64,000 bases of DNA, taken from contig NZ_CP011930.1 in assembly GCF_001040945.1 (NCBI RefSeq), positions 3,281,021 to 3,345,020 on the forward strand. Direction: 5' to 3'. Positions 1 through 64,000 of the stretch are shown here, piece by piece (within the stretch, counting starts at the first letter, position 1; every line of letters starts with the position of its first letter). A program made the position numbers and the translations under genes. Under the pieces are notes generated by a model. The model saw nothing but the letters and a program-made list of their open reading frames with translations. It ran no database searches and was not told the origin of the DNA. The stretch comes from Herbaspirillum seropedicae. GTDB lineage: Bacteria > Pseudomonadota > Gammaproteobacteria > Burkholderiales > Burkholderiaceae_D.

Positions 1-649
1 GGAAATAGGCCGCGCCGACGCCAACGTTCCCACGACGGAAATTGCCGCCTACGCCCAGCGATTGCCCGGACCTGGTCGAGCCGGCCACTTCGCCCGCACC
101 ATAGTAGAAACTGCCGCGCAGGCCGCCGTACTCGGCCGTATCGAAGCGCAGCGAATTGTTGCTGCGCGCCCCGGTGATGCGATCGAGGCTATTGAAGTGG
201 GCCGCGCGCACGCCGCCACCGCCGAAGATCTGGAAGGACGTGTATTGCTGGCCGATCTCTTCCAGGTAATCGGTCTGGCGGCCCACCGTCAGGGTGCCGA
301 AACGGCCGGCCAGGCCAACGACGGACTTGCGGTCGAACAAGGTACCGGGCGTGGCCATGGCGCCATCGTCGCCGGCAAAGCCGGTCTCCAGCTGGAAGAT
401 CGCTGCCAGGCCGTCGCCCAATTCTTCGCGGCCACGCAGGCCGATGCGGGAGGCCATGGCGTCGCCCGAGTCCAGGCTGGCCCGGCTGCCATTATCGGGA
501 CCGACCTTGCTGGTATAGACCAGGCTCATGTCGATGACGCCATAGACGGTGACGCTGGAGGAACTGGCCGCGCTGGCAGCTGCCGGAGATTGCGCCAGGG
601 CCGCATGGGCAAAGGCATAGGCGCACAAGCTGAGTGAGATTTTTTTCAT
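1..649 (-). CDS. Gram-negative porin (partial, C-terminus outside window)
   Basis: Outer-membrane general porin of the betaproteobacterial trimeric type, which lets small hydrophilic solutes diffuse through. Reading the minus strand from the ATG at 649 gives a signal peptide starting MKKISLSLCAYAFAHAALAQ, then the typical first strand SSVTVYGVIDMSLVYT and the family pattern SRIGLRGREELGDGLAAIFQ followed by FDRKSVVGLAGRFGTLTVGR. About 216 residues are visible; the reading frame is open to base 1, so roughly the last 40% lies outside the window. It is transcribed away from the Mla-type operon. The family assignment is secure; substrate preference cannot be told. Confidence 0.9.
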   Translation of the reverse strand, partial: MKKISLSLCAYAFAHAALAQSPAAASAASSSSVTVYGVIDMSLVYTSKVGPDNGSRASLDSGDAMASRIGLRGREELGDGLAAIFQLETGFAGDDGAMATPGTLFDRKSVVGLAGRFGTLTVGRQTDYLEEIGQQYTSFQIFGGGGVRAAHFNSLDRITGARSNNSLRFDTAEYGGLRGSFYYGAGEVAGSTRSGQSLGVGGNFRRGNVGVGAAYF

Positions 650-858
650 GGACAGGACATGCGGCGATGGGAATCACCGCTGAGGATGAAAGAGGGTATG
701 GTGCAGAAAAGGTCAATGACGCTTTCTGCACATCGAGGGGGATTGGCACAGCACCGGCATGGTAGAAGCGCCGCCCGTGCCGCGACAATTACCTCTTGGG
801 ATAGTCCCGCAGGCGGCGTGGCGACTTGACCCCACGGCTGGCGCACTGCCCTGCCCTC

Positions 859-2031
859 ATGCAATACTTGGCACTGACTGATGAAAAATTGACCGCTTTG
901 GACAACAACGCCAGCTTCCGCCTCGATTCTGCCTCCCCTCCCGTGCTGCACGTGGAAGGTGACTGGACCTTGCGCAACTACCGCGCACTGTCGCGCCAGA
1001 TCGCCCAGGCGCGCCCGGCCCTGGGCGAGCAGACGGTCCTGGAGTTTTCGGCACTGAGCGCCTTCGATACCGTGGGCGCCAAACTGCTGGTGGACTTGCT
1101 GGGCGTACCTGCCGCCCTGCGCCAGACGCAGGCCGACAGCACCCTCGCCCCGGCCTGGCGCGCGCTGCTGGCCGTGGTGGCCGAAGCCAAGGCCATTGCC
1201 ATGCCCAAGCCCGCGCCGCCGCGCCAGGCCTGGATCACCGACATGCTGGAGCGGGTGGGTGCGGCCACCTTGAGCCTGCGCGCCTGCGCGCTGGGGCTGC
1301 TGGGCTTCATGGGATTGTGCCTGCAGACGCTCTTGAGCTCGTTCTGGCGTCCCTCGCGCTGGCGTGTGACCGCGGTGGTGGCGCAGATCGAGCAGACCGG
1401 GCTGGATGCGGTGCCCATCGTTTCCCTGCTGACCTTCATGGTGGGGGCGGTGGTGGCCTTCCTGGGCGCCACCGTGCTGGCCAATTTCGGCGCCAGCATC
1501 TACACGGTGGACCTGGTGGCCTTTTCCTTCCTGCGCGAATTTGCGGTGCTGCTGACCGCCATCCTCATGGCCGGACGCACGGCCAGTTCATTTACCGCCC
1601 AGATCGGCTCGATGAAGGCCAATGAAGAGATCGACGCCATCCGCGCCCTCGGGCTGGACCCGATCAAGCTGCTGGTGCTACCGCGACTGATCGCGCTGCT
1701 GGTGGCCATGCCCGCCCTGACCTTCATTGCCATGCTCTCGGGACTGTTTGGCGGGGCCATGGTCTGCGCCTTGTCGCTGGACATCAGCCCGACCATGTTC
1801 CTGTCGCTGCTGCAGCAGGACGTGGGCATCCGCCACTTCATCCTGGGCATGGTCAAGGCCCCGCTGTTCGCCTTCGTGGTGGCCGTGATCGGCTGCAACG
1901 AAGGCTTCAAGGTCAGCGGCAGCGCCCAGTCGGTGGGCCAGCACACTACCTCCAGCGTGGTGCAGTCGATCTTCGTGGTGATCCTGCTGGATGCGCTGGC
2001 CGCCCTGTTCTTCATGGAGATGGGATGGTGA
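859..2031 (+). CDS. STAS-MlaE fusion ABC transporter permease
   Basis: Inner-membrane permease of an MCE-type (Mla/Ttg2-like) ABC system that moves phospholipids or hydrophobic compounds between the membranes. The first ~120 residues look like a STAS/MlaB-type domain (FSALSAFDTVGAKLLVDLLG). The rest is the MlaE permease domain with ~5-6 hydrophobic segments and the conserved patterns GRTASSFTAQIGSMK and NEEIDAIRALGLDPI. The frame is open from a TTG at 826; the ATG at 859 is preferred but neither has a clear ribosome binding site, so the start is uncertain. Its stop overlaps the next start (ATGGTGA), indicating translational coupling in a four-gene operon. Confidence 0.88.
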   Translation: MQYLALTDEKLTALDNNASFRLDSASPPVLHVEGDWTLRNYRALSRQIAQARPALGEQTVLEFSALSAFDTVGAKLLVDLLGVPAALRQTQADSTLAPAWRALLAVVAEAKAIAMPKPAPPRQAWITDMLERVGAATLSLRACALGLLGFMGLCLQTLLSSFWRPSRWRVTAVVAQIEQTGLDAVPIVSLLTFMVGAVVAFLGATVLANFGASIYTVDLVAFSFLREFAVLLTAILMAGRTASSFTAQIGSMKANEEIDAIRALGLDPIKLLVLPRLIALLVAMPALTFIAMLSGLFGGAMVCALSLDISPTMFLSLLQQDVGIRHFILGMVKAPLFAFVVAVIGCNEGFKVSGSAQSVGQHTTSSVVQSIFVVILLDALAALFFMEMGW

Positions 2032-2861
2032 GGCCACAGCATGCGCCTGCCACCCGCGGTGGCGACGGCGTCGATCCCATCATCGAGGTACGCGGCCTGC
2101 GCAACCAGTTCGGCACGCAGGTCGTGCATGAGCAACTGGACCTGCAGGTGCGGCGCGGCGAGATCCTGGGCGTAGTCGGCGGCTCCGGCACCGGCAAGTC
2201 GGTCCTGCTGCGCAGCATCGTCGGCCTGCTGCGCCCAGCAGCGGGTGAGGTCCGGGTATTCGGGCAAGACCTCACGGCCTTGTCCAGCGAAGCACGCTCT
2301 GGCTATGAACGGCGCTTCGGGGTGCTGTTCCAGCAGGGCGCACTGTTTTCTTCCCTGACCGTGCTGGAAAACATCGCCCTGCCCCTGACCGAATATGGCG
2401 GCCTCAACGCCGACGAAGCGCGCGGCGTGGCGGCCATGAAGCTGGCCCTGGCGGGCCTGCCCATCGCCGCCGGCGACAAGTATCCGGCCGCCCTCTCCGG
2501 CGGCATGATCAAGCGCGCCGCCCTGGCGCGGGCACTGGCGCTGGACCCGGACATCCTGTTCCTGGACGAACCCACGGCCGGGCTGGACCCCATCAGCGCG
2601 GCCGCCTTCGACCGCCTGATCCTGACCCTGCGCGATGCCCTGGGACTGACCGTGTTCCTGGTCACGCATGACCTCGATACGCTCTACGCCATCTGCGACC
2701 GCATCGCCGTGCTGTCGTCCCGGCGCGTGCTGGTGGCCGACCGCATCGAGGCGGTGGCCGCCTATGACGACGCCTGGATACGCCAATACTTTCAGGGCCC
2801 GCGTGGCCGCGCCGCCAGCCTGGCCGCGCTGCGCGCCCACCCAACGCAAGGACAACCGTAA
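2025..2861 (+). CDS. MlaF-like ABC transporter ATP-binding protein
   Basis: Cytoplasmic ATPase of the MCE transporter. Walker A is GGSGTGKSVLL near residue 60, the signature is LSGGMIKRAALARALALDP, and Walker B with the catalytic Glu is ILFLDEPTAGLDPIS; the signature starting LSGGM is typical of MlaF/Ttg2A rather than of importers. At 278 residues it has family length. It starts inside the permease stop codon and its TAA shares a base with the ATG of the MCE gene, so all three are coupled. The first ~15 residues are unconserved-looking, leaving the exact start slightly open. Confidence 0.92.
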   Translation: MVRPQHAPATRGGDGVDPIIEVRGLRNQFGTQVVHEQLDLQVRRGEILGVVGGSGTGKSVLLRSIVGLLRPAAGEVRVFGQDLTALSSEARSGYERRFGVLFQQGALFSSLTVLENIALPLTEYGGLNADEARGVAAMKLALAGLPIAAGDKYPAALSGGMIKRAALARALALDPDILFLDEPTAGLDPISAAAFDRLILTLRDALGLTVFLVTHDLDTLYAICDRIAVLSSRRVLVADRIEAVAAYDDAWIRQYFQGPRGRAASLAALRAHPTQGQP

Positions 2862-3778
2862 TGGAAACGCGTGCACATCACGTCCTCATCGGACTCTTCA
2901 CCATCCTGGTCGCCCTGGGCGCGCTGGGATTCTGCCTGTGGCTGACCAAGGCCGGGCAGGACCGCGATGTCGACTACTACACCGTCATCTTCAACGAAGC
3001 CGTCAGCGGCCTCTCGCGCGGCAGCCCGGTGCAGTACAGCGGCATCAAGGTGGGCGACGTGGTCGGCCTGAGCCTGGACCCGGCCGATCCGCGCAAGGTG
3101 CGTGCACGCATCCGCGTGGTGGGCCGCGCACCCATCAAGGAAGACACCGGCGCCAAGCTGGCCCTGGCGGGCATCACGGGCACCGCGCTGATCCAGCTCA
3201 CCAATGGCTCGCCGCAGAGTCCTAGGCTGGAATCCAAGGATGGCAGCGATCCCGTCATCATCGCCTCGCCCTCGCCGCTGTCGGCCTTGCTCTCCAATGG
3301 CGAAGACCTGCTGGGCAATGTCAATGAAGTGCTGATCAACGCCAAGCAATTCCTGGCCCCCGACAATGCGCGCCGCCTCAACGCCACCCTGGCCCATCTC
3401 GAAGAACTCACCAGCACCCTGGCCGCCCAGCGCAACAACGCCGGCGCCGCCATGCAGGAACTGGCCGAAGCGGCGCGCCAGGCCAACCTGGCCATGCAGA
3501 GCGCCAACCAGTTGCTGTCCACACGCGGCAATGATGCAATGAGTAACCTGCAACAAGCCATGCGCTCGCTGGCCGCCAGCAGCCAGCAAGTCGAAAGACT
3601 GATCCAGCAGAACCAGGCCGCATTGAACAATGGCGCGCAAGGCGTGGCCGAGATCGGACCGGCCATCGCCGAACTGCGCGCCACCCTGTCCTCGGTACGG
3701 GCGGTGAGCCGCAAGCTGGAAAGCAATCCCGGCGCCTATCTGCTGGGCCACGACAATGTCCAGGAATTCCAACCATGA
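2861..3778 (+). CDS. MlaD/MCE-domain periplasmic lipid-binding protein
   Basis: Membrane-anchored periplasmic subunit with one MCE domain. One N-terminal transmembrane helix (LIGLFTILVALGALGFCLWL, residues ~9-28) is followed by the MCE core (SGLSRGSPVQYSGIKVGDVV, then AGITGTALIQLTNG). After residue ~150 comes a long Ala/Gln/Asn-rich helical region, as in PqiB/YebT-like or Ttg2C proteins that form tunnels across the periplasm. It lies between the ATPase and the auxiliary lipoprotein, overlapping both by a few bases. 305 residues is longer than E. coli MlaD (~183), matching the form that works with an auxiliary lipoprotein. Confidence 0.9.
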   Translation: METRAHHVLIGLFTILVALGALGFCLWLTKAGQDRDVDYYTVIFNEAVSGLSRGSPVQYSGIKVGDVVGLSLDPADPRKVRARIRVVGRAPIKEDTGAKLALAGITGTALIQLTNGSPQSPRLESKDGSDPVIIASPSPLSALLSNGEDLLGNVNEVLINAKQFLAPDNARRLNATLAHLEELTSTLAAQRNNAGAAMQELAEAARQANLAMQSANQLLSTRGNDAMSNLQQAMRSLAASSQQVERLIQQNQAALNNGAQGVAEIGPAIAELRATLSSVRAVSRKLESNPGAYLLGHDNVQEFQP

Positions 3779-4389
3779 ACACCCTCTTGCTGCGCACCAG
3801 CCTGGTCGCTGCCAGCCTGATGCTGGCGGCCTGCTCCATCCTGCCCAAGCCGGACCCACAGGCGGTCTATCGCCTGCCCACCGCCACGGCCATGCCAGCC
3901 CAGGCATCCACGACAGCTGGCGACATCAGGCTGCGCGCCCTGCGCATCGCCACGCCCTACGCCAACCGCAGCATCGACAGCGAACGCATCCTGGTGCTGC
4001 CCGAGGGCGACGTGATCAAGTCCTATGCGGGCGTGCGCTGGAGCGATGCGGCTCCGCTGCTGTGGCGGGATCGGCTGCTGGAAGCCTTCCGCGCCGACGG
4101 GCGCTACCAGCGGCTCTCGTCCGATACCGGCAATATCGCCGCAGACATCGAGCTCGACGGCGCTCTGAGCGCGTTCCAGACCGAGTATCGCCACGGCGTG
4201 CCGACGGTAGTGATCGTCTATGACGCGCGCCTGATCGACACGGCCAATCGCCAGCAGTTGGCAAGCCAGCGCTTTGCCATCCAACGCGCCGTCGATGGCA
4301 GCAAGGTGCCGGAAGTGGTCAGCGCCTTCGGCCAGGCTTGTGACCAGCTTGCCAAGGAGGTGGTGAACTGGGCGGCAGCACAACGTTGA
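3775..4389 (+). CDS. ABC-type transport auxiliary lipoprotein (PqiC/YmbA-like)
   Basis: Predicted outer-membrane lipoprotein partner of the MCE transporter. The signal peptide ends in the lipobox LMLAAC at residue ~22, followed by SILPKPDPQAVYRLP, the usual opening of the ABC_trans_aux family; 204 residues is typical. The ATG overlaps the preceding TGA (ATGA), so it is the last gene of the coupled operon. In PqiABC-type systems this protein links the MCE tunnel to the outer membrane; the same role here is inferred. Confidence 0.87.
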   Translation: MNTLLLRTSLVAASLMLAACSILPKPDPQAVYRLPTATAMPAQASTTAGDIRLRALRIATPYANRSIDSERILVLPEGDVIKSYAGVRWSDAAPLLWRDRLLEAFRADGRYQRLSSDTGNIAADIELDGALSAFQTEYRHGVPTVVIVYDARLIDTANRQQLASQRFAIQRAVDGSKVPEVVSAFGQACDQLAKEVVNWAAAQR

Positions 4390-4506
4390 GCAAGGCCACC
4401 GCAATCGTGGCCGCTGCGCCATTATCCGAAGGTAGCATTACCTGCGCGGTGGATCCGTGGCACCCTTGGGCCGGTTTATTCGCTCATCTCGCCCAACGGA
4501 GTCGTC

Positions 4507-5433
4507 TTGGACAAACTGCAAGCCATGCAAACCTTTGTCGCCGTGGTGGAGAGCGGCAGCTTCGTGGCCGCCGTGGATGTCACCGGCCAGTCCAAGCCGG
4601 CCGTCTCACGCCAGGTCTCGGAGCTGGAACAATTTCTCGGCATCCGCCTGCTCCATCGCACCACGCGCCGGCTCTCGCTCACTGATGAAGGTCGCGTCTA
4701 TTTCGCCCGCTGCAAGGAATTGCTGGAGACCATCCAGGACGTGGAGAGTGAAGTCGGCCTGAACTCCGACCAGGCTTGCGGCCGGCTACGCATCGGTGCG
4801 CCGCAGGATTTCGGTGTTGAACAGCTGGCGCCGCTGTGGGGCAAGTTCACCGAGCAGCATCCGCTGATCACCCTCAACATCACCCTCTCGGACCGCACCA
4901 TCGACCTGCTTGAAGAAGGCTTCGACATGGCCATCCGCATCAGCGCCCTGGGTGACAGCCGCATGGTAGCCCGCCCGCTTGCGCCGGTGCGGATGATCGC
5001 CTGCGCCGCGCCAGAGTTCCTGGCCCGGCATGGCACACCCGGCACGCCGGCCGAACTGCGCGACTATCCCTTCATCTCCTACAGCTATCGCGCCGGCGGC
5101 GACGACTGGAGCTTCAGGCACGTGCATGGCGACACCTGCCAGGTGCGCGTGCGTTCGACGGTCTATGTCAACAACGGCGCCACCTGCCGCGCCATGGCCA
5201 TCGCCGGGCAAGGCATTGCCATCCAGCCGGACTTCATCGTCAACGCCGCCATCCAGGCCGGGCAACTGGTGGAGCTGTTCGAGGGATGGAGCACCGGCGA
5301 ACAGTTGGTGGTGCATACCTTGTACCCCACCCGTACCCATCTGCCACCCAAAGTGCAGCGCATGCGCGATTTCCTGATCGAGCAATTCAGGGTGCCGCCC
5401 TGGTGCCCCAGGCCGCAGGACAGCGCTGCCTGA
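4507..5433 (+). CDS. LysR-family transcriptional regulator
   Basis: DNA-binding regulator of the LysR type, 308 residues. The N-terminal winged helix-turn-helix runs over residues ~1-60 (MDKLQAMQTFVAVVESGSF, then SKPAVSRQVSELEQFLG), and a LysR substrate-binding domain starts near residue 90. The start is a TTG at 4507; it is preferred over the ATG at 4525 because the family normally has MDxLxAMxxF. It follows the MCE operon by ~120 bp on the same strand and converges on lrgB, so its targets cannot be read from a divergent neighbour. Confidence 0.92.
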   Translation: MDKLQAMQTFVAVVESGSFVAAVDVTGQSKPAVSRQVSELEQFLGIRLLHRTTRRLSLTDEGRVYFARCKELLETIQDVESEVGLNSDQACGRLRIGAPQDFGVEQLAPLWGKFTEQHPLITLNITLSDRTIDLLEEGFDMAIRISALGDSRMVARPLAPVRMIACAAPEFLARHGTPGTPAELRDYPFISYSYRAGGDDWSFRHVHGDTCQVRVRSTVYVNNGATCRAMAIAGQGIAIQPDFIVNAAIQAGQLVELFEGWSTGEQLVVHTLYPTRTHLPPKVQRMRDFLIEQFRVPPWCPRPQDSAA

Positions 5434-5465
5434 AGCACGCCGCGGCTGCGCTATCGGCTGATCCT

Positions 5466-6203
5466 TCAGCCTATCCAGCGCAGCAGCAGCGGCATCACCA
5501 CCGGCACCAGCACGGCCGTAAAGACCCCGTTCAAGCCCATCCCCAGGCCGGCGAAGGCGCCCATCTCAGCGCTGACCTGCAGGGCGCGGGCCGTCCCGAT
5601 GCCATGCGAGGCCACGCCCAGGGCAAAGCCGCGCACCGGATGGCTATCGATACGCAGGAAATTCAGGATGAAGCGCACCAGCACCGCGCCCAGGATGCCG
5701 GTGCAGATGACCAGCACCGCAGTCAGCGAAGGCAGGCCGCCGAAACGCTCCGAGATCGCCATGGCGATGGGCGTGGTCGCCGACTTCGGGGCGAGCGAGA
5801 CGATGACCTGGCGGGAAGCGCCCATGGCATAGGCGATGCCAATGGCCGACGCCACTGCCGTCACTGAGCCGGCGGCCAGGCCCAGCATCAGCGGCAAGGC
5901 CGAGCGGCGGAAATTGTGCCACTGCCGGAACAACGGCAAAGCCAGCGCCACGGTAGCCGGCCCCAGCATGAAGTGAACGAATTGTGCGCCCTCGAAATAG
6001 GTCTTGTAGGGAGTACGGGTGACGAAGAGGATGCTCACCACGATAGCGATGGCGATGAGCACTGGATTGGCCAGGGGATTGAAGCCCAGACGCCGGTAGA
6101 CCTGCAGCGCCACGATATAGGCAGCCAGGGTCGTGGTCAGGCCCAGCAGTGGCGAGGCCGCCAGATAGACCCAGACATCGCTGAGACGGTCCAGGCCATG
6201 CAT
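5466..6203 (-). CDS. lrgB: LrgB/CidB family membrane protein
   Basis: Polytopic inner-membrane protein of the LrgB (CidB, YohK) family, 245 residues with about 7 hydrophobic segments. The signature region is SLAPKSATTPIAMAISERFG, then GIASHGIGTA-like text (VASHGIGTARALQVSAEMGA). LrgA/LrgB pairs act in murein hydrolase control and, in several bacteria and plastids, in export of small acids such as pyruvate or glycolate; which applies here is unknown. The ATG at 6203 overlaps the TGA of lrgA, so the two are co-translated. Confidence 0.93.
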   Translation of the reverse strand: MHGLDRLSDVWVYLAASPLLGLTTTLAAYIVALQVYRRLGFNPLANPVLIAIAIVVSILFVTRTPYKTYFEGAQFVHFMLGPATVALALPLFRQWHNFRRSALPLMLGLAAGSVTAVASAIGIAYAMGASRQVIVSLAPKSATTPIAMAISERFGGLPSLTAVLVICTGILGAVLVRFILNFLRIDSHPVRGFALGVASHGIGTARALQVSAEMGAFAGLGMGLNGVFTAVLVPVVMPLLLRWIG

Positions 6204-6571
6204 CAGCGCGACTCCTCGTCAGCGGGGCGGGAGAGCCGTTTCATGGCCGCCTGGGTCACCAGCGCGCCCACCGCGATGGCCAGCACCGTACTGACCACCA
6301 GCGCCACGACGATCGCCGCCAGATCCCCTTGCAATTGCCCCGCCGCTGCCATCACGCCTACACCGGCTGGCACGAAGAGCAGGGAAAGGTGCTGCAGGAT
6401 ACCCCAGGAAGTCGCCTCCATGAGGTCCGCCAGGCGCGGATAGGCCAGGAAGGACAGCAGCAGGAACAGCATGCCGATCACAGGGCCGGGAACAGGAAGG
6501 CCCAGCAACTGGGCGGCTCCTTCACCCAGGCATTGGAAGATGAGCAGGAGGGTCAGGGCGGTCAGGGTCAT
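6203..6571 (-). CDS. lrgA: LrgA/CidA family membrane protein
   Basis: Small holin-like membrane protein, 122 residues with four predicted helices. The pattern LLGLPVPGPVIGMLFLLLSF is the hallmark of LrgA/CidA. The ATG at 6571 is chosen because the hydrophobic N-terminus MTLTALTLLLIFQCLGEG follows it directly; the frame is open further upstream but that text is not protein-like. It is the first gene of an lrgAB pair, divergent from the YbhB-type gene across ~210 bp. Confidence 0.9.
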   Translation of the reverse strand: MTLTALTLLLIFQCLGEGAAQLLGLPVPGPVIGMLFLLLSFLAYPRLADLMEATSWGILQHLSLLFVPAGVGVMAAAGQLQGDLAAIVVALVVSTVLAIAVGALVTQAAMKRLSRPADEESR

Positions 6572-6783
6572 GGGGGCTCCGGAGTGAGACAAGCAGTGGC
6601 CGGCTGATTTTATGGGCTGGTCGCGATGTACGCCAGTGGAATACGACTTGCTGGCAAAACACGCCGCTGCCAGCTTGAACTTATCCGCACCAAGCCTGAC
6701 GTTTTCTGCACCACACCCCTCGTTCCCACTCCCTAAGATGAGCGCTTTCAACCCCTTGTTTCAACGCTCACCGAGGACTTTCC

Positions 6784-7362
6784 ATGACCCTGATCCGCCC
6801 CACCCTGGCCGCTGCCGCCCTGACCTTTTCCGCACTGACCCTGCCCGCACAGGCGGCCGAATTCACCCTCACCAGCAGCGACATCGCCGAGGGCCAGTCC
6901 CTGTCGATTGCGCAGGTCTTCAATGGCTTCGGCTGCATCGGCCTGAACAAGTCGCCACAACTGTCCTGGTCGGGCGCGCCCGCCGATACCAAGAGCTTCG
7001 CCATCACCGTCTACGATCCGGACGCGCCGACCGGCAGCGGCTGGTGGCACTGGACCGTCTTCAATATTCCCGCCAGCGTGCGCTCGCTGCCGGCCGGCGC
7101 CACTGCGCCAGGCAAGGGCCTGCCCGCGGGCAGCATCCAGGGACGCACGGACTTCGGCAGCAGCGGCTTCGGCGGTGCCTGCCCGCCCGAAGGCGACAAG
7201 CCGCATCGCTACCAGTTTGTCGTTTGGGCGCTGAAAACCGAAACACTTCCGCTGGATGCGCAGGCCAGCGGTGCTATGCTCGGCTTCTACCTGAATGCCC
7301 AGGCACTCGCCACGGCCAAGCTGACCGCCGTCTACGAACGCCAGAAACCCAATGTCAAGTAA
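6784..7362 (+). CDS. YbhB/YbcL family Raf kinase inhibitor-like protein, secreted
   Basis: Bacterial phosphatidylethanolamine-binding (PEBP) fold protein, 192 residues with a cleavable signal peptide ending near LPAQAAEF. Family landmarks are PQLSWSGAPADTKSFAITVYDPDAPT, shown here as PQLSWSGAPADTKSFAIT, followed by DPDAPTGSGWWHWTVFNIP and the CPPEGDKPHRYQFVVWALK segment. Function of bacterial YbhB/YbcL proteins is poorly known. Its last codons overlap the start of the AraC regulator, suggesting one transcript. Confidence 0.92.
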   Translation: MTLIRPTLAAAALTFSALTLPAQAAEFTLTSSDIAEGQSLSIAQVFNGFGCIGLNKSPQLSWSGAPADTKSFAITVYDPDAPTGSGWWHWTVFNIPASVRSLPAGATAPGKGLPAGSIQGRTDFGSSGFGGACPPEGDKPHRYQFVVWALKTETLPLDAQASGAMLGFYLNAQALATAKLTAVYERQKPNVK

Positions 7363-8176
7363 CAGCACACTCCCGCCCGCGCACGCGACTAACCCGCGTC
7401 CCGTTCTCTCGCGCATCCGCTGCCGTGAAGAACAGCAGCTGCGCCAGGTCTTCATCGGCCTGGCCAGCATCTGCCACGTGCGCCAGGGCAAGAAGCGCCT
7501 GCAGTGGCATCACCGCAATCTGCACTGCGGACCGGAAGGCCTGCTGCTCATTGCAGCGGGTACGCAACTCAACGTCGCCAACCTGCCCAGAAACGGCGAA
7601 TACGCCGCTGACATGGTCTCGCTGCCGGCTTCGCTGATCGAGCGCTTCCGCCTGCACTACCCCGGCCAGGGCAGCCTGGCCTCAGCGCCGCCGGCGGTGT
7701 CGACGACCGCGCTGGCGCCCGATACGCTGCGCGCCTGGCGGCATCTGCACGCCTGCATGCAGGAAGACGCAGCGCCGGAGCTGCAATGCCAGGCCGCCGA
7801 AGGCTTGCTGCTGGCCCTGAGCCTGCAGGGCGCAGGTGCGGCGCTGCTGCGGGACCGCAGCGACGCCCTCAGCCATCGCATCGAACAGCAACTGCTGATG
7901 CTGCCGCCCGAACATCGCAGCCTGGAGCAGATCGCCGCCAGCCTGCATTGCAGCGTCTCCACGCTGCGCCGGCGGCTGGTGCGCGAGCAGACCGGGTTCC
8001 GCGAATTGCTCGACAAGGTGCAGCTAGGCCAGGCGCTGGAACAGTTGCAGGCCTCGTCGCTGTCGATTGCCGACATCGCCGCCCGTTGCGGCTATGACTC
8101 GCCGTCGCGCTTCGCGGTGCGCTTCCGCCAGCATTTCGGGCTCAGTCCCAGCCAGTTGCGGCAGACCCTGCAGTAG
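7352..8176 (+). CDS. AraC-family transcriptional regulator
   Basis: 274-residue regulator with an N-terminal effector-like domain (~1-170) and a C-terminal double helix-turn-helix (~175-270): LEQIAASLHCSVSTLRRRL for the first HTH, then IADIAARCGYDSPSRFAVRF for the second and the FRQHFGLSPSQLR ending. The ATG at 7352 lies inside the 3' end of the YbhB-type gene (11-base overlap), so the pair is probably co-transcribed. Ligand and targets cannot be told. Confidence 0.9.
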   Translation: MSSNSTLPPAHATNPRPVLSRIRCREEQQLRQVFIGLASICHVRQGKKRLQWHHRNLHCGPEGLLLIAAGTQLNVANLPRNGEYAADMVSLPASLIERFRLHYPGQGSLASAPPAVSTTALAPDTLRAWRHLHACMQEDAAPELQCQAAEGLLLALSLQGAGAALLRDRSDALSHRIEQQLLMLPPEHRSLEQIAASLHCSVSTLRRRLVREQTGFRELLDKVQLGQALEQLQASSLSIADIAARCGYDSPSRFAVRFRQHFGLSPSQLRQTLQ

Positions 8177-8355
8177 GCCTTGTCTGACCAGGGTCGGCCA
8201 GACTCAACAACATGCGCCGTCATCCGGGTACGAAATACACCGACATGCGTTTGAAGCGACGTCCGACTGTGGGCCTTGCCGCCAGCACCTACTATGGCTG
8301 CAACGTCTCGCAATCGCGGGACGCCCAGACTTCATACCCATACAAGGAGATAAGC

Positions 8356-8856
8356 ATGTCCAAACCGACCCTGAAGTTCCTCGGTACCGCATTGGTGGTG
8401 GCCGCTTTCAGCACGGGCGCCATCGCCCAGAACTCTGGCTCTGGCACGGCCGGCGGCTCCGGCTCTGCGGGCGCCGGCGCAACCGGTGCAACCGGCTCGA
8501 CCACGACCCCCGGGACGGGCGCCAGCGGTTCCGGCAGCAGCTCGTCTGGCAAAAGCATGCGCAACCACGACAGGTCCGACAAGAGCCACAGCAAGTCGCG
8601 CTCGGGGAATAACCCGAATGCGACCGAGATGAAGGACGGCCCGATGGGTACCTCGCCGGGCGGTGGTGGCGGCGGTAGCGGCAGCGGCGCCGGTAATGGC
8701 AGCGGCACGGGCACCGGTGGTGCTGGCGGCGCGGGAGCGGGCGGTACTGGTGCAGGCGGTGCTGGTGCAGGCGGTGCTGGTGCAGGCGGTGCTGGTGCAG
8801 GCGGTGCTGGCGCAGGCGGCGCAGGTGCTGGTGGCGCCGGCGGTGGCGGCAGCTGA
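8356..8856 (+). CDS. Secreted Gly/Ala/Ser-rich low-complexity protein
   Basis: 166 residues; a strong ribosome binding site (AAGGAG) sits 8 bases before the ATG at 8356. The N-terminus MSKPTLKFLGTALVVAAFST with AIAQ is a signal peptide. The mature part is Gly/Ser/Thr-rich, has a charged patch (KSMRNHDRSDKSHSKSRSG, residues ~72-90) and ends in a Gly-Ala repeat of the form GAGGA built by tandem 15-bp units. A strong terminator lies ~90 bp downstream, so this is an independent transcription unit. I recognise no family; it resembles small periplasmic or surface structural proteins of Burkholderiales. Function unknown. Confidence 0.75.
   Translation: MSKPTLKFLGTALVVAAFSTGAIAQNSGSGTAGGSGSAGAGATGATGSTTTPGTGASGSGSSSSGKSMRNHDRSDKSHSKSRSGNNPNATEMKDGPMGTSPGGGGGGSGSGAGNGSGTGTGGAGGAGAGGTGAGGAGAGGAGAGGAGAGGAGAGGAGAGGAGGGGS
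8743..8835 (+). repeat. Tandem 15-bp repeat coding for GAGGA units
   Basis: About six head-to-tail copies of a 15-bp unit (GGCGGTGCTGGTGCA), the middle ones identical at DNA level and the outer ones drifting. The period is a multiple of three, so copy-number change keeps the frame and would only lengthen or shorten the protein tail. Confidence 0.9.
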
Positions 8857-8943
8857 TGCGTCTGCCTGACATCCTTGAGAGTTTTGCGTGAAGCTTGAGC
8901 GCAGCATGGCGTAGTCTCCCATTCCTCCCGCCATGCCTGATTT

Positions 8944-8971
8944 GCCCCGCTGATACTGGCGGGGCTTTTTT
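8944..8971 (+). terminator. Rho-independent terminator after the Gly-rich gene
   Basis: GCCCCGC stem (8944-8950) pairs with GCGGGGC (8959-8965) around an 8-base loop and is followed by six T. Confidence 0.9.
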
Positions 8972-9083
8972 ACGTCCATGGGGCGACGTCAAAGGGATGG
9001 CCGAGCTTACCAGTTACAATCCCGGCTGATCTCAACCCGCTGTGCAGCCCATCTGCTGCCACCTGATGCCACCTGACGCCACC

Positions 9084-9575
9084 ATGACCGATTACCTGGA
9101 AATCTTTCACCGCCTGCTCTTTGCCATGCTCATCGGGTGCGCCATCGGCATCGACCGCAACCTGCGCGGCAAGCCGACCGGGATGAAGACGCTGGGTCTG
9201 GTGGCGCTGGGGTCGGCGCTGGTGACAATGGCGGCGATGAATTTTGCGCTCGGTGCGGAAGACCACAACCGTGACGCCGTCAGCCGCGCCATCCAGGGCG
9301 TCATCACCGGCATCGGCTTCCTGGGTGCGGGCGTGATCATCCATGAGCAGTGGACCGAGAAGGTGCGCGGCCTGACCACGGCCGCCTCGATCTGGGTCAC
9401 CGCGGCCGTGGGCATCGTGTGCGGCGCGGGCTGGTGGCAGGTGGCGCTGATGGCGACCGGCCTGATCCTGATCCTCTTCGTCATCGGCCGGCCGCTGGAG
9501 CAGTTCCTGCACCGCCAATGGATGCGCAAGAGCGATGACGAACGCGCCGACATCAGCGCCCGCGAAGAAGACTGA
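9084..9575 (+). CDS. MgtC/SapB family membrane protein
   Basis: Inner-membrane protein of the MgtC family, ~163 residues with about four helices in the N-terminal domain. The conserved text [20 protein letters not shown] with ALGSALVT, then [14 protein letters not shown] and [20 protein letters not shown], is diagnostic. The ATG at 9084 ([16 protein letters not shown]) is preferred to in-frame ATGs at 9042 and 9066, whose extra residues (Cys/Pro-rich) look untranslated. It lacks the large C-terminal ACT-like domain of Salmonella MgtC, so it is the short SapB/YhiD-like form. Role in Mg2+ stress or ATPase control is only family knowledge. Confidence 0.88.
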
Positions 9576-9601
9576 GCACCACCCTGGCCCTGATCTGCCC
9601 C

Positions 9602-9919
9602 ATGAAGACCCTGCTGCTCTACCTCTGCACTGCGCTGGCCGAAATCGTCGGCTGCTACCTGCCCTATCTCTGGCTGCGGCAAGACCGTTCGGTCTGGCTG
9701 CTCTTGCCCGCCGCCCTGAGCCTGGCGCTGTTCGCCTGGCTGCTGAGCTTGCATGAAGCCGCTTCCGGGCGGGTCTATGCGGCCTATGGCGGCGTCTACA
9801 TCGCCGTGGCGATGCTATGGCTGTGGGCCGTGGATGGCGTGCGCCCATCGGCCTGGGACTGGGCGGGCATGGCCGTCGCCCTGGCCGGAATGGGCATCAT
9901 CGCCTTCCAGCCGCGCTGA
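9602..9919 (+). CDS. YnfA/UPF0060 family small membrane protein
   Basis: 105 residues, four hydrophobic helices, with the UPF0060 landmarks [34 protein letters not shown] and [20 protein letters not shown]. The family is related to small multidrug-resistance type transporters, but substrate is unknown. It starts 26 bp after the MgtC-type gene and may share its transcript. Confidence 0.92.
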
Positions 9920-9959
9920 GCGGATGCACCACGGCAGCGAGCGCACCCGGACGATGCAC

Positions 9960-9976
9960 TGCACCACGAACGCGCA
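9960..9976 (+). promoter_or_regulatory. Possible NtrC-type half-palindrome upstream of the nitrate operon
   Basis: TGCACC-N5-CGCGCA at 9960-9976 matches the NtrC consensus TGCACC-N5-GGTGCA fully on the left arm and 4 of 6 on the right. A second TGCACC lies at 9925-9930. The distance (~130-150 bp) to the sigma-54 promoter at 10107 fits enhancer placement. This is inference from partial matches. Confidence 0.4.
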
Positions 9977-10106
9977 GCCTGCACTGCAATACATCACGCG
10001 ATGATATATAACGGGCCGATCAGCTCATCAGCGCGGTTCCCCCTGCAAGCCCCCTTCCCTCCCGCAAACCCGCTCCAGGCCTGGACCTGCGGATAAACCC
10101 TGTTGC

Positions 10107-10122
10107 TGGCACGACCTTTGCT
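10107..10122 (+). promoter_or_regulatory. Sigma-54 promoter of the nitrate assimilation operon
   Basis: TGGCAC (10107-10112), five bases, TTGCT (10118-10122): an exact match to the -24/-12 consensus TGGCAC-N5-TTGCW. Transcription should start near 10133, giving a ~135-nt leader before the transporter gene. It implies nitrogen-starvation control through RpoN and an enhancer protein such as NtrC. Confidence 0.88.
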
Positions 10123-10163
10123 CAATGAGGGACAGGGTCGAGGATGACCCCACATCTGATGCC

Positions 10164-10206
10164 GATCCAACGAGGGATCAGCAGCGCACACGGACAATGG
10201 CGTCCG
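10164..10206 (+). ncRNA. ANTAR-type (NasR-like) antiterminator RNA: two hexaloop hairpins
   Basis: Two hairpins stand in tandem in the operon leader. P1 is GATCC/GGATC (10164-10168 with 10175-10179) closing the six-base loop AACGAG. P2 is CGGAC/GTCCG (10191-10195 with 10202-10206) closing AATGGC. Both loops have A at position 1 and G at position 4, the known recognition signature of ANTAR-domain proteins such as NasR, and 11 bases separate the hairpins. A terminator follows. Binding of a nitrate/nitrite-activated ANTAR protein should stabilise P2 and allow read-through; no such protein gene is in this window. Confidence 0.8.
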
Positions 10207-10251
10207 CTTGAACCGAGGCACGGCGCCTTGGGGTCAGGCGGGCGCCTTTTT
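10199..10251 (+). terminator. Leader terminator competing with hairpin P2
   Basis: A GC-rich stem ends at 10246 and is followed by five T, a G and four more T. A local form pairs GGCGCC at 10222-10227 with GGCGCC at 10241-10246. A longer form pairs 10199-10207 (the 3' half of P2) with 10238-10246 over nine pairs including one G-U, so this fold and P2 exclude each other, as expected for attenuation control. Confidence 0.7.
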
Positions 10252-10267
10252 GTTTTCAGGACACGCC

Positions 10268-11575
10268 ATGAGCAAAGCCAATCGTATCGAGCTGTTTTCC
10301 CTGCGGTCGCCGCAGATGCGCGCCTTCCACCTGACCTGGATGGCCTTCTTCGTCTGCTTCTTCGCGTGGTTCGCCTGCGCTCCGCTGATGCCGGTGATCA
10401 AGGGAGAATTCCACCTCACACCAGGCCAGATCGCCAATATCAACATCGCCGCAGTCGCCGTGACCATCCTGGTGCGCCTGATCATCGGCCCCATGTGCGA
10501 CCGCTTCGGCCCGCGCAAGACCTACACCGGCCTGCTGCTGGCAGGCGCGGTGCCGGTCATCGGCGTGGCCTTTGCGCAGAGCTACGAGAGCTTCCTGTTC
10601 TTCCGCCTGCTCATCGGTGCGGTGGGGGCGAGCTTCGTCATCACCCAGTACCACACCTCGGTCATGTTCGCCCCCAACGTGGTCGGCACCGCCAACGCCG
10701 CCACCGCTGGCTGGGGCAATGCTGGTGGCGGTGTGGCGCAAGGCGTGATGCCGCTGCTGATGGCGGCCTTGCTGATGCTGGGCGTCTCGCAGGGCTGGGG
10801 CTGGCGCGCGGCGCTGCTGGTGCCGGGCGTGCTGATGCTGGTGATGGCCGCGCTCTACTGGCGCTTTACCCAGGATTGCCCGGAAGGCAACTATGACGCA
10901 TTGCGCGCCGCTGGCGTGACCATCGAAAGCGGCAAGCGCGGCGGCTGGGCCAGCTTCCGTGCGGCGGCCGCCAACTATCGCGTGTGGATGCTCTTCATTA
11001 CCTACGGCGCCTGCTTCGGCGTGGAAATCTTCATCCATAACATCGCTGCCATCTACTACGTCGAACACTTCAAGCTCTCGCTGGAATCGGCCGGCATCGC
11101 CGCCGCCAGCTTCGGTCTGCTGGCGCTGTTTGCGCGTGCGCTGGGCGGCTTCATCTCGGACAAGGTGGCGCTCGCAGGCGGCCTGAATCGCCGCGCCACC
11201 CTGCTCTTCGTGATGATGCTGGGCGAAGGCCTGGGCCTGCTGTGGTTCGCTCATGCCGGCAGCGTCGTGGCCGCCGTCATCGCCATGCTGTGCTTTGGCC
11301 TGTTCACCCACATGGCCTGCGGCGCGACCTATGCGCTGGTGCCCTTCATCGACCGCAAGGCGCTGGGCGGCGTGGCCGGCATCATCGGTGCGGGCGGCAA
11401 TGTCGGCGCGGTGCTGGCGGGCTTCCTGATGAAGGGCCTGGGCAACACCCAGCAGACCCTGTCCATGCTCGGCGTGCTGGTGACCATTTCGGCACTGTGC
11501 GCTGTGGCCATCCGTTTCACCGCGTCGGACAAGAGCGGCGAGGCCGTCCTGGCCGACAACAAAGTTGCAGCCTGA
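10268..11575 (+). CDS. NarK/NasA-type nitrate/nitrite MFS transporter
   Basis: 435-residue, 12-helix major facilitator of the nitrate-nitrite porter family, located in the inner membrane and supplying nitrate for assimilation. Both nitrate signature regions are visible: AATAGWGNAGGGVAQGVMP in helix 5 and GIIGAGGNVGAVLAGF in helix 11. The MFS loop is GPMCDRFGPRKTY. The start is the ATG at 10268 (MSKANRIELFSLRSPQMRAF); in-frame codons upstream lie within the RNA leader. It is first in a five-gene operon, 11 bp before nirB. Confidence 0.93.
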   Translation: MSKANRIELFSLRSPQMRAFHLTWMAFFVCFFAWFACAPLMPVIKGEFHLTPGQIANINIAAVAVTILVRLIIGPMCDRFGPRKTYTGLLLAGAVPVIGVAFAQSYESFLFFRLLIGAVGASFVITQYHTSVMFAPNVVGTANAATAGWGNAGGGVAQGVMPLLMAALLMLGVSQGWGWRAALLVPGVLMLVMAALYWRFTQDCPEGNYDALRAAGVTIESGKRGGWASFRAAAANYRVWMLFITYGACFGVEIFIHNIAAIYYVEHFKLSLESAGIAAASFGLLALFARALGGFISDKVALAGGLNRRATLLFVMMLGEGLGLLWFAHAGSVVAAVIAMLCFGLFTHMACGATYALVPFIDRKALGGVAGIIGAGGNVGAVLAGFLMKGLGNTQQTLSMLGVLVTISALCAVAIRFTASDKSGEAVLADNKVAA

Positions 11576-11586
11576 GGAGAGACCCC

Positions 11587-14160
11587 ATGAAGATCATCGT
11601 CATCGGCCACGGCATGGTGGGCCACAAGTTCCTGGAGTGCCTGGCCGAGAGCGGCGCCGGCGACCTGCAGGTCACCATCCTGTGCGAAGAACCGCGTCCG
11701 GCCTACGACCGCGTCCACCTGTCCGAATTCTTCGCCGGCAAGACCGCAGAAGACCTGTCGCTGGTGGCGCCGGGCTTCTTTGATCGCGGTCGCAGCGCGG
11801 TGCAGTTCGACCTCAAGCTCAACGCCAAGGCCCAGCAGATCGACCTGGAACGCAAGCAGGTGCTGGTCAACGTGGCGGGCGTGGAAGAGACGATGTCCTA
11901 TGACAAACTGGTGCTGGCCACCGGGTCCTATCCCTTCGTGCCCACCGTGGCGGGCAACCAGCGCAAGGATTGCTTCGTCTATCGCACCATCGAAGACCTG
12001 GAAGCGATGCTGGAATGCGGCAGCCGGTCGAAGATCGGTGTGGTCATCGGCGGCGGCCTGCTGGGCCTGGAATGCGCCAAGGCCCTGCGCGACCTCAAGC
12101 TGGAGACCCACGTGGTCGAATTCGCGCCGCGCTTGATGGCGGTGCAGGTCGATGAAAGCGGTGGCCGGGTGCTGCGCCAGAAGATCGAAGAGCTGGGCGT
12201 GACCGCCCACACGCAAAAGAACACGGTCGAGATCGTCGATGGCAAGCACCATACCCATCGCATGAACTTCGAAGACGGCTCGCACCTGGAAACCGACATG
12301 ATCGTCTTCTCCGCCGGCATCCGCCCGCGCGACGAACTGGCGCGCCAGGCCGGGCTGAAGGTGGGTGACCGGGGCGGCATCGCCATCGACAACAGCTGCC
12401 TGACCTCCGACCCGGCGGTCTACGCCATCGGTGAATGCGCGCTGTGGAATGGCAAGATCTTCGGCCTGGTCGCACCGGGTTACGACATGGCCCGCACCGC
12501 CGCCAAGCACCTGCTCTCGCACCGCGACGAGGCCATCGAAGTGCCCGCCTTCAACGGCGCCGACATGAGCACCAAGCTCAAGCTCATGGGCGTGGACGTG
12601 GCCAGCATCGGCGATGCACACGGCAAGGAAGCCGGCAGCCGTTCCTATCAGTTCACCGACGAGCGCAAGCAGATCTACAAGAAGATCGTGGTTTCCGAAT
12701 CCGGCAAGCATCTGCTGGGTGCGGTCATGGTGGGCGATGCTTCGGAGTACGGCACGCTCTTGCAGATGATGCTCAACAAGATCGAACTGCCGGAGTCGCC
12801 CGAATTCCTGATCCTGCCGCAATCCGACGGCAAGGCCAAGCCAGGCCTGGGCGTGGATGCGCTGCCGGAGTCGGCGCAGATCTGCTCCTGCAACAATGTC
12901 TCCAAGGGCCAGCTGTGCGCCGCCGTGGCCTCGGGCGTGACCAATATCGGTGAGCTCAAGGCCTGCACCAAGGCCGGCACGGCCTGCGGCGGCTGCGTGC
13001 CGCTGGTCACGCAGGTGATGAAGGCCGAGATGAAGAAGCAAGGCTTGGCCGTCAACAACCACGTCTGCGAACACTTCCCCTACTCGCGCCAAGAGATTCA
13101 TCACCTGGTGCGCGTGGGCCAGATCAAGAGCTTCGACGAACTGCTGAGCAAGCATGGCAAGGGACTGGGCTGCGATGTCTGCAAGCCCATGGTGGCCAAT
13201 GTGCTGGCTTCGCTGTGGAATGACTTCGTGCTCAAGAAGGAACACGCGGGCCTGCAGGATTCCAATGACTACTTCCTCGGCAATATCCAGAAGGACGGCA
13301 CCTACTCCGTCGTGCCGCGCATGGCCGGGGGCGAGGTCACGCCCGATGGCCTGATCGCGGTGGGCCAGATCGCCAAGAAGTATGGCCTCTACACCAAGAT
13401 CACCGGCGGCCAGCGCGTGGACCTGTTCGGCGCGCGCGTGGACCAGTTGCCCGATATCTGGGAAGAACTGATCGCCGCCGGCTTCGAGACCGGTCACGCC
13501 TACGGCAAGTCGCTGCGCACCGTCAAATCCTGCGTGGGCTCGACCTGGTGCCGCTATGGCGTGGGCGACAGCGTGGGCTTCGCGGTGCGTCTGGAAAACC
13601 GCTACAAGGGCCTGCGCTCGCCGCACAAGATCAAGTTCGGCGTCTCCGGCTGCACCCGTGAATGCGCCGAGGCGCAGGGCAAGGATGTGGGCATCATCGC
13701 CACTGAAAAGGGCTGGAACCTGTATGTCTGCGGCAATGGCGGCATGAAGCCGCGTCATGCCGAACTGATCGCCTCGGACCTGGACGAAGCCACGCTGACG
13801 CGCTACGTGGACCGCTTCCTGATGTTCTACGTACGCACCGCCGACCGTCTGCAACGCACCAGCACCTGGCGCGAGAATCTCGAAGGCGGCCTGGACTATC
13901 TCAAGAGCGTGGTCCTCGATGACAAGCTGGGCATCGCCGCCGAACTGGAGGCCGAGATGCAGCGCGTGGTCGATACCTATGAATGCGAATGGAAGAAGGC
14001 CGTCACCGATCCGGAGACGCGCAAGCGCTTCCGCCACTTCGTCAACAGCAAGGCGGCGGATGGCAACATCAAGTTCGTCGAGGAACGCGGGCAGATCCGC
14101 CCGGCCACGGTGGCCGAGAAGAAGCTGCTCGACATTCCTGTCGTCGTCGAGACCGTCTGA
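11587..14160 (+). CDS. nirB: Assimilatory NAD(P)H nitrite reductase large subunit
   Basis: Reduces nitrite to ammonium with NAD(P)H. 857 residues in the usual order: FAD/NAD-binding oxidoreductase (1-~320; start MKIIVIGHGMVGHKFLE), BFD-like [2Fe-2S] domain at ~430-485 (CSCNNVSKGQ, then CGGCVP), ferredoxin-like half-domain, and the sirohaem/[4Fe-4S] domain with CVGSTWC and GVSGCTRECAEAQGKDVG, giving the four cluster Cys. A GAGGAGA ribosome binding site precedes the ATG at 11587. The frame is open further upstream inside the transporter gene, but that is not homologous text. nirD follows after a repeat-bearing gap. Confidence 0.95.
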   Translation: MKIIVIGHGMVGHKFLECLAESGAGDLQVTILCEEPRPAYDRVHLSEFFAGKTAEDLSLVAPGFFDRGRSAVQFDLKLNAKAQQIDLERKQVLVNVAGVEETMSYDKLVLATGSYPFVPTVAGNQRKDCFVYRTIEDLEAMLECGSRSKIGVVIGGGLLGLECAKALRDLKLETHVVEFAPRLMAVQVDESGGRVLRQKIEELGVTAHTQKNTVEIVDGKHHTHRMNFEDGSHLETDMIVFSAGIRPRDELARQAGLKVGDRGGIAIDNSCLTSDPAVYAIGECALWNGKIFGLVAPGYDMARTAAKHLLSHRDEAIEVPAFNGADMSTKLKLMGVDVASIGDAHGKEAGSRSYQFTDERKQIYKKIVVSESGKHLLGAVMVGDASEYGTLLQMMLNKIELPESPEFLILPQSDGKAKPGLGVDALPESAQICSCNNVSKGQLCAAVASGVTNIGELKACTKAGTACGGCVPLVTQVMKAEMKKQGLAVNNHVCEHFPYSRQEIHHLVRVGQIKSFDELLSKHGKGLGCDVCKPMVANVLASLWNDFVLKKEHAGLQDSNDYFLGNIQKDGTYSVVPRMAGGEVTPDGLIAVGQIAKKYGLYTKITGGQRVDLFGARVDQLPDIWEELIAAGFETGHAYGKSLRTVKSCVGSTWCRYGVGDSVGFAVRLENRYKGLRSPHKIKFGVSGCTRECAEAQGKDVGIIATEKGWNLYVCGNGGMKPRHAELIASDLDEATLTRYVDRFLMFYVRTADRLQRTSTWRENLEGGLDYLKSVVLDDKLGIAAELEAEMQRVVDTYECEWKKAVTDPETRKRFRHFVNSKAADGNIKFVEERGQIRPATVAEKKLLDIPVVVETV

Positions 14161-14175
14161 TATCCGGCCGTAGTC

Positions 14176-14277
14176 GCGCCTTCGATACGCGGCGTTGCCG
14201 CTACTCAGGACGAACGGCTCTTTGTTCATTGACGACCGTTCGGACTGAGTAGTCGCGCCGCGACGTATCGAAGGCGC
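14176..14277. repeat. Dispersed palindromic repeat, copy 1 (between nirB and nirD)
   Basis: Imperfect ~100-bp inverted repeat: CGCCTTCGATACG near 14177-14189 against CGTATCGAAGGCG at 14265-14277, with CTACTCAG and CGTTCGGACTGAGTAG cores inside. The same cores recur at 36.6, 36.8, 49.3 and 54.6 kb. It sits within the nitrate operon and could fold in the mRNA. Confidence 0.85.
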
Positions 14278-14306
14278 ACCCGCCGTACAACCATGAGGAG
14301 CCCCGC

Positions 14307-14669
14307 ATGCACAGCGATCAACAAATCAAGCACTGGACCCCGGTCTGCGAACTGGGCGAGATCGTCCCCAACACCGGCGTAGCCGCCCTGGTCGGCGACC
14401 AGCAGGTGGCCGTCTTCCACGTCATCGACCGCAGCCAGGGCGAGCCACAACCGCGCGTCTTCGCCGTCGGCAACTACGATCCCAACTGCGATGCCGCCGT
14501 TCTCTCGCGCGGCCTGGTCGGCAACCTGGGTGAACGCATCGTGGTGGCCTCGCCCATCTACAAGCATCACTTCGACCTGACCACCGGCGAATGCCTGGAA
14601 GAGCCCGCCAACTCGATCCCGGCCTGGCCGGCGCGCATCGCTGACGGCAAAGTCTGGATCGGAGCCTGA
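14307..14669 (+). CDS. nirD: Nitrite reductase small subunit
   Basis: 120-residue Rieske-like small subunit of NADH nitrite reductase; it supports NirB activity and lacks the full CxH...CxxH cluster set, as usual for NirD. Family text: WTPVCELGEIVPNTGVAALV near the start and IYKHHFDLTTGECLEE in the second half. GAGGAGCCCCGC precedes the ATG. It ends one base before the next gene, so the two are coupled. Confidence 0.93.
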   Translation: MHSDQQIKHWTPVCELGEIVPNTGVAALVGDQQVAVFHVIDRSQGEPQPRVFAVGNYDPNCDAAVLSRGLVGNLGERIVVASPIYKHHFDLTTGECLEEPANSIPAWPARIADGKVWIGA

Positions 14670-14670
14670 G

Positions 14671-15912
14671 ATGGAGACCCAGGCCAACAAGAGCACTGCC
14701 CGCCCCTCCCTGGTGGTGGTGGGCAACGGCATGGCCGGCATGCGCACGGTGGAAGAGTTGCTCAAGCTGGCCCCGGACCTCTACGACATCACTGTCTTCG
14801 GCGCCGAGCCGCATGGCAACTACAATCGCATCATGCTCTCGCCGGTACTGGCGGGCGACAAGAGCATCGATGACATCATGCTCAATCCGCGCGCCTGGTA
14901 CGACGACAACGGCATCACCCTGCATGCCGGCGACCCGGTCGTCCACATCGACCGCCGCCAGCGCACCGTGCACGCCAAGAGCGGCCTGACGGTGCAGTAC
15001 GACCGCCTCTTGCTGGCCACCGGCTCCACGCCCTTCATCATCCCGGTGCCGGGTCATCAATTGCCGGGCGTGATCGCCTTTCGCGACATCCAGGACGTCG
15101 ACGCCATGCTGCAGGCCGCCCGCACGCACCGCCACGCAGTAGTCATCGGCGGCGGCCTGCTCGGGCTGGAAGCCGCCAATGGCCTGATGCGCCAAGGCAT
15201 GGACGTGACCGTGGTGCATGTCACCGACGCCCTGATGAACCAGCAGCTCGACAAGCCCGCCGCCGCCTTGCTGAAGAAGGCGCTGGAAGACAAGGGCTTG
15301 CGCTTCTTGCTCAATGCCCATACCGAAGAGATCGTCGGACCGGATCGTGTCACCGCAGTGCGCTTCAAGGATGGCAGCAGCATCCCCGCCGACCTGGTGG
15401 TGATGACGGCGGGCGTGCGTCCCAACATCGCGCTGGCCAAGGCGGCCGGCCTGCACTGCGAACGCGCCATCATCGTCGATGACACGCTGCAGACCTACGA
15501 CCCGCGCGTCTATGCCGTGGGAGAATGCGTGCAGCACCGCAAGGCCACCTTCGGTCTGGTTGCGCCGATCTGGGACCAGGCCCGCGTCTGCGGTGCGCAC
15601 CTCGCAGGCGCAGGGCATCGCCGCTATGTCCAGCAGGCCACTGCGACCAAGCTCAAGGTGACCGGCGTGGACCTGTATTCGGCGGGCGATTTCATCGGCG
15701 GCGACGATACCGAAGACCTGATCGTGCGCGACCCGCGCCGTGGCGTCTACAAGCGGCTGGTGCTGCGCGGAACGCGCCTGGTGGGGGCGGTGCTGTATGG
15801 CGACGTCAAGGATGGCCCGTGGTACTTCGACCTGATCCAGAGCGGACGCGACATCAGCAGCTTCCGCCGCGAACTGCCGTTCGGCCAGGCGATGTGTCAG
15901 CAGGCCGCCTAG
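14671..15912 (+). CDS. FAD/NAD(P)-dependent reductase, likely electron donor to nitrate reductase
   Basis: 413-residue pyridine nucleotide-disulphide type flavoprotein. FAD-binding motif VVVGNGMAGMRTVEELLK at the N-terminus, NAD-binding GGGLLGLEAANGL near residue 160, and ATGSTPF plus VGECVQHRKATFGLVAP of the NirB/rubredoxin-reductase family. It resembles the N-terminal third of NirB without its cluster and sirohaem domains. Placement between nirD and the nitrate reductase gene suggests it passes electrons from NAD(P)H to nitrate reductase (NasB/NasC-like role); that is inferred from context. Confidence 0.85.
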   Translation: METQANKSTARPSLVVVGNGMAGMRTVEELLKLAPDLYDITVFGAEPHGNYNRIMLSPVLAGDKSIDDIMLNPRAWYDDNGITLHAGDPVVHIDRRQRTVHAKSGLTVQYDRLLLATGSTPFIIPVPGHQLPGVIAFRDIQDVDAMLQAARTHRHAVVIGGGLLGLEAANGLMRQGMDVTVVHVTDALMNQQLDKPAAALLKKALEDKGLRFLLNAHTEEIVGPDRVTAVRFKDGSSIPADLVVMTAGVRPNIALAKAAGLHCERAIIVDDTLQTYDPRVYAVGECVQHRKATFGLVAPIWDQARVCGAHLAGAGHRRYVQQATATKLKVTGVDLYSAGDFIGGDDTEDLIVRDPRRGVYKRLVLRGTRLVGAVLYGDVKDGPWYFDLIQSGRDISSFRRELPFGQAMCQQAA

Positions 15913-15953
15913 GCATGGCATCTGGCCAGGGCAATTAGTAACAGAGGATACCA

Positions 15954-18722
15954 ATGAATCTTTCCCAGACTCCGCTGGCGCTGGCCGTGGCCACCACATC
16001 GACTACCTGCCCCTACTGCGGCGTAGGTTGCGGCGTGAGCGCATCGATGAAGGACGATGGCCGCATCGGCATCCAGGGCGATGCCCAGCATCCTGCCAAC
16101 TTCGGCCGCCTGTGCGTGAAGGGCTCGGCCCTGGGCGAAACAGTGGACCTCGACGGCCGCCTGCTGCATCCGCAACTGCGCGACGCCCAAGGCCAGCTGC
16201 AACAGCTTGCGTGGGACCAGGCGCTGGATCATGTGGCCAGCAAGTTCTCCGCCATCATCGCCGAGCACGGCCCGGATGCGGTGGCGCTGTATGTGTCCGG
16301 ACAATTGCTGACCGAGGACTACTACATCGCCAACAAGCTCATGAAGGGCTACATCGGCAGCGCCAACATCGACACCAATTCACGCCTGTGCATGTCCTCG
16401 GCGGTGGCCGGCCACAAGCGCGCCTTCGGCGAAGACCTGGTGCCGGTCTGCTACGAAGACCTGGAACTGGCCGACCTGGTGGTGCTGGTCGGCTCCAATG
16501 CGGCCTGGTGCCATCCCATCCTGTTCCAGCGTATCGCCCGTCTGAAGGAAACCCGGCCCGCCCTGCGCCTGGTCGTCATCGACCCGCGCCGCACCGCCAC
16601 CTGCGAACTGGCCGACCTGCACCTGCCCATCAAGCCCGGCACCGATGTCTGGCTCTTCAATGGGCTGATGAGCTACCTGGCCCATCGCGGGCTGCGCGAC
16701 AACGCCTTCATCGAAGCGCACACCAAGGGCTTTGACGAAGCACTGGCCGTGGCCGACGCCGACTGCGCCGATCCCGCCACGGTAGCGCGCCTCTGCAAGA
16801 TCGATCTCAAGGATCTGCTGGCCTTCTACGAGGCCTTCGCCAATACCGAGAAGGTCGTCACCGGCTTTTCCATGGGCGTGAACCAATCCTCGGCCGGCAC
16901 CGACAAGGTCAACAGCATCATCAACTGCCACCTGGCCACGGGCCGCATTGGCAAGCCCGGCATGGGACCGTTCTCCATCACCGGCCAACCCAACGCCATG
17001 GGCGGGCGCGAAGTCGGCGGCCTGGCCAACATGCTGGCCGCCCACATGGACCTGGACCAGCCGCTGCATCGGCAGATCGTGCAAGACTTCTGGCAATCCC
17101 CACGCATCGCCGACAAACCGGGCCTGAAAGCCGTGGACATGTTCCGCGCCATCGAAGAGGGCCGCATCAAGGCGGTGTGGATCATGGCTACCAATCCCAT
17201 GGTCAGCCTGCCCGATGCCGACCTGGTGCAGCGCGCCTTGCAGAAGTGCGAGCTGGTGGTGTCCTCCGACGTGATCACCCAGACCGACACCAATGCCCTG
17301 GCCCACGTGCTGCTGCCGGCGCTGGCCTGGGGCGAGAAGGATGGCACCGTCACCAACTCCGAACGCCGCATCTCGCGCCAGCGCGCCTTCCTCTCCGCTC
17401 CCGGCGAAGCACGCGGCGACTGGCGCATCATTTGTGACGTGGCGCGCCGCATGGGCTTTGACGGTTTCGACTTTGCCGGGCCGCATGAGATCTTTGACGA
17501 ACATGCGCGCCTGTCGGCCCATCGCAATGGCGAAGCCGACGCCAGCCGCGTGCGCCGCGTCTTCAACCTGGCGGGTCTGACCGGCATGGACCGCGCCGCC
17601 TATGACGCCCTGGCGCCCATCCAGTGGCCGGTGCAGCGGCTCTCCGACGGCAGCGTCAGCGGCACCGCCCGCGTCCTGGAAGACCATCGCTTCAGCCACG
17701 CCGATGGCCGCGCCCGCTTCGTTCCTACGGCCCCGCGCAGCGCCGCCCACGCCGCCTGCGAAGACTATCCCTTGATCCTCAATACCGGCCGCGTGCGCGA
17801 TCACTGGCACACCATGACCCGCACCGGCAGATCTGCCACGCTGGCCAGCCACATCCCTGAATCCTTCATCGACATCCACCCGCAGGACGCCCTGCTCTAT
17901 GGTGTACGCGAAGGCGGCCTGGCGCGCATCAGCAGCCGCTGGGGCGCGATGGTGGCGCGCGTGCAGCACGGCGGCGGCATTGCGCGCGGATCGGTCTTCG
18001 TGCCCATCCACTGGAACGGACAATCGGCCTCCGACGCCCGCGTGGGAGCCGTCGTCAATCCGGTGGTCGACCCAGTCTCGGGCGAACCCGAGTTCAAGCA
18101 CACCCCGGTGGCCATCGAGGAATTCCGGGTGTCCTGGCATGGCTTCATCCTGACCCGTCATGCCCTGGACCTGGACCAGGTGACGCACTGGACCCGCGTA
18201 CAGGGGCGCGACTTCATGCGCTACGAACTGGCCGGCCGCAACCACATCCCCGACCACAGCGCCTGGGCGCGCAGCCTGCTGGGCGTGCAAGACCCGCAGG
18301 CCGACTGGCTGGAGTACGAAGACCTGAGCGACGGCAGCTATCGCGCCGTGCATGTGGTGGAGGACCGCATCGATATGTGCCTGTTCATGTCAGCGCGCCC
18401 CGACCTGCCCTCGCGCTCCTGGCTGGCCGGCCTGTTTGCGAAAGAGAAACTGGAAGAGGCCGACCGCGTCGGCCTGCTGGTGGGCCAACCCATCGAGAAA
18501 GGCGCGGACACCGGCCCGACCGTGTGCTCCTGCTTTGGCGTGGGGCGCAACACCATCTGCAACGCCATCCGCACGCAGGGGCTCAGTGAAGTGGGCCAGG
18601 TCACAGCCTGTCTAAAGGCCGGCGGCAATTGCGGCTCGTGCGTACCCGAGATCAAGAAGCTGATCGTCGAGGTCAGACTGCAGGACGCGGCCGAATTGCG
18701 GGAGGGGGCGAAGGCCGCCTAA
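15954..18722 (+). CDS. nasA: Assimilatory nitrate reductase catalytic subunit
   Basis: Molybdenum enzyme reducing nitrate to nitrite in the cytoplasm. 922 residues: [4Fe-4S] domain at the N-terminus (CPYCGVGCGVSAS, with a further Cys in FGRLCVKGSALGE), Mo-bis-MGD domains (NSRLCMSSAVAGHKRAFGED, then TGQPNAMGGREVGGLANMLA), a molydopterin dinucleotide-binding domain near residue 600-740, and a C-terminal BFD-like [2Fe-2S] domain (CSCFGVGRNTICNAI, CLKAGGNCGSCVPEI). The long form with BFD tail is the NADH-linked NasA type. It lacks a Tat signal, as expected for a cytoplasmic enzyme. Last gene of the operon. Confidence 0.95.
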   Translation: MNLSQTPLALAVATTSTTCPYCGVGCGVSASMKDDGRIGIQGDAQHPANFGRLCVKGSALGETVDLDGRLLHPQLRDAQGQLQQLAWDQALDHVASKFSAIIAEHGPDAVALYVSGQLLTEDYYIANKLMKGYIGSANIDTNSRLCMSSAVAGHKRAFGEDLVPVCYEDLELADLVVLVGSNAAWCHPILFQRIARLKETRPALRLVVIDPRRTATCELADLHLPIKPGTDVWLFNGLMSYLAHRGLRDNAFIEAHTKGFDEALAVADADCADPATVARLCKIDLKDLLAFYEAFANTEKVVTGFSMGVNQSSAGTDKVNSIINCHLATGRIGKPGMGPFSITGQPNAMGGREVGGLANMLAAHMDLDQPLHRQIVQDFWQSPRIADKPGLKAVDMFRAIEEGRIKAVWIMATNPMVSLPDADLVQRALQKCELVVSSDVITQTDTNALAHVLLPALAWGEKDGTVTNSERRISRQRAFLSAPGEARGDWRIICDVARRMGFDGFDFAGPHEIFDEHARLSAHRNGEADASRVRRVFNLAGLTGMDRAAYDALAPIQWPVQRLSDGSVSGTARVLEDHRFSHADGRARFVPTAPRSAAHAACEDYPLILNTGRVRDHWHTMTRTGRSATLASHIPESFIDIHPQDALLYGVREGGLARISSRWGAMVARVQHGGGIARGSVFVPIHWNGQSASDARVGAVVNPVVDPVSGEPEFKHTPVAIEEFRVSWHGFILTRHALDLDQVTHWTRVQGRDFMRYELAGRNHIPDHSAWARSLLGVQDPQADWLEYEDLSDGSYRAVHVVEDRIDMCLFMSARPDLPSRSWLAGLFAKEKLEEADRVGLLVGQPIEKGADTGPTVCSCFGVGRNTICNAIRTQGLSEVGQVTACLKAGGNCGSCVPEIKKLIVEVRLQDAAELREGAKAA

Positions 18723-18750
18723 AGGAGATTGAGGGAAAAAGCGATCGTGG

Positions 18751-18780
18751 TTGACCATCTGCAAGAGATGCTGTTATTAT
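18751..18780 (+). promoter_or_regulatory. Sigma-70 promoter for tRNA-Pro
   Basis: TTGACC at 18751-18756 and TATTAT at 18775-18780 with 18 bases between; the tRNA begins ten bases downstream. Confidence 0.7.
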
Positions 18781-18789
18781 CTCGCTTCT

Positions 18790-18866
18790 CGGAGTGTAGC
18801 GCAGCCCGGTAGCGCACCTGGTTTGGGACCAGGGGGTCCAAGGTTCGAATCCTTGTACTCCGACCA
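18790..18866 (+). tRNA. tRNA-Pro (anticodon UGG)
   Basis: 77 nt including CCA. Acceptor arms CGGAGTG and TACTCCG pair (one G-U). The anticodon loop TTTGGGA between CCTGG and CCAGG gives UGG; the T arm contains GGTTCGAATCC. Confidence 0.96.
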
Positions 18867-18962
18867 CTCATGAAAAACGGGCTGTCGTGGACAGCCCGTT
18901 TTCTTTTCTGGATCGTTGGCGGTAGCGCATCCGCGCAGCATCACGCCGCCAGCCACGCCGAA

Positions 18963-19039
18963 CTGCCCTTAGCTCAACTGGATAGAGCAATGGCCTTCTA
19001 AGCCATAGGTCGGGGGTTCGAGTCCCTCAGGGCAGGCCA
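18963..19039 (+). tRNA. tRNA-Arg (anticodon UCU), island attachment site
   Basis: 77 nt including CCA. Acceptor CTGCCCT pairs with AGGGCAG; the anticodon loop CTTCTAA between ATGGC and GCCAT reads UCU. From GAGCAATGG (18985) to the CCA end it is repeated at 26305-26359, marking it as the integration site of the downstream island. The tRNA itself is intact. Confidence 0.96.
18985..19039 (+). repeat. attL: tRNA-Arg 3' portion
   Basis: 55-bp left copy of the island boundary repeat, part of the functional tRNA-Arg. It differs from the right copy at one position, A instead of C in the T loop (TTCGAG against TTCGCG). Confidence 0.85.
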
Positions 19040-19133
19040 AGCTTCCTCGCATTTTTCCTTGCAGATCAGGCACTTAGCGGTTCATCAGGCGGGACGCATT
19101 CACCACGATGACCACTGTATTTTACACGCGCAC

Positions 19134-19155
19134 TGCACCAGAACTGCACCAAGCG
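19134..19155 (+). repeat. CTGCACCA double motif near the left end of the island
   Basis: CTGCACCAGAACTGCACC lies ~95 bp inside attL; the near-identical CTGCACCAAAACTGCACC is at 26234-26251, just inside the right end. Paired motifs at both ends could be integrase arm sites or part of an older, larger duplication. Confidence 0.5.
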
Positions 19156-19184
19156 CAGTAACTTGATTAGCTTGCACGATTCGG

Positions 19185-20219
19185 CTACACCCACGGCGGA
19201 ACAAAATCCTCATCCACGCTTTGGGGCGCCCGGCTTACCACGGCCACCTGGAATGCCTCTGGCGGGGATTCGCTAGCCAATGTTGTACGAACGACCTTAA
19301 GCCGTGCCTTGAGGGCTTGCCCCATCGTCGGGTGCATACTCGCAAGACGCCCCACTCGACTAGATGCGCTCGCCAAAGCTTTTACCAAATCTGCACCTCG
19401 GTCGCCCTCCAGAACTCTCCGCTCAATCGCAAATACTTGCGCACGGATGTTTTGTCGCGTCTCTTTAGGGAGTGCCACCCGCTTGTTTATCACGAGTTTC
19501 GTGGCCGTCATCCTTTTGGATCGGGTCGACACTTCGTGTTTGGTGCGCTTCGGACGCAGAGAATAACGTCCCAACATTCCGTAAATCTTTGCCACAACCA
19601 ACGACTGAACCTCTTTAGTGACATGTTGGCGCGACGAGACGATTACGTCATCCACGTACCGCGTATACGTCAGACCCATAGCTGCCAACTGCTCAACTAG
19701 TCGCGGCTCGTAGTCCCAAAAAACAAGATTCGCCATGTAGGAGCTAGTTATAGCTCCCTGCGGAATTCCATCATCTTTCACTGTTAGCGCAGTCAATAGC
19801 TCAGAGACCTCGTCCGAAAATCGGAAAAAGTCTCGCCAAATACTCACGACGTGATCCCGCCCGACGCTCGGGAAAAAATTCTGAATGTCCTCGGAAATGG
19901 AAAGATGCGCGCCTTTATGAGACTCGGCGTTTAATCGGGGACTACGCCCCTTGAGGCTCCCCTGCAAGTAAGGAGGGAATTTGACCTTCTGCAGCAGTCG
20001 CTCTTTGATCTTTCTTTGAATCTCTTTTAGCTTGGGCTTAGCATCAAATGTTTGACGGATTGAGCCATCCGCTTTTTGCTCTTGAGCTGCAATCCGGTAA
20101 AGAACCTCGGCCCTACTCGCCACCGTCAGTAGTTGATCCTTGGGAACGGCCAGCACACGTGCTAGCGCATCAAGCGTTCCAATTCTTTGGTGGGGATAAT
20201 TGGGAAACTCACTCGTCAT
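19185..20219 (-). CDS. Retron-type reverse transcriptase
   Basis: RNA-directed DNA polymerase of 344 residues, no extra domain. Motifs in order: retron-specific NAxxH (NAESH, ~97-101), DIQNFFPS (first catalytic Asp region, ~111), GIPQGAITSSYMANL (~151-165), and the catalytic YVDD (~188-191). The usual VTG of retron thumb regions appears altered (MTATKLVINKRV). The ATG at 20219 is chosen because it overlaps the stop of the upstream HTH gene; 12 more residues are possible. Operon order: 77-residue protein, HTH protein, RT. Such RTs usually work with a nearby structured RNA in phage defence; function here is inferred. Confidence 0.85.
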   Translation of the reverse strand: MTSEFPNYPHQRIGTLDALARVLAVPKDQLLTVASRAEVLYRIAAQEQKADGSIRQTFDAKPKLKEIQRKIKERLLQKVKFPPYLQGSLKGRSPRLNAESHKGAHLSISEDIQNFFPSVGRDHVVSIWRDFFRFSDEVSELLTALTVKDDGIPQGAITSSYMANLVFWDYEPRLVEQLAAMGLTYTRYVDDVIVSSRQHVTKEVQSLVVAKIYGMLGRYSLRPKRTKHEVSTRSKRMTATKLVINKRVALPKETRQNIRAQVFAIERRVLEGDRGADLVKALASASSRVGRLASMHPTMGQALKARLKVVRTTLASESPPEAFQVAVVSRAPQSVDEDFVPPWV

Positions 20220-20547
20220 GTCGCGTATTGAGCAGATTGAGAGCCGTATCCGCAAGCTGACCTGCTAGGTCTTTGTTTATTCCTGCCAGTTCACCCTCAT
20301 CTGCACCCAAGAAGAACAGTATTTCAATGGGCACACCCAAAGCGCCTGCAATTGACTTTATTGTCGACAGCGTTGGGTCTCTCTTCGAGTTCTCTAGCAT
20401 CGAGAGATAAGACACGGAGCAGTTTGCCTTCTCAGCCAAGGCGGACTGAGAAAGCCCCTGCTTTACCCTGCATAGTTGGATGGCGGAACCGAGATTCATA
20501 AAATAAAAATTTGATGGGCTTGCTGCGCCTACGGGCTGAACCTTCAC
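20209..20547 (-). CDS. XRE/Cro-type helix-turn-helix protein of the RT operon
   Basis: 112 residues if started at the GTG at 20547, 96 if started at the ATG at 20499 (MNLGSAIQLCRVKQGLSQSA). A Cro/C1-type HTH covers LCRVKQGLSQSALAEKANCS, then VSYLSMLENSKRDPTLSTI and IAGALGVPIEILFFLGADE. The GTG overlaps the TGA of the 77-residue gene and the 3' end overlaps the RT start, so all three are translationally coupled. HTH proteins accompany one known class of retrons; it may be either the regulator of this operon or the effector. Confidence 0.82.
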   Translation of the reverse strand: MKVQPVGAASPSNFYFMNLGSAIQLCRVKQGLSQSALAEKANCSVSYLSMLENSKRDPTLSTIKSIAGALGVPIEILFFLGADEGELAGINKDLAGQLADTALNLLNTRHDE

Positions 20548-20777
20548 TTAATTAGATCCTTGATGTTGCTAATCAAATTAAGCACTACAGCGATCACCTG
20601 AAGCGCACGCAAGCCAATTGACTCCAGCTGCGGGCCCTTCACTTGTGCGTCAATGCGCTCAAGTTCGCCGATCACACTATCCAGTTCAGCCACGACGCTA
20701 ACGTCGAGTTGGCCGTGATGCGCGTCTCGCAGCTTTTTCAAAGTGCGAACGCTGCTCTCAAGAGAGTTGTACTGCAT
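20544..20777 (-). CDS. Small 77-residue protein, first gene of the RT operon
   Basis: Unrecognised protein, with AAGGAG eight bases before the ATG. The N-terminal two thirds are helical and charged (MQYNSLESSVRTLKKLRDAH, then VVAELDSVIGELERIDAQV, coiled-coil-like); the C-terminus is a short hydrophobic helix IGLRALQVIAVVLNLISNIK that could be a membrane anchor. Its stop overlaps the HTH gene start. A small membrane-active protein beside an RT would fit a toxin/effector, but nothing in the sequence proves it. Confidence 0.65.
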   Translation of the reverse strand: MQYNSLESSVRTLKKLRDAHHGQLDVSVVAELDSVIGELERIDAQVKGPQLESIGLRALQVIAVVLNLISNIKDLIK

Positions 20778-20799
20778 GATGCTGCTCCTTTTTCAATCC

Positions 20800-21087
20800 G
20801 GGCGAAATTGCCCAGTCCCGTTAAGCAAAGAGCCGGAAGGAGCCAACCCGACATAACAAGCCCATCACCAGTCGTACGTCTTAGAGCAGTCCCGATCGGA
20901 TCGTCGTTCCGGTTTCTGGCACGATCAAAGCGCGGGGGGGGAGCTCGTTACGCTGCGCCATGTGGCACGCAGCTCAGACAACATAGCCCGCTTCTGGAAG
21001 AAGGCGGTCTCGGTAAAAAGACAGTTACGCAACTCTTACTTACTGAGAAAAAAGGATCTCTGAGAACACCTGAGCGATAACACTCAG
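20800..21087 (-). ncRNA. Candidate structured leader RNA of the RT operon (possible msr-msd)
   Basis: Non-coding stretch directly upstream of the RT operon with at least five stem-loops in under 300 bases: 21070-21087 (CTGAG/CTCAG), 20988-21007 (CTTCT/AGAAG core), 20952-20973 (GCTGCG/CGCAGC), 20899-20926 (GATCGT/ACGATC) and 20800-20813 (GGGC/GCCC). Retrons carry their template RNA in this position. I could not find the long a1/a2 end pairing expected of msr-msd, so the RNA's identity and its ends are uncertain. Confidence 0.35.
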
Positions 21088-21096
21088 CCGATACGT

Positions 21097-21125
21097 AGTA
21101 GACCATGTATTTCACCAACAGTCAA
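21097..21125 (-). promoter_or_regulatory. Possible sigma-70 promoter of the RT operon
   Basis: On the minus strand TTGACT (21125-21120) and TCTACT (21102-21097) are 17 bases apart. The -35 box is good and the -10 box poor. It would start transcription just before the stem-loop cluster. Confidence 0.4.
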
Positions 21126-21130
21126 ATAAA

Positions 21131-21146
21131 TTTACTGACAGTGAAA
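21131..21146. promoter_or_regulatory. Small palindrome, possible operator for the HTH protein
   Basis: TTTACTGACAGTGAAA, a near-palindrome centred on ACTGACAGT, lies a few bases upstream of the candidate -35 box, where a Cro/C1-type regulator could bind. Confidence 0.3.
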
Positions 21147-21546
21147 TTTGGAAGTAGTTATCGGCAGCTATGCCTGTCGCGATGGGTCGTGCCCGCCGAA
21201 ACCCGAGGCTAAAATTTATCCCGATTATTTGCGAGCACAACGGCGCTACCTCGCGGCCATGTTGCCCCCTGCCCCCCCAACATAATCTCTCACCGCGCTT
21301 TGGACCACCTCAGATAGGCAGAACCATCCACAGAAGCCCCCTATCTGGAGAAAGTGGCACATCTCAGTATGACCTCGATAATCATGGTCAACGCACTGGA
21401 AATTAAACGACCGTTTCATTACCAGCCGCAACCCCGCCCAGAAGCGGTAATAAAGCCCTTGTAAACGCATTGATTACCAGACCGGCCAAAAGCTCAATCC
21501 GTACGAGCTTCATCTTATGTTGGATGTGTTCTTGCTTCACGGGCGG
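21147..21546. other. Intergenic part of the island without recognised genes
   Basis: About 400 bases between the RT promoter region and the antirepressor remnant. I see no convincing reading frame or RNA gene in it; a homopolymer-rich patch (CCCCCTGCCCCCCC) lies near 21265. Confidence 0.5.
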
Positions 21547-22165
21547 CTAGCATCTGCTGCTGCGTCTCATACCCAACTGTGACTTGGCAGCGGCCCGGAT
21601 GGTCAGCGCGCCGCATCCATCGGCAATGCGGTTGAAGCCTTCCAACTTCGCGGCTTGCTCCTCCACCACAGCCTGCAAGGCCAGTTTCTCCTTCTCGGCA
21701 TCCTTCGCCAGTTGGATCAGTTCCATGCGGGACAGCTCGGCGGGTACCGGCGCGGCCTTGGCCTTGGGCTCGCACTCGATGAAGTACAGGCGGGCCTCCT
21801 TGCCCTTGTCGTTACGCTCCACCATCGCCAGTTCCTTCGCCATGTCGAGGGACAGGTGGTACTCGATGCTGGGACGGCCTCCCGAGGTTTTCCCCAGTTT
21901 CGGGGAGAACTCCAGAACGTAGTCCACGCCCTCTGCGAAAGCGTACTTTCGGACGCGGTCCTTGATCAAAGTCGAGAAGTCCTTACTCGCCTGCAAGAAT
22001 GCATGCAGGTCGCGGGCATTGACGGTCTGGACAAGAGAGAGCGGTTGATGTGGGTCGGGTTGATGGCGATCAGTAGAGGTAGCCAGCGCACCCGCCTTGC
22101 CCTGCTCCGCAAGGCCACGATGCAGTCGTCGCAGCGGGCGATTGATGCGCCGCGCCCTGCTCTAT
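21547..22165 (-). pseudogene. Phage antirepressor (AntA/AntB type) remnant
   Basis: The readable part (TTG at 21996 to 21547) encodes an AntA/AntB domain: LIKDRVRKYAFAEGVDYVL, then GGRPSIEYHLSLDMAKELAM, and a beginning of a KilAC domain (ADGCGALTIRAAAK) that breaks off into unrelated residues. Upstream, the same frame continues with homologous text (VQTVNARDLHAFLQASKDFS) to a stop near 22165 but has no ATG or GTG. Both ends therefore look lost; a decayed prophage gene is the likeliest reading. Confidence 0.7.
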
Positions 22166-22280
22166 CTGTTGATTGCTTACACGCTGCTCGCGGACGTGGT
22201 GATTGCCTCGTACCTCGCCAGCGTTGCCATGCACAAGCACCTCCCGTCCTGCGCCTGGACGAAGCCTACCCATTAACACG

Positions 22281-22300
22281 ACGGACGGTTTTTCGTCCGT
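22281..22300 (+). promoter_or_regulatory. Hairpin just upstream of the Rha-like gene
   Basis: Perfect 7-bp inverted repeat ACGGACG/CGTCCGT around GTTTTT, ending 16 bases before the ATG. It could be an operator, or could hide the ribosome binding site in the mRNA. Confidence 0.4.
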
Positions 22301-22316
22301 CCTCCAAGGACACCTA

Positions 22317-22868
22317 ATGAACGTACCTACTCTGATCGTAGCAGGCCCGACCATGACTACCGTTGAAATCGCCATGCTCACCGGTAAGCGGCACAAGCAT
22401 GTGCTCTCTGACACCCGCAAGATGCTGGAGGAACTGCACGGCGCAAGCAATCTCCTCAAATTTGAGGCCACCTACCGCAATGAGCAGAACAAGGAGCAGC
22501 CTGCCTTCGCCCTGCCGTACCGTGAAACCATGATCCTCGTGTCGGGCTATAAGCTGGCCCTGCGTGCGAAGATCGTTGACCGCTGGCAAGAGCTGGAACA
22601 GCAGAGGGCGCAGCCGCTACCGCAACTCAATGACCCGGCGTTTCTCCGCTCCACGCTGCTGACCTACACCGAGAAGGTTCTGGAGCTGGAAGCCACCGTC
22701 GCAGAGCAGGCACCGAAGGTGGAGGGCTTCGAGTGCATCGCCAACAGCAGCGGGGCTATGACCATCCGGGCTGCTGCCAAGGCGGCGCAGATGAAGGAGA
22801 TGTACTTCAGGGCGATGCTGATGGAAATCGGCTGGACGTTCAAGCAAGGCAAGAAGGTGCATGTGTAG
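22317..22868 (+). CDS. Rha-family phage regulatory protein with C-terminal KilAC part
   Basis: 183 residues. The N-terminal ~95 residues match phage Rha regulators: TVEIAMLTGKRHKHVLSDTR with KMLEEL, then ATYRNEQNKEQPAFALPYRE and the MILVSGYKLALRAKIVDRW segment. A coiled linker (EKVLELEATVAEQAPKVEGF) leads to a shortened KilAC/ANT domain (NSSGAMTIRAAAKAAQ to GWTFKQGKKVHV). The ATG at 22317 follows CCAAGGA. Rha interferes with infection of strains lacking IHF in the lambdoid phages where it was described; here it is a prophage-derived island gene that looks intact. Confidence 0.8.
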   Translation: MNVPTLIVAGPTMTTVEIAMLTGKRHKHVLSDTRKMLEELHGASNLLKFEATYRNEQNKEQPAFALPYRETMILVSGYKLALRAKIVDRWQELEQQRAQPLPQLNDPAFLRSTLLTYTEKVLELEATVAEQAPKVEGFECIANSSGAMTIRAAAKAAQMKEMYFRAMLMEIGWTFKQGKKVHV

Positions 22869-23142
22869 GCGGCAAACCTGTTGCACAGCTACTGCGCGTT
22901 GAGATGACAAGCTGCGTGACGGAGCGAGAAAATTCCCAATTGATCAAAGAAAAGATTTCTTCTATTTGATATGTAGTATCCAAGTGCATTTGATTTTATG
23001 TTAATTTTCGATGGGGTAGTACATGCTTATACGTTTAATCCATTTCTCATAGGTTCGTATCGCTTGGTCGAATAGCGAACTGAGTAACTTAAGTTTTGGC
23101 GTGGGCAGGGAGGATAATTTTGTTTGCTTGAGGGGGGGCGGC
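22869..23142. other. AT-rich spacer before the DUF6119-like gene
   Basis: About 270 bases, strikingly A+T-rich against the chromosome (ATTTGATATGTAGTATCC and similar). No reading frame or RNA is recognised; it may hold the promoter of the next gene. Confidence 0.5.
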
Positions 23143-24738
23143 ATGACGAGTCTAAGAACGCCTGCGCGGTTGGGCGTTAGCATATATTTGCTTAAAGCAT
23201 CAAAGGTAGGAGCGGCCAGAGAACAGATAGACGCACTTGGCGTCGGAAGCTTTCCGCTAACTGAAACGATTCCGGAAGGGAGATTCTTTGCGCTTCCATC
23301 TGAGGCGGAACCACCAAAATGGATGGCCGCAATTTCAAATTTGTTGCCGGCAGATGCTACGCCGCAACTTGAGAGTCAATCACCCGGAGGCCTACTTTGG
23401 ATTCCTCGGAATGGGAAGACGTTCGTCTTCACCTTTGGTCATGGACACTCGAAGATCAAGGACGAGTGGGTAGAGCCAGAGTTTGGAAAGATTGTTGCCT
23501 TAGCCATCGTTCCTCAGGGGCAGGTTCGAGAGGTTAGAGCGGAGCAGGTATTTGCCAAACGCCATATTTCAAGCGAACGAGCTCCTCGCGCTTCCGCAGT
23601 TAGGGAGTTCGGTTTTGAAGCGGATCGCGACTTGGTATCAGCCGTAGAGGGGGTACCAGAACTTCTGTACAGGGGAGTGTTTGGCACAAAAGTACGCGGC
23701 GGAATGTCGATCAAGTTTGAAATCGACACAACGGCCATCTTGGCAACCTTAGATCAAATTATCGAGCGGTTTGATTCAAACGACCACCGTGTTAGATGGC
23801 CGCAAGCAAATAACTTAGTTCATGTGCGTGACGAGACAACGCTCTCCCATCTCGAAACATTGTTAGACGGTATTTTAGGTGGAAGGGACCCTCAAAGGGA
23901 GATTTCCCTCGCGGCCCCAGGTGAGCGCAGCGGGGATAAGCCTTATCCGCAGCATTTTGTCATTGGACGGATGAATGCCAATGCAGCTACATCACCATAT
24001 CTCATGTTCGCTAGTTGGCAAGGTCATGCTCGATCTAAAGGCCAACCTCCAAATCTGGAAACAGCTAAATCCACTGCTGTTCATCTTCTGGATGAAAACA
24101 AAGAAGAAATTGGCGTATGTACGATCTACTCCTGTATGGGAGCAGAGATTACTCATAACGGAATAACGTATGTTTTGTCATCGGGATCATGGTACGTGGC
24201 GGATCAAAACTTTATCGTAGGTACAAACCGAGTTTTGGGACAAATTGATCCTCCAATGTTTGCTTTACAAGCTTGGAACTCCTTGGACCACGAAGGGCCA
24301 TATAACGAAGCCGCTGCAGCTGCTGACGTAGATCTTTGGCTTTTTGATAAGGAGCTTGTTAGCTATGGTGGTGGAAGATCGCGATTTGAGTTTTGCGACA
24401 TCATGCACCTTCCGAGCAAGACCCTGTATTTCGTGAAGCACCCCGCTGGTTCCGCTGGAGTTAGTCATTTATGTGAGCAGGTGCGTCGCACCGCTGAGAC
24501 GTTTTTTGATACTGATCCGGCATATCGCCAAATATTAGAGAGTCGAATAGGTGCTCTTGGAAAAGGGTGGAACACTAGCTGGTTACGCGAAAGACCTAAG
24601 AGACACGAATGGAACCTGTGTTTGGTGCTAATGGGAAAGCAGCTTAATGAATTGCCATTCTTTGCCAAGTGCGGAATTTCACGTCTGGTCGGCGAATTGC
24701 AAAAACGTGGATTTAATCTTTCTTTTTTGGCAGTTTAG
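23143..24738 (+). CDS. DUF6119 / TIGR04141 family sporadically distributed protein
   Basis: 531 residues from the ATG at 23143, behind a purine-rich GAGGGGGGGC. Family-like text: VSIYLLKASKVGAAREQID at the N-terminus, TFVFTFGHGHSKIKDEWVEP, EFGFEADRDLVSAVEGVP near residue 170, and a hydrophobic LPFFAKCGISRLVGELQ C-terminus. The recognition is from memory of the TIGR04141 pattern, so moderately sure. The family is of unknown function and scattered on mobile islands, often near defence genes. Base composition is much lower in G+C than the chromosome. Its TAG is the last bases before the IS element region. Confidence 0.7.
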   Translation: MTSLRTPARLGVSIYLLKASKVGAAREQIDALGVGSFPLTETIPEGRFFALPSEAEPPKWMAAISNLLPADATPQLESQSPGGLLWIPRNGKTFVFTFGHGHSKIKDEWVEPEFGKIVALAIVPQGQVREVRAEQVFAKRHISSERAPRASAVREFGFEADRDLVSAVEGVPELLYRGVFGTKVRGGMSIKFEIDTTAILATLDQIIERFDSNDHRVRWPQANNLVHVRDETTLSHLETLLDGILGGRDPQREISLAAPGERSGDKPYPQHFVIGRMNANAATSPYLMFASWQGHARSKGQPPNLETAKSTAVHLLDENKEEIGVCTIYSCMGAEITHNGITYVLSSGSWYVADQNFIVGTNRVLGQIDPPMFALQAWNSLDHEGPYNEAAAAADVDLWLFDKELVSYGGGRSRFEFCDIMHLPSKTLYFVKHPAGSAGVSHLCEQVRRTAETFFDTDPAYRQILESRIGALGKGWNTSWLRERPKRHEWNLCLVLMGKQLNELPFFAKCGISRLVGELQKRGFNLSFLAV

Positions 24739-25579
24739 AGGCGTGGGGGGATGTATGACTTAGCTGTTTGGTATGCTGTTTTTGGTGGGGACTCTTGCCT
24801 TTGGAGTTGCGCAGTTCGTCGCTGGGTTCGCTGGGCGCGCCATGCTTCGATCCGGTAACGAGCTTCATGCAAGGTCGAGAACAAGTGGTCATTAAGGCAT
24901 TCGTCCCTGAACCGACCATTGAAGCTTTCAATGTAGGCATTCTGCGTTGGCTTACCCGGCTGCGTAAATGCCAATTTCACGCCACGTCCAGCCGCCCAAG
25001 CATCGAGTGCCAGACTGGTAAATTCTGGACCGTGGTCAACGCGGATCATGGTCGGCAACGGCCTTTCCTGGGCGACTTTATCCAATACTCGGCCTAATCG
25101 TAATCCAGAGATCGATGTATCGACTTCAATGGCCACGCTTTCCTTGGTGAAGTCGTCGACGATATTCAGGCAGCGGATGCGACGTCCGTCGGCCAGGCGA
25201 TCATGAACGAAGTCCATCGACCAGGCGTAGTTGGCCTGTTCCGGCAGCAGCAGTGGTAACCGTTCGGTCATTCCGATACGCTTTCGGAGGCGCCGCCGTA
25301 CGCTCAAGCCAGCTTTGAAATACAGCCGATAGACCCGCTTCACATTGACCATCCAGCCCTCCGCAGCAGCAGAACATGAATGCGCCGATAGCCAAAGCGT
25401 CGGCGCTGGCCAGCCAGTGTAGTAATTCGCTCAGTCAGCGCCGCATTGTTATCGCCCCTGGCTTGGTAGCGAAGCACTGAGGTCGATATGTTCATCAGCC
25501 CACAACAGCGGCGTTCAGACAGCTGCCAGTTCGCTTTCAAAACAGCAACCGCTTCGCGCTTTTGCTGTGGGCTCACCAC
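24735..25579 (-). pseudogene. IS3-family transposase OrfB, frameshifted
   Basis: rve integrase-type transposase catalytic subunit. The first part (GTG at 25579; QKREAVAVLKANWQLSERRC to RRFGYRRIHVLLLRRAGWSM) ends at 25340; the rest continues in another frame from 25352 (VNVKRVYRLYFKAGLSVRRR). In the second part the catalytic D,D,E are visible: WSMDFVHDRL, RVDHGPEF and NAYIESFNGRFRDECL. A one-base deletion near 25355-25375 would explain the break. The C-terminus after EAWRAQ lacks the usual RPHSSLG-like text. Confidence 0.82.
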
Positions 25580-25836
25580 TTTCGGGAGACGACGTCTTTC
25601 AGAGCTGCATTGTCGAGCAACGCATCCGCCAGTAAACGCTTGAGCTTGCTGTTCTCGTTTTCCAGCGCTTTGAGCCGCTTGGCCTCTGACACGTCCATTC
25701 CACCGTACTTGGCCTTCCACTTGTAGTACGAAGCATCCGAGAAACCAAGCTTGCGGCACAGCTCAACGACCGGCAAACCTGAATCGGCTTCTTTCAGAAA
25801 CCCGATGATCTGCTCTTCAGTAAAGCGTTTCTTCAT
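25573..25836 (-). CDS. IS3-family transposase OrfA
   Basis: 87-residue helix-turn-helix subunit: MKKRFTEEQIIGFLKEADSG, then VVELCRKLGFSDASYYKWKA and the leucine-zipper-like ALENENSKLKRLLADALLDN. AAGGAG precedes the ATG. It overlaps the orfB start by 7 bases, as usual for IS3 elements that make an OrfAB fusion by -1 frameshifting. Confidence 0.9.
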   Translation of the reverse strand: MKKRFTEEQIIGFLKEADSGLPVVELCRKLGFSDASYYKWKAKYGGMDVSEAKRLKALENENSKLKRLLADALLDNAALKDVVSRKW

Positions 25837-25875
25837 GATCCAACTCCTTTCAGAATTGGATTCTACTCACTCTTG

Positions 25876-25898
25876 TTGCTAATCTTGGGGGCAGGTCA
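25876..25898 (-). repeat. IS terminal inverted repeat (orfA side)
   Basis: Minus-strand TGACCTGCCCCCAAGATTAG begins at 25898 and marks the junction with the integrase fragment. Confidence 0.75.
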
Positions 25899-26200
25899 GT
25901 AAGGGTATGCACCCGGTAGTCGCCGAGGGCTCCATACAGGTGCTGCGAGCGGGATACGTCGGCCTTGTGGGAAGCCTTGGAGACGGACACCTCTTCGAGG
26001 TATCTCTTCAGGATTTCTCGGACTGTCATAGTCTGCCCCGAGGTAGAACCCACGAACTGCTGCCGGGCCATCTGGGACTCAACCTCGCGGCCCCATGCTT
26101 GGTCTTCGGCTTTGATAGTGAATGTTCTGCTCTGAGTTGGGAACCCCTCAATGCGGACCTGGCAACGCCAGTTGCTCCCGTTTTTGTAGATAGACACCAT
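25899..26200 (-). pseudogene. Tyrosine recombinase (phage integrase), 5' fragment cut by the IS
   Basis: About 100 N-terminal residues remain: MVSIYKNGSNWRCQVRIEGF, then TIKAEDQAWGREVESQMARQ and TVREILKRYLEEVSVSKASH, matching the arm-binding and core-binding N-terminus of phage-type integrases. At 25899 the sequence runs into the IS end; the catalytic R-H-R-Y domain is absent. Next to the right attachment copy and reading away from it, this was evidently the integrase of the island. Confidence 0.85.
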
Positions 26201-26233
26201 GCGACCCTCTTTCGGTCGCGTCCAATAAAGTCG

Positions 26234-26251
26234 CTGCACCAAAACTGCACC
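26234..26251 (+). repeat. CTGCACCA double motif near the right end of the island
   Basis: CTGCACCAAAACTGCACC, a near copy of the motif at 19134-19155, directly upstream of the integrase start. Confidence 0.5.
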
Positions 26252-26258
26252 GAACCCC

Positions 26259-26359
26259 GCTCAACTGGATACAGCGCCGCGTCCCGTAAGGGATGCAAGC
26301 CAACGAGCAATGGCCTTCTAAGCCATAGGTCGGGGGTTCGCGTCCCTCAGGGCAGGCCA
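26259..26359 (+). repeat. attR: interrupted tRNA-Arg copy
   Basis: The 55 bp at 26305-26359 match the tRNA-Arg 3' part except one base (C for A in the T loop). Further upstream, GCTCAACTGGATA at 26259-26271 matches the D arm of the tRNA, but 33 unrelated bases separate the two blocks. The result is a pseudo-tRNA missing its acceptor 5' strand. Confidence 0.85.
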
Positions 26360-26566
26360 GTTCCTGATTCCATACGACCACCTTTCTCACTGCGGCTGTT
26401 GGATTGCCAACGGCTCAAGATCAAGCTTCGCATCCCTACACCAACGCGGTCACATTTCTTTCGGAAATCAGCAAGTTAGACGCCTTGCCAAGCGATAGTT
26501 AAGTGGAACATCCTCGCAAGATCGTGGACCACTGACCTCCCCCCTAAGCTTCAGCGCTGACATTTG

Positions 26567-26758
26567 ATGAACGACAAATATCGGAAGCTCCTGATTTCCT
26601 TTTGCCTGCTGGCCTTGCCTATGCTCGGGCAGGCACAACATCGTTTTGTTTCGTTGGCTGAAGCCGATCGCACCACCGAGCCCCCTCAGCCAGGCATTTG
26701 CCATACCTACGACCAGCCCCTTAAAATGCCCTGCGTAGCAGACATCATATTCGCCTGA
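26567..26758 (+). CDS. Small putative secreted protein
   Basis: 63 residues: MNDKYRKLLISFCLLALPML followed by GQAQ looks like a signal peptide with a cleavage site, then a short mature part with two Cys (GICHTYDQPLKMPCVADIIF). No family recognised. A weak ribosome binding site and the short length keep the confidence low. It is just outside the island, in the same direction as the lipoprotein gene that follows. Confidence 0.4.
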   Translation: MNDKYRKLLISFCLLALPMLGQAQHRFVSLAEADRTTEPPQPGICHTYDQPLKMPCVADIIFA

Positions 26759-26807
26759 TTGTCTTCTCCGTAACGCCTGACCACATCACAAAATAACAGG
26801 GGGAAAA

Positions 26808-27305
26808 ATGAAAATAGTCCTTTCGGCATCTGCGTTAGCCTTGATCCTCACCGGCTGCGCCTCGCCCCAGCCGGGCAATGGGGCCGGCGACATCTCGGTG
26901 TTGGGACCTGGCGAGACCCTGGTCTGCAAGCGAACCACCGGTAAGGAAATTGCCGCATTGTTCGACCGCTGGAACCAATCGCTGCAAACACTCGAGCCCG
27001 AAGCGGTCGCGGCCAATTACGCGCCTCGCTCAATACTCTTGCCGACCGTTTCCAACAAGCCACGATTTACCAACGAAGAGCGTATCGATTACTTCGAACA
27101 CTTCCTGCACAACAAGCCGGTAGGCAAGATCGATCAGCGTTGGCTTTCGATCGGCTGCAACACTGCGATCGACGCTGGCCTCTACAGTTTTACCTTTGGC
27201 ACCACCGGCCAGGTCGTTCATGCCCGTTACACCTTTACCTATGAATGGGATGGCAAGCAATGGCTGATCAGCAGCCACCATTCGTCGGCCATGCCGGAGA
27301 AGTGA
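26808..27305 (+). CDS. SgcJ/EcaC-like (DUF4440/CaMKII-association domain) lipoprotein
   Basis: 165 residues; signal with lipobox ALILTGC at ~16, then a SnoaL-like fold: IAALFDRWNQSLQTLEPEAV, ANYAPRSILLPTVSNKP, and the C-terminal ARYTFTYEWDGKQWLISSHH with SSAMPE. These proteins carry a cone-shaped pocket; most are called SgcJ/EcaC family with no proven reaction. CAGGGGG lies before the ATG. A 13-bp stem-loop follows ~65 bp after the stop. Confidence 0.85.
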   Translation: MKIVLSASALALILTGCASPQPGNGAGDISVLGPGETLVCKRTTGKEIAALFDRWNQSLQTLEPEAVAANYAPRSILLPTVSNKPRFTNEERIDYFEHFLHNKPVGKIDQRWLSIGCNTAIDAGLYSFTFGTTGQVVHARYTFTYEWDGKQWLISSHHSSAMPEK

Positions 27306-27370
27306 TGCGGCATTGAGCGATGGCATGCAGTGGAACAGACGATGGTTCTGATCTACGCCGATGATGAAAG

Positions 27371-27400
27371 CGACAAGGGCGCAGAAATGCGCCCTTGTCG
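27371..27400. terminator. Perfect 13-bp stem-loop between convergent genes
   Basis: CGACAAGGGCGCA, GAAA loop, TGCGCCCTTGTCG. There is no T-run, so whether it terminates (both genes converge on it) or only stabilises 3' ends is open. Confidence 0.5.
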
Positions 27401-27471
27401 TTATGAAATCACTTAACCGCGAAAAATAATTCCATCAGACCATACCTTGCCCTCGATGCAAGCAACTGCCC

Positions 27472-28326
27472 TCATCGCTTGGGAAGCGGAGGATCCTGAT
27501 AAGAGGTGTTTATCTTTTTTCCTGCGACAAGCGCCTGCGCCTCACGTTGGGTGCGCCTCTCATTGAGCGCTTTCCACAGCGACGGAAGTTCGTTGCGCCA
27601 GTTCGTTCTCGCCTTGGGCGGGACAAAGGCGCGGAAACCTTCGTTTTCACCCATCAGGTTCAGGACCAGGATGTAATGTCCGGGACGACTCACGTCCAAT
27701 GCACCCTGGTCTCGCTGCATGGTCACGGTCAGAAAAACACCATCGGCATAGAAGGACCAGTGACTGAGATCTTCAAGACGCATCCACTCATCCAACGTGG
27801 GCACGTAATCGATATTGAGACCGCTGGCCGGGGATTGCCCGGTTACGTAATCGAAACGTTCTTTTCCCGTCAATCGTGGATCATCCGGATCAATCAGCAC
27901 GCGCCAAGCTTTTTTCTCAAGTGCGGCCAGAATGGCATAGATCTTGTTCCTTGCCTGCTCATGACTCATCACGCTGCCACTGGACAGGCCGATATAGATC
28001 TTCCAATTCGCAATATGCTCTTCGGGAAACTGGGCATCCTCCTCCCCCTGCAGCACACGGACATCAGGAATCTGAACTGAAGCAGCACCGTGATGAATGT
28101 GGACATCTCCAAGCTGCGCACCACCCCATTGCATCAGATAGAAGTTGATGCCCGCCGGTTGCTTGATGACCTTGATGGCCGAAGGAGCCTGGTCAATGAA
28201 CGCCTTACTGGGCTCATTGGCGCGAATGGCGATACTCGACGGCATCTGAATTTCGCTTCTCTGCGCATAGGTGATTGCTGGCAATGCCAGCCAAAACGTC
28301 ATAATCAAAAAAAGGTAACGTGACAT
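27472..28326 (-). CDS. Secreted protein of unknown function, possible immunity protein
   Basis: 284 residues with signal peptide (MSRYLFLIMTFWLALPAITY, cleaved near AQR). The mature part has no Cys pairs or repeats I recognise; landmarks are HEQARNKIYAILAALEKKAW, VPTLDEWMRLEDLSHWSFYA and the C-terminal INTSYQDPPLPKR. It follows, 10 bp downstream, the 3' end of a truncated gene in the same direction. That order (large gene, then periplasmic protein) is common for T6SS effector-immunity pairs, so an immunity role is possible but is inference only. Confidence 0.7.
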   Translation of the reverse strand: MSRYLFLIMTFWLALPAITYAQRSEIQMPSSIAIRANEPSKAFIDQAPSAIKVIKQPAGINFYLMQWGGAQLGDVHIHHGAASVQIPDVRVLQGEEDAQFPEEHIANWKIYIGLSSGSVMSHEQARNKIYAILAALEKKAWRVLIDPDDPRLTGKERFDYVTGQSPASGLNIDYVPTLDEWMRLEDLSHWSFYADGVFLTVTMQRDQGALDVSRPGHYILVLNLMGENEGFRAFVPPKARTNWRNELPSLWKALNERRTQREAQALVAGKKINTSYQDPPLPKR

Positions 28327-28336
28327 GAAGAGAACT

Positions 28337-28549
28337 CTATAGGCGGTAGATCTGGGGCGCCTTCAATACCGGAGACTCACTATCGTCCATGGTTACCCTG
28401 CCAGCCATGGTGCGCAACCCTGCCTCCATGTAATCAGGTTTCTGTTGCATCAATGAATGAAAACTATCAGCAGCGCGTTTAATCCACATCATCCGGCTTT
28501 CTACCCCTTCCAATACAGTATCATCCGCAGCCAGAGTGCCATTAGCTAC
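28337..28549 (-). pseudogene. 3' remnant of an unknown gene, cut by the chemoreceptor gene
   Basis: In-frame coding text runs from just after the chemoreceptor stop (28550) to a TAG at 28337-28339: VANGTLAADDTVLEGVESRM, then WIKRAADSFHSLMQQKPDYM and VTMDDSESPVLKAPQIYRL. It has no plausible start or ribosome binding site at its upstream end, so it looks like the ~70-residue tail of a larger protein. Family not recognised. It ends 10 bp before the secreted protein gene, as operon partners do. Confidence 0.55.
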
Positions 28550-30151
28550 TTACGCGGTCAATGCCAGCATAGCCGGCTGCTCCTGCACCGGCTCAGTCGA
28601 TTCAGGTTGGGGCGCTTCGGCACTACGTTCCAGACGGAACACGGACACTGCCTGCGCCAGCCCCTTGGCCTGTTCGCGCAAGGATTGCGACGCGGCGGCG
28701 GCCTCTTCCACCAGCGCGGCATTCTGCTGAGTAGTCTGATCCATCATGCCGATGGCCTGGTTGACCTGGGCGATGCCGTCGCTCTGCTCGCCGCTGGCCA
28801 CGCTGATATCGCGCACGATGCCGCTGACGCGCCGCACGCTAGTGACCACTTCTTCCATCGTGCTGCCGGCCTGCAGCACCAGGCGACTACCGCTCTGGAC
28901 CTTGTTGACCGAGTCATCGATTAGCTCCTTGATCTCGCGCGCCGCCGAGGCCGAGCGCTGGGCCAGCGAGCGCACTTCGGACGCGACCACGGCAAACCCG
29001 CGCCCCTGCTCCCCAGCGCGAGCAGCTTCGACGGCGGCATTGAGCGCCAGGATATTGGTCTGGAAAGCAATGCCATCGATCACACTGATGATGTCCACGA
29101 TCTTCAGTGAAGACGCATTGATCGCCTCCATGGTCAAGATCACCTCGTCAACCACCTTGCCCGCCTGCCCCGCCACGCCTGATGCTGACTGCGCCAGTTC
29201 GTCGGCCTGACGGGCGTTGTCGGCGTTCTGCTTGACGGTGGTAGTGAGCTGGCCCATGGCGGAGACGGTCTCCTCCAGCGAACCGGCCTGGGCTTCGGTG
29301 CGCGAGGAAAGATCCAGATTGCCGCTGGCAATCTCGCGGGTGGCTGTTTCAATGGTGGCGGCGCTGTCGTTGACCTTGCCCAGGATCTGCACCAGGCTGC
29401 CCGTCATCCGCTGCAGCGACAGCATCAACTGCGTGACTTCGTCACGTCCGCGCAAGACGATCTGCGAACTGAGGTCGCCACGCCCGATGGTGTCGGCCAG
29501 CTCCGTGGCGGCGTGCAGCGAATGACGGATATTGCGCACCAGCAGCAGGCTCAGCGCGCTGACCATCACGATCACCAGCGTAGCGGCGGCAATGGTCAGA
29601 TAGATGGACAGCTGCAGATGCTCGTCAGCAGCTTCGGCGCCCTGCCTGCCGAGCTGCTCGTTGTAGTTCTTGTGTTCATTGAGCACGGCCATGAGGCGCT
29701 GGCCGGTAGGCGCCATCTTCTCTTCCATGGCAACGCGCAGCGCATCTTCCTTGCCGGCACTGCCGAGGTCGACCATGGCCATGCGGTGCTTCTCGTACTC
29801 GGCAAAAAAACGACGATCCGCTTCCAGCATGCGCCGGTCGGTGTCGTCGGAAATACAGCATCGCTCGAACTGGTCGAAGAAGTCCTGCGCCTTCTGATGC
29901 AGGGCGGCCATATTGGCCACGGTCTTCTCGCGTGCGGTCGGTTCGATCACGTAACGCGCGATGTTGAGCCGGATGCCATAGATGGCGTCGGTGGCGCCAT
30001 TGAGCGCCAGCACGCTGGGAATGGTATCGGTCGCGGAATAGCCGGCTGAGCTGGCGATCCTGTGGCTCTGGTAGAGACCCACCACGGCCTGCATGATCAC
30101 GCCGAGTACGACGGCAACGATCAGAAGATAAAGTTTTCTTGCTATGGTCAT
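28550..30151 (-). CDS. Methyl-accepting chemotaxis protein, paralogue 1
   Basis: 533 residues from the ATG at 30151 ([20 protein letters not shown], first membrane helix). A four-helix periplasmic sensor (~35-190) follows, then a second helix [24 protein letters not shown] (~215-265) and the signalling domain with the receptor hairpin tip [20 protein letters not shown] and [20 protein letters not shown]. It ends ...[11 protein letters not shown], without a CheR-docking pentapeptide (NWETF). A near copy lies upstream at 30309-31916. Ligand unknown. Confidence 0.94.
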
Positions 30152-30308
30152 GTCCCCGACTCCCCCGGTATCTCCGCTGCGCCGGATGGCGCAGTCCACC
30201 ATGCCAATGCTGGCGAGTCGAAACATAGCGCAAAAATACATCTTCAAAGATTACATTTGCTGACCTTTCCTGACCATTGCTGACCTCTGCCGAGCAATAC
30301 CGCCGTGC

Positions 30309-31916
30309 TTATGCGGTCAATGCCAGCATGGCCGGCTGTTCCTGCACCGGCGCAACCACTGCAGGCTTGGCCGCCGCAGCACTGCGTTCCAGACGGAACA
30401 CCGACACCGCCTGCGCCAGGCCCTTGGCCTGTTCACGCAGGGATTGCGAGGCGGCGGCGGCCTCTTCCACCAGCGCGGCATTCTGCTGGGTAGTCTGGTC
30501 CATCATGCCGATGGCCTGATTGACCTGGGCGATGCCGTCGCTCTGCTCACCACTGGCCACACTGATGTCGCGCACGATGTCGCTGACGCGCTGCACGCTC
30601 GTCACCACCTGTTCCATGGTGTTGCCGGCCTGCATCACCAGGCGGCTGCCGCTCTGGACCTTCTCCACGGAGTCGTCGATGAGTTCCTTGATCTCGCGCG
30701 CCGCCGAGGCCGAACGCTGGGCCAGCGAGCGCACTTCGGAGGCGACCACGGCGAAGCCGCGTCCCTGCTCTCCAGCGCGGGCGGCTTCGACGGCGGCATT
30801 GAGCGCCAGGATGTTGGTCTGGAAAGCGATCCCGTCGATGACGCTGATGATGTCCACGATCTTCAGCGACGAGCTGTTGATGGCATCCATAGTGTGCACC
30901 ACCTCCTGCACCACCTTGCCGCCTTCGGAGGCCACCGACGAAGCGGAGCTGGCCAGGGTATCGGCCTGGTGGGCGTTGTCGGCGTTCTGCTTCACGGTGG
31001 CGGTGAGCTGTTCCATGGCTGAAGCAGTCTCTTCGATGGAGCCGGCCTGCGCTTCAGTGCGGGCCGACAGATCGAGGTTGCCGGAGGCGATCTCGGAGGA
31101 GGCGGACTCGATGGCTGCCACACTCTGGCGCACATTGCCGACGATATTGACCAGGCTGGCCGTCATCTCGCCGATGGCGTGCAGCAGCTGGCCGACCTCG
31201 TCCTTGCCGGTCATCTTGACCTTGGAACTGAGGTCGCCGTGTGCGATGGCGTTGGCCACGCGGATGGCGTCATCGAGCGAGACCGAGATCCCGCGCGAGA
31301 TCAACAGGCTGGTCGCGCCCACTATCGCCGCCACCAGCAGGCTCACGAGAATGGCCTGGTAGGTCGAGGACTGCAAGATGCCCTCAGCGGTTTCCACGCC
31401 CTGGCGACCCAGTTGCTCCTTGTACTTGCGATGCTCGGCGAGCGCGGCGATGAGCTTGTCGCCGGGCGGCACCACCAGTTGCTCGATGGCGCGCAAGGCC
31501 TCTTCATTGCGGGACTCGGCGCCGATGCGCAGCACTACGGCGCGCTGCTTTTCGTAGTCGGCGAAGGCCTGGCGATCGGCCTCAAGCAGCTTGCGGTCGG
31601 TGTCGTCGGAAATGTCTTCGCGGGCATAGCGATCGAAGGCGGCCAGCACGCGGTCATGCTGTTCGGCCATGGCTTTTTCCAGGCGGGTGCGCGAGACCGG
31701 ATCGGTGGCGGCGGCGTATTTCCAGATGCCCACGCGGATACCGAAAGCGGCTTCGCCTGCATCCCCCAGCGCGAGCAGGCTGGGGACGGTGTTGACGGAT
31801 GAATAGCTGGCGGCCTTGGCCACTTCCCTGCTTTGATAGATGCCCAGCAATGACAGGCTGGCCAGACCGAGGATGACCGCGAGGGTCAGGAGATGGAGTT
31901 TCTTAGCGATGGTCAT
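30309..31916 (-). CDS. Methyl-accepting chemotaxis protein, paralogue 2
   Basis: 535 residues, same plan as the downstream receptor: helix at residues ~9-28 (LLTLAVILGLASLSLLG), four-helix sensor, second helix at ~190, HAMP, and the signalling domain with [20 protein letters not shown]. The last ~270 residues are almost identical to paralogue 1 at protein and DNA level, ending in the same [11 protein letters not shown]; the sensor halves differ clearly. This points to tandem duplication with divergence of ligand recognition. Confidence 0.94.
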   Translation of the reverse strand: MTIAKKLHLLTLAVILGLASLSLLGIYQSREVAKAASYSSVNTVPSLLALGDAGEAAFGIRVGIWKYAAATDPVSRTRLEKAMAEQHDRVLAAFDRYAREDISDDTDRKLLEADRQAFADYEKQRAVVLRIGAESRNEEALRAIEQLVVPPGDKLIAALAEHRKYKEQLGRQGVETAEGILQSSTYQAILVSLLVAAIVGATSLLISRGISVSLDDAIRVANAIAHGDLSSKVKMTGKDEVGQLLHAIGEMTASLVNIVGNVRQSVAAIESASSEIASGNLDLSARTEAQAGSIEETASAMEQLTATVKQNADNAHQADTLASSASSVASEGGKVVQEVVHTMDAINSSSLKIVDIISVIDGIAFQTNILALNAAVEAARAGEQGRGFAVVASEVRSLAQRSASAAREIKELIDDSVEKVQSGSRLVMQAGNTMEQVVTSVQRVSDIVRDISVASGEQSDGIAQVNQAIGMMDQTTQQNAALVEEAAAASQSLREQAKGLAQAVSVFRLERSAAAAKPAVVAPVQEQPAMLALTA

Positions 31917-32225
31917 GTTCGACGTCCGATGCGCACATCCCAGATGATGTGCAGGTGTGTTCCATTAAGGTGCATCGAAATTATATGTCGCTCAAAAACT
32001 TAGAAACTCCGCATCTGGCCTTGGCTTGATGCGGATCATGTTCCACCTGCCGCGGCTTGCAGGACAGCAACATCGGCGGCGATGAGAAGCGCATGACCAA
32101 CTTTAAGAATACGTAACTATCGCTCAAGCATCTTGCTCGGGACTCTTGTACGTCAGCATGGAGGAAAAGGATGGCCGTGGCCGAAGCGCCAGCGTTCAGG
32201 TCGCTCCGGCCAGGTGCAATGGTGC
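31917..32225. other. Spacer upstream of chemoreceptor paralogue 2
   Basis: About 310 bases between the chemoreceptor start and the 3' end of the GNAT gene. It should hold the chemoreceptor promoter, but I see no clear box, repeat or RNA. Confidence 0.5.
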
Positions 32226-32684
32226 TCAGTCGGCGGAGCCGGTGCGGTAGATGTCAGGACGGGAAATGTGCCAGACGAAGTCGCCGCGATTGATCGCCTC
32301 GAAACCACAGCGCGCATACAGCCAGGGCGCGGTAGACGTGGTCAGCATCACGCGACGCAGTTTGAGCAGGGTCGGATGCTGGTTGCAGGATTCAATGAGC
32401 CAACGTCCCAGACCCTGGCCGCGCAAGTCTTCGAGGACGAACACATCGCACAGGTAGCCGAAGGTGGCGTGGTCGGTCACCACGCGGGCGAAACCGATCT
32501 GCCGGGCGCCGCGATAGAGGCCAAAGCAGAGGCTGTTGGCAATGGCCGTGCGCACGGTGTTGATGTCGATGCCGGGAGACCAGCTCGAATGGGTGAGAAC
32601 GTCATGGATGAGGGGGATATCCAGCCGGTCGGGATCGGTGTCGATGAGAAAATCATCGCGCCGCCAGATCAGATGATGGCTCAT
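32226..32684 (-). CDS. GNAT family N-acetyltransferase
   Basis: 152 residues with the acetyl-CoA binding motif LEDLRGQGLGRWLIESCNQH (around residues 85-105) and the N-terminal WRRDDFLIDTDPDRLDIPLI, both usual in small YhbS/RimI-like acetyltransferases. TSTAPWLYARCGFEAINRGD is the family's C-terminal part. Substrate not predictable. Stand-alone gene. Confidence 0.9.
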   Translation of the reverse strand: MSHHLIWRRDDFLIDTDPDRLDIPLIHDVLTHSSWSPGIDINTVRTAIANSLCFGLYRGARQIGFARVVTDHATFGYLCDVFVLEDLRGQGLGRWLIESCNQHPTLLKLRRVMLTTSTAPWLYARCGFEAINRGDFVWHISRPDIYRTGSAD

Positions 32685-33084
32685 GGTTTTTCCTTGTTGT
32701 GTTGATTGGCTGTGCGCCTTGGAAACAAGGCTATAAATAATTTACTGATACGGATACTGATAATCCAGTAATCCAGTTCCTTCGCGCGCCCTCCTCGCAT
32801 CGACACTTCGGGCAGCGGCGCAACCCGTGAGCAGTCGACGCCATGGATGAGCGCAATCGCGTGGCCATTCATGATGCCACAGCCCGCGAGGGGCTGCGCT
32901 GATCTTGCACGACGGGAATGCTGATGGCAAGCAAGTGGCGCCGCTGAAACATCGCTTGCAATTCCGTTACACCTGCCTGAGACGTCCTGGCCGACCATAG
33001 CCCTCATCGTCCATGGTCGGCGTCGCTGTTCTTGTCTATGCTCAAGCTCATCCTTGCGCCGACCGCATCAAGAAGGAGAACGAC
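32685..33084. other. Divergent spacer between the GNAT and DUF3300 genes
   Basis: About 400 bases without a convincing gene. It holds an 8-bp inverted repeat, CCGACCAT at 32991-32998 against ATGGTCGG at 33013-33020, ~65 bp before the DUF3300 start, which may be an operator. Confidence 0.5.
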
Positions 33085-34620
33085 GTGAACAAGTCAACCC
33101 TGGCCTGGGCCGCCTGCCTGGTCTTTTCGCTGGTCTCGGGCATGCCGGCGCAGGCGCAGAGCGCCTATCCCCCTGCCCCGGCCGTCTATACCCAGCAGCA
33201 GCTGGACCAGATGCTGGCGCCGGTGGCGCTGTATCCCGATTCGCTGCTGGCCCAGGTGCTGATGGCCTCGACCTATCCGCTGGAAGTGGTGCAGGCGCAG
33301 CGCTTCATCGAAGCGCGACCGGGCTTGCAGGGCGACGGGCTGGCGCGGGCGGTGGCGCCCATGCCGTGGGACCCTAGCGTGAAGGCGCTGGTGCAGTTTC
33401 CCTCGGTGCTGGCGATGATGAATGATCGCCTGGACTGGATGCAACAGCTGGGCCAGGCTTTCCTGGGCCAGCAACCGGCGGTGATGGATACGGTGCAGAA
33501 CCTGCGCGAACGCGCTCGCATCGCCGGTACGCTCGAATCCAGTCCGCAGCAACGGGTGGTGGTGCAGGATGATTTCATCGAGATCGTGCCGGTCAATCCG
33601 CAGGTGGTCTATGTGCCCTACTACAATCCGGTCGTGGTCTACGGCGACTGGTGGTGGCCCTCGGCGCCGCCGGTGGTGTGGGCGCCGCCACCGCGTTATC
33701 GCCCGCCCAGCTACAACCCGGGGTTCTCGGCCAGCATCAGCTTCAGCACTGGTATCGGCGTGATGAGCGCGGTCTTTGGCGAGGCTCGCCCGGATTGGCG
33801 TGAGCGCCAGGTGATGGTGACCCAGACGCGCATCACCAACGTCAACAACATCAATAACAATGTGGTCAACAACCGCATCGTCAACAACAACGTCACCATC
33901 AACCGTAACGTGACCGTCAACCAGCGCCCGGTGGTATGGCATCACGAAGGGCGTTATGGCGCTGGGCGCGCTGTCCCGCCGCCGCCCGCATTGGCGGCAC
34001 AGGCGGCGCCCCGTCCCTCGCCCCAGGGGCAGCCGCAGGCTGCGGCAGGCATGCCTTCCTGGCGTGACCATGGTCCGCAACCCGGCCCCGCGCGACCTTT
34101 GCCGGTGGCCGACAACCCGCAGCAGCGCATCGCCCAGCAAGACCAGATGCGCCAGCGCCAGGCCGTCGAGCAGCAGCGCCAGCGTGAACAACAGGCCAAT
34201 GACCAGCAACGCCAGCGCGAACAGATTGTGCGCGAGCAGCAACGCCAGCACGAGCAGCAGGCCCAGGACCAGCGTCAGCAGCAACAGGCGCAGGAGCGCC
34301 AGTGGCAACAACGGCAACAACAGATGCAGATGCAGATGCAGCAGCAACACCAGCAGCAGATGCAACAACAGCAATTGCAGCAACAGCAACGTGAACAGCA
34401 GATGCGCCAGCAGCATCAGCAACAGGAACAGCAGCGCGAACAGCAACGCCAGCAGCAGATGATGAACCAGCAGCGCGAGCAGCAGCAGCGCCAGATGGAG
34501 CAGGCCCGCCAGCAGCAGGAGCAGATGCGCCGCGAACAGCAGGCGCGCCAGCAGCCACCGCGCGAGCCGCACCCGCGCCGGGAGGAGCGGCGCGATGACC
34601 GACGCGACGAGCGCTCCTGA
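33085..34620 (+). CDS. DUF3300 domain protein with Gln-rich coiled-coil tail
   Basis: 511 residues from a GTG at 33085 with AAGGAG seven bases before it. Signal peptide up to ~GMPAQAQS. DUF3300 covers ~30-230: QLDQMLAPVALYPDSLLAQV, MASTYPLEVVQAQRFI and VYVPYYNPVVVYGDWWWP. A short Asn-rich piece (NNINNNVVNNRIVNNNVTIN) links to a Pro/Ala stretch; from ~residue 345 to the end the chain is almost only Gln, Arg, Glu, Met and Ala, a long low-complexity coiled coil, closing in an Arg/Asp-rich end. Function of DUF3300 is unknown; probably periplasmic or outer-membrane associated. Confidence 0.85.
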   Translation: MNKSTLAWAACLVFSLVSGMPAQAQSAYPPAPAVYTQQQLDQMLAPVALYPDSLLAQVLMASTYPLEVVQAQRFIEARPGLQGDGLARAVAPMPWDPSVKALVQFPSVLAMMNDRLDWMQQLGQAFLGQQPAVMDTVQNLRERARIAGTLESSPQQRVVVQDDFIEIVPVNPQVVYVPYYNPVVVYGDWWWPSAPPVVWAPPPRYRPPSYNPGFSASISFSTGIGVMSAVFGEARPDWRERQVMVTQTRITNVNNINNNVVNNRIVNNNVTINRNVTVNQRPVVWHHEGRYGAGRAVPPPPALAAQAAPRPSPQGQPQAAAGMPSWRDHGPQPGPARPLPVADNPQQRIAQQDQMRQRQAVEQQRQREQQANDQQRQREQIVREQQRQHEQQAQDQRQQQQAQERQWQQRQQQMQMQMQQQHQQQMQQQQLQQQQREQQMRQQHQQQEQQREQQRQQQMMNQQREQQQRQMEQARQQQEQMRREQQARQQPPREPHPRREERRDDRRDERS

Positions 34621-34698
34621 ACGCTGCTGAACGTGCAGGAGCACGGCCGCACAGGCATTGCCTGAAGGCAAACATGGGGAGGAGCAGGCCGCTTCAGT

Positions 34699-34704
34699 TA
34701 TAAT
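34699..34704 (+). promoter_or_regulatory. Possible -10 box upstream of prfC
   Basis: A perfect TATAAT 145 bases before the prfC ATG, without a good -35 box at 17 bases. Confidence 0.4.
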
Positions 34705-34849
34705 CTCGGGTTTTCCAGAGCTTTTGGAACATGCCTGCAGCGCCCGCCCCTGGGCGCGCAGGCAAGGCCTTGCGGGGCTGGATCGTCCAGCCCTTCGCCC
34801 AGCCCTTTGGCGGCCGCGTTCCCCCGACCTCCGACCCGATCGATCCGCC

Positions 34850-36538
34850 ATGCAAGAACCCAGCAACGAACTCCCTGATGTCGCCAGCAGCGCTGCCGAC
34901 GATGCCTCCGACGCCGCCAGCGGCAACCGCAAGGTCTCGACCGACCTGATCGCGCGTGAAGTCAAGCGCCGCCGCACCTTTGGCATCATCTCCCACCCTG
35001 ACGCGGGTAAGACCACGCTGACCGAAAAGCTGCTGCTGTTCTCGGGCGCGATCCAGCTGGCCGGCACGGTGAAGGCGCGCAAGAGCGGCCGTCATGCGAC
35101 CTCGGACTGGATGGAAATCGAAAAGCAACGCGGCATTTCGGTGGCCAGCTCGGTGATGCAGTTCGAATACCGCGACCACGTGGTCAACCTGCTCGACACC
35201 CCCGGCCACCAGGACTTCTCCGAAGACACCTATCGCGTCTTGACCGCCGTGGACTCGGCGCTGATGGTGATCGACGCCGCCAAGGGCGTGGAAGAGCAGA
35301 CCATCAAGCTGTTGAACGTCTGCCGCATGCGCAACACGCCCATCATCACCTTCATGAACAAGCTGGACCGCGAAACCCGCGATTCGCTGGAGCTGCTCGA
35401 TGAGCTGGAGTCGGTGCTGAAGATCCAGTGCGCGCCGGTGACCTGGCCGATCGGCATGGGCAAGAATTTCCGTGGCGTGTATCACTTGCTGCGCGACGAG
35501 ATCATGCTGTTCAAGGCGGGGGAAGAACGCGCCAATGGCAACGTGGAAATCATCAAGGGCATCGACAATCCCAAGCTGGCCGAGATGTTCCCGCTGGAAA
35601 TCGAACAGCTGAAGATGGAAGTGGAGCTGGTGCATGGCGCCTCGCATCCCTTCAACCTGGACGACTTCCTGGCTGGCGTCCAGACGCCGGTCTTCTTTGG
35701 CTCGGCCATCAACAACTTCGGCGTGCGCGAGATCCTGGATGCGCTGCTGGACTGGGCGCCAGGCCCGGGTGGACGCGATGCCACGGTGCGCGAGGTCAAG
35801 CCGACCGAAGAGCCCTTCTCCGGTTTCGTCTTCAAGATCCAGGCCAACATGGACCCGGCCCACCGCGACCGCATCGCCTTCCTGCGCGTGTGCTCGGGCC
35901 GCTTCGAGCGCGGCATGAAATTGAAGCACCTGCGCCTGAACCGCGATATCAAGGTGTCCTCGGTGGTGACCTTCATGGCTTCCAGCCGCGAACAGGTGGA
36001 AGAAGCCTATGCCGGCGACATCATCGGCCTGCCCAACCACGGCAACATGCAGATCGGCGACAGCTTCTCCGAAGGCGAGATGCTGCAATTCACCGGCATC
36101 CCCTACTTCGCACCGGACTTCTTCCGCGTGGCGCGCATCCGCAATCCGCTCAAGATCAAGCAATTGCACAAGGGCCTGCAGCAGCTGGGCGAAGAAGGCG
36201 CGGTACAGGTCTTCAAGCCCGTCACCGGCAGCGACCTGATCCTGGGCGCGGTGGGCGTGCTGCAGTTCGAAGTGGTGGCCAGCCGCCTGTTGAATGAATA
36301 TGGCGTGGACGCGGTCTTCGAAGGCACCAGCATCAGCAGCGCGCGCTGGATCAGCTGCGACGACAAGAAGAAGCTGGCTGACTTCGAGAAGTCTTCGGCC
36401 GGCGCCAACCTGGCCATCGATGCCGCTGGCAACATGGCCTACCTGGCCAGCTCGGGGGTGAACCTGCGCCTGACCCAGGAGCGCTGGCCCGAAATCACCT
36501 TCCATGCCACCCGCGAACACGCGGCCAAGCTGGACTAA
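34850..36538 (+). CDS. prfC: Peptide chain release factor 3
   Basis: GTPase that recycles RF1/RF2 from the ribosome after termination. 562 residues with all G motifs: [16 protein letters not shown] (G1), [13 protein letters not shown] (G2 region), [14 protein letters not shown] (G3), FMNKLDRE (G4). The ATG at 34850 leaves a ~35-residue acidic/Ala-rich N-terminal extension compared with the ~530-residue E. coli protein; the conserved part starts at [16 protein letters not shown]. The C-terminal RF3 domain is complete ([17 protein letters not shown]). Confidence 0.95.
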
Positions 36539-36568
36539 GGTGTTGCGCTTGGGCTGCGTACGCTCCTG

Positions 36569-36703
36569 CCGTTCGGGCTGAGTAGACGCGCAGCGTCGTA
36601 TCGAAGACGCGACTACGGCGGGACATCCACTGAGGAAGCGCCCCTTCGCCAGGCTCAGGACAGGCTTCGATACGACCCATTCGGGCCTACTCAGTCCGAA
36701 CGG
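36569..36703. repeat. Dispersed palindromic repeat, copy 2
   Basis: ~135-bp element starting CCGTTCGGGCTGAGTAG and ending CTACTCAGTCCGAACGG, so its ends form a long inverted repeat. The middle carries GTCGTATCGAAGACGCGAC and AGGCTCAGGACAGGCTTCG. Confidence 0.88.
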
Positions 36704-36738
36704 TCAATTGAAGATTTTGCTCCACTGCAGCCCCCTCA

Positions 36739-36873
36739 CCGTTCGGACTGAGTAGACGCGCAGCGTCGTATCGAAGACGCGACTACGGCGGGACATCCAC
36801 TGAGGAAGCGCCCCTTCGCCAGGCTCAGGACAGGCTTCGATACGGCCCGTTCGGGCCTGCTCAGTCCGAACGG
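36739..36873. repeat. Dispersed palindromic repeat, copy 3
   Basis: Second ~135-bp element, nearly base-for-base the same as the one at 36569-36703 and in the same orientation, 35 bp downstream. The two form a tandem duplication between prfC and ppa. Confidence 0.88.
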
Positions 36874-36903
36874 GTGTGCTTGGTAATCGACGGATCAAAA
36901 AAC

Positions 36904-36941
36904 AATCGCCCGACAGGTTTGCGCCTGTCGGGCGATTTTTT
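36904..36941. terminator. Strong terminator downstream of ppa
   Basis: 14-bp perfect stem AATCGCCCGACAGG / CCTGTCGGGCGATT around six bases, with a T-run on the plus strand and a run of T after the stem on the minus strand as well; it can stop transcription from both sides. Confidence 0.92.
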
Positions 36942-36965
36942 CAGCTGCGCAGAGGCAGCGCGAAA

Positions 36966-37499
36966 TTACTTGGCGTTCTTGTATGCTTCCACGCCCGCCA
37001 GGATTTCGGCGCGGGCGGCGTCCGGGCCTTCCCAGCCTTCGACCTTGACCCACTTGCCCTTTTCCAGGTCCTTGTAGTGCTCGAAGAAGTGCTTGATCTG
37101 GTTCAGGCGCAGTTCGTTCAGGTCTTCCGGCTTTTGCCAGTGGGTGTAGATCGGCAGGATCTTGTCGACCGGCACGGCCAGCAGCTTGGCGTCGATACCG
37201 GATTCATCGGCCATCTTGAGCACGCCGATAGGACGGCAACGCACCACCACGCCCGGGATCAGCGGGAACGGGGTGATCACCAGCACGTCGACCGGGTCGC
37301 CATCTTGCGACAGGGTCTGGGGGATGTAGCCGTAGTTGCACGGATAGTGCATGGCGGTGCCCATGAAACGGTCGACGAAGATGGCGCCGGTGTCCTTGTC
37401 CACTTCATACTTGATCGGATCGGCGTTCATCGGGATCTCGATGATCACGTTGAAGTCATTGGGCAGGTCGCGGCCAGCGGGGACGTTGTTCAGGCTCAT
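36966..37499 (-). CDS. ppa: Inorganic pyrophosphatase
   Basis: Hydrolyses pyrophosphate released by biosynthesis. 177 residues, the family I bacterial length. Metal-binding signature DGDPVDVLV (around residue 65-73), with [20 protein letters not shown] earlier and [20 protein letters not shown] later. The ATG at 37499 ([20 protein letters not shown]) is the family start; the frame is open further upstream without homologous text. Confidence 0.96.
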
Positions 37500-37738
37500 G
37501 GGATTCTCACTTGGGAAAGAAACGGAAAGCGGTTTTTCGGATCGGCAACTCAACAGTGGGCAGGATCGCGGAAAGCCGCAATTATAGCGGCAATCTGGCG
37601 GCAATCGGCGCTTGCCGGGCATCTTGGCGGGTGCAACTTACGCCAACATGACAGTGCCTCCATGCGGCGCCAGGCCGGCAAAAAAAAGCGGAAGGGCTTG
37701 CGCCGCTTCCGCCTTGGTCTTTTCAGCTGCCCACAAGT

Positions 37739-38938
37739 TCAACGGATGGCTGTGGCCAGCGCGCATTGCTTGTAGTGGGCGGCGGCCTGGTCGGGCTGGT
37801 CCAGCGCTTCATGCAGCTGGGCCAGGGCCAGGTGCGATTCGCGCACGGTGCGCGGCTCGATGGCGTCCGACAGGGCTTGCTCCAGGTGGCGCTGGGCCTT
37901 GCCCCACAGCTTCTGGCGCAGGCAGAACATGCCCAGGGTCAGCGCCAGCTCGGCATCGGTGGGGTTCTTGGACAGCCAGGATTCGCAATGCTCGATCTGC
38001 GAGAGCAGCGCCGGCGAGCCGGCTTCGGCGGTCGATTCGCGGTAGGCGCGCAGCAAGCGGATATCCCAGTCAGCGGCCAGCCCGCGTTCCAGCAGGCTGC
38101 GCGCCTCGTCGTGCAGGCCGCGGCTGGAGAAGGCCTGGGCGGCGCGCACGGCGATGTAGGGCTTGAGCTTGTCGGCGCTGGGCACGGCGTTCCACAGCAG
38201 GCGGATCGACTCGGCGTCATGGGAGCGGTCCGACAGCAAGGCGTCGTAGGACATCTCGCGCAAGCGGTTCGACAGGGCCGGATGGAGGGCGTTGCGCTTG
38301 TCCAGGGTCTGCACCAGGCGCAGCACTTCGGGCCAGTTCTTGGCTTGCTGGTTGGCCTTCAGGGCCCATTGCAATGCCTGGATGTGGCGGGTGCCGTTGG
38401 CGTTCAACTCTTCCACCGTCTCCAGGGCCTGCTTGAAGTGGTGCTCGTCCACCTGCAGTTCCAGGGCGGTCATCAGGCGCGCGGCCTTGAGCGTGGGATC
38501 GACTTCGGTGCTGGCCAGCCAGATGTCACGGCGCTCGCCCTGGCGCATGCGATGCGCGGCGCGCGCGCCGATCAGGGCGGCGATGCCGGCATTGTCGGGC
38601 AGGTCCGAAGCCCGCGTGGCGGACTTCTCGGCCTGGCCGAAACGACCTTCGAAGTAGGCCTTCAGAGCGTCGCGCAAGGCCTTGTTGCTTTCGTTCTCGC
38701 GCTTGGCGCGGCGATAGGCGATCACGCGGCCCGGCAGCTTCTGGGTCAGGCGGATGGCGCGGATGACCACGTAGATCACCAGGAACACCGCCAGCACGGC
38801 GAAGATGAAGAAGTTCAGCGACAGGTCGATGCGGTACGGCGGGTAGAACAGCACCACATTGCCGGGATTGAAACGCGCCAGCACGGCCAGGCCGATAGCG
38901 GACGCGAAGAGGGTCAGAAGCCAGAGCAGTATTTTCAT
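37739..38938 (-). CDS. hemY: HemY-type inner-membrane TPR protein of the hem operon
   Basis: 399 residues: two N-terminal membrane helices (LLWLLTLFASAIGLAVLARF and LNFFIFAVLAVFLVIYVVIR), then a tetratricopeptide region (residues ~75-390; e.g. ALRDALKAYFEGRFGQAEKS, LALTLGMFCLRQKLWGKAQR). This is the proteobacterial HemY (no relation to the Bacillus oxidase of that name); its exact role in haem synthesis is unproven. It starts 20 bp after hemX and is last in hemCDXY. Confidence 0.92.
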   Translation of the reverse strand: MKILLWLLTLFASAIGLAVLARFNPGNVVLFYPPYRIDLSLNFFIFAVLAVFLVIYVVIRAIRLTQKLPGRVIAYRRAKRENESNKALRDALKAYFEGRFGQAEKSATRASDLPDNAGIAALIGARAAHRMRQGERRDIWLASTEVDPTLKAARLMTALELQVDEHHFKQALETVEELNANGTRHIQALQWALKANQQAKNWPEVLRLVQTLDKRNALHPALSNRLREMSYDALLSDRSHDAESIRLLWNAVPSADKLKPYIAVRAAQAFSSRGLHDEARSLLERGLAADWDIRLLRAYRESTAEAGSPALLSQIEHCESWLSKNPTDAELALTLGMFCLRQKLWGKAQRHLEQALSDAIEPRTVRESHLALAQLHEALDQPDQAAAHYKQCALATAIR

Positions 38939-38958
38939 ATCAGGTTCCCGTCAGCGGC

Positions 38959-40164
38959 TCAGTGGCGGGCCTTGTAGTTGCGCACGGCGTTGAGGCTCTC
39001 GGCCAGGGTCGGCAGCTGGATGGCCAGGTTGCTGCCCTGCACCTGCTTCAACAGCGCCTGGGTGGTCTGCACCTGCTTGGCGCGGGTATCGAAATACTTG
39101 GCGATGGTGTCCTGGGCCGAGGCGAGGTCGTTGCGGAAGGCGAACTCATTGCGCGAAAGCAGCGCCAGACGCGCATTCAACAGGCGCAGCTTGAGGTTTT
39201 CGCGGACGAAGTAGGCCTGCCCCGGCGAGAGCAGGATGGCTTCGGGCGTCTGCACTTCACGGATGCGCACCAGCTGGCGCAATTCGGCCCACATTTCGGT
39301 GCTCATGCTCTGCCAGGTCTCGCGCGCGCCGGCCAGCCATTGCGACCAGGCCGAGGCCGGGGCCTCCTCCGGGACGGCGGCGGCCGCCTTGCTCTTGGCG
39401 GGGGCGGCGCTGGCCTTGCCGGCTACCGCCGGGCTCACGCGCTGCGGCTTGGGTTCGCTGGCCGATTCCACTGGCTTTTCATCGACCAGCAGGGGCATGT
39501 TGTCGATCTGGCCGATGGCGCTGTCCAGGCGTACGGCGATGCCGGGGATGTCGACCGTGGGCAGTGCCTTGAGGCGGTCGATATCGCGCGCCAGGGCGCG
39601 GCGGATGGCGATGAATTGCGGCTTGTCCGAGCGCGACAGGCTCTTGTCGGCGTTTTGCAGGGCGATCAGCGCGCCCTGTACGTTGCCGGCCAGTTCCAGC
39701 TGCTGGTCAGCCGTGGAGAGCACTTCCTCGATCTCGGAGAGGGCCCAGTCGTCGCGGTTCTTGTTCAGGTCCTGGTACATCTGTTCCAGCGCCAGCTGCT
39801 GGCTCTGGGATTCGGCCTGCTTGCTGTCGAGCACGCTGACCCGCGATTGCAGTTCCTTGGTGCTTTCCTGCACGGCCTTCAACACGCCCTTCAATTCATT
39901 GTTGCTGTTGTCGCCGCTCTGCAGGCGCTGCGCCACTTCGCTGCGCAGGTCGCGCAGTTCGGCGTGGGAAACCCACCACTGTGCGCCCAGGCCGGCGATG
40001 ACCAGCAGCAGCAGGACGGTCTGGGCGCGCTGGCGACGGCGCAGCGCAGCCGTGCCGTCCGGCGCGGTGAAGGTGTAGGAGGCCTGCGAGGCGGCCGCGC
40101 CAGCAGTCTGGCTGGCTTGCGGCTGGGGCTCCGGCAATTGGGGGGTGGATTGCTGTTCGGTCAT
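38959..40164 (-). CDS. hemX: HemX-like membrane protein
   Basis: 401 residues. Acidic/Gln-rich cytoplasmic N-terminus, one membrane helix (TVLLLLVIAGLGAQWWVSH, ~49-67), a coiled coil (LRSEVAQRLQSGDNSNNELK onwards), an Ala/Pro/Lys-rich insert (~250-290) and the HemX C-terminal part (LRLLNARLALLSRNEFAFRN). Often labelled uroporphyrinogen-III C-methyltransferase, but it lacks the SAM-methyltransferase domain, so that label is doubtful. Lies between hemD and hemY. Confidence 0.88.
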   Translation of the reverse strand: MTEQQSTPQLPEPQPQASQTAGAAASQASYTFTAPDGTAALRRRQRAQTVLLLLVIAGLGAQWWVSHAELRDLRSEVAQRLQSGDNSNNELKGVLKAVQESTKELQSRVSVLDSKQAESQSQQLALEQMYQDLNKNRDDWALSEIEEVLSTADQQLELAGNVQGALIALQNADKSLSRSDKPQFIAIRRALARDIDRLKALPTVDIPGIAVRLDSAIGQIDNMPLLVDEKPVESASEPKPQRVSPAVAGKASAAPAKSKAAAAVPEEAPASAWSQWLAGARETWQSMSTEMWAELRQLVRIREVQTPEAILLSPGQAYFVRENLKLRLLNARLALLSRNEFAFRNDLASAQDTIAKYFDTRAKQVQTTQALLKQVQGSNLAIQLPTLAESLNAVRNYKARH

Positions 40165-40196
40165 GGGCAGGATTGTAACGCGGCAAATTAAACGGC

Positions 40197-41006
40197 CTAT
40201 ACGGCAGCGGGGGCAGCAAGTGCGGCAAGCAGGCGCTCATCGCCCGAACCGGTCAGGACCACCCGCTCGAAACCCTGCTCCCGAGCGGTCTCGGCGATCC
40301 TGTGATGCGAGACGAAAATGCGCTGCCGTTGCAGTTTTACCACACGTTCCTCGCCCCCGGCTAGTCTTGTCAAGTCGACCAAATTGCGCAAGGCCTCGGA
40401 ACTGGTGATGACCCAGTCGGCCCCGCCATCGAGCAAATCCAGCAAGAGCGGGCCATTCTGGGCGTCCAGCCGGGGGGCGGTACGCCGATAGGCGGTGAGG
40501 TACTCGACTGTGACGCCCTGTTGTTGCAATGCTTCACTGAGGAAGTCGCGACCGCTCTGCCCGCGCACGATGAGGGCGCGCTGCCCGCGCAGCTGCGCCA
40601 GCGGCAGCGACTTGAGCAATTCTTCCGAATCCATCTTGTCGGCCCGCTGCGGTCCATAGAGGGTGGCGCAAGCGGCGTCCACGCCATGGGCGCGCAAGGC
40701 CAGCCGACTGCCCTCGCCGACGATGCCGATGGCGACCTTGGCCGGCCAGGGACGCCCGGCGGGCAACTGTGCAAAGGCTGCATCGATGGCGTTGGGACTG
40801 ACGAAGACCACCAGCGCGAACTCTTCCAGCCGCGCCAGCATGGCCTGCAGCGTCGCCACATCCTCGACGGCGCTGATCTCCAGCAGCGGAAACACCACCG
40901 CCGGACGACCCAGCGCCTGGACGCTGGCGGCAAAGGCATGCGCCTGTTGCCGGGGCCGGGTCACGACCACCGGCAGCGCGGCGCCGGACTCAGGCAGAGG
41001 CGGCAT
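40197..41006 (-). CDS. hemD: Uroporphyrinogen-III synthase
   Basis: Cyclises hydroxymethylbilane to uroporphyrinogen III, the branch point for haem and the sirohaem needed by NirB. 269 residues with the loosely conserved HemD pattern: [20 protein letters not shown] at the N-terminus, [40 protein letters not shown] and [16 protein letters not shown]. The ATG at 41006 overlaps the 3' end of hemC by 17 bp, so the pair is coupled. Confidence 0.92.
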
Positions 41007-41946
41007 CGGCCTGGGCCTTGCAAGCGGCCAGGATGTCATCGGCGCCACGCGCCTTGAGCAGCTCGGCGACCTGCGCACCCAGCGCCTCGGGGGCGGCCGC
41101 CGGTCCTTCGGCTTCGGCGGCGGCGGCATGCAGGCCGTCAGGGGTGGCGATCATGGCGCGCAGGTGCAGGCGCTGGCCATCCAAGGTGGCGTAGGCGGCC
41201 AGCGGGATCTGGCAGCTCGCGCCAAAGATGCGCGAGACCGAGCGTTCGGCCGCCGAGACCACGGCAGCGGGTTCGTCGTGCAGCGGGGCCAGCAGGCGCT
41301 TGATGTCCTCGCGGCCCTCGGGGATCTCGATGGCCAGCGTTCCCTGGCCGGGGGAAGGCAGGCTTTGCGCGGGGTCGAGGAAGGAGCGGATGCGCGCCTT
41401 GAGACCCAGACGGTTCAGGCCAGCCACGGCCAGGATGATGGCAGCGTAGTCGCCACGGTCCAGCTTGGCCAGGCGGGTGTCGAGATTGCCGCGCAGGGGC
41501 TTGACCACCAGTTGCGGATAGCGTGCAGCGATCATGGCCTGGCGGCGCAGGCTGCTGGTGCCGACCACGGCGCCGTCGGGCAGCTCGTCCAGCGCGGCGT
41601 AGTCGTTGGAGACGAAGGCGTCGCGCGGGTCTTCGCGCTCCAGGATGGCGGCCAGCTCGAAGCCTTCGGGCAGGTCCATGGGCATGTCCTTGAGGCAGTG
41701 CACGGCCAGGTCGGCGCGGCCTTCGGCCATGGCCACTTCCAGTTCCTTCACGAACAGCCCCTTGCCGCCGACCTTGGACAAGGCGCGGTCAAGAATCTGG
41801 TCGCCCCGGGTGGTGGTGCCGAGGATACTGATGCTGCACTGCGGATATAATGCCGCCAGACGGTCCCGCACGTACTCGGCCTGCCACATGGCGAGGCGGC
41901 TTTCACGCGAGACGATGACGATGTTGGAAGGAGGAAATTCTTTCAA
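40990..41946 (-). CDS. hemC: Porphobilinogen deaminase (hydroxymethylbilane synthase)
   Basis: Polymerises four porphobilinogens. 318 residues. [20 protein letters not shown] and the [20 protein letters not shown] region bind the cofactor, [18 protein letters not shown] is the family signature, and [12 protein letters not shown] holds the Cys that anchors the dipyrromethane. The only start fitting the family N-terminus is a TTG at 41946 ([20 protein letters not shown]). First gene of hemCDXY, divergent from ppc over ~220 bp. Confidence 0.95.
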
Positions 41947-42168
41947 GACGGGCTTTCCGATTCAGTCGTGGCACCCGCGGCAGAGGAGACAAGGAAAGCA
42001 GGAGACCGGCGAATCCAGACTGTAAGCTGATTAAAAAACGCAATTAAAAACAAAGTTCAGAGGCGACACGCAACCCATAAAAACGAGGCAAATTCTAGCA
42101 CGCACACCCACGGCAATCCGATCCACAAGCACGACTTTCTCTCTCGAAAACCGCAGCAACCGTTGATC

Positions 42169-45081
<2,913 letters not shown>

Positions 45082-45111
45082 CCCCCTGCCGCACGGCAAA
45101 GCTGCCAGGAA

Positions 45112-45143
45112 GGGCCGCCCGGGATGACCGGGCGGCCCTTTTT
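45112..45143 (+). terminator. Rho-independent terminator of ppc
   Basis: 11-bp perfect stem GGGCCGCCCGG / CCGGGCGGCCC, five-base loop, five T, ~30 bases after the stop codon. Confidence 0.95.
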
Positions 45144-45492
45144 CCTTGGACGTGGGAATCAGGACAGCGCGCGTCAAAAGATGAAACGCCCCGTCTCAAG
45201 ATCGCCGTTTGCATGCCGATAACCTATGGCTAGAATGGCATTTGACTGCCCGACAACTGTGTTGCAAACGGCGCACAGTCAGGCCCATTCCTGTGCCAAA
45301 TCAACATTTTGCACTGCAGAAAAAACTATTGCCGAGCTCGCTTGTCTCAACGGTTTTGTAGAATAGAATCTGAATAGATCTTGTGCATGTAGCCGTTGCA
45401 CCCGGTGAATGGAATTGCCTCGCATTTCCTTTCCCGGCGCGTGGGGACAACAGATGCGACGGCACGGCTTATATACGGGGAAACGACATATC
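45144..45492. other. Spacer between ppc and the hydrolase gene
   Basis: About 350 bases, locally A+T-rich. I recognise no gene or RNA. TAGAAT at 45359-45364 could be a -10 box, but no matching -35 is seen. Confidence 0.45.
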
Positions 45493-46431
45493 ATGCGTAT
45501 CTGGGGAACACCTCTGGCCACATTTTGCGCTGCGGCATTCATGCTCGCGGCCAGCGCGCTGACACACGCCGCGCCCAACTCCGCACCGCCTGCGCCGCTG
45601 GAAGCGCGCCGCGTCGCACTGACCAGCGTGGATGGCAACGGCGGCAAGGCCACATCGCTCTATGGCGTGTGGATCAAGGCGCGCAAATCCCTCAACAGCA
45701 AAGGCCCCTATCCCACCGTGATCGCCCTGCATGGCTGCGGCGGTCTCTACAGCATCGTCAAGGATGGCCGCGGGGAATTCACCCCGCGTCACCTGGCCAT
45801 GGCGCGGGTGCTCACCGATGCCGGCTACAACGTGCTGTTCCCGGACAGCTTCACCCCGCGCGGCCGCCGCTCGACCTGCCAGGATACCGTGGCCCAGCGC
45901 GAGATCAGCGCCATGAACCGTCGCTTCGATGTGCAGGCTGCCATGCGCTGGGTCACCACCCAGCCCGACGTGGACGTCAAGCGCATCGCCCTGCTGGGCT
46001 GGTCGCATGGCGCCTCCACGGTGCTGGCTTCGCTGAACCTGGCCGAGACCGACGTGGCGGTGCGCAAGATCCAGCCACGCGCCGCCGTGGCCTTCTATCC
46101 GGATTGCCGTCCCTACGCCAAGCCCAGCGAGCCCTTCAAGCCGGCCGCGCCGCTGCTGATCCTCATGGGCGAGAACGATGACTGGACCCCGCCGCAGGCA
46201 TGCGAGGCGATCGAGCAAAAGATGCAGGGCAGCGATACCGAACTGGCCCTGCGCCTCTACCCCGACACCTACCACGACTTCGATGCGCCGGGGCTGCCGG
46301 TCCACGTGCGCATGGATGTGGCCGGCGTGGGCAAGCGCGGCGAAGGCGTCACCAGCGGCGCCAATCCGGACGCGCGCACCCAGGCCTATCGCTCCATGCT
46401 CAACTTCCTGGATGCCAAGCTCAATTACTGA
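45493..46431 (+). CDS. Dienelactone hydrolase-like alpha/beta hydrolase, secreted
   Basis: 312 residues with a signal peptide (MRIWGTPLATFCAAAFMLAA, cleaved near THAAP). Alpha/beta-hydrolase landmarks: oxyanion region VIALHGCGGLYS, nucleophile elbow LLGWSHGAST (GxSxG variant), acid region LLILMGENDDWTPP and a His in LYPDTYHDFDAP. The fold matches the dienelactone hydrolase family; substrate unknown. The frame extends upstream of 45493, but the signal peptide fixes the start. Confidence 0.88.
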   Translation: MRIWGTPLATFCAAAFMLAASALTHAAPNSAPPAPLEARRVALTSVDGNGGKATSLYGVWIKARKSLNSKGPYPTVIALHGCGGLYSIVKDGRGEFTPRHLAMARVLTDAGYNVLFPDSFTPRGRRSTCQDTVAQREISAMNRRFDVQAAMRWVTTQPDVDVKRIALLGWSHGASTVLASLNLAETDVAVRKIQPRAAVAFYPDCRPYAKPSEPFKPAAPLLILMGENDDWTPPQACEAIEQKMQGSDTELALRLYPDTYHDFDAPGLPVHVRMDVAGVGKRGEGVTSGANPDARTQAYRSMLNFLDAKLNY

Positions 46432-46473
46432 GACTGAGTAGCGACGGCGCCCGTAGGCGCTTGCCACCATGAA

Positions 46474-46508
46474 AAATTCCGCCCGGGTTCAACCGGGCGG
46501 AATTTTTT
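46474..46508. terminator. Bidirectional terminator between convergent genes
   Basis: AAATTCCGCCCGG stem with CCGGGCGGAATTT, six-base loop, T-run on the plus strand and A-run before the stem, so it works for the hydrolase gene and for the HDOD gene. Confidence 0.93.
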
Positions 46509-46529
46509 TGGGACATGGGCGCGAACGGC

Positions 46530-47354
46530 TCAGGCGATCAGCTCCTGCATGCCCTCGCCCAGTTCCTCCAGCGGCGGCATTTCCTGGGTGAAGGTCTCCA
46601 GGCGCACTCCCAACCGCTCGGCGACCTCGGCGGGGAAGGTGGCGGCCAGTTCCTCATCCGAATACTGGTTCTCGTGCGCCCGGGCGCGCCAGGCGGCCAG
46701 GTGGACGATGGCTGCGAAGGGGTCGAACTCTCCCTGCAGCGGCTGCGGGAAGGCCTCGATGACCTTCGCGAACTCGTCCGGGAAGCGCCAGCGCCGCGCC
46801 AGCTCAGCGCCCACGTCGGCAAAGTCGTAGCCAAAGGACTTGCGCTCCACGTCCAGGCGGCGCGCATCCAGGGGGCCCGCCACCTTGTCCACCTGCAGCG
46901 CCTGTTCGGGCATGCCGGCGTGCATCACCAGCTGGCCGATGGCATGCATCAGCCCCACCGTGAAGGCAAAATCGGAATTGAGCTTGCCCCGCTTGGCCAG
47001 CCACTTGGCGACCAGGGCCGTATCCAGGCTATAGCGCCAGAACAGCTTCAGATCCACACCGGGCAGCTTCTTGAAGCTGCCTGCCATGCCGGTGCTCACC
47101 ACCAGCGTGCGCACGGTCATGAAACCCAGCATCAGCACGGCATCATCGACCGTGCCGATGGTGCGCGAGACATGGTAATAGGATGAATTGGCCAGGCGCA
47201 GGATCTTGGCGCTCAGGACCTGGTCGGCGGCCAGCTTTTTGGCGATCTCTTCGATCGAGACCGATTCATTGTTGAAGCTCTCGATGACTTCCTGCACCAC
47301 CTTCGGAATGCTAGGCAATGCAGTTTGCTGCTGAAACAGTGCTTCCAGATTCAT
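46530..47354 (-). CDS. HDOD domain protein
   Basis: 274 residues. A HDOD domain (relative of HD phosphohydrolases without activity) spans ~15-210: LPSIPKVVQEVIESFNNESV, then AKILRLANSSYYHVSRTIGT and FTVGLMHAIGQLVMHAG. Such proteins often act in signalling around c-di-GMP, motility or stress. A good ribosome binding site (AAAGGAGAG) fixes the ATG at 47354. Single gene, partner unknown. Confidence 0.9.
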   Translation of the reverse strand: MNLEALFQQQTALPSIPKVVQEVIESFNNESVSIEEIAKKLAADQVLSAKILRLANSSYYHVSRTIGTVDDAVLMLGFMTVRTLVVSTGMAGSFKKLPGVDLKLFWRYSLDTALVAKWLAKRGKLNSDFAFTVGLMHAIGQLVMHAGMPEQALQVDKVAGPLDARRLDVERKSFGYDFADVGAELARRWRFPDEFAKVIEAFPQPLQGEFDPFAAIVHLAAWRARAHENQYSDEELAATFPAEVAERLGVRLETFTQEMPPLEELGEGMQELIA

Positions 47355-47818
47355 GCTTCTCTCCTTTAAGACGACCCCCACACATCGACTTCATGAGCAC
47401 TTACTGGACCACCCCCGTGGCATCTGCGACCGGATGACGCCACCCCTCAGTGTTGACATCGGCATCGTTTCCGGTTGCTCCATGGCGGTAGCCCCGGCTT
47501 TTCCGGCGACCGCGAGGTCGCCCGAATCAGTCATCGCGCTTCGAGTATAGCGGCAGGTTTTGTCAGCAGTACAAGTTATTTTGCGCCGCAGGAAGACTTG
47601 CGTAAAAACAACAAGCAAAAATGATGCCACATGGAAACAAGCGCTTCCCCGTAGCGGTTTTCGCGGCCGCAGCCATCGGCTGGGAAGTGAGGAAAAAAAC
47701 GTGCAGCAAGCCGCAGCGGGAACGCGAAAAATCCGCGCGCCGCAGCATTTCCGGCTGCATGGCCGTGGCTTGGCGCAGTTGTGCTTGCTATAATCGCCCA
47801 TTCTCCGGAATTCCCTAT
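47355..47818. other. Spacer between the HDOD gene and argH, with argH promoter
   Basis: About 460 bases between divergent genes. TATAAT at 47789-47794 with TGGCTT 17 bases before (47766-47771) is a plausible argH promoter, giving a short leader. No RNA or conserved gene is seen in the rest. Confidence 0.55.
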
Positions 47819-49213
47819 ATGACAGACCAATTTGCTAAAAAGGGCGAAGCCTGGTCGGCTCGCTTTTCTGAACCCGTCTCCGATCTCGTCAAGCGCTATA
47901 CCGCATCGGTGTTCTTCGACAACCGCATGGCCCAGGTCGACATCCAGGGCTCGCTGGCGCACGCCGAGATGCTGGCGCACCAGGGCATCATCAGCGCCGC
48001 CGACTACGCCGAGATCCAGCGTGGCATGGCCCAGATCAAGGGTGAAATCGAAGCCGGCCAGTTCGAATGGCTGCTGGATCTGGAAGACGTCCACCTCAAC
48101 ATCGAGAAGCGCCTGACCGAGCTGGTCGGCGACGCCGGCAAGCGCCTGCACACCGGCCGTTCGCGCAACGACCAGGTGGCCACCGACATCCGCCTCTACA
48201 TGCGCGGCGCGGTGGACGACATCATCGGTCTGCTGCGCGAGTTGCGCCTGGCCCTGCTGGACTTGGCCGAACAGCATGCCGACACCATCCTGCCGGGCTT
48301 CACCCACATGCAGGTGGCGCAACCGATCACCTTCGGCCACCATGTGCTGGCCTATGTCGAGATGTTCGGCCGCGATGCCGAGCGCATGATCGACGCCCGC
48401 AAGCGCATCAACCGCCTGCCGCTGGGCGCGGCCGCCCTGGCCGGCACCACCTTCCCGATCGACCGCCTGCGCGTGGCCAAGACCCTGGGCTTCGACGACG
48501 TCTGCCGCAATTCGCTGGACGCCGTCTCGGACCGCGACTTCGCCATCGAATTCTGCGCCGGCGCCGCATTGGTGATGACGCACATCTCGCGCATGTCCGA
48601 AGAACTGGTGATCTGGATGAGCCCGCGCGTGGGCTTCATCGACATTGCCGACCGCTTCTGCACCGGCTCGTCCATCATGCCGCAGAAGAAGAACCCGGAC
48701 GTACCCGAACTGGCGCGTGGCAAGACCGGCCGCGTCAACGGCCACCTGATCGCCCTGCTGACCCTGATGAAGGGCCAGCCCCTGGCCTACAACAAGGACA
48801 ACCAGGAAGACAAGGAACCGCTGTTCGACACCGTCGACACGCTCACCGATACCCTGCGCATCTTCGCCGACATGGCCCGCGGCATCAGCGTCAAGCCGGA
48901 AGCCATGCGCGCAGCCGCCCTGCAAGGCTACGCCACCGCCACCGACCTGGCCGACTACCTGGTCAAGAAGGGCCTGCCCTTCCGCGACGCCCACGAAGCC
49001 GTGGCCCACGCCGTGCGTACCTGCGTGGACAAGGGTTGCGACCTGGCCGACCTGTCGCTGGCGGACCTGCGCGCCTTCTCCGACCTGATCGGTGAAGACG
49101 TGTTCGCCGTCTTGACGCTGGAAGGCTCGGTGGCTGCACGCGACCACATCGGCGGCACCGCACCCAAGCAGGTGCGTGCGGCCATTGCGCAATTGCGCAA
49201 GGAACTGAACTAA
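47819..49213 (+). CDS. argH: Argininosuccinate lyase
   Basis: Last step of arginine synthesis: argininosuccinate to arginine and fumarate. 464 residues, family length. Signature [20 protein letters not shown] near residue 280 contains the catalytic Ser loop; [20 protein letters not shown] and [20 protein letters not shown] are the other conserved segments. The ATG at 47819 starts [19 protein letters not shown]. No other arg gene is nearby. Confidence 0.97.
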
Positions 49214-49245
49214 CCGCTGAAACGAACGCGTGGCGCCATCGTTCA

Positions 49246-49340
49246 CCCGTTCGGACTGAGTAGCGGCGCAGCCGCGTATCGAAGGCGCGCAGTCGCTGCG
49301 CCCTCGATACAGCCCTTCGGGCCTACTCAGTCCGAACGGG
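49246..49340. repeat. Dispersed palindromic repeat, copy 4
   Basis: 95-bp near-perfect inverted repeat: CCCGTTCGGACTGAGTAG at one end, CTACTCAGTCCGAACGGG at the other, with GTATCGAAGGCGC and GCCCTCGATAC arms inside. It follows argH by ~30 bp and may act as its terminator. Confidence 0.9.
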
Positions 49341-49675
49341 AACAGATGGTTTGCGCGACAGCATCAAAGAAGAGCACCACCCTTCGTCCGCAGGCCGGAC
49401 GTTGTTCGCATGCCGCCGTGGCGCGCCCTACCCGGGTGCGTTGCAGCGGGTTGTAATTGCTGGCGCAGCCTGCCTTTTCGGGTATGCTGTGGCGGCTGTA
49501 TCGAAAGAGACCGCAAAACGGTCTTCAGAGGATGGAGCACAAGTCCCGGCCATCCCGGGCGTCTTTTGCATCATCCTCGATGAAGGAATCGCCACATGAC
49601 GTCGCGCCGCGCTGTTGCGCACGGCGCACCGTGATGCGGACGATTTCTACAATATCTAACTGAGGAGAGAACTCG
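49341..49675. other. Spacer upstream of the liv operon
   Basis: About 335 bases. It holds a small hairpin (AGACCG/CGGTCT around CAAAA, near 49510-49526) and the ribosome binding site GAGGAGAG of the first liv gene. A promoter is expected but no clear -35/-10 pair could be assigned. Confidence 0.45.
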
Positions 49676-50833
49676 ATGCAATTCAATACCATGCTCAAGA
49701 CCATTCCGGCCCTGCTGATCGGCGCCACCCTGTCGCAGGCGGCGCTGGCCGCCGACATCAAGCTGGGCGTGGCCGAAGCCCTGACCGGCCCGGCCGCCAA
49801 GTATGGCGTGGCCATCAAGAACGGCTTCACGCTGGCGTCCGAAGAAATCAACGCCAAGGGCGGCGTCAACGGCGACAAGCTGGCCCTGGTGATCGAAGAC
49901 GAACAAGGCAAGAAGGAAGAAGCCATCAACGTCTTCAAGAAGCTGATCTTCCAGGACAAGGTGCTGGCCGTCTTCGGTCCCACCCTGTCGAACTCGGCCT
50001 TCGCTGCCGACCCGATCGCCAACGCCGCCAAGGTGGTGGTGTTCGGCACCAGCAACACCGCTGACGGCATCACCGCCATGGGGCCCTTCACCTTCCGCAA
50101 TTCCGTGATGGAAGCCGACGTGCTGCCCGTCACCGTCAAGGCCGCCGTGAAGCACTTCGGCATCAAGAAGGTCGCCGTGATCTACGGTAATGACGATGCC
50201 TTCACCAAGTCCGGCTACGACGTCTTCAAGGCCACCCTGGAACACCAGAAGATCCCCGTCACCACCACCGAGGCCTATGCCAAGGGCGACGTCGACTTCA
50301 AGGCCCAGCTGACCAAGATCAAGGCCGGCAACCCGGACGCCATCGTCTGCTCCTGCCTGGCTGAAGAAGCCGCCAACATCATCCTGCAGACCCGCGCGCT
50401 GGGCATGAAGCAGCCCTTCATCGGCGGCAATGGCCTGAACTCACCCAAGCTGTTCGAGATCGCCAAGGATGCCGGCGACAACACCCTGATGGGCAGCCCC
50501 TGGTCGGCCGAGAACCAGACCCCGGCCAACAAGGCTTTCATCACGGCCTACAAGGCCAAGTTCGGTGCCGATCCTGACCAGTTCGCCGCCCAGGCCTATG
50601 ACGCCATGTACATCGTGGCCGATGCGCTCAAGAACGTGAAGCTCTCCGGCAATCTGGCCAAGGACCGTGACGCCCTGCGCGCTGCGCTGCCGGCGGTCAA
50701 GATCGATGGCGCCACCGGCAAGTTCGCCTTCCGCGCCGCACCGGCGGTGGCAGGCAAGCAGGTCGGCTTCGATGCCGACCAGGAAGCCATCGTCAACATC
50801 GCCAAGGGCGGCAAGTTCGTCCTGCTGAAGTAA
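49676..50833 (+). CDS. livJ: Branched-chain amino acid ABC transporter, periplasmic binding protein
   Basis: Periplasmic substrate-binding protein of the Liv type, 385 residues. Signal peptide MQFNTMLKTIPALLIGATLS up to ALAAD; then DIKLGVAEALTGPAAKYGVA, the typical opening of the Leu/Ile/Val-binding fold, and VAVIYGNDDAFTKSGYDVF. The strong ribosome binding site fits high expression. First of livJHMGF; real substrate could be another amino acid or amide, as the family is broad. Confidence 0.9.
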   Translation: MQFNTMLKTIPALLIGATLSQAALAADIKLGVAEALTGPAAKYGVAIKNGFTLASEEINAKGGVNGDKLALVIEDEQGKKEEAINVFKKLIFQDKVLAVFGPTLSNSAFAADPIANAAKVVVFGTSNTADGITAMGPFTFRNSVMEADVLPVTVKAAVKHFGIKKVAVIYGNDDAFTKSGYDVFKATLEHQKIPVTTTEAYAKGDVDFKAQLTKIKAGNPDAIVCSCLAEEAANIILQTRALGMKQPFIGGNGLNSPKLFEIAKDAGDNTLMGSPWSAENQTPANKAFITAYKAKFGADPDQFAAQAYDAMYIVADALKNVKLSGNLAKDRDALRAALPAVKIDGATGKFAFRAAPAVAGKQVGFDADQEAIVNIAKGGKFVLLK

Positions 50834-50941
50834 GCAGCCCAAGGCCGTAAGACGGTCGCAGCCGGGCAACCGGCGGCGACCGCCTGCAAGCGATCGCGCA
50901 GCGCGCGGCGCTGGCCATCTCATCACCTATTGCAGGTTCCC

Positions 50942-51823
50942 ATGTTAGAACAACAGCTCATCAATGCCCTCTCGCTGGGCAGCGTGTACGCGCTCTTTGC
51001 GCTCGGTTTCACGCTGGTCTTTGGCGTGCTGGGCGTGATCAATCTTTCGCACGGCGCCATCTTCATGCTGGGCAGCTACGCCGCCCTGCTGCTGGTGGAG
51101 CAGATGGCCCTGCCCCTGTGGGTAGCGCTGCTGCTGGCCATGGTGGCCACGGGCCTGTTGGGCCTCATCATCGACGTGCTGGTCTTGAAGCCCTTGCGCA
51201 AGCGCAATGCGCCGCACCTGATCCCGATGATCGCCACCATCGGTGTGGCCATCATGATCACCAACATCTCGCAGGGCCTCTTCGGCGCCGAGAACAAGCG
51301 CTTCCCCCAGGGCACCATCCCTGAAGAGAGCGTGAGCCTGGGCAACCTGCACATCACCGCCGTGCAGGTGGCGATCATCGTGATCGCCTTCGTGCTGATG
51401 GTGGTGCTGCTGGGCGTGATGCGCAAGACCCAGCTGGGCCGCGCACTGCGCGCCATTGCCGAGTCGCCCAAGGCGGCGTACCTGCTGGGCATCAACGTCG
51501 AAGGCCTGTTCCTGCTGACCTCCTTTGCCGCAGCGGCCCTGGGTGGCGCGGCCGGCGTGCTGGTGGGCGTGTCCTTCAATGCGATCTCGCCCTTCATGGG
51601 GCAGCCGATGCTGCACAAGGGCATTGCGGTCATCATCCTGGGCGGCATGGGCGATATCCGTGGCGCCATGATCGGCGGCCTGTTCCTCGGCTTTGCCGAG
51701 GTGTTGACGGTGGCCTATATCTCCAGCGACTTCCGCGATGCGGTGGCGTTCGGCCTCCTGTTCCTGATCCTGCTGGTAAAACCCTCCGGCATGTTTGGCA
51801 AAGTGCTGGAAAGGAAGGCATAA
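50942..51823 (+). CDS. livH: Branched-chain amino acid ABC transporter permease LivH
   Basis: 293-residue inner-membrane permease, ~8 helices. LivH patterns: INALSLGSVYALFALGFTLV, FGVLGVINLSHGAIFMLGSY and the EAA-like loop GRALRAIAESPKAAYLLGIN. ATG at 50942 (MLEQQLINALS) is preferred to a TTG four codons before. Followed by livM one base after the stop. Confidence 0.93.
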   Translation: MLEQQLINALSLGSVYALFALGFTLVFGVLGVINLSHGAIFMLGSYAALLLVEQMALPLWVALLLAMVATGLLGLIIDVLVLKPLRKRNAPHLIPMIATIGVAIMITNISQGLFGAENKRFPQGTIPEESVSLGNLHITAVQVAIIVIAFVLMVVLLGVMRKTQLGRALRAIAESPKAAYLLGINVEGLFLLTSFAAAALGGAAGVLVGVSFNAISPFMGQPMLHKGIAVIILGGMGDIRGAMIGGLFLGFAEVLTVAYISSDFRDAVAFGLLFLILLVKPSGMFGKVLERKA

Positions 51824-51824
51824 G

Positions 51825-52700
51825 ATGGGCTTCATGGAATGGTGGGATGGCTTCTGGGCCACCTACAACACGGTCATTTTCAGCATCGGCGTCAACGCCA
51901 TGCTGGCGCTGTCGATCTACGTCACCCTGTCCTGCGGCCTGCTGTCGCTGGCCAATGCGGCCTTCATGGGCATCGGCGCGTACACCGCGTCGCTGTTGAC
52001 GATGCAGTTCGAGATGCCCTTCCCCATCGCCCTGGCCGCAGGCGGCGTGCTGCCTGCGCTGGTGGCGCTGGTGATTGGCATCCCCACGCTGCGCCTGTCC
52101 GGTGTCTACCTGGCCATGGCGACCTTGGGCTTTGGCGAAGTGGTGCGCGTGATCGTCCTGAATCTGGACATCACCGGCGGCCCTATGGGCTTAAACGGCG
52201 TTCCGCCGATCACCGAGTGGTGGCACATCGTGCTGCTCCTGGGCGTGACCATCTATGTGCTGGCGCGCCTGCGCCGTTCCAAGATCGGCCGTGCCTTCGA
52301 GGCCATCAAGGAAGATGAAATCGCCGCGCGCCTGATGGGCGTGAACGTGGCCGGCTACAAGCTCCTGGCCTTCGTCATCGGCGCGGCCATCGCGGGCGTG
52401 GCCGGGGGCCTGAACGCGCACTTCACCTTCACCATCGGCCCCAACAACTATGGCTTCGAGAATGCGGTCGACATCCTGACCATGGCCGTCTTTGGTGGCA
52501 CCAGCAACCTGATCGGCCCGATGATCGGCTCGACCATCCTCTCGCTGCTGCCGGAAGTGCTGCGTCATTTCAAGGACTTCCGCCTGGCCATCAATGGCCT
52601 GATCCTGATCCTGGTGGTGCTGTACCTGCCCAAGGGCATCTGGGACCCGCGCCGCATCCGCGCCTTCCTGGGCCGCAACGCTGAGAAGAAGGTGAAGTAA
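51825..52700 (+). CDS. livM: Branched-chain amino acid ABC transporter permease LivM
   Basis: 291-residue permease paired with LivH. Landmarks: YVTLSCGLLSLANAAFMGIG, TLRLSGVYLAMATLGFGEVV and the coupling loop GRAFEAIKEDEIAARLMGVN. The ATG at 51825 follows GGAAGG; the final TAA shares its last A with the livG ATG, so the two are coupled. Confidence 0.93.
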   Translation: MGFMEWWDGFWATYNTVIFSIGVNAMLALSIYVTLSCGLLSLANAAFMGIGAYTASLLTMQFEMPFPIALAAGGVLPALVALVIGIPTLRLSGVYLAMATLGFGEVVRVIVLNLDITGGPMGLNGVPPITEWWHIVLLLGVTIYVLARLRRSKIGRAFEAIKEDEIAARLMGVNVAGYKLLAFVIGAAIAGVAGGLNAHFTFTIGPNNYGFENAVDILTMAVFGGTSNLIGPMIGSTILSLLPEVLRHFKDFRLAINGLILILVVLYLPKGIWDPRRIRAFLGRNAEKKVK

Positions 52701-53461
52701 TGCTTTTACAACTGAACGACATCAGCAAGAACTTCGGCGGCCTGCAGGTGCTGCAGGGTGTGAATTTCAACGTCAGACAAGGCGAGATCTTCGGCCTGAT
52801 CGGCCCCAACGGCGCCGGCAAGACCACGGTCTTCAACCTCATCACGGGCCTCTTGCGCGCTTCATCGGGCAGCATCCGCTTCAATGACGACGACATCGGC
52901 GCGGTCGCTCCGCACAAGATCACCGAGCGCGGCATTGCCCGCACCTTCCAGAACATCCGCGTGTTCAAGGAAATGACGCTGCTGGAAAACGTCGTGGTCG
53001 GCATGCACGATCACCTGAACTATGGCGTGGCCAGCATGCTGTTGAACCTCGGCGGCTTCCGCAATGCCGAGAAAGAAGCCCGCGAACGCGCGCTGGAGCT
53101 GCTCTCCTGGGTGCGCCTGGACCACAAGGCGCACATGCTGGCCGACAGCCTCTCCTATGGCGAGCAGCGCAAGCTGGAATTCGCCCGGGCTCTGGCGACC
53201 AAGCCCAAGCTGCTGTTGCTGGATGAACCGGTGGCCGGCATGAACCCGGCCGAGAAGACCGAGTTGATGAGCGAGATCGTCAACATCAAGCAGCGCGGTT
53301 TCACCATCTTCATGATCGAGCATGACATGCGCTTCGTCATGGGTCTGTGCGAGCGCATCGCCGTGCTCAACTTCGGCAAGATCATCGCCGAGGGCACACC
53401 GGACCAGATCAAGAACAACCAGGAAGTGATCGAGGCCTATCTCGGCAAGGAAGAAGCATGA
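52700..53461 (+). CDS. livG: Branched-chain amino acid ABC transporter ATPase LivG
   Basis: 253-residue ATPase. Walker A LIGPNGAGKTTVFNLITG, signature LSYGEQRKLEFARALATKPK, Walker B LLLLDEPVAGMNPAE, and the LivG-typical ITERGIARTFQNIRVFKEMT. Its TGA overlaps the livF ATG (ATGA). Confidence 0.95.
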   Translation: MLLQLNDISKNFGGLQVLQGVNFNVRQGEIFGLIGPNGAGKTTVFNLITGLLRASSGSIRFNDDDIGAVAPHKITERGIARTFQNIRVFKEMTLLENVVVGMHDHLNYGVASMLLNLGGFRNAEKEARERALELLSWVRLDHKAHMLADSLSYGEQRKLEFARALATKPKLLLLDEPVAGMNPAEKTELMSEIVNIKQRGFTIFMIEHDMRFVMGLCERIAVLNFGKIIAEGTPDQIKNNQEVIEAYLGKEEA

Positions 53462-54189
53462 GCGCCAGCGGTAACAAGCAACCCATCCTGCAGGTCGAGG
53501 ACCTGGCCGTGGCCTATGGCCACATCGAAGCGGTCAAGGGCATCAGCCTGTCGCTGAACGAAGGCGAGATCACCGCGCTGGTCGGCGCCAATGGCGCGGG
53601 CAAGAGCACGTCTCTGTTGGCCATCTCCGGCCTGGTGAAGGCGCAGCGCGGGCGCGTGCTGCTCCACGGGCAAGACCTGCTGCAGATGTCGCCGCACCGC
53701 ATCGTCGAATCCGGCGTGGTGCAAGTGGCCGAAGGCCGCGCCACGCTGACCACGCTGACCGTGGAAGAAAACCTGGCCTTGGGCGCTTACACGCGCAAGG
53801 ACAAGGACGGCGTGGCGCGCGATCTGGAGTGGGTGTATTCCCTCTTCCCGGTATTGAAGAACCGTGCGGCCGGACTGGCGGGCAATCTCTCGGGTGGCGA
53901 GCAGCAGATGCTGGCCATTGGGCGCGCGCTGATGGCCAAGCCCAAGGTCCTGTTGCTGGACGAACCGTCGATGGGGCTGGCGCCGTTGATCATCCAGGAA
54001 ATCTTCCGCATCGTGCAGGAGATCAACAAGACCGGCATGACCGTGCTGCTGGTGGAACAGAATGTGCGCCAGGCGCTGCGCATTGCGCAACGCGGCTATG
54101 TACTGGAGACCGGCAAGATCGTGCTGGAGGATAGCGGCGCCAATCTGCTGGGCAATCCCAAGGTGGTGGAAGCCTACCTGGGTGGTTGA
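53458..54189 (+). CDS. livF: Branched-chain amino acid ABC transporter ATPase LivF
   Basis: 243-residue second ATPase of the system. Walker A LVGANGAGKSTSLLAISG, signature LSGGEQQMLAIGRALMAKPK, Walker B LLLDEPSMGLAPLIIQEI. The start is the ATG at 53458 inside the livG stop; longer frames upstream lie within livG. Last gene of the operon; no strong terminator is seen after it. Confidence 0.95.
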   Translation: MSASGNKQPILQVEDLAVAYGHIEAVKGISLSLNEGEITALVGANGAGKSTSLLAISGLVKAQRGRVLLHGQDLLQMSPHRIVESGVVQVAEGRATLTTLTVEENLALGAYTRKDKDGVARDLEWVYSLFPVLKNRAAGLAGNLSGGEQQMLAIGRALMAKPKVLLLDEPSMGLAPLIIQEIFRIVQEINKTGMTVLLVEQNVRQALRIAQRGYVLETGKIVLEDSGANLLGNPKVVEAYLGG

Positions 54190-54251
54190 TGGGATGGATG
54201 TGGATGTGGATGTGGCCTGGGAAAAATAATAAAGAATTTTTCAATTAGGTG

Positions 54252-54280
54252 TTGACCACCAGGCTGATAGGCCTTAATAT
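54252..54280 (+). promoter_or_regulatory. Sigma-70 promoter of tRNA-Leu copy 1
   Basis: TTGACC (54252-54257), 17 bases, TAATAT (54275-54280), ~44 bases before the tRNA. Confidence 0.8.
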
Positions 54281-54323
54281 GCAGCCTCTTTCAAGCACAG
54301 CAAGTTATCGCTGATGCCAGAAG

Positions 54324-54408
54324 GCCCACGTGGCGGAATTGGTAGACGCGCATGGTTCAGGTCCATGTGCCGCGAGGTGTGGGGGTTCGAGTCCCTCCGT
54401 GGGCACCA
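54324..54408 (+). tRNA. tRNA-Leu (anticodon CAG), copy 1
   Basis: 85-nt class II tRNA with CCA. Acceptor GCCCACG/CGTGGGC; anticodon loop TTCAGGT between CATGG and CCATG reads CAG; a short variable arm precedes GGGGGTTCGAGTCCCTC. Confidence 0.96.
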
Positions 54409-54414
54409 ACATAG

Positions 54415-54453
54415 AAAAGGTCGATTGACGCAAGTCAGTCGGCCTTTTGTGTT
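54415..54453 (+). terminator. Terminator of tRNA-Leu copy 1
   Basis: AAAAGG-T-CGATTGAC stem against GTCAGTCG-G-CCTTTT with a four-base loop, T-rich tail. Confidence 0.85.
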
Positions 54454-54510
54454 TTGGGGTCCACGGATAAAGCGCCTACGCTTTGCTTTTCGCCCACTCA
54501 TGCCCCCTCC

Positions 54511-54652
54511 CCGTTCGGACTGAGTAGCTGCGCCCTGCGCAGCGTATCGAAGGCGCGCCGTCCAACACATTCCGCCTTGCGGGCTTCTATCCCGATCACA
54601 AGCATCCGCGCGCCTTCGATACGATCCTTCGGATCTACTCAGGTCGAACGGT
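54511..54652. repeat. Dispersed palindromic repeat, copy 5
   Basis: ~140-bp element between the two tRNA-Leu genes: CCGTTCGGACTGAGTAG at the left, CTACTCAGGTCGAACGG at the right, with CGTATCGAAGGCGCGC and GCGCGCCTTCGATACG inside. Confidence 0.88.
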
Positions 54653-54801
54653 TGTCAGTAGCTTCAGCGATCCATGGAACCATCCCGCTGCATGGGATGA
54701 TTTGATGACACCTAGATTATTTAGTTTTTAGGATCATCCATCCCTCTGCACAGGGCATTTTTTGCTTAGTTTTTTGGAGCATAAAAAACTTCAAAAAAAA
54801 G

Positions 54802-54830
54802 ATGACAACACAAAATTTTGCCCTTAGAAT
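54802..54830 (+). promoter_or_regulatory. Sigma-70 promoter of tRNA-Leu copy 2
   Basis: ATGACA (54802-54807), 17 bases, TAGAAT (54825-54830). The following leader (ATGCAGCCTCTTTCAAGCA) is the same as in copy 1, so promoter-proximal DNA was duplicated with the tRNA. Confidence 0.7.
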
Positions 54831-54873
54831 GCAGCCTCTTTCAAGCAATGCAGTTTGATCGCATGTGCAGAAG

Positions 54874-54958
54874 GCCCACGTGGCGGAATTGGTAGACGCG
54901 CATGGTTCAGGTCCATGTGCCGCGAGGTGTGGGGGTTCGAGTCCCTCCGTGGGCACCA
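54874..54958 (+). tRNA. tRNA-Leu (anticodon CAG), copy 2
   Basis: Identical over all 85 bases to copy 1 at 54324, 550 bp downstream, with its own promoter and terminator. Confidence 0.96.
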
Positions 54959-54964
54959 AAATAG

Positions 54965-55003
54965 AAAAGGTCGATTGACGCGAGTCAGTCGGCCTTTTGT
55001 ATT
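54965..55003 (+). terminator. Terminator of tRNA-Leu copy 2
   Basis: Same stem-loop as after copy 1 with one changed loop base (GCGA for GCAA). Confidence 0.85.
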
Positions 55004-55053
55004 TTGGGGACCACGAGCAAGGCGCCTGCGCGCCTTGCGGGAGGGACGAGAAA

Positions 55054-55075
55054 GTCCGGCCTTGCAAGGCCGGAC
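55054..55075. repeat. Perfect 22-bp palindrome after tRNA-Leu copy 2
   Basis: GTCCGGCCTTG joined directly to CAAGGCCGGAC, within a ~90-bp G+C-rich insert between the second terminator and the partial third copy. Confidence 0.7.
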
Positions 55076-55093
55076 GGGGTCGAGGGACGTGAC

Positions 55094-55163
55094 CGAGTCC
55101 CTCCGTGGGCACCAAAATAGAAAAGGTCGATTGACGCGAGTCAGTCGGCCTTTTGTATTTTTT
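55094..55163 (+). repeat. Partial third copy: tRNA-Leu 3' end plus terminator
   Basis: From CGAGTCCCTCC to the T-run it repeats copy 2 (54938-55004) base for base: the last ~20 bases of the tRNA with CCA, the spacer AAAATAG and the terminator hairpin. The tRNA body is missing, so it is not functional; the terminator remains and ends with a longer T-run. Confidence 0.9.
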
Positions 55164-55236
55164 ACCCTCAAAAAAACGTCAGCCGACTTTGCGGTAGGCT
55201 TAGGCTTCCTCGTCGTTATCCATCACCAGGGAGACT

Positions 55237-57456
55237 ATGAAAACCACCATCACCTTGCTCACCGCCCTCCTCGGCGCGGCTGCCATGGAACAGGCCCACG
55301 CCGCCGGCGCGACACTCAAGCCAGCCGGCTATATCGAGCAGCTCGAGATCACCCAGACCGCGGACGCCTTTGGCGGGGCCACGCCGGCCGGCGCAGCCGG
55401 TCCCTACCAGCTGGTCTCGGGCATCGTGCATGGAAAGCTCGACGCCCATCATCCCGACAACGCGATGATTACCGATCTCGACAAGGCGCCAAGGGATGCC
55501 CATGGTTATGTCTCCTATACGACGGACTTCGTGATCCTGCGCCCCAAGTCAGCCGCCCAGGCGCGCCGCGTACTCTTCTATGACGTGGCCAATCGCGGTC
55601 GCAAGTTGGCCGAGGAATTCTTCATCGGCGGCAAATCTTTGCGCAATGGCCCCGCCCCCGGCGACAACTACCCTTCCCTGCTGCGAGCCGGCTATACCAT
55701 CGTCTGGAGCGGCTGGCAGGGCGACCTGAAGCAATCAGGGGCAGCCATCGACGGCGCGCTGGGCACACGGTTCCCGGTGGTCGCCAACAAGGACGGCTCG
55801 GCCATCACCGGCTTGAGCCGCGAAGAATACATCCCCGATTTCCATCAGGGGCACAAGGAATTCAAGCTCGCCTACCCTCCAGCCTCCCTACGCGACAAGT
55901 CGCAGGTCAGCTTCACCGTGCGCCAGACCTGGCGCAACGGACAGGGCCAGCAAGACTACCAGGCGCCCTCCGCCCCCGTGACTGAGTGGCATTACGAGCC
56001 CAAGGCGGATGGCAGCGTGAGTGTGGTCTTCACGCCGCCCTCGGCAGTGCCCGGCCCGGCTGGCACAAGCGTGCCGGCCGACCAGGGCAGCATCTACAGT
56101 TTCGTCTATCCGGCCAGCCATCCCCGGGTGATGGCCATCGGTTTTGCGGCCGTGCGTGATCTGGTGAGCTTCCTGCGCGATGCGTCGGCCGATGCCAAGG
56201 GTGCGGCCAATCCCCTCAACGACATGAAAGACGCCGCCTGCGTCAGCCAGCAGGCTTGCACGGCGCACGACAAGCGTAATTTCGACTTGACCATTGGTGA
56301 AGGGATCTCACAGTCGGGCCGCTTCATGCGCGACTTCCTCTACATGGGATTCAACAAGAACGCGCAGGGAAACAAGGTCTTCGACGGGATGATCGCCATC
56401 ATCCCGGGTGGACGCCGCACCTGGATCAATGAGCGTTTTTCGCAACCGGGCCGCTGGTCCAAGGGTCACGAAGAACACTGGATGCCGGGCGACCAGTTCC
56501 CCTTCGCCTACAACGTCATGCAAGATCCGGTCAGTGGCGTGACCGATGGCTTGCTCAAGCAATGCAGCGCCAGCATGACCTGCCCGAAGATCATGCAGAT
56601 CGATGGCAGCTTTGAATGGTGGGGTGGTCGTGGCGCACTGGTGGTCACCGATGGTGCGGGCAAGGACCTGACCTTGCCGGACAACGTGCGCTACTACCTG
56701 ATCTCCGGCACCCAGCATGCAGGCGGGCCTGGCATCAAGAACGGCGTAGTGAAGCAGAACGGCCAGGACAGCATGTGCCAATTCCCGCCTAGCCCGGTGA
56801 CCCAGGCGCCAGTGCTGCGGGCCATGATTCCGGCGATGGAAAACTGGCTGGCGAAGGGACAGTTGCCACCGCCCTCGCGCTATCCGACCGTGAGTGACGG
56901 CACGGCGGTCACGCCTGACCAGGCCTCGGTCGGATTCCCTGCGCTGGACAATGTGCTGGCGCCACTGGCCAATGCCGCAGGAACAGTAAGGCCCACAGAA
57001 CTGCATCTGTCCTATAGCGGCATCCACAATCCGCTCGCCGTCACCGACTATCGCGCTGCGATACCGGTAGCCGATCCCACGCGGCCGTATCGCATCCTGG
57101 TGCCGAAGGTCGATGCCGATGGTAATGAACTGGGCGGCATTGCCCAGCCTGAAGTGGCGGTCCCTCTAGCAACCTATACGGGATGGAACCTGCGCGCTGC
57201 CGGTCATGCGCAAGGGGAAACCTGCTCTTCTCTGGGCAGTGCGATTCCCTTCGCCGTGAGCGGCGCGACCAGGAGCAGCAGCGATCCCCGGCCTGCACTC
57301 GACCAGCGCTACCAGGGCCGCGCCGACTATGCTGCGCAGGTCAAGGCAGCCGGCGACAGACTGGTACAGGAAGGCTATCTGCTGCCACTGGATGCCGAAC
57401 ACATCTTTGCCGCGCACGCCAGGCAGGTATCACCGCAACTGATCCCGCAACCCTGA
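55237..57456 (+). CDS. Large secreted alpha/beta hydrolase domain protein
   Basis: 739 residues with signal peptide (MKTTITLLTALLGAAAMEQA, cleaved near HAAGA). It matches the ~650-750-residue alpha/beta hydrolase domain family seen in proteobacteria and actinobacteria: YTTDFVILRPKSAAQARRVL, RAGYTIVWSGWQGDL, the nucleophile region GEGISQSGRFMRDFLYMGFN (likely Ser in SQSGR) and ISGTQHAGGPGIKNG for a His. Substrate is unknown. Stand-alone gene behind the tRNA-Leu cluster with GGGAG before the ATG. Confidence 0.85.
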   Translation: MKTTITLLTALLGAAAMEQAHAAGATLKPAGYIEQLEITQTADAFGGATPAGAAGPYQLVSGIVHGKLDAHHPDNAMITDLDKAPRDAHGYVSYTTDFVILRPKSAAQARRVLFYDVANRGRKLAEEFFIGGKSLRNGPAPGDNYPSLLRAGYTIVWSGWQGDLKQSGAAIDGALGTRFPVVANKDGSAITGLSREEYIPDFHQGHKEFKLAYPPASLRDKSQVSFTVRQTWRNGQGQQDYQAPSAPVTEWHYEPKADGSVSVVFTPPSAVPGPAGTSVPADQGSIYSFVYPASHPRVMAIGFAAVRDLVSFLRDASADAKGAANPLNDMKDAACVSQQACTAHDKRNFDLTIGEGISQSGRFMRDFLYMGFNKNAQGNKVFDGMIAIIPGGRRTWINERFSQPGRWSKGHEEHWMPGDQFPFAYNVMQDPVSGVTDGLLKQCSASMTCPKIMQIDGSFEWWGGRGALVVTDGAGKDLTLPDNVRYYLISGTQHAGGPGIKNGVVKQNGQDSMCQFPPSPVTQAPVLRAMIPAMENWLAKGQLPPPSRYPTVSDGTAVTPDQASVGFPALDNVLAPLANAAGTVRPTELHLSYSGIHNPLAVTDYRAAIPVADPTRPYRILVPKVDADGNELGGIAQPEVAVPLATYTGWNLRAAGHAQGETCSSLGSAIPFAVSGATRSSSDPRPALDQRYQGRADYAAQVKAAGDRLVQEGYLLPLDAEHIFAAHARQVSPQLIPQP

Positions 57457-57503
57457 GCAGTTGCAAGCGTCCATGGGCGCAGGCTGGCCCATGGACCGCC
57501 TGT

Positions 57504-59774
57504 TCAGCGCCGCCGCTTCTCTTCCGGTCGGGCCACCGCCCCACGCACCTCAAACCGCACCCTATCCAGTTCCTGGCCGCCCTTGTCCTGCAACACCAGC
57601 ACATGCTTGCCCGGCCAAGGCATCCAGTCAAAGCCCAGTTCTTCCTCACCCGAGGCCGATGCGTTGGTGCTGACCTTCTGCGCCTTCACCCTGCCCGCCT
57701 GCATGACTTCCTGCGGCATCAGCTTGCCATCCAGCACCCAACGGCTACCCGCTGGCACCCCCTGCGCGCGAAAACGGATGCGCTGCCGTGCCGGTGGGAT
57801 ATCCGGATCCAGCGCGGCCAGCATGCCTGCGGTCGGATAGGTAATGGCGGGACGGATGTCGCGCGCGTGGGCAAGCCGGATCTCGGCCTGCGCGGTACCG
57901 GGCAAGAAATATTCGGTGCGGGCGGCTTCCACCTCCTGCTCATATCGGATCATCTGCGCCTGCACGCCAGCGGGCTTGGCTGGAGGGCCGTTGCCGGCCT
58001 CACGTCCACCGTTGCGTCCGCGTTCATGCAGGTACTGCATCACCTCCTGCCACACCGGCGCGGCGCCCGTCACGCCCGAGACATCCCACATCGGCGCCCC
58101 CGATGCATTGCCGACCCATACCCCTACGGTATAACGCGTGGAGTAGCCAACACACCAGTTGTCACGCATATCCTTGGAGGTGCCGGTCTTGACCGCGGTC
58201 CAGATGCGCGTGGACAGTGCATTCTCCAGGCCGAAGGTCCGCGCACGCGCACTGCGGTCGGAGAGAATGTCGCCGACGATGTAGGCCGCGTCGGCGTCCA
58301 TCACCTGCGTGGCGCGCGCTGGCGTGCGCGCTTCGTCGAGCCGCGTGCGCAAAGGTGTGTAGCGACCCTGGTTGGCCAGCACGCGATAGGCATTGGCCAG
58401 ATTGGCCAGCGTCACGTCGGCACTGCCCAGCGCCAGGCTGTAGCCGTAGTAATCGCCACTCTCGCGCAGGTTGAAACCCAGTGCCTGAAGGCGACGGAAG
58501 AAACGCTCGGGCGTCACCATCACCAGCGTGCGCACGGCCGGGATGTTCAGCGATGAACCCAGCGAAGTGCGCAGGCTCACCAGCCCCTTGTATTGTTTGT
58601 CGTAATTCTGCGGAATGTAGAGCCCGGCGGAGGTGGCCAGATTGACGGGGGAATCGTCCAGCAAGGAGGCGGCCGTCAGCCATTTCTTTTCGATGGCCAG
58701 TTCGTAGAGGAAGGGCTTCAAGGTCGAACCTGCCTGCCGCTGCGCCACCACGCCATCCACATTGGCCGCTGCCGAGAGCGGGCCGCTGGAACCGACCCAG
58801 GCCAGCACGTCGCCCGTGGCGTTGTCGATGACGATGATGGCGCCATCCTCGATATTGCGATCGGCCAGCCCTGCCAGCTGATGGCGCAAGGCCTGCGTGG
58901 CAAAGCGCTGCAAGCGGGCATCGAGGGTGGAGCGCAATTGCTGCCCCGGTGCACTCAAGAGCTTGCGCGCCAGGTGCGGAGCCAGTTGCGGTGCGTCGCT
59001 GGTCCCGGGCAGATCGCGCTTGGCCGAGACCCGCGCCAAGGCCAGTTCGGTGCGGCCATCCATGCCATTGCACTGCTCGCCCGGGCCCTCTTCCTTCAAG
59101 ATGGCGCAGGCGCGGTCGGCCACGCGGCGGGGCGTCGCATTGGGCGCACGAATCAGCGCCACTGCGATGGCGGCTTCACCCTGGTCGAGTCCACTCGGAT
59201 GCTTGCCGAACATGATGCGCGACAGTGCATGCACGCCGACCAGCTCCCCCCGGAAGGCCACCAGGTTGAGATAGGCTTCCAGGATCTGGTCCTTGCGCCA
59301 GTTGCGCTCCAGCGATTGCGCAATCCACGCCTGCGACACCTTTTGCGTGAGCGAACGCGCCCCGGACTTGCGGCGCAGATCGTCATAGATCAAACCCGCC
59401 AGTTGCATCGTGATGGTGGAGGCGCCGCGTGTCTTCGAATTCCACAAATTACCCCAGGCCGAGGCTGCCACGGCGCTCCAGTCGATGCCGCTGTGCTGGT
59501 AGAAACGCCGGTCTTCCGAGGCGATCAGCGCATGGCGCAAGGCGGGCGAGACGTCTTCCAGCCTGACCCAGGCCAGCTTGCGCTCGTCCATGTTGATGCG
59601 CATGCGCTGCAGCAGCTCGCCGTTGCGGTCCAGCAGGCTGGCCTCGGACGGCAGGAAGTCGCGCTGCACTTCCTTGAACGAGGGCACGGCATGGGCCGCC
59701 ACGGGCATGAGCAGCGCCAGCACCAGCGCACACAGTGCGCCGGTGCTGGACTTGCGTGCAGTCATGGCGCTCAC
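57504..59774 (-). CDS. pbpC: Penicillin-binding protein 1C
   Basis: Bifunctional peptidoglycan synthase-like protein, 756 residues. Signal/anchor at the N-terminus (TGALCALVLALLMPVAAHA); glycosyltransferase 51 with EDRRFYQHSGIDW and GASTITMQLAG; transpeptidase with AGSTLKPFLYE (SxxK), SSLNIPAVR (SxN) and KTGTSKDMRDNWCVGYS (KTG); C-terminal BiPBP_C domain (~residue 660 on). The GTG at 59774 overlaps the TGA of the alpha-2-macroglobulin gene; the ATG at 59765 is the alternative start. The pair matches the E. coli yfhM-pbpC arrangement. Confidence 0.93.
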   Translation of the reverse strand: MSAMTARKSSTGALCALVLALLMPVAAHAVPSFKEVQRDFLPSEASLLDRNGELLQRMRINMDERKLAWVRLEDVSPALRHALIASEDRRFYQHSGIDWSAVAASAWGNLWNSKTRGASTITMQLAGLIYDDLRRKSGARSLTQKVSQAWIAQSLERNWRKDQILEAYLNLVAFRGELVGVHALSRIMFGKHPSGLDQGEAAIAVALIRAPNATPRRVADRACAILKEEGPGEQCNGMDGRTELALARVSAKRDLPGTSDAPQLAPHLARKLLSAPGQQLRSTLDARLQRFATQALRHQLAGLADRNIEDGAIIVIDNATGDVLAWVGSSGPLSAAANVDGVVAQRQAGSTLKPFLYELAIEKKWLTAASLLDDSPVNLATSAGLYIPQNYDKQYKGLVSLRTSLGSSLNIPAVRTLVMVTPERFFRRLQALGFNLRESGDYYGYSLALGSADVTLANLANAYRVLANQGRYTPLRTRLDEARTPARATQVMDADAAYIVGDILSDRSARARTFGLENALSTRIWTAVKTGTSKDMRDNWCVGYSTRYTVGVWVGNASGAPMWDVSGVTGAAPVWQEVMQYLHERGRNGGREAGNGPPAKPAGVQAQMIRYEQEVEAARTEYFLPGTAQAEIRLAHARDIRPAITYPTAGMLAALDPDIPPARQRIRFRAQGVPAGSRWVLDGKLMPQEVMQAGRVKAQKVSTNASASGEEELGFDWMPWPGKHVLVLQDKGGQELDRVRFEVRGAVARPEEKRRR

Positions 59775-62700
59775 TGCGCTGCCTTCACGACCAGCTTGCC
59801 ATTGGGGACTTCCCCGAACATCTCGGGCGCATACATGGCTTCCACCCGCGTGGGCGGCATGTTGAATTCGCCGGCATTGTTCAGGCGCACGGTATAGCTG
59901 ATGCTGGTGCGGCCCTTGGGCATGGCTTCGTAGTAGGCGCGATAGGCTTCGAAGCTGCGCTCTTCATAGGCCAGCCAGCCCATGCCGCGCTCACGCGGGG
60001 CGTCCTGCTTGCCCTGGGCGATGGCGGAGTCGCGGCCCAGGCCGGAACCCAGCAGCGTGGCGCCGCCCGGCACCGGATCGCTCACCACGACCCAGGTCAT
60101 CTCGGCTTGCGCGTCGATATCCAGCGTCACGCGCAACACGTCGCCACGGGTGTAGACGCCGGCCTGCTTCTGCTCGATGGCCTCGACCTTGCGGGTGATG
60201 CGATAGCCGGCCGCGAAGGGCTGCTTGAGCGGCACTGCCGCCAGGCTCTGCAGGGTAACCCAGGGCTTGCCGTTACCCTCTTGCGCCAGACGCACGCTGC
60301 CACCCTGGGCATTGCCTTCCGGCCACGGCAGTTGCAGCTTGCCGCCATTGGGCGCGCCGCTCCAGGCCAGGCTTTGTGTCGCAGCGCTGGCGCCGTTCTG
60401 CTCCAGCGTAGCGCGGGTGGCGCCGGTGACCGGTTCCGATTCGAACTTGCGGGCGAATTTCTCCAGCGCCAGGCTGCCCCAGACGTTGGCGGTGGTGGTG
60501 CTCCAGTGACCGCGCTGCTGGCGGCCGATGGCGCCGGCGATCAGGCGCGGCATGTCTTCGCGCCAGGCCGGGTTGTTCAGCTCCAGCAGGATCAGGCGGT
60601 TGGCGTTGGCGTCGCCACTGCTCATGAGCCACCACCAGTAATCGCCTTCTTCATTGGAGAAGCCCATGCGCGTGCCCTGGAAATTCAAGCGGGCGCGCAG
60701 GATCTGGTCGGCTTCGTCCAGCTTCTTCTGGCGGTCGGGGATGGCCGGGACGCGCTGCAGGATGCCGATCCAGTCCAGCAGTCCCGAGGTCGGCCAGACA
60801 TTGGGATTGATCTGGAGCGAACCCAGCATCGCCGGTTGCACGCGGTTGTAGCGCGACAGTGCTTCGAGGGCGGCCAGCTTGCGCACATCCAGGTCCTTCT
60901 GCGGTGACCAGAAATCACGCATCACCTTGCCTTCCACGAAGGCGGCCAGACCATCCAGCATCTTGTCGCGGCTGGCCTGCGGGATGGCATAGCCGGCTTC
61001 GTTGGTGGCGGCCAGCAGATAGGCCGTCAGCGTGTCGCTGCCACGGCGTGCGCCGCTGTCGCTGGGCGGGAAGTAATAGGCCAGGCCGTCGCCATCGAGA
61101 TAGGTGGGCAGGTCGGCCACGATCTTCTGCCAGGCGGCTTCATCGCGCAGGCCGATGGCCTTGGAGGTCTTCTGTTCCAGGCAGGCGAAGGGATAGTTGA
61201 CGAAGTAACGGGTCAGCGCATCGCTGCCACCAGCCAGGCTGGGCTTGAGCGAGATCGCCAGGCCGCCGCGTCCCGGCAGGCTGTCGGCGGGCCGGGCCAC
61301 GTCGAGGGCGGCGTTCTTGTCCAGCTGGAACAGCGTGGCTTGCTGCACCGTGACCGGCACGGCAGGAACGACGCGCTGGGTGAACTTCATGGCGTCGCGC
61401 GCCTTCTGGCCGCCCTGCTCCTGGGCGCTGATTTCCCAGGCCAGCTGGTTGATGCCTTCCGGGGTCTGCACCGGCCACATCACTTCGGCGGACTGGCCGG
61501 CGGCAATCTTCACCTCGCGTTCAGGCAGCGTCAGCGTGCTCGCTGCCGTGCCGCCCTGGGCGCGCGCGGCGACCTTGATCGTCATGTCGTGCGTGGTGGT
61601 GTTGCGCACGGTCACGGCGCCGTTGAAGCTGTCGCCCTCGCGCACCAGCGGCGGCAAGCCGGAGATGACCTGCACGTCCTGCGTGGAGCGGATGCTGATA
61701 CTGCCAGTGCCGAAATCACTGATGCCATTCTCGGCGATGGCGACGATGCGGAAGGATGTCAGCGCATCATTGAGCGGAACATCCAGTTGCGCCCTGCCCT
61801 CGGCATCCAGCGTGACATTGGGCTTCCATACCAGCAGGGTATCGAACAATTCGCGCGTGGGTGCGCGGCCCCCGCCGCCACCGGCGGGCGTGGCCTTCTT
61901 GCCATAGTGGCGCTTGCCGACCACCTGCATCTGCGCAGTGGAAGTTTCCACGCCATAGCTGCGCCGTTGCAGCATGGCGTGCAGCACGTCCCAACTGCCA
62001 TTGGGCTGCAGCTCCAGCAGCGCTTCATCGACGGCGGCCAGGGCGAATTCGCCACCGGCGGCGGGCTTGCCGTTGGGCAGCTTCACCTGCACTTGCACCT
62101 TGGCGATGGCGCGGATGGGATAGGTCGGCTTGTCGGTACTGACCGCCACTTGCAGCCGATGGCCCGCATCGCCGACGTTGACTTCGGCGATGCCGAATTT
62201 CCAGGCTGGTTTGGAGAGATCGACGATGGGACCCGGTCCCTGGTATTCGCGGAACTCATGCCACCAGTTGATGGGCTCTTTCCAACCCCAGATGAAGAAG
62301 GAATACCACGGCACCTCACGCATGCGGCCGCGCACGGCCAGTACCGACACATAGACGTTGGGACCATACTCGGCCTTCATCGGCACGCTGATGGTCGGGT
62401 CCTGGCCTGACAGCTGCACGACGCGGGTGTCGATCACGCCCTCGCGCTCCACCGCTACCAGGGCGGTAGCAGAGCGGAACGGCATGCGCACCTGGAAGTT
62501 GGCGGTCTCGCCGGGCTGGTAATTCTTTTTCTCGGGCAGGATGTCGATACGATCCTGGTTCTCGCCATCGAACCAGACTTCGCCGCGCCCGGTCACCCAC
62601 ACCGAGGAGCGGGCGGCGGCGGCGTTGCCATTGCCATCCTTGGCGCTGGCGATCAATTCCACATTGCCTGCTTCGGAGAGTTCGGTATCGCAGGTGAACA

Positions 62701-64000
62701 TGCCGTGCTGGTCGCTCTTGCCGGAGCAGAGCTTGCCCAGGTCTTGCTTGCTCTCATCGTTTTCATAGGCGTAGAAGCCGCCCACCATGCGCTTGCGGTG
62801 CGAATTGGTCTTGCGCGCGATGCCACGGATTTCCACCGGCACGCCCGCTTGCGGCTGGCCGGCGGTATTGAGGGTGACGGCTGTCAACGTAAGCTTCTTC
62901 TTCACCGACACCCAGTTGCCAGTGCGCAGGCCCACCACCACTGCCGAAGGCCACAGCGGCGTGACGTTGGAGATGGTCTGCACCTCGCCATTGGGATCGC
63001 TGTAGGTCATCTCGGTCAGCAGTTCCTGCGGGCGTTGCAGCGCGGGGAGCTTGCTGATCGTGGCGCGGCCTGCGCCATTCTTGTCGAGTGTGATGGCCAG
63101 CTTGTCGGCGACGATCTTCTGGTCATCGGCATTGCTGTCGTCATCGCTGCGCGGAGCATCGAAGGAGAAGCCATCGTAACCGGCGATGTTGAGCGAGCGC
63201 GAACGCAGCAGCGACGACACCTGCACCGCCTGGTTGGCGGCAGCACCGCCGTTGATGTAGTTCAGTTGCAGGTCCAGCGGCATTTCCTTGACGGCGACCT
63301 GCGCGCCCTTGGGTGGGGTGATGCGCCCTTGCATCAGCGGCAGGCGGAATTCTTCCACGCGGAAGCTACCGGTGACATAGGTGCCACGTCCGTAGCCGCC
63401 CTCGTAGTCGCCGTCGTCGGATTGCTCAGTGGGCTCGGCGCTGGCGTTCGCGTCCACCTTGCCCTGATCGAGCACGACCTCATAGCTGCCCAGCTTGGCC
63501 TGCTTGGGCAACACGAAGGTGGTCTCGGCGCTCTTGTTGCCACGCCAGGTCAGCGGGAACTGGTATTGCTGGCCGCTGCCGAGATGGCTGATGCGCACCC
63601 GCGTGGGCAGGTCTTCCTTGCGCATCAGGCCGAAGCCTTGCAGGGTCTCGGTGCGGATGACGTGCTTCATCGAGACGGTCTCGCCAGCGCGGAACAGGGT
63701 ACGGTCGAAGACAGTGGTGGCGCGGACGGTGGCCGACTTGTCCATGTCGGTGGGCAGGTTGAAGCGCCAGGATTCGATGCCCTCGTTCCACGAGGTCAGC
63801 GCAAAGGCCATGTCCTGGCGGCCCTTCTCGTCGGTCTTGCGGGCGCTCACGAAGAGGCCGTTGATCTTGTCAGCATTGTCGGGACTGTAGCCACGGTTGG
63901 CGCAGGCATCTTCCAGGGCCGGCATCATGGCCACGCCGCTGGCGTTGGTCTTGCCCTGCCAGATCTGGGCGCCATCGCAATTGGAAACGCGGATCTCGGC
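59771..64000 (-). CDS. yfhM: Bacterial alpha-2-macroglobulin (YfhM-like), 5' end outside window
   Basis: Periplasmic protease trap thought to protect the cell with PBP1C. Over 1,400 residues are visible and the frame stays open to base 64000, where it reads EIRVSNCDGAQIWQGKTNAS, so the N-terminus and lipoprotein signal are missing. MG-type beta domains (TTVFDRTLFRAGETVSMKHV) come first. The thioester motif CLEQ stands in YPFACLEQKTSKAIGL, so this is the thioester-bearing type, with the A2M helical domain after it (SDTLTAYLLAATNEAGYAIP). It overlaps the pbpC start by 4 bases. Confidence 0.94.
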   Translation of the reverse strand, partial: AEIRVSNCDGAQIWQGKTNASGVAMMPALEDACANRGYSPDNADKINGLFVSARKTDEKGRQDMAFALTSWNEGIESWRFNLPTDMDKSATVRATTVFDRTLFRAGETVSMKHVIRTETLQGFGLMRKEDLPTRVRISHLGSGQQYQFPLTWRGNKSAETTFVLPKQAKLGSYEVVLDQGKVDANASAEPTEQSDDGDYEGGYGRGTYVTGSFRVEEFRLPLMQGRITPPKGAQVAVKEMPLDLQLNYINGGAAANQAVQVSSLLRSRSLNIAGYDGFSFDAPRSDDDSNADDQKIVADKLAITLDKNGAGRATISKLPALQRPQELLTEMTYSDPNGEVQTISNVTPLWPSAVVVGLRTGNWVSVKKKLTLTAVTLNTAGQPQAGVPVEIRGIARKTNSHRKRMVGGFYAYENDESKQDLGKLCSGKSDQHGMFTCDTELSEAGNVELIASAKDGNGNAAAARSSVWVTGRGEVWFDGENQDRIDILPEKKNYQPGETANFQVRMPFRSATALVAVEREGVIDTRVVQLSGQDPTISVPMKAEYGPNVYVSVLAVRGRMREVPWYSFFIWGWKEPINWWHEFREYQGPGPIVDLSKPAWKFGIAEVNVGDAGHRLQVAVSTDKPTYPIRAIAKVQVQVKLPNGKPAAGGEFALAAVDEALLELQPNGSWDVLHAMLQRRSYGVETSTAQMQVVGKRHYGKKATPAGGGGGRAPTRELFDTLLVWKPNVTLDAEGRAQLDVPLNDALTSFRIVAIAENGISDFGTGSISIRSTQDVQVISGLPPLVREGDSFNGAVTVRNTTTHDMTIKVAARAQGGTAASTLTLPEREVKIAAGQSAEVMWPVQTPEGINQLAWEISAQEQGGQKARDAMKFTQRVVPAVPVTVQQATLFQLDKNAALDVARPADSLPGRGGLAISLKPSLAGGSDALTRYFVNYPFACLEQKTSKAIGLRDEAAWQKIVADLPTYLDGDGLAYYFPPSDSGARRGSDTLTAYLLAATNEAGYAIPQASRDKMLDGLAAFVEGKVMRDFWSPQKDLDVRKLAALEALSRYNRVQPAMLGSLQINPNVWPTSGLLDWIGILQRVPAIPDRQKKLDEADQILRARLNFQGTRMGFSNEEGDYWWWLMSSGDANANRLILLELNNPAWREDMPRLIAGAIGRQQRGHWSTTTANVWGSLALEKFARKFESEPVTGATRATLEQNGASAATQSLAWSGAPNGGKLQLPWPEGNAQGGSVRLAQEGNGKPWVTLQSLAAVPLKQPFAAGYRITRKVEAIEQKQAGVYTRGDVLRVTLDIDAQAEMTWVVVSDPVPGGATLLGSGLGRDSAIAQGKQDAPRERGMGWLAYEERSFEAYRAYYEAMPKGRTSISYTVRLNNAGEFNMPPTRVEAMYAPEMFGEVPNGKLVVKAAQ

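Follow-up and report, generated by a model that had tools for sequence, protein, structure and literature searches.

A type VI retron operon of Herbaspirillum seropedicae and a pair of matching words in its predicted leader RNA

Genes, relatives and family of the operon

Retrons are bacterial, presumed anti-phage systems that make DNA from their own RNA. In the window (the whole stretch of 64,000 nucleotides of H. seropedicae DNA that was analysed), three minus-strand genes lie together.

20544..20777, (-): small protein (SP), 77 aa, candidate effector (PADLOC SP_VI 1.8e-31; alignment of 31)
20209..20499, (-): HTH protein, 96 aa, probable autoregulator (PADLOC HTH_VI 1e-27; Pfam HTH_3)
19185..20219, (-): reverse transcriptase (RT), 344 aa (PADLOC RT_VI 2.3e-70; Pfam RVT_1; tree)

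The three reading frames and their families, first proposed in an earlier note on this DNA, were borne out by PADLOC and Pfam. Two gene overlaps had also been described there. The overlap of the HTH and RT genes stands (11 nt, ATGACGAGTGA), whereas the GTGA overlap of the SP and HTH genes does not; it needs a GTG start at 20547, and alignment of relatives places the HTH start at the ATG at 20499, which leaves a gap of 44 nt. Among 69 PADLOC families the RT was matched best by RT_VI (235 bits), followed by RT_V (1.9e-65, 219.5 bits). HTH_VI was the best of 16 families for the HTH protein, and SP_VI aligned with SP residues 1-76 over profile positions 1-77 of 77. Pfam gave no family for SP, and comparison with solved structures gave no close sequence relative (best E 0.025, mostly designed helical proteins). 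Mestre et al. 2020 reportedly gave the RT/HTH/small-protein set the name type VI, and this is the described class with an HTH partner to which the earlier note had alluded. All three proteins fit the type VI profiles in operon order, with no difference at the protein level; judged by sequence, the gene set is that of an ordinary type VI retron.

As previously read, the RT contains NAxxH (as NAESH) and YVDD and lacks the typical retron VTG motif, at the site of which it has TK. In an alignment of 32 close RTs, the N, A and H of NAxxH were invariant, as were VDD and TK. VTG was seen in more distant members, for example in Halomonas and Pseudomonas loci, and the PADLOC profile does not require it. 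Because each of the three proteins fits a type VI profile and close relatives show the same motif changes, the earlier suggestion of a divergent or undescribed subtype is unsupported at the protein level.

We also considered that the RT might be a group II, DGR or DRT enzyme standing by chance beside an HTH gene. Its NCBIfam matches to Drt2 (40 bits, cut-off 390) and to the group II maturase TIGR04416 (33 bits, cut-off 300) are weak and far below the cut-offs, the 25 PADLOC matches listed of 69 are all to retron RT models (one named only RT_other), and the partner genes and leader recur together; we regard this origin as highly improbable. The closest solved structure by sequence is the Ec86 RT (7v9u, 7v9x, 8qbk), in keeping with the retron reading of the earlier note. 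In retron Eco1 (Ec86), the RNA is closed by an a1/a2 stem and the partner protein is another than here. The RT phylogeny proposed earlier was built from 42 RTs without group II, DGR or DRT enzymes (midpoint root for drawing only; fragments L060 and L061 left out). Group II is disfavoured by the profile scores. In the tree, the window RT belongs to a 29-row group (support 95/82), which is joined next by L086 (best profile RT_V; 100/99) and after that by L082-L084, another RT_VI branch (96/88); the RT_VI profile therefore spans several branches rather than a single clade. Nine further retron RTs are found in other parts of the tree, the typed ones being II-A, III-A, XI and 'other'. Type V is thus close to the window RT both in profile score (219.5 bits on RT_V versus 235 on RT_VI) and through its tree neighbour L086. 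Type V has another partner protein, and L086 differs from the window in having no HTH gene between its small gene and RT and no significant R repeat (see below; p 0.5).

A profile of the 32 RTs gave 148 loci, the best 80 of which, from named genomes, were examined together with the window (81 loci). The nearest was that of Herbaspirillum huttiense (L002; RT identity 97%). An SP homologue was found at E <= 1e-6 in 41 of the 81 loci, and an HTH homologue adjoins the RT in at least 64, a lower bound because L068, counted as lacking HTH, carries an HTH-like ORF missed by the search. All 41 loci in which each of the three proteins had a clear hit show the order SP-HTH-RT. No HTH hit was obtained in 17 loci, 14 of them from Pseudomonas; in seven of these, all Pseudomonas, the ORFs were read, and the small gene was present with no HTH gene before the RT. 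SP_VI fits six of eight small proteins scanned, and the two Pseudomonas ones do not match. The expectation that homologues would share the leader and the small gene held, in that the leader is kept and the small gene is recognizable by homology in the 41 loci.

This distribution bears on another explanation, in which the HTH and small proteins form a toxin-antitoxin pair with the HTH protein as antitoxin, and the RT and RNA serve as a sensor or second antitoxin. Consistent with such a pair are the constant small protein-HTH order in the 41 complete loci, an operator near the promoter, and a weak NCBIfam resemblance, below cut-off, between the HTH protein and antitoxins of the HipB type. However, the 14 Pseudomonas loci have no HTH hit adjoining the RT, no HTH gene separates the small gene from the RT in the seven that were read, and PADLOC lists the HTH protein as a retron part, and we consider the pair improbable. 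Since the small gene persists where the HTH gene is missing, the small protein is favoured as a plausible candidate effector.

Across 195 genomes of the family, RT_VI matched at E <= 1e-30 in 39; seven of ten typed RTs matching it in those genomes belong to other retron types. Viral contigs gave 11 pattern matches, none a relative, and phage records gave no DNA match and 44 protein matches, with identity of at most 27% among the 15 listed. A related operon (RT identity 46%) lies on a Pseudomonas plasmid typed as conjugative, indicating that such operons move. In the window, the operon is located in a 7.3-kb tRNA-Arg element (18985-26359) whose ends are a 55-nt direct repeat of the tRNA-Arg 3' part (18985-19039 and 26305-26359, 98% identical) and which also carries AntA and Rha/ANT (antirepressor-like), DUF6119 and transposase genes. 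The facing AntA and Rha/ANT genes contain in their 3' parts 78-nt arms (21583-21660 and 22704-22781) that are 77% complementary, and the two proteins probably have related C-terminal domains. The DUF6119 protein (545 aa, 23101-24738, Pfam 5.1e-87) lies between the phage-like genes and a transposase and had no PADLOC match. Adjoining the transposase genes, a 130-aa ORF (25850-26242) without a Pfam match has a sequence reminiscent of a phage-type integrase N-terminus and may be the element's broken integrase. Elsewhere in the window, two tRNA-Leu (cag) genes of equal score lie 550 nt apart (54324-54408 and 54874-54958).

The leader RNA and its a1/a2 stem

Upstream of the SP gene, the following features were assigned.

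21131..21146, (-): operator-like palindrome TTTCACTGTCAGTAAA (sequence and pattern count)
21094..21125, (-): promoter-like stretch, TTGACT (21120-21125) to -10 region (21094-21104) (leader alignment, by eye)
20778..21092, (-): leader RNA, non-coding, predicted msr-msd (blocks conserved across 38 leaders; covariance model for the 3' part; 5' end inferred from the promoter)
21067..21091, (-): 5' hairpin, its sequence varying among relatives (leader alignment, fold)
21048..21056, (-): a1 arm (co-variation, unconstrained fold)
21033..21045, (-): CAGTAAGTAAGAG, counterpart of the GC-GAAAG block, candidate priming-guanosine site (inferred from leader alignment)
20887..20894, (-): R1, first copy of CGGGACTG (shared-word test)
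20832..20872, (-): conserved core between R1 and R2, with an alternative anti-Shine-Dalgarno element at 20835-20844 (leader alignment)
20813..20820, (-): R2, second copy of CGGGACTG, 74 nt from R1 (shared-word test)
20800..20813, (-): H3 hairpin GGGCAATTTCGCCC (mean z -2.3 over 36 leaders; fold)
20786..20794, (-): a2 arm, overlapping the SP-gene Shine-Dalgarno AGGAG at 20785-20789 (co-variation, unconstrained fold)

Of the 41 leaders with an SP hit, 38 were aligned after the near-copies L006, L018 and L019 had been dropped. They share the palindrome, the promoter-like stretch, the 5' hairpin, a block like GC-GAAAG, stem-loops, a stretch that varies and a 3' core that is strongly conserved. The palindrome, earlier noted as a possible operator, is substantiated by its pattern, which occurs in 36 of the 38 leaders (200 mononucleotide shuffles: mean 0.8, maximum 4). 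The claim of a structured leader fared differently by approach. The single-sequence fold of the window leader is no better in energy than shuffles (z -0.02; 50 of 100 shuffles fold equally well), and single-sequence folding was therefore rejected as evidence of structure, whereas comparative evidence supports the claim. No Rfam family matches the window leader. A covariance model of the 3' module, built from 26 sequences including the window, was searched against 55 sources (520 kb), as the earlier note had proposed for homologues; 27 matches at E <= 1 were obtained, each from a separate source and each sitting where the leader lies, and 28 sources had no match. In the 195 family genomes, the model had two matches, the window's own and one in G056 (probably the same genome as L008), both with the three genes alongside. 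The model and its coordinates place in close relatives an RNA that Rfam missed in the window.

We then come to the closing stem, which the earlier note had not been able to find. Following the 5' hairpin is a stretch that pairs with the 20 nt preceding the SP start codon; it forms a 9-bp stem in the unconstrained fold, and this pairing co-varies. In windows chosen after inspection of the leaders, as were those for the repeat below, cognate pairs averaged -12.9 kcal/mol compared with -9.8 for permuted pairs (z -7.5; 36 leaders, L054 and L043 dropped). Among 13 control windows along the leader, the two overlapping a1 most gave z -6.0 and -3.7, and the others ranged from -1.3 to +3.3. The signal was retained when each RT cluster (under 60% identity) contributed a single leader (z -4.0, n 15). 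By these sequence comparisons, the upstream RNA is of the retron type, with a predicted closing a1/a2 stem. The a2 site can pair with the core element as well (z -4.4, 32 leaders), and the two structures may therefore be in competition. With a2 overlapping the Shine-Dalgarno sequence, RNA folding could be linked directly to effector synthesis.

A direct repeat in the leader

R1 and R2 are a short word that occurs twice in the same orientation upstream of a2. The word is CGGGACTG in the window and ACGGGGCTTC, TGACGGCG, TGGGGACTT, CGGGGGAAG and others in relatives; it is 6-10 nt long, and its sequence differs between lineages while the two copies match. In the first set (37 leaders, L054 dropped), the mean longest shared word was 8.3, compared with 6.0 when permuted (z 9.8), and the R1-R2 distance was 72-85 nt, or 96-110 nt in the Burkholderia group L022 and L025-L027. 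A second set comprised 33 of the 40 other loci, with L039, L044 and L065 having no usable leader and the near-copies L049, L050, L077 and L080 left out; it lay outside the discovery set and had not been used to find R, yet was inspected before the test windows were set. The repeat was recovered in this set (z 8.1), with words such as GCGGCGG, TCGACTGG, TGACTGGTG, TGGAGGGA and GCGACGGAGT and distances of 61 to 101 nt in those leaders whose shared word is the repeat. Among 34 representatives with RT identity under 60%, z was 9.9. Taken singly, 18 of 37 leaders in the first set and 12 of 33 in the second reached p <= 0.05, and 29 of 37 and 28 of 33, respectively, reached p <= 0.2. The longest shared word differs from the repeat seen by eye in L025 of the first set and in L035, L053, L060, L069 and L076 of the second, all of which were kept in the tests.

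Three plasmid loci were also inspected. L103, a close relative of loci already used, has ACGGGGCTTC 75 nt apart (p 0.002), L104 has TCGACTGG 84 nt apart (p 0.06), and L105 has a TCGACTG repeat identified by eye only. No significant repeat was detected in the outgroup leaders L082, L083, L084 and L086 (p 0.19 to 0.5). L082, L083 and L084, the second RT_VI branch, do have HTH and small genes; the RTs of L082 and L083 are ~25-29% identical to the window RT where aligned, and the RT_VI profile may join two systems. Tandem arrays occur upstream of R1 in L057 (Shewanella; 3133-3323, 16 nt x 11.9) and L058 (Photobacterium; 3231-3304, 8 nt x 9.2) and may be unrelated to R1/R2. The hairpin directly after R1 had no excess stability (mean z -0.1; 36 first-set leaders, L025 left out).

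Several origins of the repeat were examined. A leftover of recent duplication is unlikely, as the 8-nt flanks are 21% and 30% identical, about the chance level (35 leaders). The HTH protein was rejected as the reader of R because the Pseudomonas loci without an HTH gene carry the repeat. An endless reading frame read from concatemers, as in DRT2, was likewise rejected because the R1-R2 distance takes all three values modulo 3 (37 leaders) and is not conserved in this respect. A third element complementary to R was sought by co-variation in tests of 32 leaders each, and none was convincing. The Burkholderia group (L022, L025-L027) and L054 were left out of both tests, L015 out of the windowed scan and L043 out of the whole-region one; in the latter, z for R was +2.9 with the whole 5' part, -0.5 with the core and -1.4 with the SP gene.

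What keeps the two copies alike may be explained in two ways. R1 and R2 may not be a jump site at all; both copies could be bound by the same protein, for example by two RT or small-protein molecules, or could alternate in pairing with a hidden partner. Direct repeats are commonly paired protein sites, and weak pairing signals were obtained (z -3.2 in the core; -3.4, -3.2 and -2.6 in coding stretches) among ~100 windows tested. However, a fixed protein site would not need words that change freely while the copies stay alike, the whole-region scores just given show no partner, and the HTH protein is not the reader. Ordinary pairing or a fixed protein site fits poorly, since no convincing co-varying partner was found and the words change freely, and we give this explanation less than even standing.

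The other explanation, for which we also claim less than an even chance, is that the identity of R1 and R2 is kept because cDNA made from one copy must anneal to the other, the reason that we favour for the match. A precedent exists in DRT2; as described in PMC11100668, matching words in its ncRNA (ACA-1 and ACA-2) allow template jumping, and disruption of their homology abolishes defence. The window leader has two matching words, within a predicted template region. Unlike DRT2, the window RT scores 40 bits against the Drt2 cut-off of 390, and the type VI words are variable (6-10 nt) and define no stop-free repeat unit, their distance varying modulo 3. By this analogy, the match might be accounted for if cDNA copied from one R annealed to its counterpart, and type VI retrons might make a programmed template jump in which cDNA from one R re-anneals to the matching other R; we put this forward tentatively. 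The product, equally conjectural, could be a concatemer of ~74-nt units or a cDNA that skips the conserved core. Within the reach of our literature search, which extended neither to the founding paper nor to the retron census, no such repeat was described in retrons; the type VI literature covered, again without the founding paper, made no mention of R1/R2 or of the a2/Shine-Dalgarno overlap, and no mechanism for type VI retrons was found.

A proposed mechanism and its meaning

Leaving the jump aside, we consider it probable that the operon is a retron whose template is the RNA closed by a1/a2 and whose effector is the small protein. Against this reading stand the fold of the leader (z -0.02), the lack of an Rfam match, the TK in place of VTG, and an SP without a Pfam family or a close relative by sequence among solved structures. 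In the retron as we picture it, the HTH protein would bind the palindrome and repress the operon. The leader RNA would fold on the a1/a2 stem and be bound by the RT, which would prime from a guanosine just 3' of a1 and copy the RNA starting on the a2 side and passing H3, R2, the core and R1 in turn. With a2 overlapping the SP ribosome site, the RNA would either serve as template or allow SP to be translated, but not both. The RT, RNA and cDNA would together hold the small protein in check, and interference by a phage would free the small protein, which would then harm the cell. If the template jump is added, cDNA from one R would anneal to the other R.

R1/R2 provides a simple and falsifiable handle on this system, namely the need for the two words to match. 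Should matching prove necessary, retrons would include enzymes able to jump from one repeat to another, and type VI might yield DNA other than the single hairpin that a retron is expected to make. If the jump is real, retrons would join DRT2 and the R regions of retroviruses in their repeat logic, and, a2 being the ribosome site of the effector, the jump would be coupled to effector synthesis.
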